DNA of 64,000 nt from Amphritea japonica ATCC BAA-1530 (GTDB lineage Bacteria; Pseudomonadota; Gammaproteobacteria; Pseudomonadales; Balneatricaceae). The position numbers were made by a program, and so were the translations under genes. Under the pieces are notes generated by a model that saw nothing but the letters and a program-made list of their open reading frames with translations, was not told the DNA's origin and ran no database searches. The stretch lies in assembly GCF_016592435.1 (NCBI RefSeq), contig NZ_AP014545.1, forward strand, positions 806,001-870,000. The letters are read 5' to 3'. Each line of letters opens with the position of its first letter. Within the stretch, counting starts at the first letter, position 1. Below, piece by piece: positions 1-64,000 of this stretch.

Positions 1-488
1 GCGGTAGCAGGCGCTGTACCGTATTGAGCATCAACCTGGCAGCCCAGCACTTTTGCAATAGTGGCCATGAGCGCCAGGTGATGGATCGCATGGGTTGATG
101 CAAATGCCAGTTCACGGCCAAAAGAGGATGAGAGCTGAACGCTGAACTGCTCGTCAATATCCACCTCAGTTAGTATTGTAACGTTACGTTGAAGGTCAGC
201 AGTCGTTAAGCCCGTTAGCCATTGCCGCACACTGTCTAACGCGACAATACCTTCCTGCTGGATGGTTTCCAGTGGGATACCGCGCTGACGAATGTCGTAG
301 TTTATGACCGATGCATCGCTATTCTGAATCAGGGCCTGAAACATATCGAGGATATGGCGCAGATGTTGGCCGATGCTGCTGTCAAACATCGGTTTGTGAC
401 TTGCCTGATAGGTTGCGGCGTCTATGCTGCTGATGAAATCCTGTAGTTGATCCAGGATATTCACAGTACTACTGATCATTTTTTCCAT
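1..488 (-). CDS. DinB-like family protein, C-terminus cut by window edge
   Basis: About 162 residues are visible and the frame is still open at the window edge, so this is a partial gene. It opens MEKMISSTVNILDQLQDFI. The pattern is that of the DinB/YfiT four-helix metal-binding fold: an early GQHLRHILDMF histidine helix and a late STHAIHHLALMATI helix that would supply the metal-binding triad. Such proteins are thiol-dependent transferases or of unknown function. The start lies one base after the stop of the upstream exporter gene, which indicates translational coupling and the same transcript as the ATP-grasp genes. The substrate is unknown. The family call is from motif pattern only. Confidence 0.7.
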   Translation of the reverse strand, partial: MEKMISSTVNILDQLQDFISSIDAATYQASHKPMFDSSIGQHLRHILDMFQALIQNSDASVINYDIRQRGIPLETIQQEGIVALDSVRQWLTGLTTADLQRNVTILTEVDIDEQFSVQLSSSFGRELAFASTHAIHHLALMATIAKVLGCQVDAQYGTAPAT

Positions 489-489
489 G

Positions 490-1848
490 TTAATTTTCCG
501 TCTTACTAAACTGTAAATTCTGGGGTGGTGCTGTGACTGAAGCCCTGCTTTCTTCTTCAGTGGGAGATCTGTTTACCGCTTCTTTAGGTACGCTATAGAC
601 CAGATATATTAATGCGATAGGAGTGAGTATCAGATAGGTTGATGCCAACGCAGACTGAACATCCTCAAAATAAGAAGCAAGCAGGGCGATTAGAGTGAAG
701 AAAATGACGATGCCTGTTTGTGACAGATAGCTTTTCGCTAGCAGATAATTAAGCGGACGTAGCTGGCGGGCGTTATCGAAGAAACGCTTATTAAAGCTTA
801 ATCGGAAGAAGGTCGTCAGGAAGGCGATAACCAAAATCGCCGGGTAGATCCAGTAATCCGGCATGCTGTTATCCAGCATGCTGCGTAATAACCAGGAAGC
901 CGCATAGAACACGACTGCAATGACATAGATTTTGTTGCGGTCGATCGCGTCGATTCTGTTTTTCAGCAGGAAGAATATAACCGACAAGAATACCGTCAGT
1001 AACACGACAATCAGGCCTAACTGCTTAATATTTTCCTGGGTAATGTAATACAGAGAGATTATCCAGAAATAACTTTCCAGGAACAGGAATACGCCATCAA
1101 GATAAAAAACGACCGCTGAGTTATGGTTATCTTTGAATTTAAAAATAGACTGGTAGTGGCTTTGGGCCTGTACAGAGCCGCTGGTTGTGGCTGATTCGGT
1201 TAAGCTATCATGCCTGCTGGATGAGCGGCTTAAAGTCTCGTTGATGGTGGCTAGGGTTGTAGTATTACTGGTGCGTAAAAACCACAACATAGCGCCGCCA
1301 GAAATTACGGTGCTCAGTACGAATAGCTGAAATTCATAGCCACCTTCGAGCAGGAATACACTTATCAGAATCCCCAGTTTTAACAGTACCACGACCATAA
1401 TCTGAAAGTTGCCATAGTGGCGGCCGGTCTGGTGATTGGCTGATGGCTGCCCATCGGATGCTGAGTCAGAGGATTGAGCTGGTTCGGTGGTCATGGTGCT
1501 GAATAGCACCCGCTGAGTGGTCCAGTAGAAACAGTTGTAGGCGCCATTCAGCAGGGCCGCTAACACCAGTAACTGAATACCATCGATATACAGTAGTGCG
1601 GCGACCAGACAAATTTCTGTCATAAAAGAGGCTGCGGTAATCAGCCGCCAGTTGGCTTTTTGATAGACTTTTTCCCAGAGTTTCAGCGAAAAGATAAAAC
1701 TCAGGCCGGTTAATGCGATAAACAGGGCGATGGCCTCTATCGTATTACCCCGCTGCAACAGCAGCACGGGGATAAAAAAAGGCAGCAGGCCTATCAATAG
1801 GGAATGGACCCCGGCAAACTGGAAGAAATTACGCGCGATAGTATTCAT
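490..1848 (-). CDS. MFS-like multi-pass membrane transporter (probable exporter)
   Basis: A 452-residue protein with roughly 10 to 12 hydrophobic segments, organised like a major facilitator: a first bundle (about residues 10-185), a hydrophilic cytoplasmic stretch, and a second bundle (about 245-425). Two Ser/Thr/Gln-rich insertions stand out, around residues 118-142 and 195-235, and the C-terminal 30 residues are also polar. No substrate signature is recognisable. The start ATG shares one base with the stop of the ATP-grasp gene, and the stop is one base before the DinB-like start, so it sits in the middle of a coupled operon. Export of the ligase product is the natural inference, but it is unproven. 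Confidence 0.7.
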   Translation of the reverse strand: MNTIARNFFQFAGVHSLLIGLLPFFIPVLLLQRGNTIEAIALFIALTGLSFIFSLKLWEKVYQKANWRLITAASFMTEICLVAALLYIDGIQLLVLAALLNGAYNCFYWTTQRVLFSTMTTEPAQSSDSASDGQPSANHQTGRHYGNFQIMVVVLLKLGILISVFLLEGGYEFQLFVLSTVISGGAMLWFLRTSNTTTLATINETLSRSSSRHDSLTESATTSGSVQAQSHYQSIFKFKDNHNSAVVFYLDGVFLFLESYFWIISLYYITQENIKQLGLIVVLLTVFLSVIFFLLKNRIDAIDRNKIYVIAVVFYAASWLLRSMLDNSMPDYWIYPAILVIAFLTTFFRLSFNKRFFDNARQLRPLNYLLAKSYLSQTGIVIFFTLIALLASYFEDVQSALASTYLILTPIALIYLVYSVPKEAVNRSPTEEESRASVTAPPQNLQFSKTEN

Positions 1849-2756
1849 CAGTAGGTGTCTGCGTTACTGATGTCGAGTTGATCCAGCTTTTGGTAATAAG
1901 GTGTCAGATCCTCTTTTTCACCAAAGCGGGGGTAGTCATGCATCTTCAGATAGGGGCGGGAATTCACCTCGAGGAAGATACACTTCTGATCTTTATAGGA
2001 GTGCTCGATACCTTTTTCAAAAATAACGTCGATACCCAGAATGTTAGCGTCGAACATTTCCAGTACATTGAGAAACAACTGTTTATTGTCTTCTGGGATA
2101 GTACTTTTATCGATTGTTCTCACAGTGCCGCCAGGGGCCAGTGAAATACGATAGAACAAAGTGATCACCTCACCTGAAGCGGGGACAGAGTCCAGGCTAA
2201 GGTTCTGTTTTTTCAGAAAGTTAATCGTCTGCTCGTTTTTCTGAATCGGGTAGATAGTTGGATACAGCTTCATTGCTGTCCGTACTGCATTCTCTTCATC
2301 AATTAGCGCCTCGATGCTGAGTGCGCCATTACCGGTTACCGTTGGCGGATAACGTTCAATGACAGACATCAATTCCCCCTTAATGGCGACAACCCGATAG
2401 TTGCAGCCCTTTAGGTACTGCTCGACTACCGTTGTGGGCCACCAGATCTTAGCCAGGAGTATCGCTTTCCAGAGCTCGCGGTAGTTATTGATCGGAAAGT
2501 AACTGCCACGGGAATAGCCACTTACATTTGGCTTAATGACCAGAGGGAAGCCGTGTTGCTTAGCAAAATTATGGGCTTTGAACGGGTTAAAAAAGATCAG
2601 CCCTTTGGCATGGGGAACATTACCCTGGTCAAACACCGCCCGTGCCTGCTCTTTAGAACGGCAACTCTTTCTGACATCAAGATTGTTATAGCTGCTACAG
2701 CCATCCATAAATTTCTGGCTGATCCAGCTGTAGACCGCTTTTTTTATTGCTTGCAT
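1848..2756 (-). CDS. Stand-alone ATP-grasp ligase, cyanophycin-synthetase-like
   Basis: A 302-residue ATP-grasp protein. The ATP-binding core is visible as FPLVIKPNVSGYSRGSYF (about 71-88), then VVEQYLKGCNYRVVAIKGEL (about 111-130), followed by ERYPPTVTGNGALSIEALID. That last motif is the hallmark of the CphA/GshB-type ATP-grasp module, which joins an amino acid to a carboxylate through an acyl phosphate. The Mg-binding end is FLEVNSRPYLKMHDYP. The Mur-ligase half of cyanophycin synthetase is absent, so cyanophycin itself is not the expected product. I place the start at the ATG at 2756 (an in-frame TTG precedes it) because an AAGGA box lies nine bases upstream. The substrate is unknown. Confidence 0.75.
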   Translation of the reverse strand: MQAIKKAVYSWISQKFMDGCSSYNNLDVRKSCRSKEQARAVFDQGNVPHAKGLIFFNPFKAHNFAKQHGFPLVIKPNVSGYSRGSYFPINNYRELWKAILLAKIWWPTTVVEQYLKGCNYRVVAIKGELMSVIERYPPTVTGNGALSIEALIDEENAVRTAMKLYPTIYPIQKNEQTINFLKKQNLSLDSVPASGEVITLFYRISLAPGGTVRTIDKSTIPEDNKQLFLNVLEMFDANILGIDVIFEKGIEHSYKDQKCIFLEVNSRPYLKMHDYPRFGEKEDLTPYYQKLDQLDISNADTY

Positions 2757-2767
2757 CAAATATGTCC

Positions 2768-3616
2768 TTAATCAGTCCGGTTAGTGCGTCGGATAAAAGC
2801 GAGCTTCTTAAAAAATATAACCGGCTCTTTTTTAATGCTTGGCAACGTTTTAGTGTTTCTAGCCAGTAACCAGGTACATTTCAGCGCGGCTTTGTACTTG
2901 TCGCGAGTGCTTGTGTTTGAGGTCAATAGAACCAATGGCATTGGCAGGAACAGATTGATCTCAATCACTTTAAAATCGCCAGCGATCAGTTGATTGATAG
3001 AATCAGCGCGTACGCCGACCCGGGATATTCTAAAGCGGCCTATCGCCTTGATATAATCCCAGAGCTGATCGCGTTGATCCTGACTTAACTTTTCAGTGAT
3101 ATCCAGATACTCAGTTTGCTGGTTGTAGATGCCGTTGATCGGATAATCATCATCGCTATGATTTATAACCTGAGTGACTGATAGCATGGCGTAACGAACA
3201 GCTGACTTATCACTGGGAATAGCAAAAATTTCAAACTCAATTTTGCCTTTAGCCCCTTCCTGAATCAGGTATTGCATTGGCTGTTTGGTATTACGTTGCG
3301 CGCGTATTCGGGCTAACTCTTCAGCATTATCAGCCCGCAGTATGCCTTGCGAGTTTTGTCCCCATTCGGGCTTCACAAAAAGAGGATAGGACTCAGCGGT
3401 AATGTTCGGGTTGTCTGTAGTCTCTGTTGTGGGCTTATCTATCCATTGAGATAAGCGCCACTGTTCAGGGATCAGGTCATTTATATCCTGCTTCGAATAG
3501 AGGCCTTTCGCTTTATTGAAATAGTCAGCATTAAGCTGAAAGTAGCGCCAGGGCTTAGCTCTCAATCGGATGCAGGAAGCAATGTATGAAATTACCAGTA
3601 CTATTCGAATAATCAT
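2768..3616 (-). CDS. Second ATP-grasp domain protein (D-Ala-D-Ala ligase-like)
   Basis: A 282-residue protein with a short hydrophobic N-terminus and a divergent ATP-grasp fold. The nucleotide-binding lysine is in YPLFVKPEWGQNSQGI (about residues 77-92), the adenine-side strand in QYLIQEGAKGKIEFEIFAI, and the metal-binding loop in GDFKVIEINLFLPMP (about 214-228), with Glu and Asn in the usual E-I-N order. It ends 11 bases before the next ATP-grasp gene. Two different ATP-grasp enzymes in one operon suggest sequential peptide-bond or amide formation. It could also be a tail-modifying ligase. Family assignment is fairly firm; substrate is not. Confidence 0.68.
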   Translation of the reverse strand: MIIRIVLVISYIASCIRLRAKPWRYFQLNADYFNKAKGLYSKQDINDLIPEQWRLSQWIDKPTTETTDNPNITAESYPLFVKPEWGQNSQGILRADNAEELARIRAQRNTKQPMQYLIQEGAKGKIEFEIFAIPSDKSAVRYAMLSVTQVINHSDDDYPINGIYNQQTEYLDITEKLSQDQRDQLWDYIKAIGRFRISRVGVRADSINQLIAGDFKVIEINLFLPMPLVLLTSNTSTRDKYKAALKCTWLLARNTKTLPSIKKEPVIFFKKLAFIRRTNRTD

Positions 3617-3698
3617 AAAAGCCCGTTAGCTCTCAGTAAGTAATGTATGACCAGTGGACCGGTGCTTAATGTAAGCAGGTTAACCTAAGTAACGTTGT

Positions 3699-4208
3699 TC
3701 AGCTGGCAGATTTCAGCGAACGCCAGTGAGTATAGTTAACCAGAGCCATTGTAATACCCAGAATCAGAATTGATACTGCGGCAAAAAACAACGAGCCGTT
3801 ATCGCTCTGCCCGTTATGCAGCACAACAATGCCCAGGGGTGTTGCCAGATGGAAAAATACGGCTCCCAACATAACCGATGAAGCCATAACTCCACCGATG
3901 CTGTGAATAATTTCCCGAGCAGGCGTCTTGCTTATCAGGTTCAACTTTTTAAGGAGAAAGAACACTGCTGGCGACAACAGGATTATAGATACAATCAGTT
4001 CGGCAGAGCCTACAGCGTAAGCGCCGTATTGAGTAAACCAGTGACCCAGACCAGTAGAAATTGTATTGCTCATCCAGCCACCGATAGTGGAAAAGATATG
4101 CTGAGTATCCGGGTGACCTGTGAACTTATAGGGCAGAGAGCTTAAGAATACTTTTGCTATCCAGAGAATAATGACCCAGCTGGCGATAGAGATAATTCGA
4201 GATTTCAT
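3699..4208 (-). CDS. DoxX-like integral membrane protein
   Basis: A 169-residue protein with four predicted membrane spans. The segment LPYKFTGHPDTQHIFSTIG after the first span is characteristic of the DoxX-like group, whose members have scattered links to redox stress and terminal-oxidase accessory roles. A glutamate sits inside the second span (GSAELIVSIILL). It lies 41 bases downstream of the YHS gene and 82 bases upstream of the first ATP-grasp gene, all on the same strand, so it may belong to the same transcript. Function cannot be stated from sequence. Confidence 0.75.
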   Translation of the reverse strand: MKSRIISIASWVIILWIAKVFLSSLPYKFTGHPDTQHIFSTIGGWMSNTISTGLGHWFTQYGAYAVGSAELIVSIILLSPAVFFLLKKLNLISKTPAREIIHSIGGVMASSVMLGAVFFHLATPLGIVVLHNGQSDNGSLFFAAVSILILGITMALVNYTHWRSLKSAS

Positions 4209-4249
4209 GGTAAATCCTTTTTAAAAAATGTGAGTAACAGTTCGTCGGC

Positions 4250-4714
4250 TTATCGAATAACCGCAGGCCAGTTGTTGTCAGCTTGTTGAATCAGGTTGGA
4301 TTTGTCTTTCAGCCATTTGGCCTGAATGCTGGCATCGTAGTTGAGATATAATTTGCCATCTTCAATAGTCCACTGCTGCGGATCACCGGAGGCTGTATCA
4401 TTATTGGCAACGGCCCAGGCGCAGTAGCCGCCGTACTGGGGTGCATACTTTTCAGGAGCCTGCTTAAATGCTGCCAGGTTTTCCGCGTTTTTGAACTGCC
4501 ACTTAACGCCCTTGTACTCGGTTGAATATTGGCTGCTGCCTTTAGTGGCTTTGTCGTCAGTAAAATAGGCAACAGTGTCGTAGCCTGAAACAGCGACATT
4601 ACTGAAGAAGGATGTATAGATTGCATTTTTGGCTTGTGCCTGGAAAGAGAACATCACGAGCAATAGTGTAAACAGCGAGCTGAAAGTGTTTTTTTGGTTA
4701 ACGAATGATTTCAT
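4250..4714 (-). CDS. Exported YHS-domain protein
   Basis: A 154-residue protein with an N-terminal signal peptide (hydrophobic core about residues 13-28, cleavage likely after QAQA). The mature part is a single YHS domain: VAVSGYDTVAYFTDDKATKG, then YKGVKWQFKNAENLAAFK and PQYGGYCAWAV. This is the usual arrangement of periplasmic YHS proteins, which are thought to bind metal, often copper. No catalytic partner domain is present. It is the first gene of the leftward run and is divergent from trpG across 328 bases, so its promoter should lie in that gap. Confidence 0.82.
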   Translation of the reverse strand: MKSFVNQKNTFSSLFTLLLVMFSFQAQAKNAIYTSFFSNVAVSGYDTVAYFTDDKATKGSSQYSTEYKGVKWQFKNAENLAAFKQAPEKYAPQYGGYCAWAVANNDTASGDPQQWTIEDGKLYLNYDASIQAKWLKDKSNLIQQADNNWPAVIR

Positions 4715-5042
4715 GCTGACGGCCCCTGATGTTTAGTTAATATTCATATTTTGGTTGCTACAGTGGTCACCTGTCTGGAGACTCACTCAATGTGGGCTAA
4801 CTATATCCAGCGAACATGAAATTAAGCTGAAACTTTCCCAAAAAGTTAATGAATATCTTATATTTAGCGTGGAAGAATCATAACAACGGTATAGAACCTA
4901 TTTGATATCAGGGTAAAATTTATTCCGGATCGGGAATAATATTTCGTTAAGGCTTTTCCCTTATATATGATCCTGCTGCTGCTTGCGGTAATATTATCGG
5001 CTCTTTTGTGTAATGTTCTGAATCCAACAGGTCAGGTCCAAT
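4715..5042. promoter_or_regulatory. Divergent control region between the YHS gene and trpG
   Basis: I find no gene in this gap. It contains a perfect inverted repeat at 4920-4939 (TTATTCC, six bases, GGAATAA) and a weaker dyad at 4760-4774 (ACAG...CTGT). The first overlaps an AT-rich stretch that could hold a promoter. No trp leader peptide with tandem Trp codons is visible ahead of trpG. Confidence 0.4.
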
Positions 5043-5627
5043 ATGTTGTTAATGATAGATAACTACGACTCGTTTACCTATAACGTCGTACAGTATCTGG
5101 GTGAATTAGGTGCTGATGTTCAGGTCCATCGTAATGATGAGATTACGATTGAACAGATTGAAGCGTTGAATCCGGAGCAGCTGGTTATCTCACCAGGCCC
5201 CTGTACTCCTAATGAAGCGGGTATCTCGGTTGCTGCGATCAATCACTTTGCCGGTAAGCTGCCTATCTTCGGCATCTGTCTTGGTCATCAGAGCATGGCT
5301 CAGGCCTTTGGTGGGGATATTGTCCGCGCACGGCAAGTGATGCACGGTAAGGTCTCTCCTGTGTTTCATAACAATACCGGCGTATTTAAGGGGTTGGAAA
5401 ATCCTGTCTCGGTCACCCGTTATCACTCGCTGGTGATTGATAAAAAGACTCTGCCAGATTGCCTTGAAATGACTGCCTGGACTCAGAATGAAGATGGATC
5501 TATGGACGAAATTATGGGTGTACGGCATAAAGAGCTGGATATCGAAGGCGTTCAGTTTCATCCAGAGTCTATTCTGACCCAGCAGGGTCATGATCTTCTG
5601 GCTAATTTTATTAAGCGAAAAAAATAA
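5043..5627 (+). CDS. trpG: Anthranilate synthase component II (glutamine amidotransferase)
   Basis: A 194-residue class I glutamine amidotransferase that supplies ammonia to TrpE, or to PabB, for anthranilate or aminodeoxychorismate. The start [14 protein letters not shown] is the standard one for the family. The oxyanion region is [11 protein letters not shown], the nucleophile Cys is in [16 protein letters not shown] (about residues 75-90), and the His-Glu pair is in [10 protein letters not shown] near the C-terminus. Length is normal. It is followed by trpD after 23 bases. trpE is not in this window, as is usual where the trp genes are split. In such organisms one TrpG often serves both pathways. 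Confidence 0.95.
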
Positions 5628-5650
5628 TTATTGAAGCAGGTAATCATGCG

Positions 5651-6676
5651 ATGGATATTCAACAAGCGCTGACGGTAACTGTTGATCGTCAGGATCTGAC
5701 GGCTGAGCAGATGAAAGCTGTTATGAACCAGATTATGACGGGAAATGCGACCGATGCGCAGATCGGTGGATTACTGATCGCCCTGCGGATGAAGGGTGAA
5801 GCGGTCGATGAGATCACCGGTGCCGCGGAAGCTATGCGCGCTTTGGCGATTCCTGTCAGCGTCAAAGCAAACAATGCAGTGGATATCGTTGGAACGGGGG
5901 GAGATGAATCTAATCTGTTTAACGTTTCCAGTGCGTCTTCTTTCGTTGTTGCGGCCGCTGGAGGCAATGTTGCAAAACACGGTAATCGTTCAGTGTCTTC
6001 AAGCTCTGGCGCTGCAGATCTGCTTGAAGCGGCAGGCGTGAATCTGGCCATTACACCTGAACAGGTGGGGCGTTGTATTGATGAAGTGGGTGTGGGCTTT
6101 ATGTTTGCGCCGCAACACCATAGTGCGATGAAGTATGCAATTGGCCCGCGTAAAGAGATGGGCCTGCGTACTTTGTTTAATATTCTTGGGCCGCTGACTA
6201 ATCCAGCCTCTGCTAAGCATTATCTTCTGGGTGTTTTTGATAAGTCATTGTGTCTTCCCATGGCTGAAGCTTTGTTGGCGCTGGGAGCCAAACACGCGCT
6301 GGTGGTTCATGCGTGTGATGGTCTGGATGAACTAAGTCTGGCGACGGATAGCTATGTTGCTGAACTGAAAAATGGTGCAATCCACGAATACAGAATAAAT
6401 GCAGTTGACGCTGGGTTGGATGTGCAATCGCTTGACGGCTTACAGGTCAGTAGCTCTGCTGAGAGCCGGGCTTTGATTGAAGCGGCCTTTGCCGGTGACA
6501 ATATGAAAGCGGTCGATATGATTGCACTGAATGCAGGTGCAGCACTTTACGCGGCTGATCTGGCTGAAGACCTGAAGGCCGGGGTGGCCAAAGCGAAAGA
6601 GACAATACTAAGTGGCGCAGCGGCCGCAAAAATGAAACAACTGGCCGACTTTACGCAAGGCTTTAAGGGCGAATAA
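5651..6676 (+). CDS. trpD: Anthranilate phosphoribosyltransferase
   Basis: A 341-residue enzyme transferring phosphoribose from PRPP to anthranilate, the second committed step of tryptophan synthesis. An N-terminal helical domain (1-70) precedes the PRPP-binding motifs: [20 protein letters not shown] (about residues 78-97), [19 protein letters not shown] and the anthranilate-site [17 protein letters not shown]. It is a free-standing TrpD, not the TrpG-TrpD fusion found in enterics. Its stop codon overlaps the start of trpC by one base, so translation is coupled. Confidence 0.96.
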
Positions 6677-7491
6677 TGAACAATCCTGATACTCCCACTA
6701 TTCTGAAGAAAATAATTGCCCGCAAGCACGAAGAAGTTGCCGAGCGTCAGGCAAAAGTTAGCATCGATGATCTTAAAAAGCAGATTGATGAACAGCGGGG
6801 CAGTGCTACGGACCCTCGTGGTTTTGTCGCGAGCATGGCTAAGGCTTTGACTGAAGGTCGTTCAGCGATTATTGCTGAGGCAAAGAAAGCCAGCCCGTCT
6901 AAAGGGGTGATTCGAGATTCATTTATTCCTGCAGATATTGCCCAGTCATACGAAGCAGGTGGTGCCAGCTGTTTGTCGGTACTGACTGATGCGGATTACT
7001 TTCAGGGGAGCGAGGCTTATCTAATGGAAGCCCGAGCTGCCTGTTCCCTGCCCGTTATACGTAAAGATTTTATTGTTGATCCTTATCAGGTGTATGAAGC
7101 CCGTGCTATTGGAGCTGATTGTATCCTGTTGATTGTGGCTGCACTCGGTGACCAGCAGATGGCTGACCTCAATGCGTTGGCCATTGAGTTGGGTATGGAT
7201 GTCCTGATCGAAGTTCATAATAAGGCTGAGCTAGAACGTTCATTGCCGCTGGGTAATCGCTTGGTTGGAATTAATAATCGTGACCTGCACAGCTTCGAAC
7301 TTTCACTGAGTCATACTTTTGACCTGTTGGATATGGTTCCCGAAGATCGTATTGTTATTACTGAAAGTGGTATTTTGGGTCGCGAAGATGTTATTGCGAT
7401 GCGGGAACACAATGTTGATAGTTTTTTGGTGGGTGAAACCTTTATGCGGGCTGAAGATCCGGGTGCCAAATTAGCTGAGCTATTTAAATAA
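6676..7491 (+). CDS. trpC: Indole-3-glycerol-phosphate synthase
   Basis: A 271-residue single-domain TIM barrel catalysing ring closure to indole-3-glycerol phosphate. Typical family blocks are [17 protein letters not shown] (catalytic Lys, about residues 56-72), [49 protein letters not shown], and the phosphate-binding ITESGILG and [14 protein letters not shown] ends. It is not fused to TrpF, unlike E. coli TrpC. It is the third gene of the trpG-trpD-trpC unit and starts on the last base of trpD. Confidence 0.96.
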
Positions 7492-7521
7492 TAAAGTTTT
7501 AATTAAGAAGATACAGAGACT

Positions 7522-7929
7522 ATGCAAGCAAAAGTAAAATGGGACGGCGATGTTCGTTTCAAAGGAACGACCGGTTCCGGTTTTGATATCACCCTTGATG
7601 GTGAACTGAAGCAAGGCCCTCGTCCGATGGAATTGTTGCTGTTAGGCTTGGGCGGTTGCACCTCTTATGATGTGATCGGTATTCTGAAGAAGACTCGTCA
7701 GGATGTCGTGGATTGTGTTGCTGAAATCGATGCTGAACGAGCCGATGAAGTTCCTGCGGTATTTACAAAAATTCATGTGAAGTTTGTTGTTTCTGGCCGG
7801 GGCCTGAATGAGAAGAAGGTGGAACGTGCCGTTAAACTTTCGGCCGAACAGTACTGCTCAGCTTCGCTCATGCTGGAAAAAGGCGGGGTAGAGATTACCC
7901 ATAGCTTTGAGATTGTAGAAGTCGAATAA
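7522..7929 (+). CDS. OsmC family protein (YhfA type)
   Basis: A 135-residue OsmC/Ohr-fold protein. The two conserved redox cysteines are in LGLGGCTSYDVIGIL (about residue 50) and EQYCSASLMLEKGG (about residue 115). The GPRPMELLLLGLGG block is typical of the YhfA subgroup, for which a peroxidase-like activity is suspected but not well defined. It begins 30 bases after trpC and ends at a strong terminator. It is probably cotranscribed with trpGDC, a linkage common in Pseudomonas-like genomes. Confidence 0.88.
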   Translation: MQAKVKWDGDVRFKGTTGSGFDITLDGELKQGPRPMELLLLGLGGCTSYDVIGILKKTRQDVVDCVAEIDAERADEVPAVFTKIHVKFVVSGRGLNEKKVERAVKLSAEQYCSASLMLEKGGVEITHSFEIVEVE

Positions 7930-7956
7930 GATTTTCTTGCAGGAAAGGCTAAAGTT

Positions 7957-7984
7957 AAAAACCGCCGATAAAGGCGGTTTTTTT
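7957..7984 (+). terminator. Rho-independent terminator after OsmC gene
   Basis: The stem AAACCGCC / GGCGGTTT with a short GATAAA loop runs straight into a T tract. It closes the trpGDC-osmC unit. Confidence 0.9.
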
Positions 7985-7994
7985 AGATTTTTTA

Positions 7995-8555
7995 TTAAAC
8001 TAATTCGCTTAGCAATACGTGAGTATTTTCAACCCGGGCATAGGCAAACGCTAGTGCTGCCATAAAAGATGCATGCACCTGTTCGGCGGGTACTGTTACA
8101 CCGTTAAATTCTTGGGCGCGGGTGGCGCAGGCGTCTTGAGCGATTATTACGTTGTAACCCAGGTCTGCAGCCGCGCGGGCGCCGGCATCAATACACATAT
8201 GGCTCATCGCTCCGGCAATAATCAGGTTTTCTACCTTTAGAGTATCCAGAATCTCTTTTAGGCTTGTCTCTTTAAAACTGTTAGCTGAGTGCTTTAAAAC
8301 GATCGCTTCATTGCCCTGGGCTGCAACGCTGGCGTGAATCTTCGCTCCTTCTGATCCCGGGAGAAAGAAGGGGGCGTCATCCGACTTAAACTCATGACGA
8401 ACATGCACGATGGGTCTGTTCTGCTCACGGAAAACGGCGAGTAGTTTGGCTCCGTTTTCTGCCGCAGATTGGATGTTCTCCAGCTCCCATTTTCCATTAG
8501 GAAAATAGTCGTTCTGAAAGTCGATTAACAGCAGGGCAGTTTGTGGTTGTGTCAT
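7995..8555 (-). CDS. Isochorismatase-family cysteine hydrolase
   Basis: A 186-residue cysteine hydrolase. The catalytic triad is visible: Asp in LLLIDFQNDYF near the N-terminus, Lys in IVLKHSANSFKETSL, and Cys in IIAGAMSHMCIDAGARAA. Members hydrolyse isochorismate, nicotinamide or other amides, and the substrate cannot be told here. The start is set at the ATG at 8555 because MTQPQTALLLIDFQ is the standard N-terminus and an AGAGAG box precedes it. A longer frame upstream lacks homology. It is divergent from a GlxA-type regulator, a very common pairing in which the regulator controls the hydrolase. Confidence 0.88.
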   Translation of the reverse strand: MTQPQTALLLIDFQNDYFPNGKWELENIQSAAENGAKLLAVFREQNRPIVHVRHEFKSDDAPFFLPGSEGAKIHASVAAQGNEAIVLKHSANSFKETSLKEILDTLKVENLIIAGAMSHMCIDAGARAAADLGYNVIIAQDACATRAQEFNGVTVPAEQVHASFMAALAFAYARVENTHVLLSELV

Positions 8556-8672
8556 ATCTATCTCTCTTCGGTCAGCGTCAGTTGATATGGCTATTATCAA
8601 GCGGATCATAGTTTTATACTGGAGTCATATTTGACATATTTAAGGCAATAACTGACAAGATCTGTGGCTTTT

Positions 8673-9632
8673 ATGAAAAGTATTAATATTGTGATTTTGT
8701 ACTACCCCGGAGTTATGAGGTCTGCAATAGAGGGACTGCGGGAGTTATTCGAGTTGGCGAGTCGTTTCGGTCAGGAGCAGCCGCTGGCGCTGTTGTTTAA
8801 TATACAGGTGTTAGAAAGCTCTGAGTTAGAAGACGTTGATCAGGCATGTCGCGCAGATAATCAGTTTAAGAGCATTCCGCAGGTGGTTATTATACCTCCA
8901 TGTATCACGGGTAGTTTCTACACCGATGAACAACAGCAGATAACTCGTTGGCTTAAAGAGATGCACGCTTCAGGTTCAATACTTTGCTCCGTTTGTGCCG
9001 GAGCCTTTATTTTGGCGCAGACAGGTCTGTTAAATCAGCGCCCGGCAACAACACACTGGATATTGGCTGAGCGTCTGGCAAATAGTTTTCCTGAAGTGCA
9101 GGTGGATGATAATAAAATACTGATTAATGATGGTGATTTGATTACCGCTGGTGGGCTGATGGCTTGGCTGGATATGGGCTTAGAGCTGGTTGCACAGTTT
9201 GGTAGCCCTGCGCTAATGAGACTGCTGGGAAAGCGATTAGTTGTTGATACTGCTCCTCGTCAGCAACGCTACTATCGTTGTTTTATTCCCCCATTCGATC
9301 ACGGTGATAAAGTGATTCTTAAGAGTCAGCACTATCTGCAAAGTTGTAGTGATACCTCGGTTACAGTGAAACAGCTGGCAACTGACAGCTATTTGACTGA
9401 GCGGACTTTTCTTCGTCGCTTTGTTCAGGCGACCGGATATAGGCCTAAGGAATACATACAACATTTACGGATTAGTAAGGCCTGCGAGGCTTTAGAGGAG
9501 TCGTCTGATAGCATTGAAGTGATATCGCTTAATGTGGGGTATGACGATGTTAGTGCTTTTCGAAAAGTATTTATTAAAATTATCGGTCTGACACCGCGAG
9601 AGTTCCGGGGCCGATTTAGCTCAATCGAATGA
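8673..9632 (+). CDS. GlxA-family AraC-type transcriptional regulator
   Basis: About 319 residues in two parts. The N-terminal DJ-1/PfpI-like domain (about 1-190) carries the nucleophile-elbow sequence ILCSVCAGAFILAQTG. The C-terminal AraC helix-turn-helix (about 215-315) has TDSYLTERTFLRRFVQATG and the second helix pair LNVGYDDVSAFRKVFIKIIG followed by TPREFR. The ATG at 8673 gives the family N-terminus MKSINIVILYYPG. A GTG three codons earlier (8664) is also possible. It is divergent from the isochorismatase-like hydrolase and is its likely regulator, with the operator expected in the 117-base gap. Confidence 0.88.
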   Translation: MKSINIVILYYPGVMRSAIEGLRELFELASRFGQEQPLALLFNIQVLESSELEDVDQACRADNQFKSIPQVVIIPPCITGSFYTDEQQQITRWLKEMHASGSILCSVCAGAFILAQTGLLNQRPATTHWILAERLANSFPEVQVDDNKILINDGDLITAGGLMAWLDMGLELVAQFGSPALMRLLGKRLVVDTAPRQQRYYRCFIPPFDHGDKVILKSQHYLQSCSDTSVTVKQLATDSYLTERTFLRRFVQATGYRPKEYIQHLRISKACEALEESSDSIEVISLNVGYDDVSAFRKVFIKIIGLTPREFRGRFSSIE

Positions 9633-9801
9633 AGTTAACCATAGGTCAATTAGAGTTCTTTTAGATTGACAGCGATCTGTAGAAATAATTAGCTTGTGAA
9701 TTCTATATAGGTAGTAGACAAAATAGTTTGTGCCTATATTAGGGTTTTTATATATACTCTTTTTTCTTAAAGCGGCTTTGCGGCTTATAAAGGGGAAAAT
9801 A

Positions 9802-10269
9802 ATGTTACGCAAATGGATATTATTGGGGTTACTGTGTGTTGCTCAGCCGTTGCTGGCAGACCCGTCTCAAATCTATCTGCTAGGTGGTTTTACTTATAAA
9901 GGTACGCCCATAACAACCGCTGTGCTTTTAGAAGATAAGCGGGTTATGACGCTTGATCAATGTCAGGACTTCGTCCGTTTTCAGATCCGTGGCAATGAAC
10001 GCGGTAAAAATTACTTTCGTCATTATGTTCGGATTGAACGTAAAGGGGTGAATATTGTTTCCCGGTATACCTGTCTTGAGACGGATCTAAAGGTTAGTCA
10101 TTGGAATGATCATGATTTTTATAAGCAGGTTTATTTGATTGATCTGCGTAAGGGGCACAAGTTTACTCTCTTCAAGGATACCAATAGTTGTTGGGCTTCG
10201 ATCCGTAAAGATCCGGATAAACATAGCCGGCAACTGTTCTGTGCCAAGATGAGTCAGACGGTGAAATAG
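9802..10269 (+). CDS. Secreted protein of unknown function
   Basis: A 155-residue protein. The start at 9802 is preceded by AAGGGG and gives a clean signal peptide (MLRKWILLGLLCVAQPLLA, then DPSQIY). An upstream in-frame start has no such support. The mature part has four cysteines (QCQDFV, YTCLE, NSCWAS, LFCAK), suggesting two disulfides in the periplasm, and is rich in basic and aromatic residues. I do not recognise a family. It stands alone between the GlxA regulator and the ribosomal protein promoter, and no terminator is evident after it. Confidence 0.72.
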   Translation: MLRKWILLGLLCVAQPLLADPSQIYLLGGFTYKGTPITTAVLLEDKRVMTLDQCQDFVRFQIRGNERGKNYFRHYVRIERKGVNIVSRYTCLETDLKVSHWNDHDFYKQVYLIDLRKGHKFTLFKDTNSCWASIRKDPDKHSRQLFCAKMSQTVK

Positions 10270-10342
10270 GGTCTTCAAAGCAAGCAGGCTTCAAAATCTG
10301 ATCCGAATGCCCTTTCTATTGGCCTGATACCCTTTGTCAGGT

Positions 10343-10370
10343 TTGTGTTTTACGATTATTCGCGTATAAT
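10343..10370 (+). promoter_or_regulatory. Probable sigma70 promoter for rpsF operon
   Basis: A perfect TATAAT at 10365-10370 follows a weak TTGTGT -35 at 10343-10348 with 16-base spacing. It lies about 105 bases upstream of rpsF, which leaves room for the structured leader. Confidence 0.55.
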
Positions 10371-10410
10371 TTCGCCTCCCTTTGGCTTTGCCATAGAGGA
10401 AACTAACTTT

Positions 10411-10474
10411 AACTCCTTGCTTTCTTCCGTTTTTCGATACGGTGCGAAAGCTGCATAAACCGTAAGGAGCAATA
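10411..10474 (+). promoter_or_regulatory. S6:S18 ribosomal-protein leader (autoregulatory RNA)
   Basis: The bases before the rpsF start fold into a nested hairpin. The outer stem CTCCTT (10413-10418) pairs with AAGGAG (10464-10469), which is also the Shine-Dalgarno sequence. Next, GCTTTC (10419-10424) pairs with GAAAGC (10446-10451), and the inner CCGT (10427-10430) pairs with ACGG (10439-10442). An unpaired ACCG box (10459-10462) sits on the 3' side just before the Shine-Dalgarno. This matches the described S6:S18 complex-binding leader, in which a bulged CCG mimics the rRNA site and binding blocks initiation. The structure was read by eye. Confidence 0.75.
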
Positions 10475-10939
10475 ATGCGTCATTACGAAATCGTTTTTCT
10501 GGTTCATCCGAATCAGAGTGAACAGGTTCCAGCTATGGTCGAGCGTTACACCAAGCTGATTGAAGAATCTGAAGGTCAAATTCATCGTCTGGAAGATTGG
10601 GGCCGTCGTCACCTGGCTTACCCAATTAACAAGATCCATAAAGCTCACTACGTTCTGATGAACGTTGAATGTGCTCAGGAAACTCTGGACGAGTTAACTA
10701 ACATCTTCCGTTACAACGATGCGGTTATCCGTAACATGGTTGTACGTCGTAAAGATGCAGTTACAGATGTATCTCCTATTAAAGCTGCCGAAGGCCGTGA
10801 AGAGCGTCGTCCACGTCGCGATGATCGTTCTGAGAAGCCAGCTCCTGCACCTGCTGCAGAAGCTCCAGCTGCTGAAGCACCTGCTGCAGAGGCACCTGTT
10901 GCTGAAGCTCCAGCTGCTAAAGAAGCTGCTGCCGAGTAA
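10475..10939 (+). CDS. rpsF: 30S ribosomal protein S6
   Basis: A 154-residue S6 with the standard N-terminus [20 protein letters not shown] and conserved core ending near residue 100 ([19 protein letters not shown]). S6 binds 16S rRNA in the platform as a dimer with S18. The C-terminal 30 residues are an Ala/Pro/Glu tail made of repeated AEAPA units (about 124-154), longer than the E. coli tail that is glutamylated by RimK. The operon continues with rpsR 32 bases downstream. There is no priB between them, unlike E. coli. Confidence 0.97.
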
Positions 10940-10971
10940 TCGGTTTAACATTTATTTAGAGGAGATATACC

Positions 10972-11199
10972 ATGGCTCGTTTTTTCCGTCGTAGAAAATT
11001 CTGCCGTTTTACCGCTGAAGGTGTTACTGAGATCGATTACAAAGATCTGGATACCCTTAAAGGTTACATCACTGAAACCGGTAAAATCGTTCCTAGCCGT
11101 ATCACTGGTACTAAAGCTCGTTACCAGCGTCAGCTGGCGACTGCTATCAAGCGTGCACGTTACGTTGCGCTGCTGCCATACACTGACAGCCACCAGTAA
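10972..11199 (+). CDS. rpsR: 30S ribosomal protein S18
   Basis: A 75-residue S18 beginning [18 protein letters not shown], with the basic core [20 protein letters not shown] that binds 16S rRNA beside S6. The single Cys near residue 11 is common in this protein. The start is preceded by a strong GAGGAG box. Length is normal for the family. It is the second gene of the S6/S18/L9 operon. Confidence 0.97.
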
Positions 11200-11300
11200 T
11201 TACGGTTAACCTGCATTATTTGATGTGCAGGTGATTAAACAAGTTTCAGCCCGTTGATGTTATGCATTGATGGGCAAGAGTAAATATAGAGGTTTGCGAG

Positions 11301-11747
11301 ATGGAAGTTATTCTGCTCGAGAAAATTGGCAAACTGGGTGGCCTGGGTGACAAGGTTTCCGTTAAGCGTGGTTATGGTCGTAATTACCTGATCCCTTTCG
11401 GCAAAGCTGTTCCTGCTAACGCTGGTAACCTGGAAACTTTTGAAGCGCGTCGTGCTGAGTTGGAAGCTGCTGCTTCTGAAAAACTGAGCTCTGCTCAGGC
11501 TCGTGCTGACCAGCTGAACGAAATCGAACTGTCTATCGTAGCCAAAGCTGGTGACGAAGGTAAGCTGTTCGGATCTATCGGTACTGCTGATATCGCTGAT
11601 GCGATCACAGCGGCAGGCATCGAAATTTCTAAGAGCGAAGTTCGTTTGCCAGAAGGCGCATTGCGTCACACTGGTGAATTCGAAGTTGCTATCCAGCTTC
11701 ACCCTGAAGTAACTGCTCATGTCGGCATCATTGTTGTTGGCGACTAA
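11301..11747 (+). CDS. rplI: 50S ribosomal protein L9
   Basis: A 148-residue L9. The N-terminal rRNA-binding domain is [20 protein letters not shown] with [13 protein letters not shown] long connecting helix (about 45-75) leads to the C-terminal domain ending in [12 protein letters not shown]. This is the full two-domain length. It is separated from rpsR by about 100 bases holding a small hairpin (CCTGCA / TGCAGG at 11210-11231), and is followed by a strong terminator before dnaB. Confidence 0.97.
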
Positions 11748-11790
11748 GCATTACTTTTGATCTGATTTAATCAGATCAGGTGAGTTAAGA

Positions 11791-11827
11791 AGCACTGCGT
11801 AGTATTATACTGCGCAGTGCTTTTTTT
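11791..11827 (+). terminator. Strong terminator between rplI and dnaB
   Basis: A near-perfect stem (GCACTGCG, one T-G pair, AGTA / TACT, CGCAGTGC) is followed by seven Ts. It separates the ribosomal operon from dnaB. A smaller hairpin (GATCTGATT / AATCAGATC, 11759-11777) precedes it. Confidence 0.92.
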
Positions 11828-11885
11828 GTTTTAGGGCTGTTGAGTTGTTCAGCGGCTATTGGTTTCTGTCGAGGTATAAGGTTTT

Positions 11886-13268
11886 ATGGATTATCTGGAT
11901 CCTGATTCAGCAGATATGGAGGGTGTAAAAGTCCCGCCCCATTCACAGGAAGCCGAGCAGTCTGTGCTGGGTGGATTGATGCTGGATAACAACGCCTGGG
12001 ATACTGTTTCAGAAATCGTGATGGAAGATCAGTTCTATCGTCATGACCACCGTTTGATCTTCCGCACCATCGAAAAACTGGTTGGCAACATGCAGCCAAT
12101 CGATGTTGTTACTATCTCTGAAGAACTGGACCGTACCGGTAACCTTGATGCGGCGGGTGGATTAGACTATCTGGTCGAACTGGCTCGAAACACCCCCAGT
12201 GCTTCTAACATCCGTGCTTATGCTGAGATTGTCCGGGATCGTGCGTTACTGCGTAAGATGATCAATGTTGCGCATGAAATTGCTGATAACGCCTTTATGC
12301 CTGAAGGTCGGGCCAGTGGTGACCTTCTGAGTGAAGCGGAACAGATGATCTTCCAGATCGCTGAAGATCGTCCCAATGAAGGTGGCCCTATTGGCGTAAA
12401 CCCACTGCTGAAAAAAGCAGTGGATAAAATTGATGAACTGTTTAATTCCGATGGTGCGATGACGGGAGTGACCACTGGCTTTGATGAGCTGGATAAGGCG
12501 ACCGGTGGTATGCAGCCTTCTGATCTGATTATTGTCGCGGCACGACCGTCTATGGGTAAAACCACTTTTGCAATGAACCTGGTTGAAAATGCGCTGATGG
12601 CGCAGGATAAGCCGGTATTAGTCTTCAGTCTTGAGATGCCCGCGGATCAGTTGGTAACGCGGATGTTGTCCTCGTTGGGGCGAATTAACCAGACTAAGGT
12701 ACGTTCCGGTAAGCTGGAAGAGGATGATTGGCCGCGTCTGACCACTGCCGTAAATATGTTGCGGGATAAGCCTCTGTTCATCGATGATACTGCGGGAATT
12801 AGCCCAACAGAGATGCGTAACCGGGCGCGTCGGATTGTTCGTGAGCATGGTGGTATCGCTATGATCATGGTCGATTACCTTCAGTTGATGCAACTCAAGG
12901 GGGGGAATAGTGAGGGTCGTACTGCGGAGATTTCAGAGATTTCCCGCTCTCTTAAGGCTTTAGCGAAAGAGCTTGAGTGTCCGGTAATTGCTCTGTCACA
13001 GCTTAACCGAGCTTTGGAGCAACGGCCGAATAAGCGTCCGGTTAACTCGGACTTGCGAGAATCGGGTGCTATCGAGCAGGATGCTGACGTGATTATGTTT
13101 ATCTATCGGGATGAGGTCTATAACGAAGACTCACCAGATAAAGGTATCGCTGAAATTATTATCGGTAAGCAGCGTAACGGGCCGATCGGTAGTAATCGTC
13201 TGGCCTTCATTGGTCAGTTTACTAAATTTGAGAACCTGGCGCCGATGGCATACCAGGAGTATGAATAA
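11886..13268 (+). CDS. dnaB: Replicative DNA helicase DnaB
   Basis: A 460-residue hexameric 5'-3' helicase of the replication fork. The N-terminal primase-interacting domain begins at VKVPPHSQEAEQSVLGGLML. The RecA-like C-terminal domain has Walker A in ARPSMGKTTFAMN (about residues 219-231), Walker B in IAMIMVDYLQLM, and the KQRNGPIG arginine-finger region near the C-terminus. Normal length and no intein. It sits downstream of rplI behind a strong terminator, so it needs its own promoter in the 58 bases between. Confidence 0.97.
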   Translation: MDYLDPDSADMEGVKVPPHSQEAEQSVLGGLMLDNNAWDTVSEIVMEDQFYRHDHRLIFRTIEKLVGNMQPIDVVTISEELDRTGNLDAAGGLDYLVELARNTPSASNIRAYAEIVRDRALLRKMINVAHEIADNAFMPEGRASGDLLSEAEQMIFQIAEDRPNEGGPIGVNPLLKKAVDKIDELFNSDGAMTGVTTGFDELDKATGGMQPSDLIIVAARPSMGKTTFAMNLVENALMAQDKPVLVFSLEMPADQLVTRMLSSLGRINQTKVRSGKLEEDDWPRLTTAVNMLRDKPLFIDDTAGISPTEMRNRARRIVREHGGIAMIMVDYLQLMQLKGGNSEGRTAEISEISRSLKALAKELECPVIALSQLNRALEQRPNKRPVNSDLRESGAIEQDADVIMFIYRDEVYNEDSPDKGIAEIIIGKQRNGPIGSNRLAFIGQFTKFENLAPMAYQEYE

Positions 13269-13290
13269 GTAAGGCTTAAGTTGACGTTAA

Positions 13291-13318
13291 AAAAAACCGC
13301 CCAAATGGCGGTTTTTTT
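13291..13318 (+). terminator. Terminator after dnaB
   Basis: The stem AAAACCGCC / GGCGGTTTT with loop AAAT is followed by a T tract. The flanking A tract would let it also work on the other strand. Confidence 0.9.
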
Positions 13319-13323
13319 ATTTG

Positions 13324-13348
13324 CACCTGCCTAAGAGGTAGGTGTTTT
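13324..13348 (+). terminator. Second, weaker terminator-like hairpin after dnaB
   Basis: The stem CACCTGCC / GGTAGGTG (one G-T pair) with loop TAAGA is followed by TTTT. It is in tandem with the previous terminator. Confidence 0.5.
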
Positions 13349-13424
13349 ATGCACAGCCGTTTTAATCTTTAGTTATAAACAGAAACAGGGCCACAAAGCT
13401 GTGTGTAACTCTGGGATAACCATT

Positions 13425-13451
13425 CTAAAGCCCGTAGCATGGGGCTTTTAG
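13425..13451 (-). terminator. Probable terminator for the thioesterase gene
   Basis: A hairpin of CTAAAGCCC with GGGCTTTTAG (one bulged T) lies about 85 bases past the stop of the minus-strand thioesterase gene. The trailing U run is short, so strength is uncertain. Confidence 0.45.
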
Positions 13452-13536
13452 GTTATGGGTTAAAAACCATTCAGTGATTATTTTCCTGTATAAAGCTTAA
13501 TCAGTCGGCGTTACAAATTGTGTGCTTAGTGCGCAA

Positions 13537-13971
13537 TTATTCGGCAATTTTTACAATTCGGTTCTGAAACTCTTCAGGTACTGGGATAACTTTACGCTCA
13601 TTGTAGTCGAAGAAGATGATGCCGGTTTTAGCATGAGCGATCTCAACGGCGGTCTTTTTGTTGCTTAATAGGTAGTAGATATCGCAACCGTATTTATTAA
13701 AGTCACCAACCGCAATATCGATCTGCACCAAGTCGGCATGGAAGCCTTCAGCTTTATAGACGATCGCTGAATCGGTCATAACAATGCCGGCCCCTTCGAT
13801 ATCCAGCTCACCATAATTATATGAATTTAGAAAACGTACCCTGGCTTCATGTACCATGGCCAGAACGGCATCGTTACCCAGGTGTCCGCCGTAGTTAATA
13901 TCGCTAATGCGTACCGGCATTTCGGTGCTGAAGCTATAATTGTCGGGCATATCAATTTTGATACGTGCCAT
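13537..13971 (-). CDS. Hotdog-fold acyl-CoA thioesterase
   Basis: A 144-residue 4HBT-type hotdog protein. The family block is PVRISDINYGGHLGNDAVLAM (shown here in part as SDINYGGHLGN), where the Asp and His/Asn region forms the active site. The later strand YGCDIYYLLSN and KTGIIFFDYNERKV complete the fold. The start at 13971 (MARIKIDMPDNYS) has an AGGAGC box. A longer upstream frame overlaps the divergent methyltransferase gene and is not credible. It probably hydrolyses acyl-CoA esters in the cytoplasm; chain length is unknown. Confidence 0.82.
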   Translation of the reverse strand: MARIKIDMPDNYSFSTEMPVRISDINYGGHLGNDAVLAMVHEARVRFLNSYNYGELDIEGAGIVMTDSAIVYKAEGFHADLVQIDIAVGDFNKYGCDIYYLLSNKKTAVEIAHAKTGIIFFDYNERKVIPVPEEFQNRIVKIAE

Positions 13972-14038
13972 AGGTAAAGCTCCTGAAAAATAAAAGAATT
14001 TTTTGTTGTTACAGTCCAATAATAGTGGATGCACTGAG

Positions 14039-14677
14039 ATGAGTCTACGCAGAATAAACCCGTATCATCGCTGGTTATTCCCCTGGTTGCTGGACCGGGT
14101 GTCGAAGGTGGTTGCGCCGGAACGGGATCAGTTACTTGCTCGGGCCGAGGGTGTGGTTCTTGAGGTGGGGGCGGGCACCGGTACTAGTTTTTCCTGTTAC
14201 CAGCATCAAGTGACTCAACTGTTGGCGTTAGAGCCCGATACAAGTGTTGTTGCCAGGGCAAGGAAGGTGCTGTCAGCTTTGCCACCTAAGCAGCAAGCTA
14301 AAATTGAGTTGTTGGTAGCTGATGCGATGGCGATACCGCTACCGGATAGCAGCTGCGATACAGTGGTCTGTTTTCTGGTTCTCTGCTCGGTACCAGAGCC
14401 CTTACAGGTACTGTCTGAGATAGCGCGGGTGTTGAAGCCTGGCGGAAGCCTGTTATTTTTTGAACATGTGTTAGCCGACAGTGAGAAGGTGCAACGCTGG
14501 CAACACCGTCTTAACCCGTATTGGCATCGTTGTGCAGGGGGCTGTCAGCTGAATAGGGACACGGCAGAGTATATTCGGCAGGCGGGATTTGATATCCAGG
14601 AAGCGCAACGATATCAGCACGACTTGTTTCCGGTTTTAGTTCGTCAGCTAGTAACCGGAGTAGCAGTAAAGCCTTAG
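14039..14677 (+). CDS. Class I SAM-dependent methyltransferase (METTL7/UbiE-like)
   Basis: A 212-residue methyltransferase. SAM-binding motif I is VVLEVGAGTGTSFSCY (about residues 38-53). The acidic motif II residue is in LALEPDTSV, and DAMAIPLPDSSCDTVVCFLV and IARVLKPGGSLLFFEHV follow. The C-terminal part (NPYWHRCAGGCQLNRDT) resembles small membrane-associated lipid or thiol methyltransferases of the METTL7 type. The start at 14039 is chosen because MSLRRINPYHRW opens the domain. It is divergent from the thioesterase across 67 bases. The substrate is unknown. Confidence 0.82.
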   Translation: MSLRRINPYHRWLFPWLLDRVSKVVAPERDQLLARAEGVVLEVGAGTGTSFSCYQHQVTQLLALEPDTSVVARARKVLSALPPKQQAKIELLVADAMAIPLPDSSCDTVVCFLVLCSVPEPLQVLSEIARVLKPGGSLLFFEHVLADSEKVQRWQHRLNPYWHRCAGGCQLNRDTAEYIRQAGFDIQEAQRYQHDLFPVLVRQLVTGVAVKP

Positions 14678-14843
14678 CTGGTAGTGTGAGTCATAGCAAA
14701 GAGGTGAAGCTTTAGAGAGGTGAACCTTATTTGCAGAACGATGGCGATAACAGGTTTAGTGAAAGAGGTTAATCAGGGCTAAATGAATCGGGTTAATAAG
14801 CTACAATCCTTTTAACACTATGTATAAAGAACAAGGATAAGAG

Positions 14844-15155
14844 ATGATTAAAGTAAGTGTCATGTACGCCAACTCTGCTGATGTGAAATTTGATATTGAT
14901 TACTATTGTCAGACTCATATGCCTTTGGTTGCAGAACTGTTGGGTGATGCATTAAAAGAGAGTGCGGTAGATTATGGAATGGCGGGCGGAGCACCTGGAG
15001 AAGCGCCAGCTTTTGTTGCTATGGGGCATATGACATATGAGTCAGTCGGGACTTTTCAAAAAGCCTTTGGCCCACACGCCAAGCAAATAATGGCGGATCT
15101 GCCCAACTTCACTGATGCCCAGCCTGTTATTCAAATTAGTGAAATAAAGATGTAA
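14844..15155 (+). CDS. EthD family protein
   Basis: A 103-residue dimeric alpha/beta-barrel-type protein. It has the family pattern: N-terminal strand IKVSVMYANSADVKFDIDYY, TQTH-like CQTHMPLVAELL, and a C-terminal HAKQIMADLPNFTDAQPVIQI. EthD-like proteins are small accessory or enzyme proteins of varied roles. Nothing in the surroundings defines this one. It has an AAGGAT box, is monocistronic, and is followed by a terminator. Confidence 0.85.
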   Translation: MIKVSVMYANSADVKFDIDYYCQTHMPLVAELLGDALKESAVDYGMAGGAPGEAPAFVAMGHMTYESVGTFQKAFGPHAKQIMADLPNFTDAQPVIQISEIKM

Positions 15156-15192
15156 AGCCTGGCGTTGTAATATGCCTATTTGATAATTAAAG

Positions 15193-15215
15193 AATCGCTG
15201 TCAGGCGATTTTTTT
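15193..15215 (+). terminator. Terminator after EthD gene
   Basis: The stem AATCGC / GCGATT with loop TGTCAG is followed by a T tract. Confidence 0.82.
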
Positions 15216-15359
15216 ATGTGTGCTGAAATCTGCTTTAGTTCTTATGAAATTTACAAGAATTATTCAAATTCATGTGAAAATAATTTTATATAAATCAATT
15301 GGTTGGTGTAAAATCGATCATTAATAAATAATGACTTAAAATCGACGAAAGGGATTTTC

Positions 15360-16721
15360 ATGACCGATGTTACCGAAAAAATTAAATCTAACTCATCGCT
15401 GATGGCTAAAACAGTGTTGGGGGTTATTGCACTACTTATATTGTTTTACGTCCTGTCTAAATCATTTTTCTATGCTGAGCCAGGTTATATCTATCATGTA
15501 CGTACTGTTACCGGTAATGAGGCAGTCGTTACTGAGGTAGGGTATAAGTTCTATCCGTTTGGGCGATATAACTCCTGGAAGCGCGCGATGACGGTTCAGG
15601 CGGCTACCGGAGCAAGTATCAACGCGATTAGCGCTGAAAAAGATACCGATAATGCTTCAGCCAGTCTGCCACCGTTAAGCATTATGTTCCTGGATCAGGT
15701 GGATGCGCATGCGGAAGCAACTGTGCGTTTTTCTATTCCCTCTGACGAAGAGTCTTTCCTTAAGTTAGCACACGAATACCGTTCTCCGGAAAACCTTTTA
15801 AGAACTGCGCTTCTACCGGCATTCAAAGAAACCCTGCAAGCTAATGCATCATTGATGGCTGCAGAAGAGTATTACGGAGGTGGACGTACAGAGTTTAACT
15901 CAGAATTTGAAAACCAGATGAGCAATGGTATTTTTCTGGTAAAACGGGAAGAAGTATCGGTTAGGTCTACGCGCGGGACATCGGGTTCAGCAAATGCTGC
16001 GCTGGGTACCGATCAGGAGGCTTATGGTGAAGATACAAAAACGGTATTCCTGGTTAAGAAAGTGATGGATGCTGATGGTCAGCCCCGCCGTAAATCCCAG
16101 CGCTTTATTGATTTTGGTATTACGGTGGTCTCTGCGTTAGTAACAGATATGAAACCTAATCAGAAATTTATTGAACGTATGCAGCTTAAGCAAAAAGCTT
16201 CTGCTGATCGGGCGATTGCCCGTGAACAAAGGGTTCAGGAAGAGGAGCAGCGCTTGCTTGCTATAGCCCGGGGTGAGCGAGAAGTGGCTGAGCGTCAGGC
16301 GCAGGCTAAAGTGGAGCAAATCCAGAAAACGACGGAAGCTGAAACTGAGAAACAACTTGCGATAACGGGGGCTGAAAAGCTAAAGGCTGAAGCTGCAATT
16401 TCCAGAGAAACGGCTGAGATTAATCTGGAAAAAGCAAAGATAGAAGCTCAGACTCAGCGTACATTGGCAGATGCTGAAGCCTATCAGAAGAAAGTTATCC
16501 TGCAAGCGGATAACGCACTGGCGCAAAAGCTAGACGCTGAAGTTCAGATTCAACGGCTTTGGGCTGATGCGTTTGCTAAGCGTAAAGTGCCACAGAATGT
16601 TTTTGGCGGAGGAGCGGGCGGTGCGCCGGTTGGTAATGATGCTGAAACCAAAGCCTTTATGCAGATGCTGACGCTGGATGCGGCAAAACGTTTGAGCTAC
16701 GAAAGAGAGATAACTAAGTAG
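15360..16721 (+). CDS. SPFH/band 7 membrane-anchored protein
   Basis: A 453-residue protein with one N-terminal membrane span (about residues 17-36) followed by a SPFH/prohibitin-type domain (about 40-270). A long charged coiled-coil (about 275-390, rich in Glu, Lys and Ala, with EAETEKQLAITGAEKLKAEA) and a Gly-rich tail (GGGAGGAP) come next. Such proteins form oligomeric rings that organise membrane domains or protease complexes. It is preceded by a good GAAAGGGA box and stands alone, with no NfeD or FtsH partner adjacent. The specific role is unknown. Confidence 0.85.
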   Translation: MTDVTEKIKSNSSLMAKTVLGVIALLILFYVLSKSFFYAEPGYIYHVRTVTGNEAVVTEVGYKFYPFGRYNSWKRAMTVQAATGASINAISAEKDTDNASASLPPLSIMFLDQVDAHAEATVRFSIPSDEESFLKLAHEYRSPENLLRTALLPAFKETLQANASLMAAEEYYGGGRTEFNSEFENQMSNGIFLVKREEVSVRSTRGTSGSANAALGTDQEAYGEDTKTVFLVKKVMDADGQPRRKSQRFIDFGITVVSALVTDMKPNQKFIERMQLKQKASADRAIAREQRVQEEEQRLLAIARGEREVAERQAQAKVEQIQKTTEAETEKQLAITGAEKLKAEAAISRETAEINLEKAKIEAQTQRTLADAEAYQKKVILQADNALAQKLDAEVQIQRLWADAFAKRKVPQNVFGGGAGGAPVGNDAETKAFMQMLTLDAAKRLSYEREITK

Positions 16722-16784
16722 ATACTTGCTTTAGTTCTGCGACTTACTAAACGGGAACTTTGTTTTCCTTGCCAGAGCCAGCAC

Positions 16785-16816
16785 AAAAAAGCCGCCATGG
16801 GCGGCTTTGTTTTTTT
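16785..16816. terminator. Bidirectional terminator between SPFH gene and bioA
   Basis: The stem AAAGCCGCC / GGCGGCTTT around AT has an A tract on one side and a T tract on the other, so it can serve both converging genes. Confidence 0.9.
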
Positions 16817-16837
16817 GGTGAAGCGAGCAAGGATGCC

Positions 16838-18133
16838 TTACTGCTTTGCAGAATACTCTCGAATAACCTCAAGCATCCCCGTTGTCAGTATCTGCAAATC
16901 ATCATTGGACATGACATAAGGCGGCATAACGTAGACTAGTTTGCCAAAGGGGCGTATCCAGATACCCTGCTCGACAAACAGGGGCTGAATTTCTGCAGTC
17001 ACTACGGGCTCTTTTAGCTCGACGACACCAATAGCGCCCAAACAACGGACTTCAGCAACTGAGTCCAGTTCAGCGCAAGGAGCCAGTCCCTGCTTCAATT
17101 GTTCTTCGATACGGCCGATATTACTTTGCCAGTCGGATTCCCGCAGTAGTTTCAAGCTGGCATTGGCGACCGCGCAAGCTAACGGATTTCCCATAAAGGT
17201 GGGGCCGTGCATAAAGCAACCTGCGCCGCCAGCAGAGATCGTTTCACCTACTTCCGTCGTAGTAAGTGTGGCAGCCAGTGTCATATAGCCACCGGTAATT
17301 GCTTTGCCCAGGCAGAGAATGTCAGGGGTGATGTCTGCGTGGTCGCAGGCAAACAGTTTACCGCTGCGGCCAAAACCAGTGGCGATCTCATCAGCGATAA
17401 GCAGCAAGTTATATTGATCACAAAGCACGCGAGCTTTTTTCAGGTATTGGGGGTGATAAAACCGCATGCCGCCGGCGCCTTGAACAATAGGCTCTAAAAT
17501 TAGCGCGGCGATCTCATGATGGTGTTCAATAATCATTTGCTCTAGTTCTGAGCAATCATTCTCATCCCAGGGCTGGTCAAATTTTATTGTCGGAGCAGGA
17601 GCAAAAAACTGTTGCGGCAGTGCACCGCTAAAAATTTCATGCATACCGGTTATCGGGTCGCAGACCGACATAGCCCCGAAGGTATCGCCGTGATAACCGT
17701 TACGGATAGTGAGTAGCTTATGTTTTTCAGGTTTGCCCTTGGCGTGCCAGTATTGAATCGCCATTTTTAAAGCGACTTCGACAGCTACAGAGCCGGAGTC
17801 TGCAAGAAAAACTTTTTGCAGAGGCTCGGCGGTCATCTCGACCAGCTGTTGGCAAAGCTCGATGGCTGGCTGATGGGTCAAGCCACCAAACATGAGGTGG
17901 GAGACTTTATCTATCTGTTCATGTGCCGCGGCATTCAGGGCGGGATTACTGTAACCGTGAATGACTGACCACCAGGATGCCATGCCGTCGATCAGCTCTG
18001 TTCCATCTTCCAGTGTTAGACGTACCCCTTGGGCTGAAATTACAGGGTAAGCGGCGGGTGGGTTAATCATTGAAGAGTATGGGTGCCAGATATGCTGCTG
18101 GTCAAAGCGGACCTGTTCGCTGGAAATGCTCAT
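16838..18133 (-). CDS. bioA: Adenosylmethionine-8-amino-7-oxononanoate aminotransferase
   Basis: A 431-residue PLP enzyme that converts KAPA to DAPA using SAM as amino donor, the third step of biotin synthesis. The N-terminal [13 protein letters not shown] is diagnostic of BioA. The PLP-binding lysine is in [18 protein letters not shown] (about residue 275), with the cofactor Asp in [16 protein letters not shown] and the phosphate site in [17 protein letters not shown]. Normal length. It lies about 5 kb from the bioBFHCD operon on the opposite strand, a split seen in Pseudomonas relatives. Confidence 0.95.
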
Positions 18134-18176
18134 ACTTATACCCCGTGAATAATGCCGTTGTGAAAAAATACACTGA

Positions 18177-18206
18177 ATAAAAACCGGGCTATTACAGCCC
18201 GGTTTT
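18177..18206 (-). terminator. Terminator of the SLAC1-type channel gene
   Basis: The stem AAACCGGGCT / AGCCCGGTTT with loop ATTAC is followed on the minus strand by a T run. It sits 29 bases past that gene's stop. Confidence 0.85.
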
Positions 18207-18234
18207 AAACAGAAAGCAAATCAACTAAAGCAAT

Positions 18235-19209
18235 TTATTCTGGCTGACAGATCTCATTACGTATGACCGCTAGCAGCGTACGGAAGAGCAACAGGGAAAT
18301 GACGGCGCTGGCTAAACCTATGAGGATCATGGCCAGGTAATAGAAAAAAGGTTGCTCCAGAGTGGTATACATGACCTGAGCAGCAATGGCAGAAGCGGCC
18401 AGCGGGAAGGAATAGGCCCACCAGGACATAAAGAATTTGATCCGGGCGAAGCGTGGTAGCTGACTTAGCAAAAGTAGTATCAGAAACATGGCGGAGTAAA
18501 ACAAAACGCGGGCAAAGCTATCCAGTTCACCGTTGAGTTTCAGGTATGAGATAAATCCGACCGCAGGAGGGGCGATAAGAATAAAGAGTGTTGGTAGCAT
18601 TTTGCCAGAAAGAGGATCATGAAAGATCATTCGGTTAAGCACGAGTGTTTTTAAAATGATCCAGTAGACCAGACCGATCGAAAAAAAGAACCAGCTTACC
18701 TCGGAATAGCCGTGCTCAACGCCGGCAATGGGGACCAGAATGTTGCCTACAACCGGGATAAACCAAGCGGGAGTTATATGTGCGATCTGAAATTTTGGGT
18801 GATGGATCCACTGGTTCAGAACGTATACAGTAAATAGTAAGTGTAGAGCACTGCCGCTAGCCCAGACAAACAGTGATAACGTCTTTGATATCTCTAGTGT
18901 TGCTACGCTCAGTAGGATCAGACTGATGCTGAAGGCGGGAAAGAAGCTGAGTTTGATTGGATGATTAAACTCACCTAACACTGCGCGTGTTTTTAGCATT
19001 ATCTTTAGCAGGTAAATTAAGACAATGATCAGAAACAGGCAAGCTGTCAGGGTCAGCAGTACATGGCTAATAATAGGGGGAGCGGAAAACACACTGACTG
19101 CTTTTTCCCAGGCAAGCGTCAGTCCAGTCATGCCCATAATCATCGCGAAAAAGGTGATTGGGAAGTGTTCCAGCTTTGAGGCTGAGGTCTGTTCTGACAA
19201 TTCGCTCAT
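18235..19209 (-). CDS. SLAC1/TehA-family anion channel (TDT family)
   Basis: A 324-residue protein with about ten membrane spans and little else. The opening LEHFPITFFAMIMGMTGLTLAWEK-like block, the central ITPAWFIPVVGNILVPIAG, and the late FMSWWAYSFPLAASAIA are typical of the TehA/SLAC1 tellurite-resistance/dicarboxylate transporter group, which forms trimeric anion channels. A role in anion or weak-acid efflux is plausible. It is monocistronic, and its 5' flank is a 360-base gene-free region. Confidence 0.85.
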   Translation of the reverse strand: MSELSEQTSASKLEHFPITFFAMIMGMTGLTLAWEKAVSVFSAPPIISHVLLTLTACLFLIIVLIYLLKIMLKTRAVLGEFNHPIKLSFFPAFSISLILLSVATLEISKTLSLFVWASGSALHLLFTVYVLNQWIHHPKFQIAHITPAWFIPVVGNILVPIAGVEHGYSEVSWFFFSIGLVYWIILKTLVLNRMIFHDPLSGKMLPTLFILIAPPAVGFISYLKLNGELDSFARVLFYSAMFLILLLLSQLPRFARIKFFMSWWAYSFPLAASAIAAQVMYTTLEQPFFYYLAMILIGLASAVISLLLFRTLLAVIRNEICQPE

Positions 19210-19400
19210 GCATTTAAATCTCAGTTAGAAGAGTTAAGTAAAGAATGCTTAATTGGGTAACTCTGCCTGAGAGCCCCGCTGATTCGTTTAATTAGAATAA
19301 TCTAATATATTAGTTTATCTTAAAATTAAAATCTAATGAAATATTATTCATCCTTTCAGCATTATTTCAGGTTGGAATTTTATAGTGGTCACAACTTCTT

Positions 19401-19558
19401 AGGGGAAGCTCGACTAGTGGATGGCGAGACATTTCCTGCGACAGATAAGGAGTAAAATGTAATTGAAGAATCGTGGTTTAAGTAAAGATTGAAATGCAAG
19501 GCTCTCTAGTACTGATATTTAGTACCCTCTTTGGCAGCGCTCGCGCTGCTATTTTTTT
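19401..19558 (+). ncRNA. Candidate small RNA with intrinsic terminator
   Basis: This lies in a 360-base gap between two minus-strand genes, yet it ends in a plus-strand terminator. By eye it folds into four hairpins. CTCG (19409-19412) pairs with CGAG (19425-19428) around a loop containing GGA. ACATTT plus CCT (19429-19437) pairs with AGG and AAATGT (19448-19460). GTACT / AGTAC pair at 19509-19525. The fourth is the terminator at 19534-19558. A TATAGT box at 19381-19386 could be a -10. No homology to a named RNA is claimed. Confidence 0.42.
19534..19558 (+). terminator. Orphan plus-strand terminator
   Basis: GCAGCG / CGCTGC closed by a CTCG-type tetraloop is followed by T-A-T7. No plus-strand protein gene lies upstream of it within the gap, which is why an sRNA is proposed. 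Confidence 0.7.
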
Positions 19559-19569
19559 GTCTGAAATTT

Positions 19570-20286
19570 TTAAGAATCTAACACTATCACTGTTACTTGT
19601 ACTGAGGATTCGCTGACGTTCCAGCGGATATTCAGGTCATGTAAGCGAATGCCGTATTCTCGTGTTTCAGGTTTGTTCTTATGGTAGGCAGGACGGGGGT
19701 CACAGAGTAATACTTCACTGATTTGCTGTTTCAGTGGTTGATTCAGACGACTGCTGTGTTCGGCTAATTGGAGTTCGGCAGCTGGACTGAAATTGACCGG
19801 AAGGTCCAGGGTTTCAATTGAACTGGCCAGACCGAACTCTGCCTCTGAAATAATATCAGCATAGGGCAGATAGGGTTTAATATCGATAATTGGGGTTTGA
19901 TCTAACAGGTCTGCACCTTCGACGTCCAATAGAATTCGGGAGCCTTCTGAGCGTATTCTCTCAAGCTTAACTGGTGACAGGCCGATAGGATTTGGCCGGA
20001 AAGGAGAGCGGGAAGCCAGTACCCCTAATTTCTCATTGCCTCCAAGGCGGGGCGGGCGAACCAGCGGAGACCAGCCTTTGCCAACGCAAGCGCTAAAAAT
20101 AAACAGCAGCCATATATGACTGCACTGTTCCAGGCCTCTGACAGCATCGAGGGTGTTGTAAGGTGGTAATAGCTCGATAGTGGCGGTCATCGAACGGGCC
20201 AGACCTGGCTGGCGAGGGATGCCAAATTTTTCTTTATATCCGCTGTGGATAACCGCTACTGGTTCAAATGTTATGCTGGAAGTCAT
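19570..20286 (-). CDS. trmO: tRNA (N6-threonylcarbamoyladenosine-N6)-methyltransferase TrmO
   Basis: A 238-residue TsaA/TrmO protein that methylates t6A37 of tRNA-Thr using SAM. The N-terminal beta-barrel carries the family motifs FGIPRQPGLA (about residues 20-30), CSHIWLLFIFSA, and LASRSPFRPNPIGLSPVKL (about 92-110). The C-terminal region includes DPRPAYHKN and the GIRLHDLNIRWNV end. Length matches E. coli TrmO. It is 89 bases downstream of nothing on its strand and has a weak Shine-Dalgarno. The neighbouring Na/Pi gene follows on the same strand. Confidence 0.9.
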   Translation of the reverse strand: MTSSITFEPVAVIHSGYKEKFGIPRQPGLARSMTATIELLPPYNTLDAVRGLEQCSHIWLLFIFSACVGKGWSPLVRPPRLGGNEKLGVLASRSPFRPNPIGLSPVKLERIRSEGSRILLDVEGADLLDQTPIIDIKPYLPYADIISEAEFGLASSIETLDLPVNFSPAAELQLAEHSSRLNQPLKQQISEVLLCDPRPAYHKNKPETREYGIRLHDLNIRWNVSESSVQVTVIVLDS

Positions 20287-20375
20287 CTTTTACAACTGGC
20301 CGTTGAAGTGAAAACAGCGCTGTCTACAACGGGGCAGGCGCGCTGAATTGAGCAGGCTCTATTCTGCTCTCAGTT

Positions 20376-22094
20376 TTAGTTTACTGCCAGCGATTCATCT
20401 GAAGTCTTAGCGTTTTTTTCCTCTATTGAAGAGTCCTCAGAGGTCTCTTTGTCCGACTTATGTGGTCGGTCATGGATAGGGGATCGGTGTTCAACAGGGC
20501 TGAGACTACTCCAGTAACGGGAGCTCTTCTCTGCTTGCTCGCCTAGTCGGTGAATATGGCTGAGTGAGTCTAATAGATTAGTTCCTTCATCCGGGGTGAG
20601 GCGCCCAGCAATCATTGCATCCAGTACGTGTTGCTTAATTTTTTGGTATTTATTTTCCAGCTGACGCAGAACGGCCCGGGTCTCAGAGGAAGAGGCATAT
20701 AGCTCGTCCTCTACGATGGCTGCATCCAGCATTTTTGTAGTGATTTTTTTCAGCTCATAGATATCTTTCTGAGTATTACTGTCATTGATCTGATCGAAAC
20801 GCTCACTGTACTCGACAATCAGGCTGGAGAGTCGGGCCATCTCATTAAAGTAGCGGGCAACTCGCATTGCACTGGGTAGAATTTGTGAGCTTTCTTCGCT
20901 CAGTTGTTGCTGCGCAAGTTTCTGATTGAACTTGCCAATGTCAACAATGAGTTTGTTGATGGTGAGGGTCTGGGCTCTGATGTGGGCACTATCAGATACT
21001 TCGGCGCTAATTGCCTGTTTGGCTAATGTAGAGGTCATGCGACTGACTCTGCCCAGTTCGCGGGTCATTGCATCGATAGCCAGCGCTGGAGTTTCAAGAA
21101 TATTCTTGTCTAAGTAACGGGCTTTAGCCTGATCTTCGTCGCTACGACGGAAGCGTGTATTTAGAAAGCTTACCATCGGGGTGGTGATGGGCCACATTAT
21201 CAGCACACCAACGCCATTAAACAGGGTGTGAAACAGTGCTAGTAAGATAACCAGGTCAAAGCTCTGGGCCAGTTCTGAACGGTTAATGATGCCAGCCATG
21301 CCGACCAGTAAGAGTAACCCGACTGTACCGGTAATCAGGTTGAAGAATACATGTGCGCAGGCGATTCGCTTAGCGTTAGAGGTTGCACCAATAACTGACA
21401 AGGCGGCGGTAGAGGTTGTCCCAAGGTTTGCACCTATCACCAGAGCGCCTGCTGCAGCCAGAGGGATGGCGCCGGTAGAGGCCATTGATAAGGTGATTGC
21501 CATAGCTGCGCTGGATGACTGAATCAGTACTGTCATCATAAAGCCCGCCAGAACAAACAAGGCCAGTCCATAACTGGTTGCACCGATTGCTTCAAAAGGG
21601 ATGCTGTTTTCCAGTCCGGTAAAGGTTCCCTTAAGGAAGGAAAGGCCGATAAAAAACAGACCAAAACCGGTTAAGCTGGTGCCTAGGTGAGCATAGCGCT
21701 TTTCGCCACCAATCAGGCTCATGACTACCCCAAGGCCTATCATTGGCAGGGCAAACGCACTGATCTTAAATTTAAAACCGATAGTGGCAACCAGCCAGCC
21801 GGTCATCGTGGTGCCGATATTGCAGCCATATATTACAGCGACCGATTGACCAAGGTTCAGTAAGCCGGCATTCACAAAGCCAATTGTTGCAACGGTGACA
21901 GCACTGGATGATTGAACCAAAGCTGTAATCGCGGTACCGGATATAAGTCCGCGCAAGCGTGATTTTGTTGCGGCTTCCAGTGCTTTACGCAGAGTTTGAC
22001 CCGCGGCACGCTTCAAGCCATTGGTCATCAGCTGCATACCCAGGAGAAAAAGGCCTAAGCCTCCGATAAGGTTGCCGATGCTACTCAGATCCAT
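20376..22094 (-). CDS. Na+/phosphate symporter with C-terminal PhoU-like domain
   Basis: A 572-residue protein. The membrane half (about 1-300) contains the duplicated Na/Pi-cotransporter signature, ALVQSSSAVTVATIGFVNAG near residue 60 and LIQSSSAAMAITLSMA near residue 190, each with the QSSS motif. The soluble half (about 340-520) is helical and resembles PhoU, which would sit on the cytoplasmic face. The last 50 residues are charged and low-complexity. An AAGGAG box precedes the ATG. It transports phosphate with sodium, direction not known. It lies upstream of trmO on the same strand. Confidence 0.9.
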   Translation of the reverse strand: MDLSSIGNLIGGLGLFLLGMQLMTNGLKRAAGQTLRKALEAATKSRLRGLISGTAITALVQSSSAVTVATIGFVNAGLLNLGQSVAVIYGCNIGTTMTGWLVATIGFKFKISAFALPMIGLGVVMSLIGGEKRYAHLGTSLTGFGLFFIGLSFLKGTFTGLENSIPFEAIGATSYGLALFVLAGFMMTVLIQSSSAAMAITLSMASTGAIPLAAAGALVIGANLGTTSTAALSVIGATSNAKRIACAHVFFNLITGTVGLLLLVGMAGIINRSELAQSFDLVILLALFHTLFNGVGVLIMWPITTPMVSFLNTRFRRSDEDQAKARYLDKNILETPALAIDAMTRELGRVSRMTSTLAKQAISAEVSDSAHIRAQTLTINKLIVDIGKFNQKLAQQQLSEESSQILPSAMRVARYFNEMARLSSLIVEYSERFDQINDSNTQKDIYELKKITTKMLDAAIVEDELYASSSETRAVLRQLENKYQKIKQHVLDAMIAGRLTPDEGTNLLDSLSHIHRLGEQAEKSSRYWSSLSPVEHRSPIHDRPHKSDKETSEDSSIEEKNAKTSDESLAVN

Positions 22095-22203
22095 GCGTAC
22101 TCCTTACAGGGTGTTGCGGGCGGTTTTTTATGCCGGTTTTAAAACAGCCGATTGGGTATCAGTTATCTTAAGTTTCTGATTCAACAGTAATAAAGGCGGC
22201 AAA

Positions 22204-22941
22204 TCAACCTAAATGCAACTGTTTTGCCGTATGAGCAATTGTCCATATATAGATGTTAAGGCAGCCGGAGGCCTTTAAGATCCTGCTGATTTCTGCTGCG
22301 GTGGTACCGGTTGTCATGACGTCATCGATAATGGCGACGCTGGAGGGTGGTTTATGAGTACAGCGGAAACTGTTACGAAGGTTTTTCTTTCGTGCTTTAC
22401 GGTTAAGGTCTGCCTGATGGGGTGTGTTTGTGGTTTTAATTACCAGTTTGGTATTAAAAGGGATCTGTAACCTTTTAGCTATTTCACGACCGAGTAGTGC
22501 GGCCTGATTGTATTGCCGCTGCTGTAAACGTTTTGGGTGTATAGGTACCGGAATGATCATCTCAGGCATCGGATATTTCACTGTAGATGAATCTGGTTTC
22601 AATAAGTGCGAGCAGAGTAGCGCCGCTAATGGATTCAGATAATGAGACTGGTTACTGAATTTGGCTAGTTGGATAAGCTGATCAATAGGGAAACGATATT
22701 CAAATGGCGCCACCGCCTGATCAAAAATTGGGGGGCTGTGCAGACATGCAGGGCAGGTTAAATCAATTTGGTCGCAAGTATTTAGTGGGATGCCGCAACG
22801 TTTGCAGGCATACCTGATCCAGGGGAGGTCTGTATAGCAGTGCTGACAGAGAGAGGTTTCGTTAGCAGGGTTTATCCCGCAGAGAATACAGTCTTCTGGC
22901 TGCTTAAAAAATAACCAGTTGTTTTTGATTTTTGTTATCAT
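22204..22941 (-). CDS. comF: ComF family phosphoribosyltransferase-like protein
   Basis: A 245-residue ComF/GntX-type protein. An N-terminal zinc-ribbon with CxxC pairs (CILCG, CQHC, CKRCG, CPAC) precedes a phosphoribosyltransferase domain with the PRPP loop in VAIIDDVMTTGTTAAEISR (about residues 200-218). In competent bacteria ComF acts in DNA uptake; GntX is linked to use of DNA or gluconate. It is divergent from bioB across 86 bases, an arrangement conserved in Pseudomonas and its relatives. Confidence 0.9.
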   Translation of the reverse strand: MITKIKNNWLFFKQPEDCILCGINPANETSLCQHCYTDLPWIRYACKRCGIPLNTCDQIDLTCPACLHSPPIFDQAVAPFEYRFPIDQLIQLAKFSNQSHYLNPLAALLCSHLLKPDSSTVKYPMPEMIIPVPIHPKRLQQRQYNQAALLGREIAKRLQIPFNTKLVIKTTNTPHQADLNRKARKKNLRNSFRCTHKPPSSVAIIDDVMTTGTTAAEISRILKASGCLNIYIWTIAHTAKQLHLG

Positions 22942-22944
22942 AGG

Positions 22945-22972
22945 TTGACAGATCCTTCTGTCGGGTTAAAAT
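22945..22972 (+). promoter_or_regulatory. bioB promoter with internal dyad
   Basis: A consensus -35 TTGACA (22945-22950) and a TAAAAT -10 (22967-22972) are spaced by 16 bases, about 55 bases before bioB. An inverted repeat GACAGA / TCTGTC with a 4-base centre (22947-22962) overlaps the -35 and spacer, so a repressor bound there would block the promoter. Confidence 0.65.
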
Positions 22973-23027
22973 TAGGTCCTTAAAAAAAATCCTTATCTTT
23001 CAGTATTAACACAGGATAGACGCGGCG

Positions 23028-24074
23028 ATGCAACAAAACCAGACAGAGATCAGACACGACTGGACAGAACAGGAAGTGCAGGCATTATTTGATCTGCCTT
23101 TTAATGATCTGCTCTTTCAGGCACAACTTGTACATCGCCAGTTTTTCAATCCGAATGAGGTTCAAGTCAGTACGCTGTTGTCGATCAAAACAGGCGCCTG
23201 TCCGGAAGATTGTAAATACTGCCCTCAAAGCGGTCACTACAACACCGGTCTTGAGAAAGAACGATTGATGCAAGTTGATGCCGTTATAGAAAAGGCTAAA
23301 AAAGCTAAAGCGTCGGGCTCAACTCGTTTTTGTATGGGCGCGGCCTGGAAGCATCCTGCGGATAAAGATATGCCGTATGTGATCGAGATGGTTAAAAGTG
23401 TTAAAGAGCTTGGTCTGGAAACCTGCATGACACTGGGCATGTTGGATGAAGGTAAAGCTGATCAGCTGGCTGATGCGGGTCTTGATTATTACAATCATAA
23501 CCTGGATACCTCACCGGAGTTCTACGATAAGATTATCACCACCCGTACTTATCAGGATCGACTGGATACACTGCACCATGTGCGTGAGTCAGGTATGAAA
23601 ATCTGCTCTGGCGGTATTTTAGGTATGGGTGAAACGGCGACTGACCGTATTGGCTTGTTACGACAATTAGCCAATATGCCTAAGCAGCCGGAAAGTGTGC
23701 CGATCAATATGCTGGTAAAAGTAGCCGGCACTCCGATGGAAAACGTGGAGGATCTGGATCACCTTGATTTTGTCCGTAATATTGCGGTTGCCCGTATTAT
23801 GATGCCGCAATCCCACGTTCGTTTGTCTGCGGGGCGTGAAAGCATGAGTGACGAGATGCAAGCGATGACATTTTTAGCGGGCGCCAATTCCATTTTCTAC
23901 GGCGAGTGTCTGCTGACTACGCCGAACCCTGAAACTCATCGTGATCTTCAGCTGTTTAAACGTTTGGGTATTAATCCTGAACAACGTATTTCTGAGGCTG
24001 ATGAAACACAGGAACAGACGATTATCAGTGATTTGCAAAAGCAGAAAGACAGTTCTGTTTTTTACGAAGCCTGA
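23028..24074 (+). CDS. bioB: Biotin synthase
   Basis: A 348-residue radical-SAM enzyme that inserts sulfur into dethiobiotin. The [4Fe-4S] cluster motif [11 protein letters not shown] is near residue 60, and the second cluster ligands lie in CMTLGML and GGILGMGET. The arginine ligand of the [2Fe-2S] site is in RVRLSAGRE-like [15 protein letters not shown]. Length is normal. It is the first gene of bioB-bioF-bioH-bioC-bioD, which covers every step from acyl-carrier malonyl priming to biotin except BioA. Confidence 0.97.
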
Positions 24075-24123
24075 GTTACCTTACCCGCCGGGCTGTTCCT
24101 GACAGCCTATTAAGGATCTGACC

Positions 24124-25305
24124 ATGTCTTTTGATCAGCTGAACGCTGAATTGCAAGCGCGTAAAGAGCAGTCTCTATACCGTCAGCGACGTATATTACA
24201 AAGTCCGCAATCGCCTGAAGTTATCGTTGATGGTAAGGCTTGCCTGGCGTTCTGTTCTAATGATTATCTGGGTTTGGCAAACCACCCTGATGTGATTACC
24301 GCGCTGAAGAAAGGTGCAGACAGCTTCGGCGTCGGTGGTGGAGCTTCTCATTTGGTGAACGGCCATAGTCAGGCACACCATGCGTTGGAAGAGGAGTTAG
24401 CAGAATTCACCGGGCGCCCGAGAGCGTTGCTGTTTTCCACGGGTTACATGGCTAATATCGGGGCGGTGAATGCGCTATTGGATAAGCGCGATGCGGTGTT
24501 TCAGGACCGCGTTAATCACGCATCTCTACTGGATGCAGGGCTGCTCAGTGGGGCTCGTTTTCAACGTTTTTTGCATAACGACTCAGAGAATCTCGCTACC
24601 CGACTGAAACGTACTGAAGCCCGTCGAAAATTAGTCGTTTGTGATGGTGTTTTCAGTATGGATGGTGACCTGGCTGAGCTGCCTGACATCTGTCAGACAG
24701 CGGCTGATCATAATGCCTGGGTGATGGTGGATGATGCTCACGGCATCGGTTGCATCGGTAAGCAGGGGCGAGGCACGGTAGATCACTTTGATTTGGGCGG
24801 TGATCAGGTTCAAGTTTTAATGGGTACTCTGGGAAAAGCTTTTGGTACCTCCGGGGCATTTGTGGCGGGTTCTGAAGAACTGATTGAAACGCTGATTCAA
24901 CATGCCCGTACCTATATCTATACCACCAGTATGTCACCGGCTATTGCCGAAGCGACCCGAGCCAGCCTGAAACTGGTGCAGCAGGACGAATGGCGCCGGG
25001 AAAAGCTACAGCATTTGATTACTCGTTTCCAAAAGGGTTGTGCACAGCTGGGAGTGCCATTAATGGAATCACCGACACCTATTCAACCTATTATGGTGGG
25101 TGAGGCTGATCGGGCGATGGCTATCAGTGCTGCGCTGGAAGCAAAGGGAATCTTCATCGGTGCGATTCGACCGCCAACGGTGCCTCAGGGAGAAGCCCGC
25201 TTGAGGGTCACGCTCAGTGCAGCCCACACCGATGAACAGCTAGACCGTTTGCTGGATGCCTTATCGGACGTGATGACGCAAATAAAGCAGAGGGAAGACG
25301 CCTGA
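24124..25305 (+). CDS. bioF: 8-amino-7-oxononanoate synthase
   Basis: A 393-residue PLP-dependent alpha-oxoamine synthase condensing pimeloyl-ACP with alanine to KAPA. Motifs are [15 protein letters not shown] (about residues 42-56), [21 protein letters not shown], and the Asp-x-x-His of [18 protein letters not shown]. The PLP lysine is in [17 protein letters not shown] (about residue 240). Its stop overlaps the bioH start by one base (TGATG), giving translational coupling. Confidence 0.96.
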
Positions 25306-26069
25306 TGCTGTTTGTTGAGAAAAGAGGTAACCCGGAAGGGAAACCTTTGGTACTGATTCATGGCTGGGGTATGCATAGTGGTATCTGGCAAACGTTGTTG
25401 CCCGAACTTGAAGCGGAGTTTCAGATTACACTGATCGATCTGCCCGGCCTTGGAAAAAGTGCAAGCTGTTTACCTGAACCTTATGATATTGATGCGGTAA
25501 CCGGCTTGCTGGCAGAAGTGGCCCCTCCGGCAGCACTATGGCTGGGTTGGTCTTTAGGCGGTATTATCACAATGGCTTTTGCGCAGCGTTATCCTGCCCG
25601 GGTTTCCAGACTGATTACATTGGCGAGTAGTCCCTGTTTTGTTGAACGTTCAGACTGGTCTTACGGAATGGATGAAAGGGTCTACAGCCAGTTTGAAAGC
25701 GATCTGGAAGCAACCCCGGAGAAAACCCTGCAGCGCTTTAATCTACTACAGATAAAGGGCGGTGAAACTGCTCGTTCAGATTTGAAATTATTGAAAAAAA
25801 TCAAGTCTGGAACTGATTTCAGTGCACGGGGATTGATCGATAGTTTGTCTATTTTACGGGGCGATTACCGGGGGCTATATCAGCACACTCAAATACCTGC
25901 TCTGCATCTTCTTTGTGAGCTGGATACTTTGGCCCCCGCAGCGATGATTGGCGTGTTAGATAAGCTGCCGCCCCTGGCTCAGATTGAAGTGCTGGCGGGG
26001 CAGTCCCATGTGGGGTTTCTCTCTGAGCCGAAACTGCTGGCGGACAAAATTCGGATGCTGCCGTTATGA
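25305..26069 (+). CDS. bioH: Pimeloyl-ACP methyl ester carboxylesterase
   Basis: A 254-residue alpha/beta hydrolase that demethylates pimeloyl-ACP methyl ester, ending the BioC-started pimelate cycle. The oxyanion block is LVLIHGWGMHSGIW (about residues 14-27). The nucleophile serine is in LWLGWSLGGIITMAFA (about residue 82), the acid in LHLLCELDTLAP, and the catalytic His in EVLAGQSHVGFLSEP. Start and stop overlap bioF and bioC. Its position inside the operon makes BioH the right gatekeeper rather than a generic esterase. Confidence 0.94.
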   Translation: MLFVEKRGNPEGKPLVLIHGWGMHSGIWQTLLPELEAEFQITLIDLPGLGKSASCLPEPYDIDAVTGLLAEVAPPAALWLGWSLGGIITMAFAQRYPARVSRLITLASSPCFVERSDWSYGMDERVYSQFESDLEATPEKTLQRFNLLQIKGGETARSDLKLLKKIKSGTDFSARGLIDSLSILRGDYRGLYQHTQIPALHLLCELDTLAPAAMIGVLDKLPPLAQIEVLAGQSHVGFLSEPKLLADKIRMLPL

Positions 26070-26851
26070 GTGCTCAGTTTCTTAAGCCGCAGATCGCTGA
26101 ATCATTTAGTCGGGCAGCAGTGAGTTACGATAATGTAGCGCAATTGCAACGAAGGATTGGCCATAATCTATTGGAAAGTCTGGATCAAAAATCGGTTCCA
26201 CTGGTAATGGATCTTGGATGTGGCACCGGGTACTTCGCTCCCTTGCTGACCGAGCAACTGCGTCCTGAGCATTTGATCTGTTTCGACCTGGCCCAGGGAA
26301 TGCTTGAGTATGCTAAACAAACTCGTGTCACGGCTAATACTCTATGGCTTTGCGGTGATGCAGAAAATATTCCTCTGGCAGATAGTTCCGTTGATCTGAT
26401 TTTCTCTAGCCTGGCTATTCAATGGTGTGAGAATTTGCCTTCTCTGTTCAGTGAGGTGGCCCGGGTGCTTAAGCCCGGAGGACGTTTCCTGTTCAGTACA
26501 CTGGGCCCTGACACGCTGTTTGAATTACGAGATGCCTGGTCAGAGGTTGATAAGTTCCAGCATGTTAATCGATTTATCAGTTTTGAAACCCTTCAGGCAC
26601 AGGCAACTGAGTATCTGCAAGAAGTTAGCCTGAGGGAGGATAGAGAAGTACTGCTTTACGATCAGTTGCGTGAACTGACGACTGAATTGAAAGGGATAGG
26701 CGCGCATAATATCAGTGCAGGACGACAGAGTGGCCTGACTGGTAAAGCGAGGATCTCTGCTTTTAAACAGGCTTATGAACAGTTTCGAGGGGCAGAGGGG
26801 AAACTACCTGCAACCTACCAGGTTTTTTATGGTGACTATATAAATGGCTAA
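26066..26851 (+). CDS. bioC: Malonyl-ACP O-methyltransferase
   Basis: A 261-residue SAM-dependent methyltransferase that caps malonyl-ACP so that fatty-acid synthesis can extend it. Family features are the N-terminal IAESFSRAAVSYDNVAQLQR, SAM motif I VMDLGCGTGYFAPLL (about residues 46-60), and VDLIFSSLAIQWCENLP, typical of BioC. GRFLFSTLGPDTLFELRDAW is also diagnostic. It overlaps bioH by four bases and bioD by eight. Confidence 0.94.
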   Translation: MSAQFLKPQIAESFSRAAVSYDNVAQLQRRIGHNLLESLDQKSVPLVMDLGCGTGYFAPLLTEQLRPEHLICFDLAQGMLEYAKQTRVTANTLWLCGDAENIPLADSSVDLIFSSLAIQWCENLPSLFSEVARVLKPGGRFLFSTLGPDTLFELRDAWSEVDKFQHVNRFISFETLQAQATEYLQEVSLREDREVLLYDQLRELTTELKGIGAHNISAGRQSGLTGKARISAFKQAYEQFRGAEGKLPATYQVFYGDYING

Positions 26852-27536
26852 ACGTACCTTTTTCGTTGCAGGCACTGATACCGATGTGGGTAAAACCGTG
26901 GTGTCAGCAGGGTTACTGGAAGCCGCAAACCAGCGCGGCTTATCGACCATTGCCCACAAACCGGTTGCAGCGGGTTGTGAGCAGACGCCTGATGGATTAC
27001 GTAATAGCGATGCCTTGTTGTTGCAGCAAACGTCATCGATTACGTTGTCCTATGAGCAGGTTAATCCGATCGCACTGGAACCCGCTATTGCGCCTCATAT
27101 TGCGGCAACTCAAATTGGCCGCCGACTGGATGCTGATCGGATGGCTGCCCTATGTCGGGGTGTGATGATGCAACCGGCTGACTTTATGATAATTGAAGGT
27201 GCGGGTGGATGGCGTGTCCCGCTGAATAGTCGTCAAACACTGGCGGATCTGCCAAAGCTATTGCGAACCCCGGTTATTCTGGTGGTGGGAATGAAGCTGG
27301 GGTGTATCAGTCATACGTTGTTGACGGTCGAAGCGATTGTAAAAGATGGTTTGCGATTAGCTGGGTGGGTGGCGAACCGGGCAGATGCTGACATGAGTTG
27401 TTACGACGAGAATCTGGAAACCCTCAAATCGATGCTTTCAGCACCCTTATTGGCTGAAATTCCCCATATTGAGGACTGTTCTGCTGTAAGTGTGGCCAAA
27501 TACATTGATTTGGAGCCGCTTCTCAGTGGTCAATAA
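26844..27536 (+). CDS. bioD: Dethiobiotin synthetase
   Basis: A 230-residue ATP-dependent carboxylase that closes the ureido ring of dethiobiotin. The P-loop is FFVAGTDTDVGKTVVSAGLL (residues 5-24), the DAPA-site Lys is in AHKPVAAGCEQT, and the Mg/ATP loop is FMIIEGAGGWRVPLN. The final KLGCISHTLLTVEAI and WVANRAD are standard. It is the last biotin gene; no clear terminator follows before the next small gene, 140 bases on. Confidence 0.95.
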   Translation: MAKRTFFVAGTDTDVGKTVVSAGLLEAANQRGLSTIAHKPVAAGCEQTPDGLRNSDALLLQQTSSITLSYEQVNPIALEPAIAPHIAATQIGRRLDADRMAALCRGVMMQPADFMIIEGAGGWRVPLNSRQTLADLPKLLRTPVILVVGMKLGCISHTLLTVEAIVKDGLRLAGWVANRADADMSCYDENLETLKSMLSAPLLAEIPHIEDCSAVSVAKYIDLEPLLSGQ

Positions 27537-27676
27537 ATGAACTGTTTTGCTGTTTGCGCTATAATAGTCCCTAATAAGTTTTGTCTCTAAGTTCATATTG
27601 TTGAGTGTCTGAGGCCTGAATTTTAGGTCGGTTTAAGAAAAACTACAGGCAATCAAGTAAGCAGTAGGTGTGTTTT

Positions 27677-27922
27677 ATGAATGTTACATCAGCATTAAAT
27701 ACAGGTGTTTTGGGCATCAATCGGGGACTCGATGGTGTACAGAAAGCGGCGTCTGATATAGCCGGAGCAGGTAAAACTGATACACCTGAAGAAGGCACCG
27801 GTAAAGACCTGAATCAGGCCTTAGGTGAACTCGCCGTTGAAAAGAATGCCGTTGCGGCATCCACTAAAGTGGTGCAGTCTGCGGATGCTACTTTGGGTAC
27901 ACTAATTGATATTCGTGCTTAG
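27677..27922 (+). CDS. Small protein with flagellar rod/hook-like ends
   Basis: An 81-residue protein starting MNVTSALNTGVLGINRGLDG. Its N-terminus (small hydrophobic with Asn/Gly turns) and C-terminus (AASTKVVQSADATLGTLIDI) resemble the coiled ends of axial flagellar proteins, with a Gly/Thr-rich linker between. No D1-D3 domain is present, so it is not a full structural rod protein. Start 27677 is chosen over a GTG nine bases earlier. It is 67 bases upstream of a putative metalloprotease gene and probably cotranscribed with it. Function unknown. Confidence 0.65.
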   Translation: MNVTSALNTGVLGINRGLDGVQKAASDIAGAGKTDTPEEGTGKDLNQALGELAVEKNAVAASTKVVQSADATLGTLIDIRA

Positions 27923-27989
27923 GGTACGGCTTTATCAGATTATTATTTCCAGATAAGGAGTCGGAAGTAATGTAAAGGAGGTGAGAGTG

Positions 27990-28838
27990 ATGCAGTTACA
28001 GATAACTGCCAATGCGCTTACTCTGAATACAAATGAGTCACTTAATACTGCCGGCCGGAATCAACCTGCGGTATCAGGCACGGTATTACCTTCTTCATTA
28101 TCCTCTTCTGAAGTGCTTCAAGCTTCTCCCGTAACAAAACCGGTACCCCCCTCTGGTGCTGGTGCATCCATAGACCCCTATACAGAAGAGCAACAGCTCA
28201 GTCGCGATCAGCGTAGTGAGTCGAGAAAATCATCCGAAACAGATCCTCAGAGCGAAGAACAGCAGCTGATACGTGAACTGGCTGCTCGTGATCAGGAAGT
28301 ACGGCAACATGAACTTAGTCATGCGGCTGCAGGTGGCCAGTATGCCGGGGCGCCTTCCTTTGAGTATGAGCGAGGGCCCGACGGCAGGCTCTATGCTGTT
28401 GGTGGCGAAGTTAGTATAGATACCTCCCCGATACCTAATGATCCTGAAGCAACTTTGGAAAAAGCAGAAGTTATTCTAAGAGCGGCACTGGCTGTTGCTG
28501 ATCCCTCACCACAAGATCGGGCGATCGCTGCCCGTGCTGCAGCGATGGCTTCTGAAGCCCGTGCTGAGCTTGCACAACAAAATCAGGAGTCGCAAGAGAA
28601 TGCCGGAACACAACGAGAAGCTGATCAGTTGCGAGAATCCCGTCGTACTGAAGAGCTGCAAAATCGTATAAAAGATCAGCAGGAACAAAGCGATTCTCAA
28701 TCGGAAAAGCTTCAGGATTTCAATAGACAGCTGGAAGCAGTGAATGAGCAGTTTGCCGAGATAAATCAGAAGTTGATTGATGCAGGTGTGTTTAAAAAGC
28801 TCTTCGCCGAAGGCTTTATTTTTGATGAAACTGTTTAA
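27990..28838 (+). CDS. Putative metalloprotease, CJM1_0395/SprA-related family
   Basis: A 282-residue protein. The N-terminal 90 residues are Ser/Pro/Gln-rich and probably disordered. The core (about 90-190) contains the zinc-protease motif HELSH in DQEVRQHELSHAAAGGQYAG, then FEYERGPDGRLYAVGGEVSID, and an Ala-rich helix. A Gln/Glu-rich coiled-coil follows (about 190-265). This matches a family annotated as putative metalloprotease in many proteobacteria, whose substrate is unknown. The start is 27990, eight bases after AGGAGG. A GTG at 27981 lies inside that box. Confidence 0.75.
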   Translation: MQLQITANALTLNTNESLNTAGRNQPAVSGTVLPSSLSSSEVLQASPVTKPVPPSGAGASIDPYTEEQQLSRDQRSESRKSSETDPQSEEQQLIRELAARDQEVRQHELSHAAAGGQYAGAPSFEYERGPDGRLYAVGGEVSIDTSPIPNDPEATLEKAEVILRAALAVADPSPQDRAIAARAAAMASEARAELAQQNQESQENAGTQREADQLRESRRTEELQNRIKDQQEQSDSQSEKLQDFNRQLEAVNEQFAEINQKLIDAGVFKKLFAEGFIFDETV

Positions 28839-28852
28839 AGGCAACTCTTCAT

Positions 28853-28889
28853 ACCTTTCTGCTATCAATCGTTAGCAAAGGTTTTTTTT
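28853..28889 (+). terminator. Terminator after the HELSH-protein gene
   Basis: ACCTTT..GCTA pairs with TAGC-AAAGGT (a two-base bulge on one side), followed by eight Ts. Confidence 0.82.
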
Positions 28890-29020
28890 ACTTCCCTTCG
28901 TTCATCTTCATTTTCTGATACCTGAATTTATCGACGTAATAGGTTCTATGGACTATAAAATTAGTTCGGGCTTGTTCAAAAGCGGATTAAAACTTAGCGA
29001 TTGTGAATCGGGAAATTCTT

Positions 29021-29629
29021 ATGACAAAGATTAAGGTCACTTACTTTGATATGAATGGCGGACGTGGAGAGCCTATCCGTCTGATTCTGCATTATATGGA
29101 ACAGAAGTTCGAGGATCACCGCTTCTCATTCAATGAGTTCGCTGAAGTGCGCAAGAAAACTCCTTTTGGTCAGGTCCCTGTTGTTGATATTGATGGCGAG
29201 CAAATTACCCAATGTAATGCTTTGGGTCGCTATTTCGGAAAGCAGGCTGGGCTCTATCCGGACGATACTTATCAAGCGTTGCTATGTGATGAGGTTATGG
29301 ATGCCATCGAAGATGTTAGTCATAAGTTAGGTGGAACACTGGGCCTGGATGGTGATGCATTGAAAAATGCGCGAGATCAATTAGTCGCGGGACCAGTCAC
29401 CTGGACGCTTAAATGGCTGGATGAGCGCTTAGCAAAACAGGGTGGTGAATACTTTGCGGATAACCGTTTAACCATCGCAGATCTGAAGGTCTTGGTTTTT
29501 GTCCAGTGGCTGTGCTCGGGCATGCTTGATCATATACCCACAGCATTGGTGCATGATATAACCCCCGACCTGTTAGCTCACCAGGAAAGGGTGGAAGGCG
29601 ATCCTAAAATCAAGTCGTATTATCAATAG
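29021..29629 (+). CDS. Glutathione S-transferase (sigma-like)
   Basis: A 202-residue GST. The thioredoxin-like N-domain starts KVTYFDMNGGRGEPIRLIL, the sigma/alpha-type pattern with the catalytic Tyr near residue 7. The glutathione site FGQVPVVDIDGEQITQCNAL (in part VPVVDIDG plus Gln/Ser-like QC) follows. The helical C-domain (about 80-200) has WTLKWLDERLAKQGGEYFADNRLTIADLKVL. The start at 29021 replaces a slightly longer frame. It conjugates glutathione to electrophiles; substrate unknown. It stands alone. Confidence 0.88.
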   Translation: MTKIKVTYFDMNGGRGEPIRLILHYMEQKFEDHRFSFNEFAEVRKKTPFGQVPVVDIDGEQITQCNALGRYFGKQAGLYPDDTYQALLCDEVMDAIEDVSHKLGGTLGLDGDALKNARDQLVAGPVTWTLKWLDERLAKQGGEYFADNRLTIADLKVLVFVQWLCSGMLDHIPTALVHDITPDLLAHQERVEGDPKIKSYYQ

Positions 29630-29993
29630 AAAGCGGCTTCTCCGTTGGTGGATCTATATTTGTGGGTTGATTATGTGTTGATGTTACAAGGTTGAAGCGC
29701 GTCGTTTTCAGGTACTAACTTCAATCTTTATCATTAGCTTATCTATGCCTATTCATTTTTTAGATTCTGTATCTGTCTTTACATGTGAGATCGTTTTAAT
29801 CTTTTAACCTTACTCTTATCATCAGAATTGAGTTCTATCTTCACAGGTTGCCCGATGAGGTTGTTAGTAGATGTTGAAAGCTCGGTCTATAGCTAAATCA
29901 GCAGGTGTTTTGGGCCGTGAAAAAGAGTTCTGTTTTCGTGGAATGATATAGCGGTTTACTATTTTTATTGATTTCTAGTAGGAGACGATACAT
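29630..29993. other. Gene-free, AT-rich spacer
   Basis: No coding frame, tRNA, clear terminator or repeat was recognised in these 364 bases. The last 20 hold the Shine-Dalgarno (GGAG at 29981-29984) of the next gene. Confidence 0.5.
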
Positions 29994-30872
29994 TTGGATA
30001 ATACTCGCGGTAGCATCTTTATGGTGCTGGCAATGGCAGCTTTTGCTATAGAGGATATGTTCATTAAAGCAGCGGCAGAGAGTATGGCTATAGGACTGAT
30101 ATTGATGCTGTTCGGTGCTGGTGGAATGCTGGTTTTTATTCTGCTGACATTGCAAAAAGGTGAGTCTGTTTTTCATCCAGCCATATTATCAAAACCTTTA
30201 TTAATTCGGTCAGTTTGCGAGATAGTGGGTCGTCTTTTTTTTGCTCTGGCGATTACCCTGACGCCTCTATCCAGTGCCTCGGCTATTCTACAGGCAACGC
30301 CTCTTGTTGTTGTATTGGGTGCCGCATTGATCTTCAGAGAAAAAGTAGGAGGGGTACGCTGGTTAGCTATTCTGACTGGTTTTTTCGGTGTGCTGATGAT
30401 TATACGTCCCGGGCTGGATAGTTTTAATCCGGCCTCGTTGTTTGCGGTGATTGGAATGCTGGGTTTTGCAGGCCGTGATCTGGCGACCCGTGCAGCTCCT
30501 CCGGTACTTTCCAATGTGCAGTTGGGTATTTATGGTTTTTTTATTCTGATAGTCAGTGGTCTGATATTGCAACTTTATTATAACGAGCCGATTTCTATCA
30601 ACACCCCGGCGGGTGTGCAGATTCTTGCGGCGGTTATTTTTGGTGTAGCAGCCTATAACTGCCTGACGATAGCGATGCGCAGTGGTGATGTTTCGGTTGT
30701 GGCGCCATTTCGCTATACCCGGTTACTGTTTGCCCTTGTATTAGGTATTGTAATATTTGCTGAGCGCCCGGATATGATGACTCTGTCTGGTGGGTTTATT
30801 ATTGTTCTTAGCGGTGGTTTTATCTTGTTACAAAGCCGCAAGATCAATGTTCTGAAAGTGCGGGCGGAATAA
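29994..30872 (+). CDS. DMT/EamA-family inner-membrane transporter
   Basis: A 292-residue ten-span EamA transporter made of two repeated halves (about 5-138 and 150-285). The first spans are SIFMVLAMAAFAIEDMFIKA, and the repeat edge LTPLSSASAILQATPLVVVLG is typical of the drug/metabolite family. I use a TTG start at 29994 because GGAG lies ten bases upstream and it retains MDNTRGS. The next ATG (30021) would remove part of the first span. Direction and substrate are unknown. It is monocistronic. Confidence 0.85.
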   Translation: MDNTRGSIFMVLAMAAFAIEDMFIKAAAESMAIGLILMLFGAGGMLVFILLTLQKGESVFHPAILSKPLLIRSVCEIVGRLFFALAITLTPLSSASAILQATPLVVVLGAALIFREKVGGVRWLAILTGFFGVLMIIRPGLDSFNPASLFAVIGMLGFAGRDLATRAAPPVLSNVQLGIYGFFILIVSGLILQLYYNEPISINTPAGVQILAAVIFGVAAYNCLTIAMRSGDVSVVAPFRYTRLLFALVLGIVIFAERPDMMTLSGGFIIVLSGGFILLQSRKINVLKVRAE

Positions 30873-31041
30873 GCGGTTGATATTAAGTTCAGGCTTGTTG
30901 ATCAGGCTTTGGCTGTTATTAGTTTAGGCGCCCGGTGGTTCAGATATATTGAGGCTGTTTTCTAAGCATGTTAAAAAAATTGTTTTCATGAGAATGCTGT
31001 AGGATGCAGTATTTCATTTTCTGGATTCTAAAAACTCCACC

Positions 31042-31665
31042 ATGACTACTTCTAAAAGAAAAGCAGAGGTTGTTCTGTTTGACCTTGGTAATGTTGTTGT
31101 TGAGCTGGGTGCCGGCCCGTTGCCAGCGCACTGGTTGAGTGCCGGCCAGTCTTTCGATTTGAAACAATGGTTTCATTCTGATGTGGCTTTAGCATTTGAA
31201 CGGGGTGAATTGTCTGCTCTTGAACTGGCTGAATATTTGCAACGCGATCTGAATCTGGATGTCTCGCCTGAACTGGTCGTGGCAGAGTTTAGAAAATGGC
31301 CCTTACGAATCTACCCGCAATTGCCTGCGCTATTGATTAAATTACGACAATGCTATCAGCTTGCTGTTCTAAGCAATACTAATGAACTTCATTACCCTCG
31401 CTTGTTTAATGAGTTCGATCTGGATAAGTATTTTGATAAAGAACTAGTTTTTGCCTCCCACCTGATTCGTCTGGCTAAGCCAGATCCTGAAGCTTTTATT
31501 TATGTGCTGGATCAACTTCAGGCAGAGCCTGAACAGGTTCTGTTTCTGGATGATATGAAAGAGAATGTAGTAACTGCCCGTAGTCTGGGCATGAAGGCTC
31601 AGCAACTCAAAGGAGGCGAGGAGGTAGCGGCTTACCTGAATAGTCTGATATCGAATCAGGATTAA
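31042..31665 (+). CDS. HAD-superfamily hydrolase (YihX-like)
   Basis: A 207-residue haloacid-dehalogenase-type phosphatase. Motif I is VVLFDLGNVVVELG (the nucleophilic Asp, with Gly in the second position as in YihX-type enzymes). A helical cap follows, then motif II LAVLSNTNELH, motif III Lys in RLAKPDPEAF, and motif IV LFLDDMKENVVTAR. Such proteins dephosphorylate sugar phosphates or nucleotides. No partner gene indicates which. It lies 155 bases upstream of cysI. Confidence 0.85.
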   Translation: MTTSKRKAEVVLFDLGNVVVELGAGPLPAHWLSAGQSFDLKQWFHSDVALAFERGELSALELAEYLQRDLNLDVSPELVVAEFRKWPLRIYPQLPALLIKLRQCYQLAVLSNTNELHYPRLFNEFDLDKYFDKELVFASHLIRLAKPDPEAFIYVLDQLQAEPEQVLFLDDMKENVVTARSLGMKAQQLKGGEEVAAYLNSLISNQD

Positions 31666-31775
31666 GTTTAAGCAGGAAGTGTGTCGATTCAACGTTCTTA
31701 TCTGTTTGAGTTATATTTGCCTAAATCTGTACTTATAGATAATTAATTTTTTGTATCTGTGATCCTAAATGAACC

Positions 31776-31815
31776 CTCTCTAGACTGTATCTAATCAGTA
31801 TTAGAGAGATTTTTT
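31776..31815 (+). terminator. Terminator or attenuator just before cysI
   Basis: CTCTCTA (31776-31782) pairs with TAGAGAG (31802-31808), with CTG / CAG inside. Six Ts follow, ending five bases before the cysI start. It may end the HAD transcript, or regulate readthrough into cysI. No Shine-Dalgarno is visible between the T run and the ATG. Confidence 0.65.
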
Positions 31816-31820
31816 GTAGT

Positions 31821-33485
31821 ATGTATCAATATGATGAAGTCGACTATCAGGTTGTCAGAGGCCGGGTCTCACAGTTTAAGAATCAGATAGAGCGCTATCA
31901 GAGTGGTTTGATCAGTGAAGAGGCGTTTCTGCCTCTGCGGTTACAAAATGGTCTCTATATTCAAAAGCATGCGCCTATGCTTCGGGTCGCCGTTCCCTAC
32001 GGAATGCTTTCTTCCATTCAGCTGCGAATGTTGGCCCGGATCTGTCGGGAGTTTGATCGTGATTATTGCCACATTACGACAAGGCAGAATATTCAGTTTA
32101 ACTGGGTTGAGTTAGCAGATGTGCCAGAAATACTAGACCGGCTGGCCAGTGTTGAAATGCATGCGATTCAAACCAGCGGTAATTGTATTCGCAATACCAC
32201 CTCAGATCCGTTGGCTGGTGTTGTGCATGGGGAGGTCTCAGACCCTCGCCCCTATTGTGAAATCATACGTCAGTGGTCTACATTGCATCCTGAATTTGCT
32301 TATTTGCCGCGAAAATTCAAAATTGCAGTTATTGGTGCCGAAGAAGATCGCGCGTCTATTCGGCTGCATGATATTGGGCTGCAGTTAATCAAATCTGATG
32401 CAGGGGATATCGGTTTTAAAGTCTGGGCAGGTGGCGGCCTGGGGCGCACTCCGATGTTGGGTCGCCTGATCAGAGCGTTTTTACCTCAAGAGCAACTGCT
32501 GGGCTTTTTGAAAGCGATTATCCGGGTTTATAACCGCTATGGACGTCGCGATAATAAGTATAAAGCCCGAATCAAAATTCTGGTGGCAAACCTGGGGGTT
32601 GAAGAGTTCTCTCGTCAGGTTGAACAGGAATTTGATCGAAATGAGGGAGTAGATAGGTTACTCACTCAGGAAGAGATAAGTTATGCCCAGTCGTTCTTTA
32701 CCGCACCAGATTATGAGTCGGCTACGGAGGTTACAGATAAAAGCCGCATAATCGATGCAGATCTATATTCTGAATATGCTCGTTGGCTGGAACGCAATGT
32801 GCGGTCGCATAAAATTGAAGGTTATCGAATAGTGACGTTATCCCTGAAATATCAGGGGACTGCGCCGGGTGATATTTCAACTCAGCAGTTAGAGCAGTTA
32901 GCAGATCTGGCCGAACAGTACTCCTTCGCCGAAATTCGCACCACTCAGCAGCAGAATATTATTCTTACCGATGTTAAAAGCACGGACCTTTATAGTCTCT
33001 GGTTGGCGCTTCGTCAGCTCAAGCTTGATACGCCGACAGTTGGGACGCTTAGCGATACGGTATGCTGTCCTGGTGCTGATTTTTGTAACTTAGCTAATGC
33101 GCGATCTTTAACGGTAAATGCTGCGATTCAGCAACGCTTCAACGACCTCAACCAGCTGTATGAACTGGGTGATCTGAGTCTGCGGATATCCGGTTGCATT
33201 AACGCCTGCGCACATCATCATATAGCCAATATTGGCATTCTTGGCGTCGATAAAAATGGTCAGGAGTATTATCAGATTACCCTGGGTGGAATGAGCGGAA
33301 AGGTAAATGCCATAGGTAAAGTGCTGGGGCCCTCGTTGCCCATGGAAAAGGTTGTTCCCGCGATAGGAAAAATTATCGGGGTATATATTGCAAACCGATC
33401 CACCCCGTCTGAATCCTTCAGTGCTGTATATCTGCGTATTGGAAAATCCCTGTTCAAGGAGTCTGTCTATGCAGCAAATAATTAG
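31821..33485 (+). CDS. cysI: Sulfite (nitrite) reductase hemoprotein
   Basis: A 554-residue siroheme/[4Fe-4S] reductase, here of the single-polypeptide type that reduces sulfite to sulfide for cysteine synthesis. The two half-domains show ICREFDRDYCHITTRQNIQF and later the cluster ligands CPGADFC (CX5C, about residue 415) and SGCINACAHHHIANIG (CX3C, about residue 460). The start MYQYDEVDYQVV is the usual one. It is coupled to the DUF934 gene, a standard partner in Pseudomonas relatives. Confidence 0.93.
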   Translation: MYQYDEVDYQVVRGRVSQFKNQIERYQSGLISEEAFLPLRLQNGLYIQKHAPMLRVAVPYGMLSSIQLRMLARICREFDRDYCHITTRQNIQFNWVELADVPEILDRLASVEMHAIQTSGNCIRNTTSDPLAGVVHGEVSDPRPYCEIIRQWSTLHPEFAYLPRKFKIAVIGAEEDRASIRLHDIGLQLIKSDAGDIGFKVWAGGGLGRTPMLGRLIRAFLPQEQLLGFLKAIIRVYNRYGRRDNKYKARIKILVANLGVEEFSRQVEQEFDRNEGVDRLLTQEEISYAQSFFTAPDYESATEVTDKSRIIDADLYSEYARWLERNVRSHKIEGYRIVTLSLKYQGTAPGDISTQQLEQLADLAEQYSFAEIRTTQQQNIILTDVKSTDLYSLWLALRQLKLDTPTVGTLSDTVCCPGADFCNLANARSLTVNAAIQQRFNDLNQLYELGDLSLRISGCINACAHHHIANIGILGVDKNGQEYYQITLGGMSGKVNAIGKVLGPSLPMEKVVPAIGKIIGVYIANRSTPSESFSAVYLRIGKSLFKESVYAANN

Positions 33486-34050
33486 AGATAACCGGATACA
33501 GGAAGACAGAGCTATCTTAGTTGGCTGGCCTGTAAACGATAAGCCGGATGATAACCTGAAGGCTGGAGATAATAGGGCTGTATCAGAGCCTGTATTAGAA
33601 ATGAACTCTGAGTTTAAACCAGAGCCGGGCTATCGTTATATTTTGCCCGTTGAGTGTTGGTTGAAAGCTGCGCCGGAGTTCAGAGACTATGCAGAAGTGC
33701 CCGGTGTCTGGATAAGCGGAAGTGCTGATTTAGAGGTTTTGCATGAGGTCTTTATACTGACCGACCTTGTCGCTGTGGCGTTTGATAGCTTTGTGGATGG
33801 ATCGGGCTTTTCGACCGCATCACTGATCCGGGAAAAGTTTAATTTTCATGGGGAGTTGCGTGCATTCGGCTCTGTGCTACCGGATCAGATAGCCTACCTG
33901 TTACGTTGTGGCTTCAATTCTGTTGCATTCTCACAGATAGAAGACCTTAAACAGGCTGCGAAACAGTTGCTGCTGTCAAGCCACTCTTATCAGGGCAGTG
34001 TGACTCAACCCAGAACGCCATTCTCAGAACGAATTACTAGGTCGAAGTAG
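33469..34050 (+). CDS. DUF934 protein, sulfite reductase partner
   Basis: A 193-residue DUF934 protein. The core is YILPVECWLKAAPEF, GVWISGSADLEVL, LVAVAFDSFVDGSGFSTASL and ELRAFGSVLPDQIAYLLRCGFNSVAF, matching the family that almost always follows cysI. It is thought to supply electrons or assist reduction of sulfite. About 25 residues in the N-terminal third form a less conserved acidic stretch. The start at 33469 follows AAGGAG and overlaps the cysI stop by 17 bases. A longer frame inside cysI is ignored. Confidence 0.87.
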   Translation: MQQIIRDNRIQEDRAILVGWPVNDKPDDNLKAGDNRAVSEPVLEMNSEFKPEPGYRYILPVECWLKAAPEFRDYAEVPGVWISGSADLEVLHEVFILTDLVAVAFDSFVDGSGFSTASLIREKFNFHGELRAFGSVLPDQIAYLLRCGFNSVAFSQIEDLKQAAKQLLLSSHSYQGSVTQPRTPFSERITRSK

Positions 34051-34059
34051 AGCAGGTTG

Positions 34060-34929
34060 ATGCAGATTCATGAATATAGCACCGCTATTACCGATGCCGA
34101 GCGGAGTGAGATTCTGTTTAATGGTGATCTGATTGTGTTTAAACAGCTATCAGTGTTATCTGAATTAAATAGTCAGGTAGATGCCCTAGTAAATGAAGGC
34201 TTAAGTGCAAAGTATTTGGTCACCTCAGATCAGATATCAGGTCAGGTGACGGGCAGGGAGAGCGGCAATAAATACCTGCAGCGGATACAGCAAAGCTTTT
34301 CTGAGAATCCTCAATTCGCCAGATTCTTTTGTCTGGCGTTGCGCCAGTGCGGGGTAGAGCTCAACCTTAGCTACGCTGATAAACTGTTTTTGCGTTCAGT
34401 CCCTCCAAGAGAGAGTGAACAACCGGATAGTCCTATGTTCAGAGGGAGTATCAAACCTCACCGGGATACCTGGGGGAGCAACATTCAACAGCAGATAAAC
34501 TGGTGGAGTCCGGTATATCCGGTTACTGAACAGAGCGCGATAGTGTTCTATCCGGACTACTGGGATAGAGCCGTGGCGAATAGCACTGATCGCTGGTCGT
34601 TTGAGGCTTTTTGTACTGCAAGAGATCAAGCGGGGGAGGACGGTTCCATCGATTACCCATATGCGCCACAAGTATTGGAGCCGATAGAAACCACCCGAGA
34701 ACAGATTGTCGTTGTAGAACCCGGTGATCTGCTCTGCTTTTCAAGTGCGCACCTCCATGCCAGTGTACCTAATAGCTCAGGTCAGACACGTTACAGTTAC
34801 GAGCTGAGAACCTTTAATCTTGATGATATTGCGCGGACACACATGCCGATTAATGTTGATAATGCGGCAACTGAACCGCATTACAATTGGTTCCAACGAT
34901 TGAGTGATCAGTCACGGCTTGCTATTTAA
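34060..34929 (+). CDS. Phytanoyl-CoA dioxygenase-like 2OG-Fe(II) oxygenase
   Basis: A 289-residue protein. The iron-binding HxD is in IKPHRDTWGSN (His134, Asp136), and the distal His and 2OG arginine are in SAHLHASVPNSSGQTRYSYELR-type sequence (His233, Arg244). This is the jelly-roll of PhyH-like non-heme iron oxygenases. It starts at the ATG at 34060, 9 bases after the DUF934 stop, so it belongs to the same operon. A dioxygenase behind a sulfite reductase could release sulfite from an organosulfonate, as taurine dioxygenase does, but that is inference. Its substrate is unknown. Confidence 0.8.
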   Translation: MQIHEYSTAITDAERSEILFNGDLIVFKQLSVLSELNSQVDALVNEGLSAKYLVTSDQISGQVTGRESGNKYLQRIQQSFSENPQFARFFCLALRQCGVELNLSYADKLFLRSVPPRESEQPDSPMFRGSIKPHRDTWGSNIQQQINWWSPVYPVTEQSAIVFYPDYWDRAVANSTDRWSFEAFCTARDQAGEDGSIDYPYAPQVLEPIETTREQIVVVEPGDLLCFSSAHLHASVPNSSGQTRYSYELRTFNLDDIARTHMPINVDNAATEPHYNWFQRLSDQSRLAI

Positions 34930-34962
34930 TGAATGCTTGCTTGTTGAACATTTAGAAGTTCC

Positions 34963-35886
34963 TCACTCTGAATAGAACTGCGCATTCAACTCTTCTAACT
35001 GCTGGGTAACCAGCTCAGTAAAACTGCTGGCTAGTACGGATGCCGGGCGATGTGCTGGTGTCAGAACTGATACCGACAGAATAACTTCGGGTATAAAGGG
35101 TCTGAATACTAATCTTGCCCGGTCATCAAAACGTTGTAGATAGCCGCTGGCCGTCATTGGGTCACAGATGCAGTAGCAGAGGTTTTCTTCTACCAGCTTT
35201 AACGCGGGCTGGAATGTCAGTAGCTCAAAGCGCTGATTCAATGTTGCTCCCTGACTTCTAAATGCTTTCAGAGCGGACTGATAGTTCGGGTGTCCCTCCT
35301 GGAGTGTTGCCAGTGGCAGGTTGTCCAGATCTTTCGGAGTGATTACGGCTTTGTTGGCTAAGGGGTCATTGATGGGAAGGGCGCAAACACACTTAAGATC
35401 AAAGGTCAGCGCTGATAGCGCCCGGTTAGGTGGTGGTGTTTCTGCCAGGCCGATATCGTATTGCTGAGAAGCAACCCACTCCTCAATCACAGAAGAGTCC
35501 CGCATCATCATCGATACATTTACCCGGGGCTTATCCCTTACAAATTCTGCAATCAGGCGTGGCATCAAATAGTTAGAGGCTGCGGGCATACAGGCGATCT
35601 TCAGGCGGCCAAGCTCCAGTCCGGCAATCTCCTTCATGGTACGGGCTGTTTTATTCAGTCGTTCCAGTATCTGCTCTGATTCTTCCAGAAAGTAATGGGC
35701 TTCTGGCTTACGGATCAAACGACCTCGCTGCCGTTCGAATAACTCAACTCCCAGTTCATCTTCCAGGGTGGCGACCATATTACTGACCGCCGGTTGGGTT
35801 CGTTGCAGGGTACGTGCCGCCTCTGAAATTGAGCCAGTACGCATGACTTCACGAAAACATTGCAGCTGTCGAACGGTGATATTCAT
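34963..35886 (-). CDS. LysR-type regulator of the TRAP/dehydrogenase locus
   Basis: A 307-residue LysR regulator. The helix-turn-helix is LQCFREVMRTGSISEAARTL plus RTQPAVSNMVATLEDELG (residues 7-45). The effector-binding domain runs from about residue 90 to the C-terminus. The ATG at 35886 (MNITVRQLQCF) is chosen over a TTG 21 bases upstream. It converges with the dioxygenase gene and is divergent from dctQ across 231 bases holding a LysR-type operator. It probably controls the TRAP transporter and dehydrogenase operon in response to its substrate. Confidence 0.9.
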   Translation of the reverse strand: MNITVRQLQCFREVMRTGSISEAARTLQRTQPAVSNMVATLEDELGVELFERQRGRLIRKPEAHYFLEESEQILERLNKTARTMKEIAGLELGRLKIACMPAASNYLMPRLIAEFVRDKPRVNVSMMMRDSSVIEEWVASQQYDIGLAETPPPNRALSALTFDLKCVCALPINDPLANKAVITPKDLDNLPLATLQEGHPNYQSALKAFRSQGATLNQRFELLTFQPALKLVEENLCYCICDPMTASGYLQRFDDRARLVFRPFIPEVILSVSVLTPAHRPASVLASSFTELVTQQLEELNAQFYSE

Positions 35887-35954
35887 TTTGTTACTGTTAA
35901 CCCTCAATTTTGTCGGATTTGTAACTCATTGTTACTCATATGTTTTATGACTAA

Positions 35955-35973
35955 CCATAACTTAAGATTATGG
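35955..35973 (+). promoter_or_regulatory. LysR-type operator (T-N11-A dyad)
   Basis: The inverted repeat CCATAA-N7-TTATGG has a T at 35958 and an A at 35970, the T-N11-A core of LysR boxes. It lies about 70 bases upstream of the regulator gene and about 145 upstream of dctQ. Confidence 0.65.
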
Positions 35974-36117
35974 AGGTATCAATATTTTGAAATTGATTTT
36001 ATACCTGCGTTGAACAAATATTAAGGCTACCAGTGTGTAAAGGAATGAATCTCGTAAGAGATTATATGGTCCGGATGAGAGCCGCTGGAATAATAAGAAG
36101 TATCTGAGGAAACCCGA

Positions 36118-36591
36118 ATGAACAAGTTTGCCAGCTATCTGCTGACTGGACTGATATGTCTGGTAGCGGGTGGCCAGTTTGTCCAGGTAGTGACCCGCTA
36201 CGTTCTCGAAATCCCGGTAATGGGGTTAGAGGAAACGTTGCTCTACCCAACGATGTGGCTGTATATCCTCGGGGCGGTAAACGCCTCTCGTGAAAATACC
36301 CACATTCGTGCCAATGTGCTGGAGATCTTCCTGAAAACCAAGCGTCAGGTTGTGTCACTGGCCATTGTTGGTGAAGTACTGAGTCTGATTATCGGCTGCT
36401 GGCTGATGTACTGGGCCTGGGATTTTACTAAGTATTCCCTGCGGGTCTGGAAAGAGAGTCCGACCCTGTATATCCCCACTTTTTACGTAGATGTTGCTCT
36501 GCTCACCGGTATGGTTCTGATGATGATCTATACCGCGTGGCACCTGTGGAATCACATCCGCGACCTGACTACTGATAATAAGGAGCAATAA
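36118..36591 (+). CDS. TRAP transporter small membrane subunit (DctQ type)
   Basis: A 157-residue four-span protein typical of TRAP small subunits: first span LLTGLICLVAGGQFVQVV, then EIPVMGLEETLLYPTMWLYI, which is the family signature, and a C-terminal span. It pairs with the large subunit whose gene begins two bases downstream. Together they form a sodium-driven secondary importer fed by a periplasmic binding protein. A CTGAGGA box precedes the ATG. Confidence 0.9.
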   Translation: MNKFASYLLTGLICLVAGGQFVQVVTRYVLEIPVMGLEETLLYPTMWLYILGAVNASRENTHIRANVLEIFLKTKRQVVSLAIVGEVLSLIIGCWLMYWAWDFTKYSLRVWKESPTLYIPTFYVDVALLTGMVLMMIYTAWHLWNHIRDLTTDNKEQ

Positions 36592-36592
36592 G

Positions 36593-37891
36593 ATGGTTGA
36601 AATTGCACTGATTGCAGTGGCGGTTCTGGTCGTTTTGCTGACCCTGGGCCTGCCATTACCCTACTGTTTTGGCGGCGGCCTGATGGTGATGTATTTCCTC
36701 GGCGACGTGATAATGAAAGGCAATATGCTGTGGGGCTTCCAGCAGCTGGGTAATCCGGTACTGCTTGCGATCCCCTTGTTTGTACTGGCCGGCACCATTA
36801 TGAGTGTCAGCGGGATAGCCGCCAGTCTACTTAACTTCGTTAACATTTTTGTTGGTCATCTGCGTGGTGGTCTGGGTGTTGTTGCAACGATTAGTTGTGC
36901 GTTAATAGGTGCAATCTCCGGTTCCGGTCTGACCGGTGTGGCAGCGATCGGTCCTTTGTTGATTCCTGAAATGGAAAAACAGGGCTATCCCCGTGAATAC
37001 GCGACTGCTCTGATCGCTAACGCATCACTGCTAGGATTGTTGATTCCGCCAAGCGTAACCATGATTGTTTATGGTTGGGTGACGGATACTTCCATTCTGG
37101 CGTGTTTCCTGGCGACTTTAGGCCCTGGCTTGCTGATCATGCTGAACTTCTCGGTGGTCAACGTCTGGCTGGCGCGTAAGTTCCCACTTGTATTGGACGA
37201 GCGACCAAAAGGCAAAGAGTTTGTAGCTGAAGCGACTAGTCGTGGCTTTAAAGCGACCCCTGCACTGCTGATGCCGGTGATCATTCTGGGTGGTATCTAC
37301 GGCGGCATTATGACGCCGACTGAAGCAGCTGCGGTCGCGGTGATCTACGCATTGCCTGTTGGTTTCCTGATCTATAAAGGTCTGGATCTGAAAACCTTCC
37401 TGTTCGCAGGCAAGGAAGCGTCGACTGCGGTGGGTGCCATCATGCTGATGATTCTGTTCAGTATGATTCTGTCGCAGATGTTTGTGGTCGAGTCTGTGCC
37501 TCAGGCCTTGGTTGAAGCCATCTTCTCGATCACTGAAGATAAAGTGGTACTGCTAATTCTGATTAACGTGCTGCTGTTCCTGGTGGGCATGGTTGTTAAC
37601 GATGTTACCGCAATTATTCTGATCGCCCCTCTGCTTCTGCCGTTGATGGAAGCGATCGGTATCAGTCCAATTCAGTTCGCCGCGATCATGGGTGTGAATA
37701 CCGCTATGGGTGGAGTCACGCCGCCATACGCTTCAATCCTGTATCTCGGTGCCCGCATCGGTAAAGTTCAGGTCACTAAGGTGATTAAGCCTGCCATGCT
37801 ACTGATTATTACTGGCTACCTGCCGGTAGTGTTCCTGACATCGTTCTGGGATGACCTGTCGATGTACCTTCCGAACTACTTCGGTTACTGA
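36593..37891 (+). CDS. TRAP transporter large membrane subunit (DctM type)
   Basis: A 432-residue protein with about twelve spans. The conserved sequence ISCALIGAISGSGLTGVAAIGP and IANASLLGLLIPPSVTMIVYG, and the second repeat FLVGMVVNDVTAIILIAPLL with GVNTAMGGVTPPYAS, are the two pseudo-symmetric pore motifs of the family. Length is normal. It is followed by the binding-protein gene after 77 bases. Substrate is set by the binding protein and cannot be read from this subunit. Confidence 0.92.
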   Translation: MVEIALIAVAVLVVLLTLGLPLPYCFGGGLMVMYFLGDVIMKGNMLWGFQQLGNPVLLAIPLFVLAGTIMSVSGIAASLLNFVNIFVGHLRGGLGVVATISCALIGAISGSGLTGVAAIGPLLIPEMEKQGYPREYATALIANASLLGLLIPPSVTMIVYGWVTDTSILACFLATLGPGLLIMLNFSVVNVWLARKFPLVLDERPKGKEFVAEATSRGFKATPALLMPVIILGGIYGGIMTPTEAAAVAVIYALPVGFLIYKGLDLKTFLFAGKEASTAVGAIMLMILFSMILSQMFVVESVPQALVEAIFSITEDKVVLLILINVLLFLVGMVVNDVTAIILIAPLLLPLMEAIGISPIQFAAIMGVNTAMGGVTPPYASILYLGARIGKVQVTKVIKPAMLLIITGYLPVVFLTSFWDDLSMYLPNYFGY

Positions 37892-37968
37892 GACGAAGTC
37901 GGGTTCGATTACTTAAACGCATTAAGAAAAACCTATAGATAAAAAATCTAAAAAGAGAGGAATCTGTA

Positions 37969-38961
37969 ATGAAGAAAACGTTTCTAACAACTGCGGTATT
38001 GGCCAGCACTCTGGCTCTGACATCTATCGCTGAAGCGGCTGAATTGAAGATCAGTCATATCCGTCCACAGGGCGCAACTATCGATGTAGAACTGAAGGAA
38101 CTGTCTGCCGATATTGAAAAAGCCACTGGCGGTGATCTTTCTCTGAAGATTTTTGCGGCCAGCGCACTGGGTGATTACACCACAGTTCAGGAACGTATTT
38201 CCGTCGGTGCAATTGATATGGCGGTACAGCCTGCAGCCACTGCAGCATCCCGTAAGATGCAGATTTCAGCATTCCCGTATATCGCGGCAAACTGGGAGCA
38301 GGCGCAGTCTATCTATGGTCCGGGCGGAGCGATTAACCAGGCGATGAAAGAGTTGTATGCCAAGCAGGATATCGAAATGCTGGCAGCCTACCCGGTTTAC
38401 TTTGGCGGTGTCGCGCTGAACCGTGATGCAGTATCTCCGGGCAACCCTAGTGTTGATAAAGGTATCAAGGTACGTGTGCCGGGTATCAAGAGCTTCCAGC
38501 TGACTGCTGATGCACTGGGTTATATCAGTTCACCAATCCCGTTCTCTGAGGCATTCACTGCCGTACAGACCGGTGTTGTTGACGGTGTGATCGGTTCCGG
38601 TGCGGAAGGTTACTACGCCTCTTTCCGTGACGTAACTAAGACTTACATTCCGGTGAATACTCACTTTGAAGTCTGGTACATGATCATCAATAACGAGTCT
38701 ATGTCTGATCTGGATTCTGACGATCAGGTAGCGTTGCGTAAAGCAGCAGCTGACTTTGAGATACGTCGCTGGGCTAAAGCTGAATCTGACCAGGCGGCTA
38801 ACGAGAAGAAACTGGAAGCTTACGGTGCAACTATCGTTAAGCTGAGTGATGACCAGCTGGCAGCTGCGGCGAAGAAAGCCCGTGCTGAAGTATGGCCTCA
38901 GATTCTTGAAGATGTTGGCGCTGAATGGGGTCAGGGAATCCTGGATCAGATCGCAAACTAA
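37969..38961 (+). CDS. TRAP transporter periplasmic substrate-binding protein (DctP type)
   Basis: A 330-residue protein with signal peptide MKKTFLTTAVLASTLALT ending near AEA, then ELKISHIRPQGA. The family blocks are DLSLKIFAASALGDYTTVQE-type (about 55-72), and KVRVPGIKSFQLTADALG followed by PFSEAFTAVQTGVVDGVIG, which carry the residues that bind a carboxylate ligand. The gene has an AGAGAGG box. It is the last TRAP gene, with a strong hairpin (38983-39014) after its stop. Confidence 0.92.
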   Translation: MKKTFLTTAVLASTLALTSIAEAAELKISHIRPQGATIDVELKELSADIEKATGGDLSLKIFAASALGDYTTVQERISVGAIDMAVQPAATAASRKMQISAFPYIAANWEQAQSIYGPGGAINQAMKELYAKQDIEMLAAYPVYFGGVALNRDAVSPGNPSVDKGIKVRVPGIKSFQLTADALGYISSPIPFSEAFTAVQTGVVDGVIGSGAEGYYASFRDVTKTYIPVNTHFEVWYMIINNESMSDLDSDDQVALRKAAADFEIRRWAKAESDQAANEKKLEAYGATIVKLSDDQLAAAAKKARAEVWPQILEDVGAEWGQGILDQIAN

Positions 38962-38982
38962 TCGGCGTTATCTGCTTACCCC

Positions 38983-39014
38983 GGAGAGTTACAGGTTCAC
39001 GGCTGTAATTCTCC
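38983..39014 (+). terminator. Stem-loop after dctP (partial terminator or mRNA stabiliser)
   Basis: Twelve bases (GGAGAGTTACAG) pair with CTGTAATTCTCC apart from one G-T. The loop is GTTCACGG and the T run is poor. Typical of stems that protect highly expressed binding-protein mRNA. Confidence 0.65.
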
Positions 39015-39088
39015 TGCTTTTCTATCGAAAAGCCTTTGCTCCCGAGTGACTCTGACCTGAGGGTCTAAACACTCATTCGTGACTTTTC

Positions 39089-39247
39089 AGCCCGGTCCAG
39101 GCTTCTTTATGAAGGAGTGTGTCGGCCAGAACGAAAGCGAATCAACTCGATAAGAGTAGTTTTTGCGACATAGGTTTAGTTTCTGAATGGTTAAGCCTTT
39201 TTATAGGTTAAACCCTTTATAGCTGACTCCTGTGCCGGGCTTTTTTT
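39089..39247 (+). ncRNA. Candidate structured RNA upstream of the dehydrogenase genes
   Basis: A closing stem AGCCCGG (39089-39095) / CCGGGCT (39235-39241) is followed directly by a T7 run. Inside it, AGGAGT (39113-39118) pairs with ACTCCT (39226-39231), and TGTCG (39120-39124) with CGACA (39166-39170) around the hairpin ACTC / GAGT (39145-39157). GGTTTA (39173-39178) pairs with TAAACC (39209-39214), with alternative TTAA/AGG pairs inside. Multi-branched shape with competing helices just before a start codon looks like a riboswitch or attenuator. I match no named class. By-eye folding only. Confidence 0.42.
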
Positions 39248-39277
39248 ACCTCAAAAAAGATATCAACAGGTGAGGAT

Positions 39278-39619
39278 ATGTTCCGATCTGTTACAAAACA
39301 ACAAGACCCAAAGACTGAAGTACAGGTAACCATCAACGATTCCGTTGTTGTGGTCGCGCCGGGAACAACAGTCTGGGCAGCCATGGCGCTGGCAGGGGAA
39401 ACCGCTACCCGGGTCTCTCCGGTGAATCAGCAGGTGCGTTCCGCTTACTGTGCTATGGGCGTCTGCTTCGAATGTATGGTCGAGATTGATGGTATGCCCA
39501 ATCGGCAGGCCTGTCTGACCGAAGTCAGCGAAGGTATGCAAGTTAACCGTCAGGTGATTACCGAGGCGACTATCGCCGCTAACCCGCAGCTAGCTCACAC
39601 GGGGGCTGAAAATGACTGA
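39278..39619 (+). CDS. [2Fe-2S] small subunit of FAD dehydrogenase (HcnA/OoxA-like)
   Basis: A 113-residue ferredoxin-like subunit. The cluster ligands are in SAYCAMGVCFECMVEIDG with a last Cys in RQACLTEV (C-x4-C-x2-C ... C). Proteins of this size with this motif are the alpha subunits of HcnABC, opine oxidase and D-hydroxyproline dehydrogenase. It passes electrons from the FAD subunits to the chain. It overlaps the next gene by 8 bases and has an AGGTGAGG box. Confidence 0.82.
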   Translation: MFRSVTKQQDPKTEVQVTINDSVVVVAPGTTVWAAMALAGETATRVSPVNQQVRSAYCAMGVCFECMVEIDGMPNRQACLTEVSEGMQVNRQVITEATIAANPQLAHTGAEND

Positions 39620-41063
39620 ATTATTGGCTCCTGATGAGCCGGAAAACATTACGGATAGCTATGAAATCGCTATTATCGGCGCGGGTCCCGCAGGTATGTC
39701 AGCGGCTATTACCGCAAGCCAGGCTGGTGTTAGTGTCGTAGTGCTGGATGATAAGCCCCGTAGCGGTGGTCAGATCTACCGCAATGTCGATGCCAGTCCG
39801 TTGCCTGATGCTGAAGTACTGGGACCTGACTATACCAAGGGTGCCGAATTAACAGTCCAGTTTAGAGGTTGTAATGCCCGTCATATCAGTGGTGTTACCG
39901 TATGGCATGTAGGTGATAATGGCGAGATCCTTTTCTCTGATAATGGCACGACAAAAAGACTGACGGCACAGAAGATTATTGTGGCGACTGGTGCGATGGA
40001 ACGGCCTTTTCCCATTCCGGGCTGGCATCTCCCGGGTGTTATGTCCGCCGGTAGTGCGCAGGTCATGCTTAAGTCCGATGGGCTGGTGCGTGACGGGGCA
40101 ATATTTGCCGGTACCGGTCCGTTACTTTACCTCATTGTGGCGCAGTACCTGCGACTGGGGGTTAAGGTTAAAGCGTTGGTGGATACTACGCCGAAAGAGA
40201 ATTATCTGCACGTTATGACAGAGTTGACTGGGGCAGTGACCGCACCAGGAATGCTGATCAAAGGCGTTGGTTTACTGAATGAGATCCGCAAGTCGGGTAC
40301 AAATATCTATAGCTTTGCCAAAGACCTGAAGGTCACAGGAGATGAACAGACCGCAGGGCTGAGCTTCAACTGTGGCGGTAAAGAACACTCGCTGCCTGCC
40401 AGTTATGTTTTTCTTCATCAGGGTGTTATTCCCAACCTGAATATCACCCAGGCGCTTGGTTTAGAGCATGACTGGTGTCAACAGCAGTTGTGTTGGAAAC
40501 CAAAGATAAATCGCTGGGGCCAAAGTTCTAAATCGCACATCGCTGTCGCAGGCGATTCTGGCGGTATCATCGGTGCCGATTCAGCCGCGGCGATGGGTCG
40601 AGTCGTCACGCTTAATCAACTGGTGAATCTTGGGGTTACAAGTCGCTCATTGGCAGAAGCCGAAGCGGCTGATGATCTGCGATTCGTTGCCAGACAACAG
40701 CGTTTTAGACGCTTTATTGATCGTCTTTATCGTCCGCTTGATCAGCAGCGAATTCCAGAAGCCCCCAATACTGTAGTTTGTCGTTGCGAAGAACGTACGG
40801 TTGCTGACCTGAAAAAAGGTTTTGAATTAGGTGGTCGTGAACCTAATCAACTGAAGAGTCAGACCCGTTGCGGTATGGGGCCCTGTCAGGGGCGAATGTG
40901 TGGCCACACGGTTAGTGAACTATTGGCAAACTGGCGTAATGAGCCGGTTGCCGATGTTGGCTATTATCGTCTGCGATCACCTATGCGCTTAGTCACATTG
41001 CAGGAACTGAGTCAGTTTACTGATGTAACGCCTGAGGCAAAGAAGACTGAGGAGGCAAGCTGA
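39612..41063 (+). CDS. FAD/NAD-type subunit with BFD-like [2Fe-2S] domain (HcnB/OoxA-like)
   Basis: A 483-residue flavoprotein. The N-terminal FAD-binding motif is IIGAGPAGMSAAITASQAG (about residues 21-39), followed by LDDKPRSGGQIY, and a second nucleotide site lies around ATGAMERPFPIPGWHLPG. The C-terminal part (about 395-450) has VVCRCEERTVADL and CGMGPCQGRMCG, a BFD-like [2Fe-2S] domain. This architecture is that of the beta subunit in heterotrimeric amine or amino-acid dehydrogenases. It overlaps the next gene by one base (TGATG). Confidence 0.84.
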   Translation: MTELLAPDEPENITDSYEIAIIGAGPAGMSAAITASQAGVSVVVLDDKPRSGGQIYRNVDASPLPDAEVLGPDYTKGAELTVQFRGCNARHISGVTVWHVGDNGEILFSDNGTTKRLTAQKIIVATGAMERPFPIPGWHLPGVMSAGSAQVMLKSDGLVRDGAIFAGTGPLLYLIVAQYLRLGVKVKALVDTTPKENYLHVMTELTGAVTAPGMLIKGVGLLNEIRKSGTNIYSFAKDLKVTGDEQTAGLSFNCGGKEHSLPASYVFLHQGVIPNLNITQALGLEHDWCQQQLCWKPKINRWGQSSKSHIAVAGDSGGIIGADSAAAMGRVVTLNQLVNLGVTSRSLAEAEAADDLRFVARQQRFRRFIDRLYRPLDQQRIPEAPNTVVCRCEERTVADLKKGFELGGREPNQLKSQTRCGMGPCQGRMCGHTVSELLANWRNEPVADVGYYRLRSPMRLVTLQELSQFTDVTPEAKKTEEAS

Positions 41064-42205
41064 TGACTATTAATACAACCTCCCAAAAGTTAAGTTCAGA
41101 TGTTTTGGTGATCGGCGGCGGTATTCAGGGTGCTTCAACCGCCTATCATTTAGCGCAGCGCGGTGTGTCTGTAATTGTTGTAGAGAAAGATACAGTATCC
41201 CGCCATGCCTCAGGTGTGAACGCCGGCGGTGTTCGGCTGCTGGGTCGGAATATTGCGGAAGTTGAGTTAAGTAAAGCAGCAATGCAACGCTGGCAGCAGC
41301 TTGATGATGAGCTGGATGCGGATACCGGCTTTCGACGTCGAAGTCTGATCAATATAGCGGCAGATGAAAAAGACCTGGAAAGCTTGCGCGCTCGTGAACA
41401 ACAGATGCATAGCCTGGATTATTTTCATGAAGTAATGCTGAATCAGCAGGAGTTGCGTGAACGCTTGCCCCACGTGGCGGCCCATTGTGTTGGTGGCGTG
41501 GTATCTGAACAGGATGGCTATGCGATTCCGTTTCATTCAACTCAGGCTTTTCGTATCGCTGCGGAGCGTTTAGGTGCTTGCTTCTGCGAAGGTGAGCAGG
41601 TTGAACAGATCCGCAAGGTTGGTGACAGCTGGCTGGTGGACACGAAAACTCAGCAATATCAGGCCGAACATCTGGTCAATTGTGCCGGAGCCTGGGGTGA
41701 TATTATTTCGGTGATGATCGGTGATAACGTGCCTATGTCATATAGCGCGCCGATGCTGATGATCACTGCCCGGATGCCGCATTTTGCCGGTCCGGTGGTT
41801 GGTGCTGTTAGTCGCCCTTTGTCGTTCAAACAGTTTGAGAACGGTACGGTATTGATTGGTGGAGGAGCCAAAGGCTTTGCGGATCGGGCTAACAATATCA
41901 CCCGACTGGATTACAGTTTATTGGCTACTGGTGCGCAAAATGCCATTGAGTTTTTCCCGATTATGAAAACCGCTTGTATTAACCGTATGTGGTCCGGTCT
42001 GGAAGCCTACATGCCAGACAATCTACCTGTTCTGGGTAAGAGTATGCGTACTGATAAGGCTTATCATGCCTTTGCATTTTCTGCCCATGGTTTCCAGTTG
42101 GGTCCTGTGATTGGTGAAGTGATGGCTGACCTGATTACCAAAGGCGAAACCCGTTTTGATCTGGAACCGTTGCGGGTTAACAGGTATGAACGGAAAACCC
42201 TGTAA
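41063..42205 (+). CDS. FAD-dependent amino-acid dehydrogenase catalytic subunit (HcnC/DadA-like)
   Basis: A 380-residue DAO-superfamily flavoprotein. The N-terminal FAD motif is VLVIGGGIQGASTAYHLAQRG, followed by RHASGVNAGGVRLLGR, and the C-terminal block GLEAYMPDNLPVLGK with FSAHGFQLGPVIGEVMADLI is typical of D-amino-acid and sarcosine oxidases. It should oxidise an amine or amino acid to an imine. It is the third subunit of the set and is followed by a RidA gene, which fits enamine/imine product. Exact substrate unknown. Confidence 0.85.
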   Translation: MTINTTSQKLSSDVLVIGGGIQGASTAYHLAQRGVSVIVVEKDTVSRHASGVNAGGVRLLGRNIAEVELSKAAMQRWQQLDDELDADTGFRRRSLINIAADEKDLESLRAREQQMHSLDYFHEVMLNQQELRERLPHVAAHCVGGVVSEQDGYAIPFHSTQAFRIAAERLGACFCEGEQVEQIRKVGDSWLVDTKTQQYQAEHLVNCAGAWGDIISVMIGDNVPMSYSAPMLMITARMPHFAGPVVGAVSRPLSFKQFENGTVLIGGGAKGFADRANNITRLDYSLLATGAQNAIEFFPIMKTACINRMWSGLEAYMPDNLPVLGKSMRTDKAYHAFAFSAHGFQLGPVIGEVMADLITKGETRFDLEPLRVNRYERKTL

Positions 42206-42242
42206 GTTACTTTTGTCTATTAAATAATGAACGAGAAGCAAT

Positions 42243-42590
42243 ATGAATATTGAACGAATCGGTTCAACTGATCGCATGAGCAAAATTGTAAAACACAACG
42301 ACACTATCTATCTGTGTGGCCAGACAGCCAGTGCAGACGAGTGGGATACCGCAGAGCAGACTCGGCGATGTCTGGAGCAGGTTGAAGGTCTGTTGCTAGA
42401 AGCTGGATCTTCAACTGATAAGTTACTCTCTGTGACTATCTATGTCCGGGATATGAAGGACTTCGCGGCTATGAATGAAGTTTGGGATAACTGGATTGCT
42501 GATAAGCCAAAACCGGCCCGTGCCTGTGTTGAAGCTCACATGGCTCGTCCGAATGTCCTGGTAGAGCTGACGGTGATCGCTGCACAATAG
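42243..42590 (+). CDS. RidA/YjgF-family imine deaminase
   Basis: A 115-residue RidA protein. The signature ARACVEAHMARPNVLVEL near the C-terminus supplies the catalytic arginine region. RidA hydrolyses reactive enamine and imine intermediates to keto acids, protecting PLP enzymes. Its place directly behind an imine-generating dehydrogenase fits that job here. It starts 37 bases after the dehydrogenase gene and is the last gene of the operon. Confidence 0.88.
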   Translation: MNIERIGSTDRMSKIVKHNDTIYLCGQTASADEWDTAEQTRRCLEQVEGLLLEAGSSTDKLLSVTIYVRDMKDFAAMNEVWDNWIADKPKPARACVEAHMARPNVLVELTVIAAQ

Positions 42591-42689
42591 AAGTGAGTGG
42601 TTACTAAGTTATCCTTGATTGACCAGGAAAGTGAACAGCGATCTATGGGAGAGTTAATTCAGGATGGCCTAGTGGTAGGTTCTCTCGCA

Positions 42690-43451
42690 TTACTTCTGAA
42701 GGTAATTCAAAACCATTTTGGTAAAAACTGACGCTTTCTCGGCGTGTGGCCAGTGGCCTGCGCCCTGAATTAACCGGTAATCAGCTTTTGGAAATAGCGC
42801 TAGTATCGGGTTACGGTATTCGCTGGTGATGTAATCTGAATTTTCGCCTTTGATAAACAGAACCGGGTATTCAAATGCTGGGCCTGTTGGTGCTTTGCTG
42901 ATTTCATCGTAGCAGGCTTCTAAAACGGGGAGATTCATCCGCCAGGCAAAAGTCTTTTCTTCGGTACGGTAGAGGTTGGTCAGCAGGAACTGTCTTACAC
43001 TGAGCTCCTTTACATGCATACTTAGTTGCTTATCTGCGTCGCCTCTGGATTTTAGCTGGTTCAGGTCGACGGCGTTGAGGCCGGAAAATACTTCGTTGTG
43101 ATGGTTAGGGTACTGAACCGGAGCAATATCAACGATGATCAGTTTGTCGACTCGCTGAGGATTGTTCAGCGCCAGTTGCATGGCGACTTTACCGCCCATG
43201 GAATGCCCTAAAATATGGGCGCGGTCCAGATCATGCTGATTCATCAGTTCGATGATGTTGTCGGCCATTAGCGGGTAGCTGGTCTGGTCTGTATGGGGTG
43301 AGCGGCCATGGTTAGGCAGGTCAACTGCATAGACTGTGAAATGTTCTGCCAGTGCTTTGATCTGTCCGCTCCAGTTTGACTGGGTTCCGAACAGACCATG
43401 CATGATGATCAGAGGGGCACCGTTGCCGGAGATCTGTACATTGAGTTGCAT
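42690..43451 (-). CDS. Alpha/beta hydrolase (YbfF-like esterase)
   Basis: A 253-residue hydrolase. The oxyanion strand is LIIMHGLFGTQSNWSG (about residues 14-29), the nucleophile serine in AHILGHSMGGKVAMQLA (about residue 90), and the catalytic His in RLIQGAGHWPHAEK near the C-terminus. Similar to E. coli YbfF, a broad acyl esterase. The start at 43451 follows GGAGAG; a frame 33 bases longer has no support. It is downstream of the FKBP gene on the same strand beyond a terminator. Confidence 0.86.
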   Translation of the reverse strand: MQLNVQISGNGAPLIIMHGLFGTQSNWSGQIKALAEHFTVYAVDLPNHGRSPHTDQTSYPLMADNIIELMNQHDLDRAHILGHSMGGKVAMQLALNNPQRVDKLIIVDIAPVQYPNHHNEVFSGLNAVDLNQLKSRGDADKQLSMHVKELSVRQFLLTNLYRTEEKTFAWRMNLPVLEACYDEISKAPTGPAFEYPVLFIKGENSDYITSEYRNPILALFPKADYRLIQGAGHWPHAEKASVFTKMVLNYLQK

Positions 43452-43464
43452 AATTACTCTCCAT

Positions 43465-43500
43465 AAAAAAAGACCGGGGCGCAAGCGCTACCGGTCTTTA
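43465..43500 (-). terminator. Terminator of the FKBP gene
   Basis: AAAGACCGG / CCGGTCTTT with inner GCGC / GCGC and an AA loop, followed on the minus strand by Ts. It lies between the FKBP stop and the hydrolase start. Confidence 0.88.
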
Positions 43501-43528
43501 TTCAATCATATCAAACCAGGTGCAGTGC

Positions 43529-44155
43529 TTACAGAATGTCCAGCAGCTCTACATCAAATACCAGCGTAGCGAAAGGAGGGATGCCACCAGGTGAACCCTG
43601 CTCTCCGTATGCCAAATGATAAGGTACAGTCAGTTTCCATTTAGCGCCTTTAGTCATTAGCTGCAACGCTTCTGTCCAGCCTGCGATTACGCCGCCAACA
43701 GGGAACTCAGCTGGCTGGCCGCGCTCGTAAGAGCTATCGAAAACTTTACCGTCCGGGAATGTACCGTGATAGTGCGTGCGTACAGTCGATTCAGCTGTTG
43801 GGCTTTCGCCGCCTTCTTCACCAGCTGTGATGATTTCGTATTGCAGACCAGAATCGGTAACAATTACTTCTTCACGTTGAGCGTTCTTTTCCAGGAACAT
43901 CTCACCTTCAGCGGCAGCTTCTTTAGCCAGCTTTGCAGCTTGCTCCTGCATGCGTGCCTGGATCTCATTGAATGCAGCCTGGATCTTGTCGCCTTCGATG
44001 CTTAGTGCTTCGCCAGCGAAAGACTCTCTGATGCCAGTAACTACTGCTTCCAGCTCTACGCCTTCAAAGCTTTGAGTGGCCAGGTGATCGCCCATTTGAC
44101 GGCCGATACCGTAGCTGGCGATCTGTTCATTTGTTTCATATTTAATTTCAGACAT
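43529..44155 (-). CDS. fklB: FKBP-type peptidyl-prolyl cis-trans isomerase
   Basis: A 208-residue FKBP with an N-terminal dimerisation helix region (about 5-95) and a C-terminal FKBP domain (about 115-205). The binding-pocket residues appear in VRTHYHGTFPDGKVFDSS, FPVGGVIAGWTEALQLM and KLTVPYHLAYGEQGSP with the closing FATLVFDVELLDIL. No signal peptide is visible, so it is cytoplasmic, like FklB. Gene symbol is by overall similarity. It is followed by the terminator above. Confidence 0.85.
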   Translation of the reverse strand: MSEIKYETNEQIASYGIGRQMGDHLATQSFEGVELEAVVTGIRESFAGEALSIEGDKIQAAFNEIQARMQEQAAKLAKEAAAEGEMFLEKNAQREEVIVTDSGLQYEIITAGEEGGESPTAESTVRTHYHGTFPDGKVFDSSYERGQPAEFPVGGVIAGWTEALQLMTKGAKWKLTVPYHLAYGEQGSPGGIPPFATLVFDVELLDIL

Positions 44156-44205
44156 GATTACTCTGTCGATTCGGTTTTAAGAACGGCGAAGCCTACCATA
44201 TTCAG

Positions 44206-45036
44206 CTAGTTTTTAACAAAAAGAAGCGGGTCTACTCGGGTGTTATTCAGACTAACACTCCAATGGAGGTGAGGGCCTGTTACCCGTCCAGTTTTGCCGA
44301 TCGCGCCGATACGGTCGCCGGTATTGAGCTGGTCACCGATTTTTACATCAATTTTGCTCATATGGCAGTACATCGTTGTCAGCCCGAAACCATGATCAAG
44401 AATGACGGTGTTACCATTAAAGAAATACTCCCCTACGGCGACGACTTTGCCAGCAGAAGGGGCACTAATATCCCCGCCTTGTCCGCCGGCTATATCCAGA
44501 CCACTATGGGGATTACGGGGCTGGTCATTGAAAAAACGTTTGAGCCCGAAGGGGCTGCTGAATCGCCCGCTTGCGGGCAGAACAAAGTCCAGACCATTAA
44601 TCGCAGGTGAAGACCAGCTTTTGAACGCTGCGACCATCTCGTCCTTTTCCCGCTTATACCGTTCCAGATCCTGTTTGTTTGGGTTTACATGACGTTTGTT
44701 GGTGACTGTCAGTCTCTGCTCTTTGTAAGCTTTATCTTGTATACGAAAGGGAAAGCGCTGGCCATTGGCTTTCATGAGTTGCTCATCAGTCGCTTTGGCT
44801 GACAGCGGGATACCGATTACAGCGAGCCACGGGGATTGTTGTGCATATACTGTATCCTGACTCGACAGAACCATCACGCGATTACTGCGATACCAGGCTG
44901 AGGGAGCCGCCTCTGTGTTAAGACCGATAAGCGGAATCAAAGCGATGCCGCCGGGTACCCGGGATTCTTCCGGAAGCTCAAAAGCAAAGATGTTAATGCT
45001 GAAAATCAGACTGAATACTAAGCTGACGAAGCGCAT
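44206..45036 (-). CDS. Periplasmic M23 family metallopeptidase
   Basis: A 276-residue exported protein. A signal peptide (MRFVSLVFSLIFSINIFA) precedes a beta-rich region, and the C-terminal M23/LytM domain (about 150-275) has the zinc ligands in NPHSGLDIAGG (His-x3-Asp) and in GPHLHWSVSLN (HxH). It would cut peptide cross-links in murein, or act as a NlpD/EnvC-type activator without catalysis. The zinc motifs look intact, so hydrolysis is likely. Its start is nine bases after the xseA stop, on the same strand. Confidence 0.88.
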   Translation of the reverse strand: MRFVSLVFSLIFSINIFAFELPEESRVPGGIALIPLIGLNTEAAPSAWYRSNRVMVLSSQDTVYAQQSPWLAVIGIPLSAKATDEQLMKANGQRFPFRIQDKAYKEQRLTVTNKRHVNPNKQDLERYKREKDEMVAAFKSWSSPAINGLDFVLPASGRFSSPFGLKRFFNDQPRNPHSGLDIAGGQGGDISAPSAGKVVAVGEYFFNGNTVILDHGFGLTTMYCHMSKIDVKIGDQLNTGDRIGAIGKTGRVTGPHLHWSVSLNNTRVDPLLFVKN

Positions 45037-45045
45037 GGGGTTTCC

Positions 45046-46425
45046 TTAGTCCATTATTATTTCTGTCACCCGGCTAACAAAGCGACCATTGCTTAGTCGG
45101 GTTTCAACACTGTCTTCGGACGAAAGCTGGGTAATATCTTGTACTACTTTGCCTTGCTGATCCTGAACAATAGCGTAACCCCTGTCGAGTGTTGCCAGCG
45201 GGCTGACGCTGTTAAGTGTTGCCGCCATACCAGACAGTCTGAGGCGGTTCTGTTTCAGAGCCGATTGGATCAGTGTGAGCATCCGTTGTTCTAACTCTGT
45301 TGTTCTCTGTTTAGCGGTTTCAATGCGAGAAGTCGGTATGCAGCGTATATAACGCTGTTGAATACTATTGAGACGTACGCGTTGTTGTAAGACGGAGGTT
45401 TTGACTGCTCTTTGCATTCGCAGTTCCAAATCATCCAACTTTTGTGCCTGCTCTTTTAATTTGTCGCCGGGATGGCGGAGCATGGCGCGCGTCCATTCTA
45501 CTTTTTGTAAGCGCTGAGCCTGGCTTCGATGCCAGGCCTGTTCGAGTCGCTGCTGAAGCTGATTCAGGCGTTGTAGTATTTGCTGCTGGTCTGGGCTGAG
45601 AAGTTCTGCAGCTGCAGAGGGTGTAGCTGCTCTCAGGTCGGCGACAAAATCGGCGATAGATACATCGACTTCATGGCCGACAGCGCTGATGATAGGAATT
45701 TCACTGTTATAGATGCTCTGGGCGACTATCTCTTCGTTAAAAGGCCATAAATCTTCCAGAGAACCGCCACCACGACCGACAATCAAAACGTCGCAGCGAC
45801 CATCTTCATTGGCCAGACGAATCGCATCAGCAATCTGTCCGGCGGCTTCAGTACCTTGCACAGCAGTAGGGAATAACGTAACGGGCAGTGAGGGAAATCG
45901 TCGTTTCAAAACGGTTAGAATATCGTGGACTGCGGCACCGGTGGCGGATGTAATAATGCCAAGGTGCCGGGGTGTATCTGGAATAGTTTTTTTGACGGCA
46001 GAGTCAAACAGACCTTGCTGCTGGAGCTTGTATTTCAGTGCTTCGTAGGCTTTTTGAAGGGAGCCAACGCCACCGTCTTCCATGAAGTCACAGATCAGCT
46101 GATAATCACCCCTCCCGGGGTAGAGACTTACTTTGGCCCGGACGATGACCTGGTCACCATTTTTGGGTTGGTATTTCAGGTATTGGTTACGATTGCGAAA
46201 CATGGCGCAGCGTACCTGGGCATCACGGTCTTTCAGGGTGAAGTACCAGTGTCCAGAACTGGGGCGGACGACATTCGATAGCTCACCTTCTACATGAATG
46301 GTGAGAAAAGAACTTTCTAACAGTGATTTAACCTGTCGATTAAGTTCACTGACGCTAAGTGCTTTATTGTCCGGTCTGTGAACGGCCATGTTTTGGGGCT
46401 TTGAGTAGGATTGCATAGAGAGCAT
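45046..46425 (-). CDS. xseA: Exodeoxyribonuclease VII large subunit
   Basis: A 459-residue enzyme that forms acid-soluble oligonucleotides from single-stranded DNA together with XseB. The N-terminal OB-fold begins around ALSVSELNRQVKSLLESSF, and the catalytic domain has GVGSLQKAYEALK, HLGIITSATGAAVHDIL and LIVGRGGGSLEDLWPFN, plus ISAVGHEVDVSIADFVADLR. A long coiled coil (about 290-400) follows. The first of several nearby ATGs is used; none has a clear Shine-Dalgarno. It is divergent from guaB across 145 bases. Confidence 0.95.
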   Translation of the reverse strand: MLSMQSYSKPQNMAVHRPDNKALSVSELNRQVKSLLESSFLTIHVEGELSNVVRPSSGHWYFTLKDRDAQVRCAMFRNRNQYLKYQPKNGDQVIVRAKVSLYPGRGDYQLICDFMEDGGVGSLQKAYEALKYKLQQQGLFDSAVKKTIPDTPRHLGIITSATGAAVHDILTVLKRRFPSLPVTLFPTAVQGTEAAGQIADAIRLANEDGRCDVLIVGRGGGSLEDLWPFNEEIVAQSIYNSEIPIISAVGHEVDVSIADFVADLRAATPSAAAELLSPDQQQILQRLNQLQQRLEQAWHRSQAQRLQKVEWTRAMLRHPGDKLKEQAQKLDDLELRMQRAVKTSVLQQRVRLNSIQQRYIRCIPTSRIETAKQRTTELEQRMLTLIQSALKQNRLRLSGMAATLNSVSPLATLDRGYAIVQDQQGKVVQDITQLSSEDSVETRLSNGRFVSRVTEIIMD

Positions 46426-46500
46426 ATTAAACTAACCGATCATCGCTTTGTAACCTGCGCCAGGCATAATTTAGAAAATGATTAAACTTGTGCATTTTGA

Positions 46501-46529
46501 TTGTCGATAGTTCGACAAAAGGCTATAAT
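46501..46529 (+). promoter_or_regulatory. guaB promoter with a dyad over the -35
   Basis: TTGTCG (46501-46506) and TATAAT (46524-46529) are spaced by 17 bases, 42 bases before guaB. A perfect 7-base inverted repeat TTGTCGA-TAGT-TCGACAA (46501-46518) overlaps the -35 and most of the spacer. Confidence 0.7.
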
Positions 46530-46570
46530 CCCGCGTCTTATTTTTTTAGACATTACAGGCAGTCTCACAC

Positions 46571-48040
46571 ATGTTACGAATCGCTGAAGAAGCCCTTACT
46601 TTTGACGATGTTCTACTGGTTCCCGGTTACTCCGAGGTCTTACCTAAAGACGTATCGCTGAAGACACGCCTGACTAAAGGCATCGAGTTAAACATCCCTC
46701 TGGTCTCCGCTGCAATGGATACGGTTACTGAATCCGGCCTGGCTATCGCTATGGCTCAGGAAGGTGGTATCGGTATTATCCACAAGAATCTGACCATCGA
46801 GCAGCAGGCTGAGCAGGTTCGCCTGGTGAAGAAGTATGAAGCCGGCGTTGTCAGTGATCCAGTTACCTGCAGTCCTGATATGTCAGTAGGTGAATTGAAC
46901 GCCCTGTCGACACGCCTTGGCTTTTCGGGTTTTCCTGTGATTGATAATGGTGACCTGGTGGGTATTGTGACCGGCCGAGATGCACGTTTCGAGAAGAAAC
47001 TTGATGCGTCAGTTGCCTCTATCATGACCCCTAAAGAACGCCTGGTGACAGTCGTTGAAGGTGCTGATCCTGATGATGTGCGTAATCTTCTGCGTAAACA
47101 CCGTATAGAGAAGATTCTGGTCGTTGATGATGCGTTTCGTCTGCGTGGTATGATGACCGTAAAAGATATGAACAAAGCTTCGACTCATCCTATCGCGGCC
47201 AAAGACAGTAAAGGTCAGCTGCTGGTTGGAGCCGCCGTTGGTACCGGTGCTGAAACGGCAGAACGTGTTGATGCCCTGGTTAAAGCCGGTGTCGATGTGA
47301 TTATTGTTGATACCGCTCACGGCCATTCGAAAGGTGTTATCGATCGTGTTGCCTGGGTGAAATCAACCTACCCTGATGTACAGGTTATTGGTGGTAATAT
47401 TGCTACTGCGGATGCAGCGATTGCGCTGGCTGAAGCCGGTGCTGATGGTGTTAAAGTCGGTATTGGTCCGGGTTCTATCTGTACTACCCGTATCGTTGCT
47501 GGTGTTGGTGTGCCACAAATTAGTGCTGTTGCAAATGTTGCAACGGCTTTGGAAAAATATGGTGTGCCTTGTATCGCTGATGGTGGTGTACGTTTTTCCG
47601 GAGACCTGTCGAAAGCAATTGTTGCCGGTGCTTCAGCGGTTATGATTGGCTCAATGCTGGCGGGTACCGATGAGGCGCCGGGCGAAGTTGAACTATTCCA
47701 GGGCCGTGCGTATAAGTCTTATCGTGGTATGGGGTCTCTGGGTGCGATGGCCCAAAGTTCTGGTTCATCTGACCGTTACTTCCAGGATGCCTCTCAGGGT
47801 GCCGAGAAGTTGGTGCCGGAAGGTATTGAAGGTCGTGTTGCCTGTAAAGGGCCGATGGCTGGTGTTGTTCATCAGTTAGTTGGTGGCCTGCGTTCCTCAA
47901 TGGGTTATACCGGTAGCGCAGATATAACGACTATGCGTACCGTGCCTGAATTTGTTCGCATCACGAGTGCGGGAATGGCAGAAAGCCATGTGCATGATGT
48001 CAGCATTACAAAAGAAGCGCCTAACTATCGCGTTGGGTAA
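46571..48040 (+). CDS. guaB: Inosine-5'-monophosphate dehydrogenase
   Basis: A 489-residue enzyme oxidising IMP to XMP, first committed step to GMP. The TIM barrel begins [18 protein letters not shown] pair of CBS domains is inserted at about residues 95-205 ([28 protein letters not shown]). The catalytic Cys loop is [17 protein letters not shown] (about residue 305), and the flap region contains [10 protein letters not shown] and the phosphate site [12 protein letters not shown]. Length normal. A terminator-like hairpin separates it from guaA. Confidence 0.97.
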
Positions 48041-48063
48041 TTGCTGCTTAATAGATAAAACAG

Positions 48064-48099
48064 GTGGGATGGCTTCGGCCCTTCCACTTTTTCTTTTTT
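48064..48099 (+). terminator. Terminator-like hairpin between guaB and guaA
   Basis: GTGGGATGGC pairs with GCCCTTCCAC around a TTCG tetraloop (one mismatch, one G-T pair), then a T-rich run TTTTTCTTTTTT. It should end a share of guaB transcripts. Confidence 0.72.
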
Positions 48100-48171
48100 A
48101 ACACGCTGCTAAAACAGCCGATCGCCAGGAAAGCCTGAACGGGTATTGGCGATGATTTCGGAGTCATCGAA

Positions 48172-49752
48172 ATGTCACAAGATATTCATGCTCAACGAAT
48201 TCTGATTTTGGATTTCGGTTCTCAATATACTCAACTGATTGCGCGTCGTGTACGTGAGATCGGAGTGTACTGTGAGATACACCCATGGGATATGGAAGAA
48301 TCAGCGATACGCGAATTCAATCCTAAGGGTATTGTTCTGGCGGGCGGGCCTGAGTCCGTTACCGAAGGCGACTCTCCTCGCGCACCTGAGGTTGTGTTTG
48401 ATTTAGGTATTCCGTTGCTGGGTATCTGTTACGGCATGCAGACGATGGCCGAACAGTTGGGCGGTAGCGTTGTCAGCTCTGATCTGCGTGAATTTGGTTA
48501 TGCGAAGGTACGTTTGGAAGATAGTCCAAGCCGCTTATTAGAAGGGATTGAAGACCATATCGCGAACAATGGCTCTCTGTTGCTAGATGTTTGGATGAGT
48601 CATGGTGATAAGGTTGGTACGCTACCTGAAGGGTTTAGTGTTATTGCCAGTACCGAAAGTGCACCGGTTGCTGCGATGTGTGACCCGGTTAAGAACTACT
48701 ACGGTGTGCAGTTCCACCCAGAAGTAACTCATACGAAGCAGGGCGGTCGAATTTTATCCCGTTTTGTTTTGGAAATCTGTGAGTGTGAAGCGCTGTGGAA
48801 TCCTGCCAATATTATTACTGACCTGATTGAGAAAGTACGTAGCCAGGTCGGAGATCAGAAAGTATTGCTGGGCCTGTCCGGTGGTGTTGACTCATCAGTA
48901 GTTGCTGCGTTGTTGCATAAAGCGATTGGTAGCCAGTTAACCTGCGTCTTTGTTGATAACGGGCTGTTGCGAAAGAATGAAGGCGATCAGGTTATGGACA
49001 TGTTCGCTAAGAACATGGGTGTAACTGTGATCCGTTCCGAGTCTGAGGAGCTGTTCCTGGGACGGCTGCTGGGTGAAAGTGACCCGGAAGCAAAGCGTAA
49101 AATTATCGGTAACACCTTTATCGAAGTGTTCGATGAAGAAGCGACGAAGCTTAAGGATGTTAACTTCCTGGCGCAGGGAACTATCTATCCTGACGTTATT
49201 GAATCGGCTGCAGCTAAAACGGGTAAGGCACACGTAATCAAATCTCACCATAACGTTGGCGGTTTGCCAGACGATATGAAGATGGATCTGGTAGAGCCAC
49301 TGCGCGAACTGTTTAAAGATGAAGTACGTAAAATAGGTCTGGAACTGGGTCTGCCATATGACATGGTGTATCGTCATCCATTCCCGGGTCCAGGTCTGGG
49401 CGTGCGTATTCTGGGTGAAGTGAAGAAGGCCTATGCTGATATATTGCGTGAAGCGGATGCGATCTTCTTAGAAGAATTACATCGTGCCGATTGGTATCAT
49501 AAAACCAGCCAGTCTTTCGCTGTATTCCTGCCGGTTAAATCGGTAGGTGTGGTGGGTGACGGTCGTCGCTACGAATATGTTATTGCACTGCGTGCAGTTG
49601 AAACGATCGATTTTATGACCGCTCGCTGGGCTCACCTGCCATACGAGCTGCTGGAAACAGTATCTGGCCGTATTATTAATGAGATTCCTCAGGTTTCCCG
49701 GGTAACTTATGACGTGAGTTCTAAGCCGCCAGCAACGATTGAGTGGGAATAA
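48172..49752 (+). CDS. guaA: GMP synthase (glutamine-hydrolysing)
   Basis: A 526-residue two-domain enzyme turning XMP to GMP. The N-terminal glutamine amidotransferase (1-200) has the nucleophile Cys in [17 protein letters not shown] and the His-Glu pair in [10 protein letters not shown]. The ATP pyrophosphatase domain has the PP-loop [19 protein letters not shown] (about 230-250). The C-terminal dimerisation domain ends PPATIEWE, the usual end. No change relative to relatives is seen. It follows guaB. Confidence 0.97.
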
Positions 49753-49753
49753 A

Positions 49754-49829
49754 TACGTAGATTAAAATCGATAAAGCCCGCTTCTGCGGGCTTTTTGTTA
49801 TATTGAGACTTATGACTAAATAAGGTGAT
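49754..49829 (+). repeat. Left copy of ~76-bp direct repeat (guaA terminator plus tadA-start stub)
   Basis: This copy matches 52376-52451 with 8 differences in 76 positions; 29 bases (49788-49816) are identical. It holds the guaA terminator and an ATG-ACT-AAA-TAA, which is the tadA start with a stop at codon 4. It looks like the old tadA 5' end left in place. Confidence 0.85.
49773..49796 (+). terminator. guaA terminator
   Basis: GCCCGC / GCGGGC with loop TTCT and a TTTTT run. Confidence 0.9.
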
Positions 49830-50220
49830 ATGGTTCTACCTACTCAATCAAATCGATGACTAGATTGGCAAGTAAGTACATACTAAATTGTCACGATTTT
49901 ATACTCTCTAAATTTGAGTTTTTTCGCGAGGTGATGGTAGGGCATGATTGAGAAAGATTGGAGTGCATGAAAAATCTTTATGCGAATAGTAATAATAAGT
50001 GCTGTTCGATAATGGTATAGAAGTTCGCTGAAATAGAAAGTCAGGGCGCGGTTTTGATGAAGAATGAAACTGAAACGGGATAACTCGAAGTGCAGATGAT
50101 TGAAGAAGAAAAACTTGAACATCTAAAAACGTTTAGGAGTATTAAGTTAATGTGCAAGGGATCTGGTTTTATGGTTCGAGTGTTTAAAGGCATTTTAGCA
50201 GAAGGTAGGAAGTAGAGGAC
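49830..50220. other. AT-rich 5' flank of the acyltransferase insert
   Basis: No gene is recognised in these 391 bases. They sit inside the accessory insert, upstream of the first acyltransferase gene, and probably contain its promoter. No integrase, IS end or tRNA fragment is evident. Confidence 0.45.
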
Positions 50221-51198
50221 GTGATTGAAAACCTTCAGGTGCTTAGGGCATTCGCCGCAATTAATGTCGTTTTTTTTCACATAATAGGCACAGCACAAAG
50301 CTATGGTAAACCGACACATTTTTTTAGCGCATTAGAAGGCTGGGGCGCAAATGGAGTAGATGTTTTTTTTGTAATATCGGGATTTATGATGTTACACACA
50401 CAGATGAAAAGAAAGCGAAGTGTGGGAGCGTTTTATAAATCTCGCCTAATTCGAATTCTTCCTGCGTACTGGTTACTTACAACTGTAGTGATAATAGCGT
50501 TCCTTGTCGCCCCAAATGCTTTTAGAGAGTTAGTAGTATCAGCTGAAAGGGCTTTGGCGTCTTACTTATTCGTTTCCAGTCTATTTACTGGGGAGACTCC
50601 AATTGTTTTGGTAGGGTGGACGTTAGAGTGGGAAATGCTTTTTTATGCTGTGTTTGGGGCGGCTCTGTTATTTGATACTTGGAAGAAAATGTATTTTTTT
50701 GTGTTCCTTTTGCTAGGGCTTGTTTCTTTTGCTTCCTCTCAACTGATAGTTTTTGAGTTTTTTGCTGGGATGTTAGTTGCGTATATATTCAACAATAAAG
50801 CGTTAGGTACTAGTTTCGGCGTGTTGTGTTTACTTGTAGGAGCGATGTTGCTGCTCTTAACATTAAATCAAAATATTAGGCAGCTTGAATTAGTGAGAGA
50901 ATTGGTTTGGGGGGTGCCTTCTTTTTTAATCGTGCTAGGTGCGGTGCATGCGAAACAGGTTTTTCATCCTGTTGTTCGTTATTTAGGAGATGCTTCTTAC
51001 AGTATCTATCTGGTACAGATACTCGCTCTTCCAGTGTTCTATAAGTTGGCGAGTGTCATTAATTTTGATATTAATAATGATATATTATCTTTGATGTGTC
51101 TTGTCGGCAGTGTTCTTGCTGGTATAGGTATGTACGCATTTTTTGAGAAGCCTGCTACTAATTTTCTTAGCCGAAAATTTGTAGCATATTCTAAATGA
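50221..51198 (+). CDS. Acyltransferase family 3 membrane protein (ExoZ/OatA-like)
   Basis: A 325-residue protein with about ten spans. It opens MIENLQVLRAFAAINVVFFH, the family motif that bears the catalytic His, then GANGVDVFFVISGFMML and GAFYKSRLIRILPAYWLL, the signature Arg-Arg-loop. Such enzymes O-acylate surface polysaccharides, LPS or exopolysaccharide. A GTG start at 50221 is preceded by AGAGGA. It lies in the insert between guaA and tadA; its base composition looks more AT-rich than its neighbours. Acceptor unknown. Confidence 0.85.
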   Translation: MIENLQVLRAFAAINVVFFHIIGTAQSYGKPTHFFSALEGWGANGVDVFFVISGFMMLHTQMKRKRSVGAFYKSRLIRILPAYWLLTTVVIIAFLVAPNAFRELVVSAERALASYLFVSSLFTGETPIVLVGWTLEWEMLFYAVFGAALLFDTWKKMYFFVFLLLGLVSFASSQLIVFEFFAGMLVAYIFNNKALGTSFGVLCLLVGAMLLLLTLNQNIRQLELVRELVWGVPSFLIVLGAVHAKQVFHPVVRYLGDASYSIYLVQILALPVFYKLASVINFDINNDILSLMCLVGSVLAGIGMYAFFEKPATNFLSRKFVAYSK

Positions 51199-51243
51199 AT
51201 GGCTCGCTTCGCTCCTTTAAACGAAAAAACTGAACGTTGAGAA

Positions 51244-52281
51244 ATGAATAAAATAAATTGCTTTGACGAAGTGCGTTTTCTTTTGGCTTTTATAGTATTG
51301 ATTGCACATACTTCTGTCCTGGCAAGTGCCGAGCAGCTGGACTGGATAACTCAATACTTTGACTCTGGTTTTGCGGTGAAAGGCTTTTTTGCAATTAGCG
51401 GTTATTTGGTTACGAAGAGCTATTTTTCAAGTGCTAATTGGTTGGAGTATCTAGAGAAAAGAGTTAGAAGAATTTACCCTGCATATGTAGCAGTTATTAT
51501 CTACTGCCTTGTTGTTGGTGCTATCACTAGTACTATGCAAATAGATGAGTTTATGACGAGCCTCGAAAGTGTCAAATATGCTGTATCTAATCTCATGTTT
51601 CTAAATTTTCTACAACCCTCGTTACCAGGTGCATTGCTAGATAATAAAATGCAGGCATTGAATGGCTCACTATGGACAATTAAAGTTGAAGTGATGCTGT
51701 ATTTTATAGTGCCAATTTTATGCTTTATGTATGTTCGCTTAGGTAAAGCACAGGGCTTCATAATAGCGCTAGTTGTTGGAATTGCTTGGTTTGTGTTTTT
51801 TTCCGATTATTTTGACCATCCGATGAGCTCTGTTTTAGTAAACCAATTTCCGGGACAGCTTCCTTATTTCGCATTGGGTAGTGTGCTGGGGTTTGTCAAA
51901 TTTAGACCATTTCATGTGTTTGCGATTCTTGTGTTTTCGTTGATTTATTACGCGGGCTTTAAGTCACAGCTAGATAGCCGCAGTTCTGAAATTATCAATA
52001 TGATTGTGTACCCTTTGTTTGTAGTTGCAATTGCAAATACGAGTTTGCTTGCCGTTGGTGTTGGGAAATTTGGTGATTTATCTTATGGTATCTATCTTTA
52101 TCATTTTCCTACTATTCAGTTGCTTGAACATCTAGGGCTTTATGACAGGAACCCTTATATTGGTTTGTTGTGTAGTATCGTATTGACTGTACTAATGGCG
52201 TTTCTGTCATGGCACGTAATAGAAAAAAGGTATCTTAAGCGCACTTCGCACTATGTTAAAGCAGTTGGCGCGCCAGGCTAG
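51244..52281 (+). CDS. Acyltransferase family 3 membrane protein
   Basis: A 345-residue multi-span acyltransferase of the same family as its neighbour but only distantly alike. The N-terminal motif is NKINCFDEVRFLLAFIVLIA with the catalytic His in AHTSV, then GFAVKGFFAISGYLVTKSYF and YLEKRVRRIYPAYVAV. The late LSYGIYLYHFPTIQLLEHLG and SWHVIEKRYLKR are typical. It starts 45 bases after the first gene, so the two probably form an operon. An O-acetyl or acyl transfer to a cell-surface glycan is likely, target unknown. Confidence 0.85.
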   Translation: MNKINCFDEVRFLLAFIVLIAHTSVLASAEQLDWITQYFDSGFAVKGFFAISGYLVTKSYFSSANWLEYLEKRVRRIYPAYVAVIIYCLVVGAITSTMQIDEFMTSLESVKYAVSNLMFLNFLQPSLPGALLDNKMQALNGSLWTIKVEVMLYFIVPILCFMYVRLGKAQGFIIALVVGIAWFVFFSDYFDHPMSSVLVNQFPGQLPYFALGSVLGFVKFRPFHVFAILVFSLIYYAGFKSQLDSRSSEIINMIVYPLFVVAIANTSLLAVGVGKFGDLSYGIYLYHFPTIQLLEHLGLYDRNPYIGLLCSIVLTVLMAFLSWHVIEKRYLKRTSHYVKAVGAPG

Positions 52282-52375
52282 ATAACGATTCCTTGCCGAG
52301 TAGCGTGTAAGTAAGGATAGCTTCGATACTGGGTTTACAGTATGAATCAGTGTTGAGGAGGTTATATGAAATATA

Positions 52376-52451
52376 TACGTAGTTTAAAATTGAAAAAGCC
52401 TGCTTCTGTGGGCTTTTTGTTATATTGAGACTTATGACGAAAGAAGATGAT
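52376..52451 (+). repeat. Right copy of ~76-bp direct repeat (terminator plus intact tadA start)
   Basis: This is the partner of 49754-49829, offset by 2622 bases. It includes a terminator with two wobble pairs (GCCTGC / GTGGGC, 52398-52413) and the true tadA start. Confidence 0.85.
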
Positions 52452-52934
52452 GTTCGGTGGATGGAGCATGCGCTCAAGCTGGCACAGCAAGCAGCAGATG
52501 CTGATGAGGTGCCAGTGGGGGCTGTTGTAGTGCTGGATGATCAGGTGGTTGGTGAAGGCTTTAATAGACCGATCTCGGGTCATGATCCTACTGCCCATGC
52601 TGAGATTATGGCATTGCGTGATGCGGCTGGTCGATTGGGAAATTACCGTCTTAGTGGCGCCACGCTTTATGTCACCATTGAGCCCTGTGCTATGTGTGCC
52701 GGGGCCATTGTGCATGCCCGGATAGATCGGGTGGTGTTCGGTGCATCTGAGCCAAAGGCTGGTGTGGTGATAAGTAATGTGCAGTTGTTTGATCAGCGCT
52801 GGCTGAATCACTGGCCAGATTATGAGGCTGGAGTTTTGGCTGAACAATGCAGTGGTGTGATGAGTGCTTTTTTTCGTCGTCGTCGTGCTGAAAAGAAAGC
52901 CATAAGAAAAGCTGAAAAACCTTCATTAGGGTAG
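52434..52934 (+). CDS. tadA: tRNA-specific adenosine deaminase
   Basis: A 166-residue zinc deaminase converting A34 of tRNA-Arg to inosine. The zinc/proton-relay motif is DPTAHAEIMALRDAAG (His-Ala-Glu), and the two zinc cysteines are in IEPCAMCAGAIVHARI. The start at 52434 (MTKEDDVRWMEHALK) is standard; a TTG nine bases earlier lies in the duplicated segment. C-terminal end is charged. The gene normally follows guaA, from which it is here separated by the acyltransferase insert. Confidence 0.95.
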   Translation: MTKEDDVRWMEHALKLAQQAADADEVPVGAVVVLDDQVVGEGFNRPISGHDPTAHAEIMALRDAAGRLGNYRLSGATLYVTIEPCAMCAGAIVHARIDRVVFGASEPKAGVVISNVQLFDQRWLNHWPDYEAGVLAEQCSGVMSAFFRRRRAEKKAIRKAEKPSLG

Positions 52935-52979
52935 TTTTAAAACGAACCGTGATAGGTTGAGTCTATTTCCATTTATCTG

Positions 52980-53933
52980 TTATAGGGCGGAGTTAGCTTC
53001 CTGACTCGCCTCTTTTCGCGCCAGCAAAGTTCCATCTCCTTCGGTGCGTAATTTAATCCAGCGGTTCAGATCGGCCCACATTCGGTCAATATCTTTGCGT
53101 TCAGGCATTATCCCAGCATGTTTGAGTTCTATGGTCATCACCGGTATCTGTTTTACAAACCAGCCGTAATTACCGAGAGATCCAGGGTAGGTGCCCAGTT
53201 GTTTAAGGTGTAAAGGTCCAAGCTTTCGGGGTGGCGTGATGGTGCCGTCGTAATCCAGAATGCCGTGTGGGGCGTGAACCGAGACGATGATATCAGGATT
53301 GAATTCTTCTATAAGTTGATGGATTGCTTGTGTTTCAGGTTCGCTTAAAGGGCTTGTTCCCGGGTAGTATCGAGCCCTTTTTCTTGCATAAGTTTGCCAG
53401 TGCTTTAACGGATCGACTGATGTCTCAGCGGGTCTGAAATTACGATTGAGGTCTACCTTGTGGGCATTAACCCGGGTAGATTTTTTTTGTAGTAGACCGT
53501 CGGGGTTGGCGAGAGGCATAAAGTGCCAGTCATAATCACCGTTATGGCTTTCCCTGAGTTTTTCCAGCCATTTAAATGAGACGCTGACACTGGAATACTC
53601 ATCGCCATGGATGCCGCCGAGATAAAGAATACGGGGTGCCTTTTTTAGTTCAGGATTTGCGGGGAAGTGCTTTTCCAGTAGGGGCAGCTGCCGATTGGAA
53701 TAAAATCGGGGAGGGGAGAAGTTGGCTGTCAGACAGTCTTTGGTTGAAACGCTGCTGAGTTTATTGCCGATCTGATTGCAGATGGCCTTAATGTCTTTGT
53801 GCAATGGGGCAGGCTGGTTGTGTTTAACCTCTGATGCATAATAGCTGAGAGGGTCATCGGGTTCTGCCTGACAGATTGTCGTTATGCAGAGGCATAATAC
53901 GACAGTGAAAGTGTTTAGAAATCGTGGAAACAT
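52980..53933 (-). CDS. Exported M14-family zinc carboxypeptidase
   Basis: A 317-residue exported peptidase. The signal peptide MFPRFLNTFTVVLCLCITTI ends near CQA, and the M14 fold has the zinc ligands in LGGIHGDEYSS (His-x-x-Glu) and the later His in IIVSVHAPHGILDYDG. DLNRNF supplies substrate-binding Arg/Asn, and the general base Glu is in VMTIELKHAG. This resembles murein-peptide amidase MpaA. I use 53933 since it gives a normal-length signal peptide; an ATG at 53972 is an alternative. It sits between tadA and mltF. Confidence 0.85.
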   Translation of the reverse strand: MFPRFLNTFTVVLCLCITTICQAEPDDPLSYYASEVKHNQPAPLHKDIKAICNQIGNKLSSVSTKDCLTANFSPPRFYSNRQLPLLEKHFPANPELKKAPRILYLGGIHGDEYSSVSVSFKWLEKLRESHNGDYDWHFMPLANPDGLLQKKSTRVNAHKVDLNRNFRPAETSVDPLKHWQTYARKRARYYPGTSPLSEPETQAIHQLIEEFNPDIIVSVHAPHGILDYDGTITPPRKLGPLHLKQLGTYPGSLGNYGWFVKQIPVMTIELKHAGIMPERKDIDRMWADLNRWIKLRTEGDGTLLARKEASQEANSAL

Positions 53934-54087
53934 CAGGGAGAGTTTACTCAGCTGAATAATATAGATCTGCATTGTAAATTGCTTTTGCTGATATGTGGAG
54001 ATATGAAGTGATAATTAATATCAATCAAAGGGGTTCTTGTCTTTGATAGTTGTACTATTTAGGTCGAAAAGAAGTTATTCGCGACTT

Positions 54088-55593
54088 TTAAAGGGTAGAA
54101 GGAATGGTTTCGACAACATCCTTAACCGCGCTGTCAGTGCTGCCACCTGACATGAATATCTCACCTTCGTTCTCGGCGGGCTTCAGTGGAGGCTTCGCGG
54201 CTTCGATTCGAGCCTTTTGGAGCTCCCAGTCCAGCAGATCAAAGTAGTTGCGAATATTCTTAACGTACAGCACTGGTTCATAACCGCGGGCATAGCCATG
54301 ACGTACAGTGGAGTAATATTTTCGTTGGGTCAGTAGTGGGAGGAACTGTTTTACATCCTCCCATAAGTCAGGATTCTTACCTGCTCTGGAAGTTAGAATC
54401 CGGGCGTCTTCAAGATGCCCGTAGCCTACATTGTATGAAGCAAGTGAAAACCACAGGCGGTTCTCACCCTCAATTCGTTTAGGGATCTTGCTCATAACTT
54501 TTTCCAGATAGCGCGCGCCACCCAGAACGCTTTGGATCGGGTCAGTCCGGTCTTTTACGTCTACCTCTTTAGCTGCTGCCTGGGTGAGCATCATTATCCC
54601 TTTAACGCCGGTGGGGGAGACCGCATCCGGTTTCCAGTGTGATTCCTGGTAGCCGATTGAGGCGAGCAGGCGCCAGTCGATACCGGTTTCTTGCTCGGCC
54701 ATCATGAAATACTGCTCTAGCTTACAGAAACGGGTTTTAAGGTCTTTACGAAAGGTTTGGATATCGACATAACCTAAGCGAGTCTGTCGGGTAAGGTACT
54801 TCTTTTTCAAAGTAACTAAGAGTTCTTGTGTGCTGGGCCGTGCAAAAAAACGGCGGAGCGCCCGTTGAAGACTCTGATCATTCTGTTTAACCAAAATCCA
54901 GGCTACGGGCTCAGGTTTGCTGAGAACAATCGATTTCTTCAGGCCAGGAAAGTAGGATTTCTGCGCGTCGAATACCAGATCATCACTAATGGTGTAATCA
55001 AGCTTTTGTTCGTACACTTCTTCTAACAGTTCAGTCACGCTACTGTTTGAGGTTTCCTGCCACTTAAGGAAGTCATGCTGCTGCTGAAGTGTCTTGAGTA
55101 GTTCGCTATGGCTGCTATTTGCGATGATCTTAACGGTTTTTCCCTTGAGATTACTCAGAGTTTTGGGAGCCGGCTTGCCTTGGGTTACCCGATAAATAAG
55201 TGTAGGTGTGGAGTAAGCGTAAGCGGGCGAGAAGCGGAAGTTCTTTTTTCGTGCCTCGGTAATACTTAAACCAGCGGCACCTATGTGGGCACTGCGATTT
55301 TTTATCAGGGTGAATATCTCACCAAAGGAGTCAGGGACGATGAGCTCAAGCTCAACCCCCAGATAGTCGGCAAAGGCTTTGGCGAGTTCGTATTCGAAGC
55401 CTGTGGGTTGACCGTTGTTATCCTGATAATAGGTCGTTGAAGTGTTGCGGGTGGCTACACGGAGTACGCCTGTCTTTTGAATTGCGTCTAATTGAGTACG
55501 CTGGCTTTCGCTAAAAAGCAGTAACGCAGCGAACAAAGACACTGTGATCAATAGGAAAAGTAGCTCTTTAACGTGAAATATATTTATTCGCAT
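54088..55593 (-). CDS. mltF: Membrane-bound lytic murein transglycosylase F
   Basis: A 501-residue protein. An N-terminal membrane segment (about 10-28) is followed by a periplasmic type-3 solute-binding domain (about 40-265: VLRVATRNTSTTYY, GFEYELAKAFADYLGV). A C-terminal SLT domain (about 290-460) has the catalytic Glu in IGYQESHWKPDAVSPTGVKG. It cleaves murein to 1,6-anhydro products. It is divergent from purL, as in Pseudomonas, where the pair is conserved. The C-terminal tail is low-complexity. Confidence 0.94.
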   Translation of the reverse strand: MRINIFHVKELLFLLITVSLFAALLLFSESQRTQLDAIQKTGVLRVATRNTSTTYYQDNNGQPTGFEYELAKAFADYLGVELELIVPDSFGEIFTLIKNRSAHIGAAGLSITEARKKNFRFSPAYAYSTPTLIYRVTQGKPAPKTLSNLKGKTVKIIANSSHSELLKTLQQQHDFLKWQETSNSSVTELLEEVYEQKLDYTISDDLVFDAQKSYFPGLKKSIVLSKPEPVAWILVKQNDQSLQRALRRFFARPSTQELLVTLKKKYLTRQTRLGYVDIQTFRKDLKTRFCKLEQYFMMAEQETGIDWRLLASIGYQESHWKPDAVSPTGVKGIMMLTQAAAKEVDVKDRTDPIQSVLGGARYLEKVMSKIPKRIEGENRLWFSLASYNVGYGHLEDARILTSRAGKNPDLWEDVKQFLPLLTQRKYYSTVRHGYARGYEPVLYVKNIRNYFDLLDWELQKARIEAAKPPLKPAENEGEIFMSGGSTDSAVKDVVETIPSTL

Positions 55594-55706
55594 AAGAAAA
55601 TGGGGCTTTTTCTGGTAACTAATCCGCTATTTCAGTAAAATTCGGCCTTACTTTTCTCCTACATAACACCTATCTGTTAGGCATACTCAAGAGGCTTGAA
55701 ACTAAC

Positions 55707-58700
55707 ATGCTGGTACTGCGTGGAGCGCCTGCTCTTTCTGCTTTTCGTCACGATAAGCTGCTGTCTGTCCTGAAATCACGAATTGCCCATGTTACAGGGG
55801 TTTACGGTGAGTTCATGCACTTCGCTGACCTGGAGACTAGTCTGTCTGACCAGGAACAGATCACGTTGGAGCGTATTCTTTGTTACGGTCCTAACGCTAA
55901 AGTGGAAGAGCCTTCAGGTCAATTGATTTTAGTCGTACCGCGTCCGGGTACGATCTCTCCCTGGTCTTCGAAAGCGACTGATATAGCCCGGAACTGCGGC
56001 TTACAGAGCATTAAGCGACTGGAACGCGGGACTGCCTATTTTGTGCAGTCTTCTCAGGCACTGACTGATGATGAGCTGGAGCTGTTAAAAGCTGAGTTAC
56101 ATGATCGAATGGTTGAAACTGTGCTGAGCGCTATCGATAGCGCATCACAACTGTTCCGTGAAGATCAGCCCGCACCGTTAACGCTGATTGATATTCTTGC
56201 GGGTGGACGTGAGGCGTTGGTCGAAGCAAATACGGCACTGGGCATGGCATTAGCCGATGATGAGATTGATTATCTGGTAGACAGTTTTATTGCACTGGGT
56301 CGTAATCCTGCTGATGTCGAGTTGATGATGTTTGCTCAGGCAAACTCAGAGCATTGCCGCCATAAGATCTTTAACGCGTCATGGGATATTGATGGTGAGG
56401 CACAGGATAAATCCCTGTTTGCCATGATTCGTAATACTAATGAGTTGGGCGGCGAGAATATTCTGTCAGCGTACTCCGACAATGCCGCCGTTATGGTGGG
56501 GTCAGAAGCGGGGCGTTTCTACCCTAACCCTGCGACTAAAGAGTATGGCTATAACCAGGAAAGCATCGAAATCCTGATTAAGGTTGAAACCCATAACCAC
56601 CCAACTGCGATTGCGCCTCATTCGGGTGCTGCAACCGGTTCAGGCGGCGAAATTCGTGATGAGGGAGCAACCGGTAAAGGGTCTAAGCCAAAGGCTGGTC
56701 TGACTGGTTTTACTGTTTCTGATCTGAATATCCCTGGCTTTAGTCAGCCTTGGGAGTCGGATTATGGTAAGCCAGAACGGATTGTTTCTGCCTTGGATAT
56801 TATGCTGGAAGGCCCAATAGGTGGCGCAGCATTTAACAATGAATTTGGTCGCCCGGCGCTGAACGGTTATTTCCGTACCTTTGAACAGAAGGTTAATGGC
56901 GCTGCCGGTGAAGAGATGCGCGGTTACCACAAGCCGATTATGATTGCGGGCGGTTACGGTAATATCAAAACTGACCATGTGGATAAGGGGCAGATATCTG
57001 CTGGCGCAAAACTAATTTGTCTGGGTGGGCCTGCTATGCAGATCGGTCTGGGTGGTGGTGCAGCGTCTTCTATGTCATCTGGTACGTCCTCTGCTGATCT
57101 TGATTTTGCTTCTGTCCAGCGGGATAACCCTGAACTGGAACGTCGTTGTCAGGAAGTGATCGATCAGTGTTGGCAACAGGGTGATGCGAACCCTATCGCT
57201 TTCATTCATGATGTTGGCGCTGGCGGTTTATCAAACGCCTTCCCTGAGCTGGTTAAAGATGGCGGTTGCGGCGGTGATTTTGAACTGCGCAATGTGAATA
57301 ACGATGAGCCAGGTATGTCTCCATTGGCGATCTGGTGTAACGAAGCTCAGGAGCGGTATGTTCTCGCGGTAGATCCTGAAAATATGGAGCGCTTCGAAGC
57401 TATCTGCGCCCGTGAGCGTTGTCCCTACGCTGTTGTGGGTACTGCGATTGAAGAGGAGCATCTGACGCTGGGTGATACTCATTTCCAGAATAAACCGGTC
57501 GATCTGCCGATGAGTGTGCTGTTTGGTAAGCCGCCAAAGATGCATCGTTCAGTTGAAAGAATTAGCTATGAAGTGTCGGCATTTGATGCTGCTGCTGTTG
57601 ATCTTAAAGAGGCCGCTGAGCGGGTGCTTAAGTTGCCTGCTGTTGCTTCAAAATCTTTCCTTATTACCATTGGTGATCGTTCTATTACCGGCCAGGTTGC
57701 CCGTGATCAGATGGTTGGTCCCTGGCAGGTTCCAGTTGCTAACTGTGCTGTGACTACGGCTTCATTTGATACTTATGCAGGTGAGGCGATGGCAATGGGT
57801 GAGCGTACCCCGTTGGCCTTGGTTGACTCTCCGGCTTCTGGTCGTATGGCGGTGGGTGAAACGGTAACTAATCTGGCTGGCGTACAGATTAACGACATTA
57901 TCGATATCAAGCTGTCGGCTAACTGGATGTGTGCTGCAGGTCACCCTGGCGAAGATGAGAAGCTCTATGAAACAGTTAAAGCTGTCGGTATGGAGCTTTG
58001 TCCTGAGCTAGGAATCACCATCCCCGTCGGTAAAGACTCTATGTCGATGCGTACGGTCTGGAAGGATAACGGTGAGGATAAATCTGTCACCGCGCCTACC
58101 TCGCTGATTATCACCGGCTTTGCTCCCGTAACGGATGTACGTAAGACTCTGACACCTCAGCTGCGTACTGACCAGGGTGAAACAGACCTGATCTTATTGG
58201 ATCTGGGTAATGGTAAGAATCGTTTGGGTTTGTCAGCATTAGCTCAGGTGTACAACAAAGTAGGCCGTGATGTGCCAGATGTTGATGAGGGAGGTCAGCT
58301 GGTGGCTTTCTTTGGAGCAATTCAGGAGTTGAATAAACAGGGGTTGTTGTTGGCGTACCATGACCGTTCAGATGGTGGTTTATTTACTACTATTGCTGAG
58401 ATGGCCTTTGCCGGGCATGCGGGTGTTGATATTAATCTGGATATGCTGGCGGCTGATAGCTCTGAATTTACGGCAGCGTTGTTTGCTGAAGAGCTGGGGG
58501 CGGTGGTTCAGGTTAAACGGGATGACTTGCAAAAAGTACTGACTGAACTGAATGCTGCGGGCCTGGGTGAGATTACAAAAGTTATCGGCTCTCTGAATCT
58601 GGATGATGAACTACGGATTCATTTCGATGATGAGGAGATCTATGTTGAGTCACGTATCCAGCTACAGCGCTGGTGGGCCGAAACCTCGTACCGTATGCAG

Positions 58701-59609
58701 GCGCTTCGCGATAACTCTGAATGTGCTCAGCAGGAGTTTGATACTCTGTTGGAGAAAGAAGATCCGGGCCTGAATGTTGAATTGAGCTTCGATCAGAATG
58801 ATAACCTTGCCGCGGCATTGATTGAATCAGGTGTACGTCCTGAAGTAGCAATTATTCGTGAACAGGGAGTAAACGGTCAGATCGAAATGGGAGCGGCTTT
58901 TGATCGCGCTGGTTTTGCTGCGGTTGATGTTCACATGAGTGATATTCTGGAAGGCCGGGTTGAGCTGGATCGTTTCAAAGGGTTAGTTGCCTGTGGCGGT
59001 TTCTCATACGGTGATGTGCTGGGTGCGGGAGAAGGTTGGGCTAAATCAATTCTGTTTAACGCCAGAGCCCGTAATCAGTTTGAGGCTTTCTTTAAGCGTG
59101 AAGATACCTTTGCACTGGGCATCTGTAACGGCTGTCAGATGCTATCTAATTTGCATGAGTTGATTCCTGGTGCTGAGCATTGGCCGCACTTTGTGCGTAA
59201 CATGTCTGAGCAGTTTGAAGCGCGTGTTGCGATGGTTGAAGTTCAGGAAAGTAACTCTGTATTCCTTCAGGGCATGGCCGGTTCTCGTATGCCAATCGCT
59301 GTCGCGCATGGTGAGGGTCGAGCTGAGTTTTCTACTCCGTCTCAGCTAAGTCATTTGGAAGAGTCCGGGGCTGTTGCTCTACGCTATGTAGATAACTATG
59401 GCAAAGTTACAGAAACCTATCCAGCTAACCCGAATGGCTCACCAGATGGGATTACGGGTATCGCATCAGCCGATGGTCGGGTAACGCTGATGATGCCTCA
59501 TCCTGAGCGGGTTTTCCGTGCGGTAACCAATAGTTGGGCGCCTGATCACTGGGATGAGGATGGTGCCTGGATGCGGATGTTCCGTAATGCCCGTGTTTGG
59601 GTGGGATAA
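55707..59609 (+). CDS. purL: Phosphoribosylformylglycinamidine synthase
   Basis: A 1300-residue large-type FGAM synthase, fourth step of purine synthesis. The N-terminal domain and linker (1-~200) are followed by two AIRS-like halves (about 210-980) with [18 protein letters not shown] and [20 protein letters not shown] for substrate and ATP binding. The C-terminal glutaminase (about 1040-1300) has the nucleophile Cys in [14 protein letters not shown] and the His-Glu pair in [12 protein letters not shown]. Length normal for proteobacterial PurL. It ends at a strong terminator. Confidence 0.97.
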
Positions 59610-59622
59610 TAATCCAAGCAAT

Positions 59623-59648
59623 AAAAAAGCGCCTTCGGGCGCTTTTTT
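59623..59648 (+). terminator. purL terminator
   Basis: AAAAGCGCC / GGCGCTTTT with a TTCG tetraloop, followed by T7. Confidence 0.94.
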
Positions 59649-59813
59649 TGCTTTTTAAGAACCGTTACTTCGTTGTCACAATAAAGTGTGGCTTGCTCTT
59701 TGCTCGATAAAAGCTTTCTTTATTTAGAGTTAGATTTGGAAGAGAGTAAGTCGCTTTGTAAGATAGCTGTTGGGTTGGTAGGACTGGTAATTCCGAGAGA
59801 AATACATCATTTT

Positions 59814-59843
59814 TTGCTAGTCACTAGCAAGTTACGAAGTAAC
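59814..59843. repeat. Two adjacent short hairpins
   Basis: TTGCTAG-TCA-CTAGCAA (59814-59830) and GTTAC-GAA-GTAAC (59831-59843) abut each other. There is no T run on either side, so a Rho-independent terminator is not supported, though they may help end the minus-strand rhodanese transcript. Confidence 0.45.
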
Positions 59844-59849
59844 GTCTAA

Positions 59850-60212
59850 CTACTGTGAAGCTTCCGTAGGGAGTTTGAATTTCCACCAGGCGAGCATTCC
59901 GCCCTCAAGTTCCCGGGTATCTAAGCCTGCTTTTATAAGCTTGCGAGTAGCAGGTTTGCTGCGGTGGGCTGATAGGCAGATGCAGACAATAGGTTTGTCT
60001 GTGGGTAGTTGTCTGATACGGGGAGTGGTTAGTTGTTGAAGAGGTAGGGATATTGCGCCTGGAATGTGGTTTTTTTTGTATTCAAGCTGAGTGCGAACAT
60101 CGACAAACAGGTATTGTTCCATTGATTGGGCTGCCTGCTCAGGTGTAATGGCAGGCACTTTGCCCAGAGGTAGCCAGCTTAACCAGTTGGGTAGAGCCTT
60201 ATCGAAAATCAT
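59850..60212 (-). CDS. Rhodanese-like protein
   Basis: A 120-residue single rhodanese domain. The first half has YLFVDVRTQLEYKKNHIPGA, the CH2A-type motif, and the active-site loop with its catalytic Cys is CICLSAHRSKPATRKLI (CLSAHR). It would transfer sulfane sulfur to an acceptor. No signal peptide is clear. The start shares four bases with the stop of the DsrE gene, so the two are coupled and likely work on the same sulfur compound. Confidence 0.84.
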   Translation of the reverse strand: MIFDKALPNWLSWLPLGKVPAITPEQAAQSMEQYLFVDVRTQLEYKKNHIPGAISLPLQQLTTPRIRQLPTDKPIVCICLSAHRSKPATRKLIKAGLDTRELEGGMLAWWKFKLPTEASQ

Positions 60213-60640
60213 GGGCGGACGTAGATATAGCCTTTCTGTTGCAGATCTACGATAGCGGGAAGGCCGGCTTGTACGACATCTTCTGCTTCCACTTCATAGA
60301 GGTCTTCATGGGTAATATCATATCCATTCAGAGTATTACCGCAGACTAGAAACTGAACTCCGCGTAAGCGTAGGGCATCTAATTGAATCTGTTTTCCATC
60401 ATTTTCTACAGCCTCCATAAGGAATTCGATCGCTTTACCATGAATCATCACTTTAATGTCAGCATTATCATCGCTGAGCGCTTCAAGGTGATTAGAGACA
60501 TTGACCAGGGTTTCGTTGATCCTGCTCTCATCGTGGTAGTTAACGTGGTAGACGACTTTTTGGAACGGGTACTGTTCAGCAGAACAATTGAGGGCTGTAG
60601 CTAATAATACAGTTGCCATCAAAAGAGTTTTAATTTTCAT
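60209..60640 (-). CDS. Exported DsrE-family protein
   Basis: A 143-residue protein with signal peptide MKIKTLLMATVLLATALNCS and DsrE/F-like fold. The core is KVVYHVNYHDESRINETLV, then IKVMIHGKAIEFLME, and a Cys in FLVCGNTLNGYDI at the usual active Cys position. DsrE-type proteins carry sulfur or hydrogen sulfide equivalents. The exported location is unusual for classic DsrE but is known in this DsrE/DsrF-like subgroup. It overlaps the rhodanese gene start by four bases. Confidence 0.82.
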   Translation of the reverse strand: MKIKTLLMATVLLATALNCSAEQYPFQKVVYHVNYHDESRINETLVNVSNHLEALSDDNADIKVMIHGKAIEFLMEAVENDGKQIQLDALRLRGVQFLVCGNTLNGYDITHEDLYEVEAEDVVQAGLPAIVDLQQKGYIYVRP

Positions 60641-60660
60641 AGTATTTACTTCGCAGATAC

Positions 60661-60705
60661 AAAAAAACCGATACCTCCAGTATAAGATACTGCAGATACC
60701 GGTTT
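60661..60705 (-). terminator. OmpA-family gene terminator
   Basis: A long stem (AAACCG-ATACC ... GATACC-GGTTT with CAGTAT / ATACTG inside, short loop AAG) runs into T7 on the minus strand. It is 46 bases past the OmpA-like stop. Confidence 0.93.
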
Positions 60706-60750
60706 ATATTAGACTTTACTGTTGTATTAACAGCAAGCTAACAGCGATAA

Positions 60751-61362
60751 TTACTGTTGTACTTTGATCTGCTTCTGACCGTTGATAGATACTTCTACAC
60801 GACGGTTATCGGCCAGGCAGCTTTTACGAGAAGCGCCAGCATCAGTACAATCTTTAACTGGGTTTGCTTCACCGTATGCGTGAGATACTACTTTACCTGT
60901 ATCGATACCTGCAGCAGCCAGAGCAGCATCAACAGCTTCTACACGACGCTGAGAAAGCGCATCATTGTATGCATTGCTACCGATAGAGTCAGTGTAGCCT
61001 TTCAGTTCGATAGTGTTAAGCTTAGCCAGTGAACCAACGTAGTTTACGATAGCGCTTACATCTGTAACGTTGCTGCTATTGAAGTCAAAGTAAACAATGT
61101 GGTTTTCTTCAGCGTCAACCATTTTCATGGTCATTTTCGGCGCTGGAGCAGGGGCTGGAGCTGGCGCAGCAGCTTCGGCGCCACACTCTACAGTTTTATC
61201 GTCCGTTTCCCAATAGCTATGCTGCCAGCATTCGCCGTTGCTGGTTTTCCAGACAGTGTCGTTAGAGCTGGTAGCATAACCTGCGTGATCAGGGTGAGCC
61301 TGTGCTGCTGCAGAAATTCCCATAGTCAGAGCCAGAGCTGTTGTCAGTACAAGTTTCTTCAT
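60751..61362 (-). CDS. OmpA-family peptidoglycan-associated protein
   Basis: A 203-residue protein with signal peptide MKKLVLTTALALTMGISAAA (cleavage near AQA). A short Cys-containing stretch (NGECWQHSYWETDDKTVECG), an Ala-Pro linker (APAPAPAPAP) and a C-terminal OmpA domain (about 95-200) with IVYFDFNSSNVTDVS, LKGYTDSIGSNAYN and SLADNRRVEVSI follow. No lipobox is seen. It binds peptidoglycan non-covalently and steadies the envelope. The start at 61362 is chosen because AAGGA lies eight bases upstream; an ATG nine bases earlier is too near. Abundant-protein codon use seems likely. Confidence 0.88.
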   Translation of the reverse strand: MKKLVLTTALALTMGISAAAQAHPDHAGYATSSNDTVWKTSNGECWQHSYWETDDKTVECGAEAAAPAPAPAPAPKMTMKMVDAEENHIVYFDFNSSNVTDVSAIVNYVGSLAKLNTIELKGYTDSIGSNAYNDALSQRRVEAVDAALAAAGIDTGKVVSHAYGEANPVKDCTDAGASRKSCLADNRRVEVSINGQKQIKVQQ

Positions 61363-61489
61363 CGTATACATCCTTATTAGTTTATTCGTGTTCTAATCTT
61401 GGCTATTTATACCAGTTCAACCTGAACCTAAGTTAAACAGAATGAATCTGAGTATTCCTATTATGGAAATTAAAGCCTAAAAAGCGACA

Positions 61490-61789
61490 CTATGGTAAAA
61501 CTTTTTTGTATGGTTTTACCACCACTTGTTGATAAACGCCCGCATTTATATACGGATCCTCGTCAGCCCAGCTTTGGGCTTCGTTCAGTGAAGCAAATTC
61601 AGCAATAACCAGGCTGCCGGTAAAGCCAGCGGGGCCGGGGTCTTCACTATCGATTGCCGGGTGCGGGCCTGCAACTAAAAGACGCCCTTCATCACGAAGT
61701 GATTCAAGCCTTGCCAGGTGATCGGGTCGGGCAGCCAGGCGTTGCTCTAAAGTGTTGGGTTTATCTTCGCTAATAATGGCGTAGAACAT
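61490..61789 (-). CDS. yciI: YciI family protein
   Basis: A 99-residue YciI-like protein opening [18 protein letters not shown], with [18 protein letters not shown] and [20 protein letters not shown], the His and Asp of the family. The structure relates to muconolactone isomerase; function is unknown. The start at 61789 follows AAGGA; upstream frame reads into yciB and is not used. It lies 10 bases after the yciB stop, the same arrangement as in E. coli and Pseudomonas. Confidence 0.9.
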
Positions 61790-61799
61790 TATTTGATCC

Positions 61800-62363
61800 T
61801 TAATTATCGTTTTCGTGCTTTGTTTCAGTTGTTTCAGGCTCAATATGTTTTGATATATAGAAGCCTTGTAACAGGATAAAAATAACGGTGAGCCCTAACA
61901 TGCCAAATAATTTGAAGTTAACCCAAGTCTCTTCGCTCATAGTGTAGGCTACGTAGAGGTTAATTGCTCCTAATATAAGGTAGAAAATAACCCAGGCCAG
62001 GTTAAGTTGCTTCCATGCGTGCGCAGGCATCTCAATGGTTCCCGCCATCAGTCGCTGTATAATTGTTTTGTCACCAATGAACTGACTGCCCAGGAATGCT
62101 GTAGCAAATAACCACGTAACAACCGTAGGTTTCCACTGTATAAACGTTTTATCCTGAAAGATAATGGTCGCCCCGCCCAGGACCACAACGAGTCCCAATG
62201 TGACCAGCTGAATCATTTCGATTTTATGGGTCTTAATCCAGGTGTATAGCATCTGTAACAGAGTGGCTGGAATGAGAATTGCGGTTGCCAAAATAATATC
62301 ATCGGTGCTTTTGTAAACAATAAAGAAGATAATAACGGGCAGAAAATCTAAAAGTAGTTTCAT
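61800..62363 (-). CDS. yciB: Inner membrane-spanning protein YciB (septation protein A)
   Basis: A 187-residue protein with five or six spans. The N-terminus [20 protein letters not shown] and the central [29 protein letters not shown] block are diagnostic of YciB/IspZ. It acts with YciC/DcrB in envelope integrity and septation. It is the first gene of the yciB-yciI pair and is divergent from the PHP gene across 38 bases. Confidence 0.94.
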
Positions 62364-62401
62364 GGCAACATTTTAGTAGTTAAAAGTGAGTTGATTATAG
62401 A

Positions 62402-63277
62402 GTGAGCGAGTTAAGTTATAAACCCGACGGTAGTGGGGAATTACCATATAGCGATCTTCATTGTCATTCCTGCTATTCCGACGGTGAACTTACGCCGGCT
62501 GAGTTGCTTCAGGGTGCATCTGAACAAGGTGTTGAGGTATTTGCTTTAACTGACCATGATACTGTTGCTGGGGTACAAGAGCTTCGGGCAGCCGCTATTG
62601 ATAGCTCTGTCAGGGTGTTGTCTGGAACTGAACTAACCTGCAGCTGGGGTCGTAATATGGTTCATATTATAGGGCTTGGCTTTGATGAGACTGATTCGTT
62701 ACTCGGTGAATATTTGCGAGGGCTGGATCGGCTTAGACTGGAAAGAGCAGAGTTAATTGCTCAGCGATTGATCAAGCGAAATATCCCTGATCTTTTGTCC
62801 CGCGCTCTAGAGCTGGCCGGGGCGGGTCAGATTGGGCGGCCGCATTTTGCTCAGGCGATGGTTGAAGCGGGCGTGGTAAAGAATGAAGTGCAGGCTTTTA
62901 ACCGTTATCTGGGGGCTGGGAAAGTGGGTGACGTAAAAGTGGAATGGCCATCGATGGAACAGGGAATTGATATTATACGCCAGTCGGGTGGCGTGTCTGT
63001 TTTAGCGCATCCAACAAAATACAAAATGACATTTACTAAAGTTCGGCTTATGGTCGAAAGTTTTAGTGGTCAGGGTGGTGAGGCGATTGAAATAAGTTAT
63101 CCGGGTGTTGAATCAGGCCATACTCCTCAATTGGATAAGCTCGCGGCAAAACATAAATTAATGGTTTCTGCTGGTAGCGATTTCCATAAAAGGCAGTTTC
63201 ACTGGACGGGTATTGGAAAATATCCCGGTTATTGCAGTAATAATGCTCATGTACTCTCTAAACTGCTTCAGCATTAA
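62402..63277 (+). CDS. PHP-domain phosphoesterase (RNase AM/YciV-like)
   Basis: A 291-residue PHP enzyme. Metal ligands are in YSDLHCHSCYSDGELTP (HxH), VFALTDHDTVAG (Asp-His), GTELTCSW (Glu), VSVLAHPTKYK and AGSDFHKR. E. coli YciV/RnaM is a 5'-3' exonuclease and 3',5'-nucleoside bisphosphate phosphatase; this should do the same. It starts with GTG at 62402. It lies in the usual locus next to yciB and yciO. Confidence 0.9.
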   Translation: MSELSYKPDGSGELPYSDLHCHSCYSDGELTPAELLQGASEQGVEVFALTDHDTVAGVQELRAAAIDSSVRVLSGTELTCSWGRNMVHIIGLGFDETDSLLGEYLRGLDRLRLERAELIAQRLIKRNIPDLLSRALELAGAGQIGRPHFAQAMVEAGVVKNEVQAFNRYLGAGKVGDVKVEWPSMEQGIDIIRQSGGVSVLAHPTKYKMTFTKVRLMVESFSGQGGEAIEISYPGVESGHTPQLDKLAAKHKLMVSAGSDFHKRQFHWTGIGKYPGYCSNNAHVLSKLLQH

Positions 63278-63327
63278 TCGGTAATTAAGTAGAATTGATT
63301 ACATATATTTGAGTAGAAGGTTTTCTT

Positions 63328-63945
63328 GTGAGCCAGTTTTTTCAGATTCATCCGGATAATCCACAACAGCGCCTGATTAATCAGGCTGTTGATATAATCA
63401 AGAAAGGTGGAGTGGTTGTTTACCCTACCGATTGTGCTTACGCGCTTGGGTGTCACCTGGGTGATAAGTCAGCGTTAGAGAAAATAAAGCGTATCCGTAA
63501 ATTGGATGATAAACATAACTTTACGCTGGTTTGTCGGGATCTGTCAGAAATTGGCACCTACGCAAAAGTTGATAACGCTGTTTATCGTTTATTGAAGGCG
63601 CATACGCCGGGGGCTTATACTTTTATACTGAATGCGACGACAGAAGTGCCGCGTCGTTTGCTGCACCCGAAAAGGCGTACTATTGGTTTAAGGATTCCGG
63701 AAAATAATATAGCGCTGCATCTAATGGAAGTATTAGGCGAGCCGATTATGAGTACGTCATTAATAATGCCTGGTGAAGAACTTCCTTTGATGGACCCTTA
63801 TGAGATTCGAGATCTATTGCAGCATGAAGTTGATCTTGTGATTGATGGTGGTTATTGCGGAATGGAGGCGACATCCGTTATTAATTTAGTTGATGACGTT
63901 CCCGTTGTTATTCGAGAAGGTGCCGGTGATGTATCATCCTTTTAA
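63328..63945 (+). CDS. yciO: YciO/Sua5-YrdC family protein
   Basis: A 205-residue L-threonylcarbamoyladenylate synthase-type protein. The YrdC fold shows IIKKGGVVVYPTDCAYALG (about residues 22-40), IKRIRKLDDKHNFTLVCRDL, TPGAYTFILNATTEVPRRLL, RTIGLRIPENNIA and GEPIMSTSLIMPGEELP. The pattern matches YciO, a paralog that is not essential for t6A, rather than TsaC. Start is GTG at 63328. The operon likely continues beyond the window toward scpA/scpB. Confidence 0.88.
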   Translation: MSQFFQIHPDNPQQRLINQAVDIIKKGGVVVYPTDCAYALGCHLGDKSALEKIKRIRKLDDKHNFTLVCRDLSEIGTYAKVDNAVYRLLKAHTPGAYTFILNATTEVPRRLLHPKRRTIGLRIPENNIALHLMEVLGEPIMSTSLIMPGEELPLMDPYEIRDLLQHEVDLVIDGGYCGMEATSVINLVDDVPVVIREGAGDVSSF

Positions 63946-64000
63946 TAATTAAACATGTTATTTTTATTGAAAAATAATAATTATTAAACAATAATTCACA

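Follow-up and report, generated by a model that had tools for sequence, protein, structure and literature searches.

In clostridial ABC-importer operons, stem-loops behind binding-protein genes are reported to act as partial internal terminators that leave the binding protein in excess (PMC9045158). These clostridial terminators are single stem-loops, mostly with poor U-tracts, and the authors set such single stem-loops against the complex structures of conditional attenuators. The RNA analysed here lies at positions 39089-39247 of a 64-kb stretch of DNA (the window) that comes from the marine genus Amphritea. It resembles the ABC terminators of Ruminiclostridium cellulolyticum (PMC9045158) in having a stem-loop with a U-tract behind a binding-protein gene, although here we infer the read-through, and structure behind the binding-protein gene is common here as well (19/23 relatives). 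It differs from the R. cellulolyticum case in that the transporter is of the TRAP type and enzymes, not permeases, lie downstream. In form, too, it is no single stem-loop but a branched RNA of ~152 nt whose perfect U7 adjoins the next gene.

Like transcription-attenuating riboswitches, the element is a multi-helix RNA with alternative pairings and a terminator-like stem before metabolic genes, but it is without an aptamer core conserved across its carriers, occurs in one context and has no Rfam match. Small RNAs derived from 3' untranslated regions have a structured 3' region with an intrinsic terminator at its end; here, in contrast, the next gene begins 30 nt on. No publication on this element was found in the literature searched. 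We lean towards reading it as an internal, read-through intrinsic terminator within a single TRAP-dehydrogenase operon, where it would lower expression of the enzymes relative to that of the binding protein.

The region between dctP and the dehydrogenase genes

A first-pass annotation had placed the element between a TRAP binding-protein gene and a metabolic operon, and the neighbourhood bears this out, with dctP upstream and dehydrogenase genes downstream (Table 1). The dctQ-dctM-dctP genes (36118-38961) lie opposite a LysR gene on the minus strand (34963-35907), and 316 nt separate dctP from the 2Fe-2S gene. Beside the LysR gene, 34057-34929 encodes a 290-aa protein with no Pfam match and a weak 2OG-Fe(II) oxygenase match. 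Against solved structures, the oxidase matched sarcosine and glycine oxidases, dimethylglycine dehydrogenase and D-arginine dehydrogenase, while the binding protein gave matches no better than E 7e-20; because the matches of both proteins are too distant, we rejected naming a substrate from them. Loci L032 (G000:C1:2608128-2609087) and L047 represent a second TRAP binding protein in the same genome, 58% identical; in this paralogous operon the DAO gene stands directly behind dctP and is followed by the 2Fe-2S gene, a different subunit order, and only a short hairpin lies behind its dctP.

Table 1. Genes and RNA features of the dctP-dehydrogenase region, in window positions
Feature	Position	Strand	Basis or remark
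dctQ	36118-36591	+	TRAP gene, 5' of dctM
dctM	36593-37891	+	TRAP gene, 5' of dctP
dctP, TRAP solute-binding protein gene	37969-38961	+	Pfam/NCBIfam matches
HP1, 12-bp hairpin directly behind dctP, 8-nt loop GUUCACGG (38995-39002)	38983-39014	+	z -6.78; covariation
HP2, small hairpin CUUUUC/GAAAAG	39017-39032	+	1/6 pairs compensatory vs A. balenae
HP3, hairpin GAGUG/CACUC	39044-39074	+	2/5 pairs compensatory vs A. balenae
UCGUGA, possible pseudoknot partner of HP1-loop UCACGG (38997-39002)	39077-39082	+	
P1 5' strand, closing terminator stem	39089-39096	+	sequence, fold
P1' 5' strand CAGG, alternative P1 extension with CCUG 39229-39232	39098-39101	+	double changes at 2/4 pairs, 6 sequences
P2 hairpin	39102-39117	+	vs A. 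balenae: 2 double changes and 1 broken pair, of 6
Strand a, UGUGUC	39118-39123	+	pairs with strand b
13-nt asymmetric internal loop GGCCAGAACGAAA	39124-39136	+	A. balenae identical at 11/13, which does not exceed synonymous sites
P3b hairpin	39137-39166	+	fold; alignment
Strand b, GACAUAGG	39167-39174	+	P3: with strand a; P4: its CAUAGG with CCUGUG 39229-39234
P4, long hairpin	39169-39234	+	~50 nt of it missing in A. balenae
P1 3' strand GCCGGGC and U7, intrinsic-terminator-like end	39234-39247	+	counterpart in 7/23 relatives including the window
2Fe-2S (Fer2_4) subunit gene	39278-39619	+	start codon 30 nt past U7
FAD/NAD oxidoreductase, DAO-family oxidase and Rid-family genes (remaining dehydrogenase operon)	39612-42590	+	

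For the 159-nt RNA at 39089-39247, the folding energy is -56.2 kcal/mol where shuffles average -39.09 (z -4.74), and none of 200 dinucleotide shuffles was as stable. Its closing stem, P1, joins GCCCGGU (39090-39096) to GCCGGGC (39234-39240) in 7 bp with an innermost U-G pair; A39089 is able to pair with U39241 as well, and U7 (39241-39247) lies immediately 3' of the stem. Both the 7-bp stem abutting U7 and the nested helices with an alternative pairing that had been claimed inside it (P2, P3b, P4 and the a:b pairing) were thus found. The coordinates given for the element were also right, but the conserved structured RNA begins ~105 nt earlier, at 38983. Pairing of UGUGUC (39118-39123) with GACAUA (39167-39172) excludes the P4 base CAUAGG/CCUGUG, and the best fold takes the P4 form in the window and the P3 form in A. 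balenae. These mutually exclusive a:b and b:c pairings are present as sequences of a kind, short complementary trios, that can arise by chance, and covariation does not back both forms.

The GC-rich stem and U-tract of an intrinsic terminator are present (GCCCGGU/GCCGGGC, U7). A compact short-loop hairpin, typical of intrinsic terminators and not strictly defining, is absent, since the span is 151-152 nt in the window and 63-105 nt in the other six carriers, and a consensus terminator scan (loops 3-8) does not list 39089-39247. Runs of T6 or longer number 88 over both strands of the window (57 and 31), a count that takes in runs within the first 180 nt of a strand, which had no stem test; three of the 88, including 39241-39247, abut a GC-rich 6-bp stem of 50-170-nt span, one of the three having two possible 5' partners. 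At 59538-59649, a further U7 run goes with a GC-rich stem that spans ~80-105 nt and in which GGGCGC has either GCGCCU or GUGCCU as its partner, and at 16925-16791, on the minus strand, a U6 run goes with a long-span GCCGCC/GGCGGC stem.

The strongest covariation in the region falls in HP1, outside the coordinates originally noted: in three Amphritea, double changes occur at 6 of 11 pairs and UCACGG of the loop is unchanged. This UCACGG could pair with 39077-39082. Its partner starts 11-12 nt 5' of the closing stem in all three Amphritea, with a second one in G012, and in shuffled spacers a partner site appeared in all three Amphritea in 1.5% of cases and in A. balenae and G012 at the same register in 1.1%. 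Since no compensatory change backs the pseudoknot, we regard it as only suggestive. The first 90 nt past dctP fold with a z of -2 or lower in 19 of the 23 relatives, the exceptions being A. balenae and Neptunomonas G071 and G076, all three carriers of the element, and G057; such unusual stability in most relatives fits a partial-terminator role for HP1.

Distribution among relatives and the spacing to the next gene

Of the 116 genomes of the family set, 23, the window's included, encode an ortholog of the downstream 2Fe-2S protein with E no higher than 1e-27, and the end of a binding-protein gene was found upstream of the ortholog in all 23. Carriers of the element were defined by a U6 or longer run at most 60 nt from the start codon together with a stem no shorter than 5 bp that includes 4 G-C pairs. 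The closing stem and U7 occur in seven of the 23 genomes, namely the window's, A. balenae, G008, G012, N. japonica (G071), G076 and G073 (four Amphritea and three Neptunomonas), and closing stem and U-run are absent by the same test in 16, with the U6 runs of G058 and G035, at 64 nt and 82 nt respectively, outside the 60-nt limit. Among the 23 family genomes examined, the U7 element is confined to Amphritea and Neptunomonas. In all seven carriers the stem abuts or nearly abuts U7, and the U-tract, which starts 31-42 nt upstream of the start codon, ends at 24-35 nt from it. The closed span, 152 nt in the window, is 105 nt in A. balenae (fold z -1.83), 75 nt in G012 (z -3.11), 63 nt in G008 (z -5.97), 77 nt in both N. 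japonica (z -2.02) and G076 (z -5.14), and 67 nt in G073 (z -2.72). For A. balenae, the automatic stem finder preferred another 5' partner (UCUGGCA, span 129) over P1, an alternative not seen in the window. G067, whose binding protein is 79% identical, was rejected as a carrier because only a simple hairpin lies at the site.

When the 116 family genomes were searched with the DNA sequence, the sole clear match was A. balenae (E 4e-14, 80% over 97 nt). Weak blastn matches in other genomes ran from E 1e-4 to 0.1; of those examined, G012 and G004, which has the A. balenae (L055) sequence at this site, fall within this operon, and G039 was rejected as a homologue of the element, its match being a CCGGGCC-U7 tail 5' of another gene. 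A repeated or mobile element was likewise rejected, there being one match in the window's own genome at E 0.001 and one match per genome at E 1 for the models R1 and R2 described below, in counts that used stricter filters prone to lose weak matches.

In the genome collection, 50 of 51 loci were scanned for U5 or longer runs within 100 nt of the gene, L076 being incomplete at its start and left out. With Amphritea, Neptunomonas and the single Neptuniibacter MAG set aside, 45 loci remained, of which 4 had a U5 run and none a longer one. Two of the four, the Rhodobacteraceae loci L068 and L069 (one a Ruegeria, the other a Leisingera), carry a compact single hairpin with U5 21-30 nt before the gene, which is a simple form of the same arrangement. 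In L060, L062, L068 and L069, all Rhodobacteraceae, the dctP-2Fe-2S gap is taken up by one compact GC-rich hairpin, with U5 after it in the last two. Other Amphritea loci (L037, L038, L039 and L040) have a CCGGCC-type hairpin past dctP in place of the element, and also share a different conserved spacer, GUUUUCUGUC.GCAGUUCUAU, 5' of the 2Fe-2S gene.

The position of U7 bears on whether the TRAP unit simply ends at the element, with the dehydrogenase genes served by their own promoter overlapping it. Such a boundary would suit the perfect U7 and strong stem, and in four other Amphritea a hairpin or terminator stands farther from the gene, with a long spacer in which a promoter could lie. However, the distance from U7 to the start codon, 30 nt in the window and similarly short in the other six carriers, leaves almost no space for a separate promoter behind the terminator, so that the dehydrogenase mRNA must pass through the element unless a promoter overlaps it; in N. 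japonica and a close relative, the first U-run lies only 13 nt from P1. A scan for sigma-70-like promoters found none in 37880-39300 (1.5 expected), though both of its sites in 35850-36250 lie on the minus strand, and the plus strand 5' of the TRAP genes likewise gave none. Since it also misses the TRAP-gene start, its silence before the dehydrogenase genes carries little weight. Given the spacing, we consider a terminator at a transcription-unit boundary unlikely.

Conservation of the interior and ligand sensing

Helix strands were matched by eye and then counted because MAFFT misplaced parts of the G012 and Neptunomonas sequences; such counts favour the structure as drawn, and the related sequences are not independent. 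In a two-sequence automatic alignment, the consensus fold misaligned the 3' half, and only the P2 pairs were used, which agreed with the by-eye counts. G073 was left out of the covariation counts, and those for P1 and P1' cover six sequences. P1 is nearly invariant among them, with one-sided changes at 3 of 6 pairs and the outermost pair lost in three sequences, and thus tells little by covariation. P1' reads CAGG/CCUG in the window, CAGC/GCUG in G012 and CAUG/UAUG or UGUG elsewhere, and P3 shows one-sided change only, with 2 of 6 pairs lost in Neptunomonas. The covariation check that had been proposed across relatives therefore came out in part, with compensatory changes in P1' and P2 but a closing stem that hardly varies.

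The window and A. balenae agree at 118/165 4-fold sites in dctP and at 27/52 in the first 300 nt of the 2Fe-2S gene (pooled, 0.67). Measured against these sites, 87 of 119 model columns (P4 tip removed) are identical (p 0.085), as are 11 of 13 positions of the internal loop (p 0.14), and conserved blocks chosen after inspection reach 45/49 (p 4e-5). Across carriers, stem and U-run persist, and the interior differs for the most part in sequence and helices in five of the six other carriers. Model R1, built from the window and A. balenae, recovered in the 116 genomes its own sequences, G012 (E 0.017), whose alignment rests on P1/P1' only, and one chance-level match (E 0.91). Model R2, built from two Neptunomonas sequences and G008, recovered its own three sequences and one chance-level match (E 0.91) in the same genomes and, on 25 kb, G073 weakly (E 0.012); it does not recover the window or A. 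balenae. By eye, GUCGG...CGACA is common to the elements of the lineages behind R1 and R2, but since neither model recovers the other lineage, kinship between these elements is not statistically supported.

The first-pass annotation had suggested ligand sensing by an RNA of no known riboswitch class. The second part holds, as none of 4227 Rfam families matched at gathering score in the window and none at E 5 for 38962-39280. In a riboswitch attenuator, substrate or product of the dehydrogenase would bind the branched core and shift strand b between a (P3) and c (P4/P1'), and the altered termination at P1-U7 would mean that the enzymes are made only after substrate entry. The mutually exclusive pairings, of which the window and A. 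balenae use opposite ones in their best folds, could provide such a switch, and visual inspection shows a similar trio (GUCGG...CGACA...GUGUCG or AUGUCG) in two Neptunomonas, one of them N. japonica, but prefix folds gave no conserved antiterminator strand for P1. Likewise, a complex fold suits conditional attenuation and the blocks picked after looking exceed the 4-fold sites, yet neither the full set of model columns nor the loop does, R1 adds G012 solely through P1/P1', R2 misses the other lineage, and the element has one copy in one gene context in 116 genomes. Conserved aptamer nucleotides, which would mark a riboswitch, were not found, the interior being unlike the window's in five of the six other carriers and the A. 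balenae loop not exceeding synonymous level. The proposal of ligand sensing is thus not supported, and we judge a riboswitch attenuator improbable. Quite unlikely, in our estimate, is the more specific reading of the whole 265-nt intergenic RNA (HP1, the HP1-loop pseudoknot and the P1 terminator) as a lineage-restricted, metabolite-controlled attenuator of a new riboswitch class, confined to Amphritea with a possible Neptunomonas relative, that would hold the dehydrogenase genes back until the transporter imports substrate.

Remaining alternatives and the proposed read-through terminator

The TRAP mRNA could instead end in the intergenic RNA, and this 3' part could be set free as a small, stable RNA with a function elsewhere. 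A structured 3' untranslated region with a U7 tail, in which UCACGG of the HP1 loop and other segments are conserved, would be in keeping with this, but the interior diverges fast, and we think such a product highly doubtful. Leader-peptide attenuation, in which a short open frame over the element would couple translation to termination, deserves almost no credence: a GTG frame at 39079 (24 codons) has same-place counterparts in A. balenae (18 codons) and G012 (22 codons), with 11/18 codons common to the window and A. balenae, but all 7 codons changed between these two are nonsynonymous, only 2/22 are common with G012, the frames end at different places, that of Neptunomonas not before the gene, and no Shine-Dalgarno-like stretch was seen by eye in the 20 nt 5' of the starts. 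The likeness of the frames seems to reflect conserved blocks of RNA and not the conservation of a peptide.

Under the internal read-through terminator that we favour, polymerase coming from the TRAP genes would make HP1 first, just past dctP, where the hairpin could protect the upstream mRNA and possibly cause a pause or a partial transcription stop. P1 and U7 would be made next, and a fraction of polymerases would stop there, while the remainder would continue into the 2Fe-2S/FAD/DAO/Rid genes, leaving binding protein in excess over enzyme. The branched interior would bring the distant P1 strands together and may tune efficiency. Termination, co-transcription, partial read-through and control of stoichiometry are all steps that we infer.

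An attenuating role in transcription, as originally put forward, is plausible given the terminator-like end before the dehydrogenase genes, and with dehydrogenase mRNA passing through it, the element would be an attenuator in the wide sense. Since the interior changes fast between species, a leaky gene-dosage stop is likelier than a new metabolite sensor. With the P1 strands ~150 nt apart, the stem may form too slowly for efficient termination. In its branching, its length of ~152 nt and its perfect U7, the structure comes nearer to conditional attenuators, and this complexity would leave room for conditional control, with an interior that does not appear aptamer-like across carriers. The structure is real, of an ordinary class and of narrow distribution.

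If the conditional reading were true, a single operon would carry a sensor between its genes for uptake and those for catabolism. If the element is instead the read-through terminator that we favour, control by operon-internal terminators would reach beyond ABC importers and take in a TRAP transporter together with the catabolic enzymes joined to it, and such a terminator would be present, absent or internally rebuilt among close relatives while its stem and U-tract persist.
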